Below, piece by piece: positions 1-7,755 of a DNA stretch of 7,755 bases (position 1 is its first letter; each line of letters begins with the position of its first letter). Where the stretch lies: positions 1 to 7,755 of the forward strand of contig JALSPN010000227.1 in the NCBI GenBank assembly GCA_026985945.1. Reading direction: 5' to 3'. Under the pieces are notes generated by a model. That model did not search any database, was not told where the DNA came from, and worked only from the letters and a program-made list of their open reading frames with translations. The DNA is from Thermodesulfobacteriales bacterium. Its GTDB lineage: Bacteria; Desulfobacterota; Thermodesulfobacteria; Thermodesulfobacteriales; Thermodesulfatatoraceae. The position numbers were made by a program, and so were the translations under genes.

Positions 1-1421
1 AAGGCTTCCAGGATTTCGTCCGCGGAGGGTTCTTTTAAAAAGACTTCGGCAGGCAGATTTTTTTTGTTTCCTCCATTTTTAAGGTTCTCCTCAAGGCTCA
101 AAAGCTGGGAAACCAGAGTCTCGGGGACCGGATTTTTTTCCGCCACAATAAAAAGCCTTTCAAGGATATTTTCTAGCTCCCGCACGTTTCCCGGCCAGGG
201 ATATTCTACCAGTTTCCTTAAGGCCCCTGGAGAAAGGATCAGGCTCCTTCCATAGGACTTTTCCATGCGGTGTAATAGAAATTTAACCAGCCCCGGAATA
301 TCTTCCCGTCGTTCACGAAGAGGGGGAATATAGATGGGAAAGACGTTAAGGCGGTAGAAAAGATCTTCCCTGAAGGCCCCTTCACGGACGAGTCTTTCTA
401 GTTCCCGGTTGGTGGCCGCAATGATACGCACATCCACCTGCCGGGTTCGGGTGCTTCCCAGACGTTCGAATTCCCGCTCCTGAATGAAACGCAGGAGTTT
501 GCCCTGAAGGGGTAATGGTAGCTCCCCGATCTCGTCGAGGAAGACTGTGCCTCCATCAGCGAGCTCCAGGCGCCCGGGTTTGCTGCGATCTGCCCCGGTA
601 AAGGCCCCTCGCTCGTAACCGAAAAGTTCAGCCTCAAGGAGATTTTCCGGAAGAGAGGCACAGTTAATTTTCACGAAAGGCTTTTCACGTCTGGGGCTGA
701 GTTCGTGGATGAGTCTGGCCGTAAGGGTTTTGCCGGTGCCGGATTCTCCGAGGAGCAACACCGTGGCCCGAGCCGGGGCTACCTGCTTTACCAGCCCCAG
801 GACTTCTTTCATCTTTGGGCTACGAGAACCATACATGAATTTATTGAAACGAGCCTTTAGTTCGTCCCTTAAGGCCAGGTTTTCTTCCCGAAGCTGGGTC
901 TCCCGGGCCTCTACCCTTTTTTTAAGCTTTACAAACTGGGCAATCAGAAAGGCCATAACTTCTAAGAACTTAACATCTTCTTCAGGGGCTACCTGATAGC
1001 TGAAAAGCCTGTCCACCCACAGGACACCCAGGGTTTCATGCTCAGCCTGAATGGGCACAGCGATAAAGGAAATCACCTCCTTGGTAGGGCTCCGGGCTCC
1101 GGTGCGGTTTAAAAAAAGTGGTTCTTGGCTTACATCTAAAACTATGCAGGGCTCACCGGTAGCAAAGACCTTTCCGGTCACGCCTTCTCCGATTTCATAA
1201 ATTCCCTGTGCCTCTTCTTCTGGACTCAAGCCGTAAGAAGCCTTAATCTTCAGGTGTCCTGAGGCCTCGTCCCACAGGACTATGGAAGCCCGTTTCATAT
1301 CGAGCTTTTCCGCCAGGATGCGGAGGATCCTGCGAAGGGTTTCTTCAAGCTCTAGGGCCTGTCCTATGAGTTCATGGGTGGCGTAAAGAACTTCTAATTT
1401 CAGGGCTTTGAGATTTTTCAT
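1..1421 (-). CDS. nifA: NifA-type sigma-54-dependent transcriptional activator (3' end cut by window edge)
   Basis: This is probably the nitrogen-fixation activator that contacts sigma-54 RNA polymerase and melts the nif promoter. The 473 residues visible read through without a stop. An N-terminal GAF sensor domain spans about residues 20-165, followed by a charged, coiled-coil-like linker (165-195). The AAA+ domain (about 198-430) has Walker A GESGTGKT (225-232), the sigma-54-contacting GAFTGA loop (272-277) and Walker B with D296-E297. The C-terminal helix-turn-helix lies beyond the window. The cysteine-rich linker of oxygen-sensitive rhizobial NifA is not visible: only C92 and C254 occur. 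The start ATG at 1421 is the first usable one, because an ATG 8 bp upstream hits an immediate stop. It has no clear Shine-Dalgarno, so translation may be coupled to the nifV-like gene 24 bp upstream. The fold is certain. The name NifA rests on the GAF-AAA+ layout and the nif context; another GAF-type activator is possible. Confidence 0.85.
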   Translation of the reverse strand, partial: MKNLKALKLEVLYATHELIGQALELEETLRRILRILAEKLDMKRASIVLWDEASGHLKIKASYGLSPEEEAQGIYEIGEGVTGKVFATGEPCIVLDVSQEPLFLNRTGARSPTKEVISFIAVPIQAEHETLGVLWVDRLFSYQVAPEEDVKFLEVMAFLIAQFVKLKKRVEARETQLREENLALRDELKARFNKFMYGSRSPKMKEVLGLVKQVAPARATVLLLGESGTGKTLTARLIHELSPRREKPFVKINCASLPENLLEAELFGYERGAFTGADRSKPGRLELADGGTVFLDEIGELPLPLQGKLLRFIQEREFERLGSTRTRQVDVRIIAATNRELERLVREGAFREDLFYRLNVFPIYIPPLRERREDIPGLVKFLLHRMEKSYGRSLILSPGALRKLVEYPWPGNVRELENILERLFIVAEKNPVPETLVSQLLSLEENLKNGGNKKNLPAEVFLKEPSADEILEA

Positions 1422-1445
1422 TTTTACATTTTTGTTTAGTAAAAT

Positions 1446-2561
1446 CTAACAAATATTAGCAGAGGATCTCCTGGCTAACTTTTCCACTTCCTGTTTGTTT
1501 AGCGGCCGGCCCAGTCTGGAGGAGAATTTGCGGACTTCTTTCAACAGGTCTTCGAGCTTATCTTCAGGGAATTCGAGTTTCCACTCTTTAAGCAAGATCT
1601 TCAGGGCTGCTCGCCCACTTTTGGCCCCGAGGGATAGTTCTCTTTTCAGTCCCATAGTTTCTGGAGGGAAAGGTTCGTAGAGTTCTGGGGCCTTTTTGAG
1701 CCCTTCCACATGAAGACCACTTTCGCAGTAAAAGAGTTTCCGGCCTACGACAGGCCTGAATTCTGGAATAATCTCACCGGAATGCCAGGCTACATAATGA
1801 GAAAGTTTTGGAAGAATCTCTATACGATATTTTTTGTGGCCTTTTCGGAAATAGAGATAGGCCAGCACCTCTTCAAGGGAGGCAATACCGGCCCTTTCCC
1901 CCAGCCCCAGGACACTTACATCCACCCAGTCGGCTCCAGCGGCAAGGGCAGAGATGGCGTTGGCTGTGGCCATGCCAAAATCATTGTGGCCGTGAAACCC
2001 TATTTCGATTTCTGGAAAAGTATTCTTCAGGGCCCGGGTGAGTTCTGCTACTTCCATAGGATTGAAAAGTCCCAGGGTGTCTGAAATCCTTATCCGTTGG
2101 GCCCCTGATGAGATAGCTACTCTACAAATTTGAAAAATAAAAATCCTGTCAGCCCGTGAAGCGTCCTCAAGGCCCATAGTAACACGCGGAGAATATCTCC
2201 TGGCCAGCGATATTATCTCTTCCGTCTTTTTAAGAAGGACCTCAGGGTCTAAACGAAGCCGGCGTTTGATCTGGATAGTTGAAACCGGTATCCCGAGATT
2301 AAATCCCACTTCCGGTAACCGGGAGGCTTTTTCTATATCTTCTTTTTTTAGCCGCAACCAGACGCTGAAATTTATTTTTTTAGATGTCTTATGGGCGTAA
2401 GAGATCAGAGCCCGCAGCTTTTCCTCTCCCACTACTCCGAGTTCCACTTCTTCAACCCCCAGATCCGCAAGATGCCTAACAATTTCCTGCCTTACCCTGA
2501 ACGGGAAATATACTCCCCAGCGCTGAGCTCCCTCTCTTATGGTGGCGTCCAAAAGTCTCAT
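1446..2561 (-). CDS. nifV: NifV-like homocitrate synthase family protein
   Basis: This 371-residue protein belongs to the isopropylmalate/homocitrate synthase family of DRE-TIM acyltransferases. NifV joins acetyl-CoA and 2-oxoglutarate to make homocitrate, the organic ligand of the nitrogenase cofactor. Family signatures occur in order: DATIREGAQ (5-13), GLEDASRAD (130-138), SDTLG (160-164), the metal-binding HGHND (190-194), GLGERAG (219-225) and ESGLHVEG (280-287). Several usual residues differ: Glu10 replaces the Asp of the LRDG motif, Cys279 replaces the usual His before ESGLHVEG, and LGAKSG (311-316) replaces LGKHSG. Substrate choice is therefore less certain than the fold. I chose the ATG at 2561 because the conserved barrel starts at its fifth residue and AGGA lies just upstream; the frame also stays open to a TTG at 2630. 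The gene is divergent from nifH and appears to be cotranscribed with the nifA-like gene. The stop is TAG. Confidence 0.75.
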   Translation of the reverse strand: MRLLDATIREGAQRWGVYFPFRVRQEIVRHLADLGVEEVELGVVGEEKLRALISYAHKTSKKINFSVWLRLKKEDIEKASRLPEVGFNLGIPVSTIQIKRRLRLDPEVLLKKTEEIISLARRYSPRVTMGLEDASRADRIFIFQICRVAISSGAQRIRISDTLGLFNPMEVAELTRALKNTFPEIEIGFHGHNDFGMATANAISALAAGADWVDVSVLGLGERAGIASLEEVLAYLYFRKGHKKYRIEILPKLSHYVAWHSGEIIPEFRPVVGRKLFYCESGLHVEGLKKAPELYEPFPPETMGLKRELSLGAKSGRAALKILLKEWKLEFPEDKLEDLLKEVRKFSSRLGRPLNKQEVEKLARRSSANIC

Positions 2562-2628
2562 CGTCCTGATGAAACGCAAAAAGTGTTCCAATTTTAAGAA
2601 ACGTCCAAATCTTACAAATGAAACTCGC

Positions 2629-2648
2629 AAAACCTACCAGTCGGTTTT
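2629..2648. repeat. 20-bp dyad in the nifV-nifH intergenic region, possible operator
   Basis: AAAACC (2629-2634) is mirrored by GGTTTT (2643-2648), with an inner AC/GT pair, giving AAAACCtACcaGTcGGTTTT. Only one pair mismatches outside the central CA. It lies about 55 bp upstream of the nifH -24 element and about 70 bp upstream of the nifV-like start, so a dimeric regulator bound here could affect both units. The shape resembles TetR-family operators, but no such regulator is present in the window. Its role is inferred. Confidence 0.35.
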
Positions 2649-2682
2649 TTGCTGATGGGTCCAGAGGCTGCGAAAACCTTGA

Positions 2683-3588
<906 letters not shown>

Positions 3589-3618
3589 CAGGACGGAAAT
3601 TTTTTAGGGAGGCAAATC

Positions 3619-3936
3619 ATGAAGATGATCAAAGCTGTTATAAGACCGGAAAAGACGGAAGAGGTGGTGGAGGCCCTGGCGCAAGAGGGTTTTCTGGCCC
3701 TAACCAGGGTGGATGTAGTAGGGCGGGGAAAGCAGGGAGGCCTTTCGGTGGGAGAGGTGGTTTACGATGAGCTCCCCAAAAGTCTCCTTCTTCTGGTGGT
3801 TCAGGAAGAAGAGGTCGAGCGGGTCTGCAATACCATTATAGAGTCCGCCCGCACCGGGCGTTTCGGAGATGGCAAGATCTTTGTCTCGCCGGTGGAAGAG
3901 GTCTATACCATCCGCACCGGAAGGGCCGAACTCTAG
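3619..3936 (+). CDS. nifI1: NifI1, PII-family nitrogen regulator of nitrogenase
   Basis: This 105-residue PII-like protein, with NifI2, senses 2-oxoglutarate and ATP/ADP. In methanogens the pair blocks electron transfer to NifDK when ammonium appears. PII features are the N-terminal MKMIKAVIRPEK strand, GRGKQGG (35-41) leading into a shortened T-loop, and the C-terminal GDGKIFVSPVEEVYTIRTG signature (from 82). The uridylylated tyrosine context of GlnB/GlnK T-loops is missing, as usual for NifI. A strong AGGGAGG precedes the ATG. It lies between nifH and the structural genes, the normal nifI position, and only 10 bp before nifI2. Confidence 0.94.
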   Translation: MKMIKAVIRPEKTEEVVEALAQEGFLALTRVDVVGRGKQGGLSVGEVVYDELPKSLLLLVVQEEEVERVCNTIIESARTGRFGDGKIFVSPVEEVYTIRTGRAEL

Positions 3937-3946
3937 GAGGTGAATC

Positions 3947-4324
3947 ATGGCCTTAAAGGAGATCATAGCCATTGTGAGACCAAACAAAATGCTTGCCACT
4001 AAGAAGGCCCTGGATGAGATGGGATTCCCTTCCTTTACAGCCTTTAAAGTGCTTGGCCGGGGGAAACAGGGAGGCAGGCTTAAGGAACTTGCCTATAGGG
4101 TAAGCCCTGAAGTGGCCGAAAAGCTCGAGACCTCCTCTTACGGTTTCATACCTAAAAGGCTCCTTCTGGTGGTGGTGCCGGAGGCCATGGTCAAGAAGGT
4201 AGTGGAAAAGATTATTCAGGTAAACCAGAGCGGTGAGCACGGAGACGGCAAGATTTTTGTGCTCCCGACGACAGGGGTCGTCAGAGTCCGCACCGGTGAG
4301 GAGGGCCTTGAAGCCCTTTTCTAA
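3947..4324 (+). CDS. nifI2: NifI2, PII-family nitrogen regulator of nitrogenase
   Basis: This is the 125-residue partner of NifI1. The longer T-loop (about residues 44-71, with Y50 and Y65) is typical of NifI2 and is the part expected to contact the dinitrogenase. It begins after GRGKQGG (37-43), and the PII nucleotide-binding signature GDGKIFVLP starts at 99. The ribosome binding site AGGAGG overlaps the TAG stop of nifI1, so the two are probably translationally coupled and made in equal amounts. The frame ends with TAA, 17 bp before nifB. Confidence 0.94.
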   Translation: MALKEIIAIVRPNKMLATKKALDEMGFPSFTAFKVLGRGKQGGRLKELAYRVSPEVAEKLETSSYGFIPKRLLLVVVPEAMVKKVVEKIIQVNQSGEHGDGKIFVLPTTGVVRVRTGEEGLEALF

Positions 4325-4341
4325 GGGAAAGGAGGCTATCA

Positions 4342-5175
4342 ATGATCAGGCATCCATGTTTTGATGAAAAGGCTCATCGTGTCGTGGGAAGACTTCACCT
4401 TCCGGTAGCCCCGCGGTGCAATGTGCAGTGTGCCTATTGTGATCGACGATATCCGTGTGTGAATGAAAATCGGCCCGGGACCGCCTGCCGTTTAATCTCT
4501 CCTGAAGAGGCTCCAGAATATGTGGCGATGGCCCTTACGCTTGAACCTCGCATAGAGGTGATAGGAGTAGCCGGCCCGGGGGAACCGTTGGCTAATGAAG
4601 AAACATTTCAGGCACTTTCACGAGTGCGAGAGTCCTTTCCAGGACTCAGATTCTGCCTTTCTACCAATGGTCTCCTGCTCAAAGAAAGACTTCCGGATCT
4701 AATCTCTTTAGGAGTCCAGTTTCTTACCGTTACGGTTAACGCTGCCACTCTGGAGACGGCCTCCAAGTTCTACCTCTGGGTGCGTTACCAGGGGAAGAAG
4801 CTTACCGGAGAGGAGGCGGCGGAGGCACTTCTTTCTTCCCAGATGGAAGGTTTGAGAGCGGCTGCCAGGCTGGGCATCCGGGTCAAGGTCAACACCGTGC
4901 TCGTGCCGGGAATAAATGATGCGGAGGTAGGTGAGATTGCCCGCAGGGTCTGGGAGGCCGGGGCCCATCTCATGAACATCATCCCCCTCCTTCCTCTGGG
5001 GCGTTTTCACGGCCGGCGGCCACCTACAGAGATTGAGCTCAGCTGGGCCAGGAGGTTGGCCTCCCGTTTTATGCCTCAATTTCTCTCCTGTCGGCGCTGC
5101 CGGGCTGATGCCGCCGGTATTCCAGGGGAAGGTGATTCCTTACAGACGATTCTATGGGCAGCTACCAGCTCTTAA
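4342..5175 (+). CDS. nifB: NifB, radical SAM enzyme of nitrogenase cofactor synthesis (single-domain form)
   Basis: NifB fuses two [4Fe-4S] clusters and inserts carbide and sulfur to make NifB-co, the 8Fe core used by all nitrogenase cofactors. The 277-residue protein begins with the diagnostic HPCF (4-7), then GRLHLPVAPRC, and the radical-SAM motif C26-x3-C30-x2-C33. NENRPG lies at 41-46, the SAM-binding GPGEP at 78-82, and FCLSTNG around C105. The C-terminal C250-x2-C253 sits in CRRCRADAAG. C6, C105 and the CxxC are the kind of extra cysteines that hold the two substrate clusters. The C-terminal NifX-like domain of proteobacterial NifB is absent, so this is the short form common in archaea and anaerobes. 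AAGGAGG precedes the ATG. Its position between nifI2 and nifD is unusual. The stop is TAA. Confidence 0.96.
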   Translation: MIRHPCFDEKAHRVVGRLHLPVAPRCNVQCAYCDRRYPCVNENRPGTACRLISPEEAPEYVAMALTLEPRIEVIGVAGPGEPLANEETFQALSRVRESFPGLRFCLSTNGLLLKERLPDLISLGVQFLTVTVNAATLETASKFYLWVRYQGKKLTGEEAAEALLSSQMEGLRAAARLGIRVKVNTVLVPGINDAEVGEIARRVWEAGAHLMNIIPLLPLGRFHGRRPPTEIELSWARRLASRFMPQFLSCRRCRADAAGIPGEGDSLQTILWAATSS

Positions 5176-5198
5176 ATAATAAAAAAAGGAGAGAGGCC

Positions 5199-6629
5199 AT
5201 GGGTTACTATCAGATGAAATGTGATGCCTGTATTCCTGAAAGGGTAAAGCATGTTTGCATCGTGGATGAGGACAGGAAGACCATTCCCAGATGTAATGCT
5301 CCTACCGTCCCGGGTGATCTTACGGAGCGTGGCTGAGCCTTTGCCGGGGCCCGCGGGGTCGTGGGCGGACCAATTACGGATGTAATTCAAATGATACACG
5401 CCCCGGTAGGCTGCGGTTATTACACCTGGGGTACACGCCGTCACCTGGGAGACATATACAACTGGGCCGCCCCCGGAGTGCTTGAAAATGAGGCCAACCA
5501 CCGCCGCCACTGCTACACCACGGCCATGACCGAGCAAGATATCATTTTCGGAGGGGCGGAAAAACTGAAAAGAGCCCTCCTTGAGGCTTTTCGCATCAAT
5601 CCCGGGGCACAGGGAGCCATTATCTATAATACCTGCTCCACCGCCCTTATCGGGGATGACATCGAACAGGTGGCTCGAGAGGTGTCTGAAATAGTGGGCA
5701 AACCCGTTTTTGCCTGTGCCTCTCCGGGTTTTTGTGGAGTCTCTCAGTCTCGGGGGCACCACGAATTTAACACCCAGTTCTATCGCTGGCTTCTTAAGTA
5801 TCGTGAGAAACATCCAGAGGTATGTATGAAGGAAGAGGAGAAGACACCCTACGATGTCAATCTCATCGGTGATTACAACATTGACTGGGACCTGGTTACG
5901 GTAGAGCCGCTTTTTGAAAAGCTGGGGCTGCGGATTCTCAACGTCTTTACAGGTAATGGCCGTCTCAATGAGCTTTTAAGACTTCCAGATGCCAAACTGA
6001 ATATTGTTCACTGTCAACGTTCGGCTACCTACATCGCGGAACTTTTGAGAGAGGGCCATGAGATGCCTTTTGTCCGTGTAAGTCTTTTCGGAATTTCCCA
6101 GACTGCAAAGGCGCTTCGGGATGTAGCGTCCTGGTTCGGGGAAGAGAAGATGAAGCGTCGGGCCGAGGAAATTATCGAGGAGGAGACCGCGGCTGTAGAG
6201 AAGGCTCTTTCCTGGTATCGGGAGCGCCTTTCCGGAAAGCGGGTGGCCATTTACGTGGGGGCTCCACGGGTGTGGCACTGGCCAAAGGTGATGGAAGAAC
6301 TCGGAATGGAGGTAGTGGCTTGTATGACCACCTTTGGACACCAGGAGGACTACGAGAAGATTATCCAGCGCGTAAAACCCGGCACTCTCGTAATCGATAA
6401 TCCCAACGAATTCGAGATCGAGGAGATGATCGAGACCTGCAGGCCCGATCTTTTCCTCACCGGTCTCAAGGAGAAGTATCTCGTGCGCAAGTTCGGGGTG
6501 CCGACCCTCAATTCCCATTCTTACGAAGCCGGGCCGTATGCAGGTTTTCGCGGTTTTGTGAACTTCGCACGAGACATTTATCAGGCGGTTTGGGCCCCGG
6601 TATGGCGACTTGCCCGTTGCGAAATTTAA
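5199..6629 (+). CDS. nifD: nitrogenase alpha subunit NifD with an in-frame TGA at the first P-cluster ligand (probable selenoprotein, Sec46)
   Basis: This subunit carries the active-site cofactor and half of the P-cluster ligands. Reading through the TGA at 5334-5336 gives 476 residues. P-cluster positions are residue 46 (TGA; Azotobacter Cys62), C72 (Cys88) and C146 in NTCSTALIGDD (Cys154). Active-site residues are V54 (Val70), R80 (Arg96), Q183 and H187 in GVSQSRGHH (Gln191, His195), C272 in VHCQRS (Cys275), R357 in PRVWHW (Arg359) and H440 in NSHSYEAGPY (His442). Apart from the TGA nothing is broken. FTGNG (250-254) and PRxWHW are typical of V- and Fe-type subunits, while GLKEKY is more like Mo-type. 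AAGGAG lies 8 bp before ATG 5199. An in-frame ATG at 5154 is inside nifB and has no such site. Without recoding the product is a useless 45-residue peptide. Sec insertion is inferred from position and the adjacent hairpin; mutation or sequencing error is the alternative. Confidence 0.93.
5334..5336 (+). other. in-frame TGA, candidate selenocysteine codon (NifD residue 46)
   Basis: The codons around it read L-T-E-R-G-TGA-A-F-A-G-A-R-G-V-V, against the conserved R-G-C-A-Y-A-G of nitrogenase alpha subunits, so the TGA replaces a cysteine codon. It is the only in-frame TGA found in any gene here. The six complete genes end in TAA (3) or TAG (3), none in TGA. Selenocysteine at a conserved cysteine site is the usual arrangement in bacterial selenoproteins. 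Confidence 0.75.
5340..5373 (+). promoter_or_regulatory. candidate bacterial SECIS hairpin just after the TGA
   Basis: GCCCGC (5349-5354) pairs with GUGGGC (5361-5366) around the six-base loop GGGGUC (5355-5360), giving six pairs with one G-U. Below a GGG bulge the stem can continue with CC (5344-5345) pairing to GG (5367-5368), G5343 with C5370, and UU (5340-5341) with AA (5372-5373), with small irregularities. The loop starts 19 nt after the TGA and opens with GG, within the published bacterial SECIS pattern (short stem, loop roughly 16-37 nt downstream, G early in the loop). The loop contains GGUC, as does the E. coli fdhF SECIS loop. I folded it by eye; a competing 5-bp stem (5348-5352 with 5356-5360) also exists. 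Confidence 0.6.
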
Positions 6630-6649
6630 AACTTATGGGAGGTAAATCC

Positions 6650-7755
6650 ATGATAAATCACGTATCAGAGATACCCATAGAAGGAATAACCTATAAACAG
6701 CTCCGCATAGAAAAGAAGCCTTTGACACCGGAATATGTTCCTCCACCTCCGGAGCTGGTGCCGGCAGCCAAACGCGCAGTTTGTATTGATCCCAGCCGCA
6801 CCTGTATGCCCTTCGGGGCCATGTGGGCTACGCTGGGGGTCCATCGGGCCATTCCCTTTGTGCAGGGGGCACAGGGTTGTACCACTTACGTGCGCTATAC
6901 TTTTTCCCGTGTCTTCCGTGAACCGGCCTCCATTGCTACGGCCTCCTTTCATGAAGATGCCGCGGTCTTCGGTGGCCGTAAGAATCTTGTTCGCGGAGTG
7001 CGGAACCTGGTCTGCCGCTATAAACCGGAGCTCATCGCTATCGTTACCACCTGTTCAAGTGAGGTTATCGGAGATGACATTCAGAGCTTTCTTGCTGAGG
7101 CCTTAGATATTATGGAGGAGGAATTCGGACCGGAGGTGCTTGATCTTACGAAGTTTGTGGTGGTAAATACTCCGAGCTTTGCCGGCTCCCACGTGGAGGG
7201 CTACAACCGTGCTGCCCAGGAATTCCTCAAGACCCTTTCACGCAGGAGCGGCCAGCCTTCCGAAGACCTATACTTTATCCCCGGATTTCTCATGCCCGGA
7301 GATTTGCGGGAATTAAAACATCTCTTCAATCTCATGGGGGTCTCCTACCATCTCCTTTTTGATATAAGTGCTACTCTTGATTGTCCACTGGTAGGTATGC
7401 CCAACAAGATCCCCTACTACCCTCCAGGAGGCAGCCGGGTAGAGGAGTTTGTGCGGGCTGGAGATGCGAAAGCTATTTTTGCCCTTTCGCCGGATGCCGG
7501 GGGAGCCGGTGCGAAATGGCTCTCCCGTCGTCACAAAGTGCCGGCCTTTGTTCTTCCTGTGCCCATAGGGGTAGGCAACACCGATCAGCTCCTCAAGACG
7601 CTAATAGAGGTCTCGGGGCGGTCCATTCCGGAGGCTATACGCTGGGAACGGGGTATCCTCCTTGACGCCATGGCCGATACCCTGCACTACACCATGATGA
7701 AGCGGGTAGCCATCTGTGGTGACTCGGATTTTGCGGCTGCGGCCACCCGCTTCGT
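6650..7755 (+). CDS. nifK: nitrogenase beta subunit NifK (3' end cut by window edge)
   Basis: This is the beta subunit of dinitrogenase, which shares the P-cluster with NifD. The 368 codons visible are open and run off the window, leaving about a quarter of the usual length unseen. All three beta P-cluster cysteines are present and encoded by TGT: C52 in RTCMPFGA (Azotobacter Cys70), C77 in GAQGCTTY (Cys95) and C135 in TTCSSEVIGDD (Cys153). S176 in NTPSFAGSH matches Ser188, which binds the oxidised P-cluster. FREP and EDAAVFGG (102-109) are further family landmarks. The N-terminus is shorter than in Azotobacter NifK and nearer the V/Fe-type beta subunits. The ATG follows GGGAGG with suitable spacing and lies 20 bp after nifD. 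That gap leaves no room for a delta-subunit (vnfG/anfG) gene in its usual place. Confidence 0.95.
   Translation, partial: MINHVSEIPIEGITYKQLRIEKKPLTPEYVPPPPELVPAAKRAVCIDPSRTCMPFGAMWATLGVHRAIPFVQGAQGCTTYVRYTFSRVFREPASIATASFHEDAAVFGGRKNLVRGVRNLVCRYKPELIAIVTTCSSEVIGDDIQSFLAEALDIMEEEFGPEVLDLTKFVVVNTPSFAGSHVEGYNRAAQEFLKTLSRRSGQPSEDLYFIPGFLMPGDLRELKHLFNLMGVSYHLLFDISATLDCPLVGMPNKIPYYPPGGSRVEEFVRAGDAKAIFALSPDAGGAGAKWLSRRHKVPAFVLPVPIGVGNTDQLLKTLIEVSGRSIPEAIRWERGILLDAMADTLHYTMMKRVAICGDSDFAAAATRF

Follow-up and report, generated by a model that had tools for sequence, protein, structure and literature searches.

The nifD gene of a Thermodesulfobacteriales bacterium (assembly GCA_026985945.1) contains an in-frame TGA at the position of the first P-cluster cysteine, which raises the question of whether this codon is read as selenocysteine (Sec). 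The analyzed window, 7,755 bp of contig JALSPN010000227.1, is a nif cluster with nifA-like and nifV-like genes on the minus strand and on the plus strand nifH, two PII-like genes, nifB, nifD, and the first part of nifK. The nifA-like activator gene (3–1421) is truncated by the window end and scored 490.6 bits against TIGR01817, below the cut-off of 528.85; the nifV-like homocitrate synthase (1446–2630) was likewise below its cut-off (TIGR02660, 317.7 versus 462.9 bits). The nitrogenase iron protein gene nifH (2755–3588; TIGR01287, 462.4 bits, cut-off 394.35) is followed by two regulators of the PII family at 3619–3936 (69.1 bits) and 3947–4324 (65.8 bits), both below the cut-off of 202, which we take to be nifI1 and nifI2 from their position. 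The nifB gene (4342–5175, 277 aa) encodes the radical-SAM part only (TIGR01290, 265.9 bits, below the cut-off of 343.65), covering positions 11–279 of the 441 in the model. The beta subunit gene nifK (6650–7755) is truncated by the window end; its ATG start at 6650, like the ATG of nifH at 2755, was picked to fit the Thermosulfurimonas dismutans-type locus. The original prediction described the genes flanking nifD as undamaged, and this holds for nifB, the two PII-like genes, and nifH, while nifK is cut by the right end of the window. No Rfam family matched the window at gathering scores.

The nifD gene (5199–6629, plus strand) encodes a nitrogenase component I alpha subunit of 476 residues if UGA is read through. 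Its frame starts with ATG at 5199, ends with TAA at 6627–6629, and is open for 476 codons except for a single internal stop, the TGA at 5334–5336 (codon 46), in the context ERG-[TGA]-AFAGARGVVGGP. In a HMMER alignment, residue 46 falls on the Cys of ERGC in 9spz_A, the nearest solved nitrogenase alpha chain, so the predicted assignment of the TGA to the first P-cluster cysteine is confirmed. The next P-cluster cysteine, C72, lies 26 residues past the TGA, as had been predicted; this spacing equals that of Cys62 and Cys88 in Azotobacter vinelandii NifD. The other NifD residues expected to be kept, C146, C272, and H440, are all there. Residue 46 of Group III NifD corresponds to alpha-62, a P-cluster ligand (Howard et al. 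2013, PMC3760896), and the codon is thus a predicted Sec codon at an alpha-Cys62-equivalent position. The dN/dS values against the two nearest relatives were 0.00–0.04 both in the 44 codons before the TGA and after it, showing strong purifying selection on both sides. AlphaFold2 modeling with a 12-row alignment gave a mean pLDDT of 40.6, too low for use.

The NifD protein exceeded the cut-offs of TIGR01862 (535.8 versus 486.05 bits) and TIGR01284 (533.6 versus 512.8 bits), scored under the cut-offs of the nifD, VNFD, and ANFD equivalog models, and was placed with Group III sequences in both trees. It is therefore assigned to Group III rather than to Nif-I/II, Vnf, or Anf, on the basis of model scores and tree placement.

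The same TGA recurs among relatives. In a set of 60 genomes (the genome of origin and its relatives), 12 had NifD proteins 77%–100% identical to that of the window; 11 of them carried TGA and one (G008) carried TGT, which establishes the TGA/Cys exchange at this column in close relatives. Each of these 11 genes had exactly one internal stop, the TGA at the residue-46 column. At least 10 Group III NifD genes (at least 7 TGA, at least 3 Cys) were found at ≥61% identity in 395 genomes of the phylum, at least 20 (at least 10 TGA, at least 10 Cys) at ≥60% identity in 113 genomes of the class of a Desulforudis MAG (G064), and 21 (6 TGA, 15 Cys) at ≥57% identity in 398 genomes of the phylum of Carboxydothermus islandicus (G072); the sets of 60, 395, 113, and 398 genomes overlap. 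An extra TAA listed for one gene (G070) is its own end. In the merged sets, among the matches listed, a Group III TGA gene was present in 24 genomes and a Cys (TGT or TGC) gene in 29, the 24 TGA genomes representing 23 distinct proteins after the TGA. Group labels in this survey and in that of beta-92 below were given by a short sequence motif that admits only Cys or stop at the site; 7 of the 99 loci surveyed had no NifD motif, and one locus (L056) was dropped as the same gene of the same genome as L147. By name, the TGA genes belong to Thermodesulfobacteriota (e.g., Thermosulfurimonas) and Bacillota (e.g., Desulfofundulus), and they include the assemblies of the named isolates Thermosulfurimonas dismutans S95, Thermodesulfatator autotrophicus S606, and Desulfofundulus thermosubterraneus DSM 16057. 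Chance is excluded because the TGA recurs at the same column, and a read error or decay of the gene (the latter also considered improbable in the original prediction) is very unlikely given the same TGA in 11 of the 12 close NifD genes.

A pattern scan of named GTDB contigs returned 17 stretches. Fourteen of these are NifD genes, three of them incomplete because the stretch ends within the gene; a further one holds a broken nifD, and the remaining two (L048 and L051) are chance matches. This count is a lower bound, since Thr, Pro, or AGY-encoded Ser following the TGA lay outside the pattern and L021, one of the 11 TGA genes then known, went undetected; the three species of Howard et al. were absent from the scan list under the name used. 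The broken gene (L050, minus strand, Desulfofundulus australicus DSM 11792) breaks off eight codons past the TGA, inside the hairpin described below, and continues into a frame that, read by eye, we take to be homocitrate-synthase-like. Among the matches listed, its genome (G067) had one NifD-like match, a weak one.

The genome of origin, 83.31% complete, encodes three components of the Sec machinery named in the original prediction, SelA (630 bits), SelB (395 bits), and tRNA-Sec (82.9 bits, also called by ARAGORN). Among 14 control genomes, SelA exceeded the cut-off in one, SelB in two, and tRNA-Sec in five (two at an E value of 1e-10), and a tRNA-Ser of the genome of origin also passed the tRNA-Sec cut-off. 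This cut-off is thus unspecific, and it is the high score, together with ARAGORN, that carries the tRNA-Sec call. Of 31 genome entries, 29 had a SelB over the cut-off, six of the entries being repeats as judged by identical hits, among the matches listed (exceptions G060 and G009), as did 23 of 24 entries of a further set (exception G060); tRNA-Sec was found at 1e-10 in 41 of 43 entries (exceptions G060 and G032). Relatives with SelB also include Cys forms of NifD. Sec is therefore not required for a nitrogenase there, and the presence of the machinery does not decide which form is used.

Downstream of the UGA, a hairpin was found that is predicted to be the upper part of a bacterial SECIS element. 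In the window it spans positions 5349–5366 of the plus strand (GCCCGCG-GGGU-CGUGGGC), starts 12 nt after the UGA, and has a predicted folding energy of −12.2 kcal/mol; the 7-bp stem carries a GGGU loop with G in the loop. Its 15-nt core, CGCGGGGTCGTGGGC, was exact in 23 of the 24 Group III TGA genes. The Group III Cys62 NifD genes, represented by G008, G125, and the solved 9spz, belong to the same family and differ in having a TGT or TGC codon and no exact core (0 of 29 genes, which show 22 distinct versions of this region). All seven stem pairs were possible in 21 of 24 TGA genes versus 2 of 29 Cys genes. Codons 52–57 were identical in 21 of 22 TGA genes, the exception being L108. With this gene set aside, six of the seven testable element codons were fully identical, versus 2 of 188 other codons for invariant residues; with all 22 TGA genes, the values were 2 of 6 versus 2 of 184, and the corresponding values for 14 Cys genes were 0 of 6 versus 1 of 160. 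Five Cys genes (L020, L120, L124, L143, and L144) were one base off the core and lay beside or among Sec genes in a 54-row tree, some forks of which are weakly supported, as expected from recent Sec loss.

When each gene is compared with synonymous recodings of itself, the Group III hairpin stands out only moderately. In a hand-picked subset of 20 Sec and 18 Cys genes, the fraction of recoded sequences that were as stable was 0.01–0.105 for all but one of the 16 Group III Sec genes examined, L106 being scored in a shifted form; the exception was L108, with 0.51. Similar fractions of 0.045–0.083 were reached by the Cys genes L109, L110, L120, and L124. The weight of the evidence for a predicted SECIS thus rests on invariance across genes. 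The exceptional locus L108/L179 (genome G530) has the TGA and no hairpin core, carries Asp where the others shown have Gly53, and is nested among Cys relatives; its TGA may represent a new gain, a different SECIS, decay, or an error.

We consider it highly probable that the nifD UGA at alpha-62, followed by a predicted SECIS, is read as Sec by SelB and tRNA-Sec, with a selenolate replacing one P-cluster thiolate. The observation made in the window is right, and its interpretation as Sec very probably so, being supported by the conserved TGA, the TGA/Cys exchange, the SECIS-type hairpin sequence, and the joint presence of SelA, SelB, and tRNA-Sec. Termination at the UGA would require a working NifD to start downstream, at GTG 5361, from which a 422-codon ORF is indeed open, with the upstream frame acting as a leader. 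Such a protein would be devoid of the N-terminal 54 residues and of one P-cluster ligand, but the 44 codons preceding the TGA evolve as coding sequence, with a dN/dS of 0.00–0.04 relative to the two nearest relatives, and their translation aligns with the N-termini of NifD proteins; in addition, Cys relatives read straight through, which makes this reading very improbable. A nonsense mutation or sequencing error in a gene meant to read Cys needs a change of only one base from TGC or TGT, and the gene of G530 may be such a case; for the window this is scarcely credible, as 24 genomes, named isolates among them, share the TGA in their Group III nifD and the exact hairpin core is restricted to TGA genes.

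Genome-wide reassignment of TGA to an amino acid would agree with the finding that none of the six window genes with a stop codon read ends in TGA. It is contradicted because TGA still ends ORFs, namely 27 of 71 non-overlapping ORFs of at least 150 aa in 89,780 bases of the genome and window (mechanical ORFs, not curated), and tRNA-Sec and SelB are present, so that the probability of reassignment is negligible. Finally, Sec could be inserted mainly for the control of expression, the early UGA tying NifD synthesis to selenium rather than tuning the cluster. This role was raised by Howard et al. (2013, PMC3760896) and fits the early location of the UGA in the message, at codon 46. A UGA serving regulation alone would not need to lie at the P-cluster ligand site, yet other TGA NifD lineages use the same one, and no second internal TGA occurs in Group III NifDs among the matches listed, the motif search having covered the residue-46 site; we regard this as an unlikely main role.

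Returning to decoding as Sec at a cluster ligand, the state of this site has changed often. The 54-row NifD tree implied at least nine Sec/Cys changes, with some forks weakly supported; non-Group III sequences were left out of it apart from three alternative nitrogenases, as were L115 and L116, which are identical to L114 over the columns kept. A close Sec/Cys pair is provided by G064 (Sec) and G514 (Cys). Next to the P-cluster, the beta-92-equivalent position of the window nifK, named after Howard et al. (2013) and located by motif matching (VQG-A-QGC), is Ala, encoded by GCA at 6869–6871. The Group III sequences with Ala92 form one clade (support 97/91), and all five sister Group III sequences with Ser92 are Cys forms. 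Ala92 was found in 24 of 24 Group III Sec genes in the beta-92 survey, so that within Group III, Sec is seen only on an Ala92 background. Among the 28 Cys Group III genes with a readable beta-92, Ala was present in 23 and Ser in 5. Strict pairing of Sec with beta-Ala92 was not upheld in view of these 23 Cys genes and of one Sec gene with Ser, and the larger set contradicts the statement of Howard et al. that beta-92 is Gly or Ser in every other sequence. As at most the 30 best matches of each search were fetched, the counts for other nitrogenases describe a selection: Ser in 22 of 22 readable Cys genes of the Nif-I/II type and Gly in 10 of 10 alternative nitrogenases.

TGA at the same NifD column was also found in Ca. 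Aquicultoria. Among 36 genomes of this class, that of G061 (Ca. Aquicultor), six had NifD-like matches, four of them with TGA; the other two, G080 and G085, had Cys at the site. The NifD of G060, G061, and G076 (L042, L043, and L061–L063), from Ca. Aquicultor and its kin, is of the standard MoFe type and accompanied by beta-Ala92; the G061 protein scored 784 bits against the nifD equivalog model (cut-off 653.55). A long NifEN-like gene of 899 codons lies downstream of nifD in G061. The fourth genome, G084 (L066/L177), encodes a second, different NifD (680 bits against the same model) with TGA at the same column and Ser at beta-92. Ala92 thus accompanies the TGA in two of three lineages. SelA, SelB, and tRNA-Sec were all present in G061, G076, and G084, while no SelA, over-cut-off SelB, or tRNA-Sec was found in the MAG of G060, which carries a TGA nifD; either this MAG is incomplete or Sec reading fails there. 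In a 52-row tree, subject to a long-branch warning at this point, the Aquicultoria TGA lineages were apart from Group III and from each other.

A simple scan for hairpins without bulges found none in the Sec genes of the G060/G061/G076 type. Folding of 40-nt segments gave a different hairpin, GCCUUCGC-GGGA-GCGAAAGGU, nearer to the UGA in all three genes, with some longer folds preferring other structures. Synonymous change was low at this hairpin (pS of 0.08 versus 0.31 further on, and 0.35 versus 0.78–0.85), which is only suggestive of a SECIS in the Aquicultoria genes. The 9-bp hairpin of G084 begins as far from the UGA as the Group III hairpin and does not discriminate, since its Cys relative L065 can form a similar one. 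The Aquicultoria genes point to a trait that extends beyond a single nitrogenase group. Nitrogenase has probably acquired Sec on at least three independent occasions, always at this P-cluster ligand, namely in Group III, in the standard MoFe type of Ca. Aquicultor and its kin, and in the clostridial type of G084. No report of Sec in NifD outside Group III was found in a literature search with most subscription journals outside its coverage.

The window contig (G000:C227) resembles the nif loci of the Thermosulfurimonas type more than those of the MAG's own genus. Its DNA is 89% identical to the nif loci of G021 and G018 (Thermosulfurimonas type), while the SelB of the MAG is closest to those of G005 (84%) and G003 (78%) versus 67% for G021 and 63% for G018. 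The only other NifD-like match of the genome of origin (37%) is on contig C33, which aligns with the segment of the T. dismutans-type locus that extends from nifE to the PII gene; in that locus (G021), as read from translations, a transporter-like gene and a PII-like gene come after nifE, with no nifN there. A plasmid search returned only relatives, all with less than 60% identity. Sequence comparison thus leaves two readings, in which either the nif cluster moved between families or the contig was mis-binned. The Sec conclusion is independent of binning because G018, G021, and other named relatives have SelB and tRNA-Sec.

Sec in NifD has been known since 2013, and the window represents a further member of that family. 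The original prediction held that no genetically encoded Sec had been described in nitrogenase; in fact, alpha-Sec62 was published for three Group III NifDs, those of Ca. Desulforudis audaxviator, Desulfotomaculum kuznetsovii, and Thermodesulfatator indicus (Howard et al. 2013, PMC3760896), on the same kinds of criteria as used here. Like those proteins, the window NifD is of the Group III type and combines a UGA codon at residue 46 (alpha-62) with beta-Ala92, a SECIS-type hairpin, and Sec genes. It comes from a further genome, on a contig of the Thermosulfurimonas type, and the codon, named as amber TAG by Howard et al. (2013), is opal TGA in the loci studied here. Unlike in that work, Ala92 was not exclusive to Sec in the larger set, and TGA was not limited to Group III.

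A 2026 review of the prokaryotic selenoproteome lists one GenBank-annotated example of nitrogenase component I alpha, WP_153802866.1, of the same family TIGR01862 with Sec in an R-x-U motif; in contrast to the present work, the entry comes without distribution or hairpin analysis in the available text (PMC13188914). The [NiFeSe] hydrogenases likewise use Sec in place of a Cys metal ligand in a metalloenzyme (PMC13188914), but there the ligand is on the catalytic Ni, whereas that of NifD would be on an electron-transfer Fe-S cluster. The genome paper of T. dismutans reports a complete set of nitrogen-fixation genes, and the word selenocysteine does not occur in its accessible part (PMC4911364). 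Nor is Sec in nitrogenase treated in the accessible parts of PMC5877335, PMC7463578, PMC11097638, PMC9919214, PMC6354398, PMC13111528, and PMC9012536. New here are a sharper definition of the SECIS, a wider distribution, the correction concerning beta-92, and candidate lineages in Aquicultoria.

In the proposed mechanism, the UGA at the alpha-62 Cys position is followed by a conserved sequence predicted to fold as a SECIS hairpin; the ribosome would insert Sec at the UGA via SelB and tRNA-Sec, and selenium would bind P-cluster iron, one thiolate being replaced by a selenolate. More speculatively, the selenolate may ease the reversal of oxidized states of the P-cluster or tune electron transfer in these anaerobes, and Ala instead of Ser at beta-92 may leave room for the larger atom. 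The original prediction proposed that Sec could alter the redox potential of the P-cluster and its behavior toward oxygen or heat. In model compounds, however, selenium as a terminal ligand hardly changes the redox potential according to Howard et al. (2013, PMC3760896), who also wrote that a role related to oxygen seems unlikely in strict anaerobes. The benefit may vary with the supply of selenium or with the habitat, as the repeated switching of Sec and Cys suggests.

The questions posed in 2013 are made testable by the set of 24 genomes, the hairpin core kept in 23 of them, the many Sec/Cys switches, and the close pairs. If the encoded selenium ligand is real, it would be a rare natural experiment on electron movement in nitrogenase, and selenium would make one position of the cluster accessible to spectroscopy (Se X-ray absorption). 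If the three entries are also true, alpha-62 would be a site at which selenium has been selected repeatedly, and the P-cluster would be a natural selenium probe.
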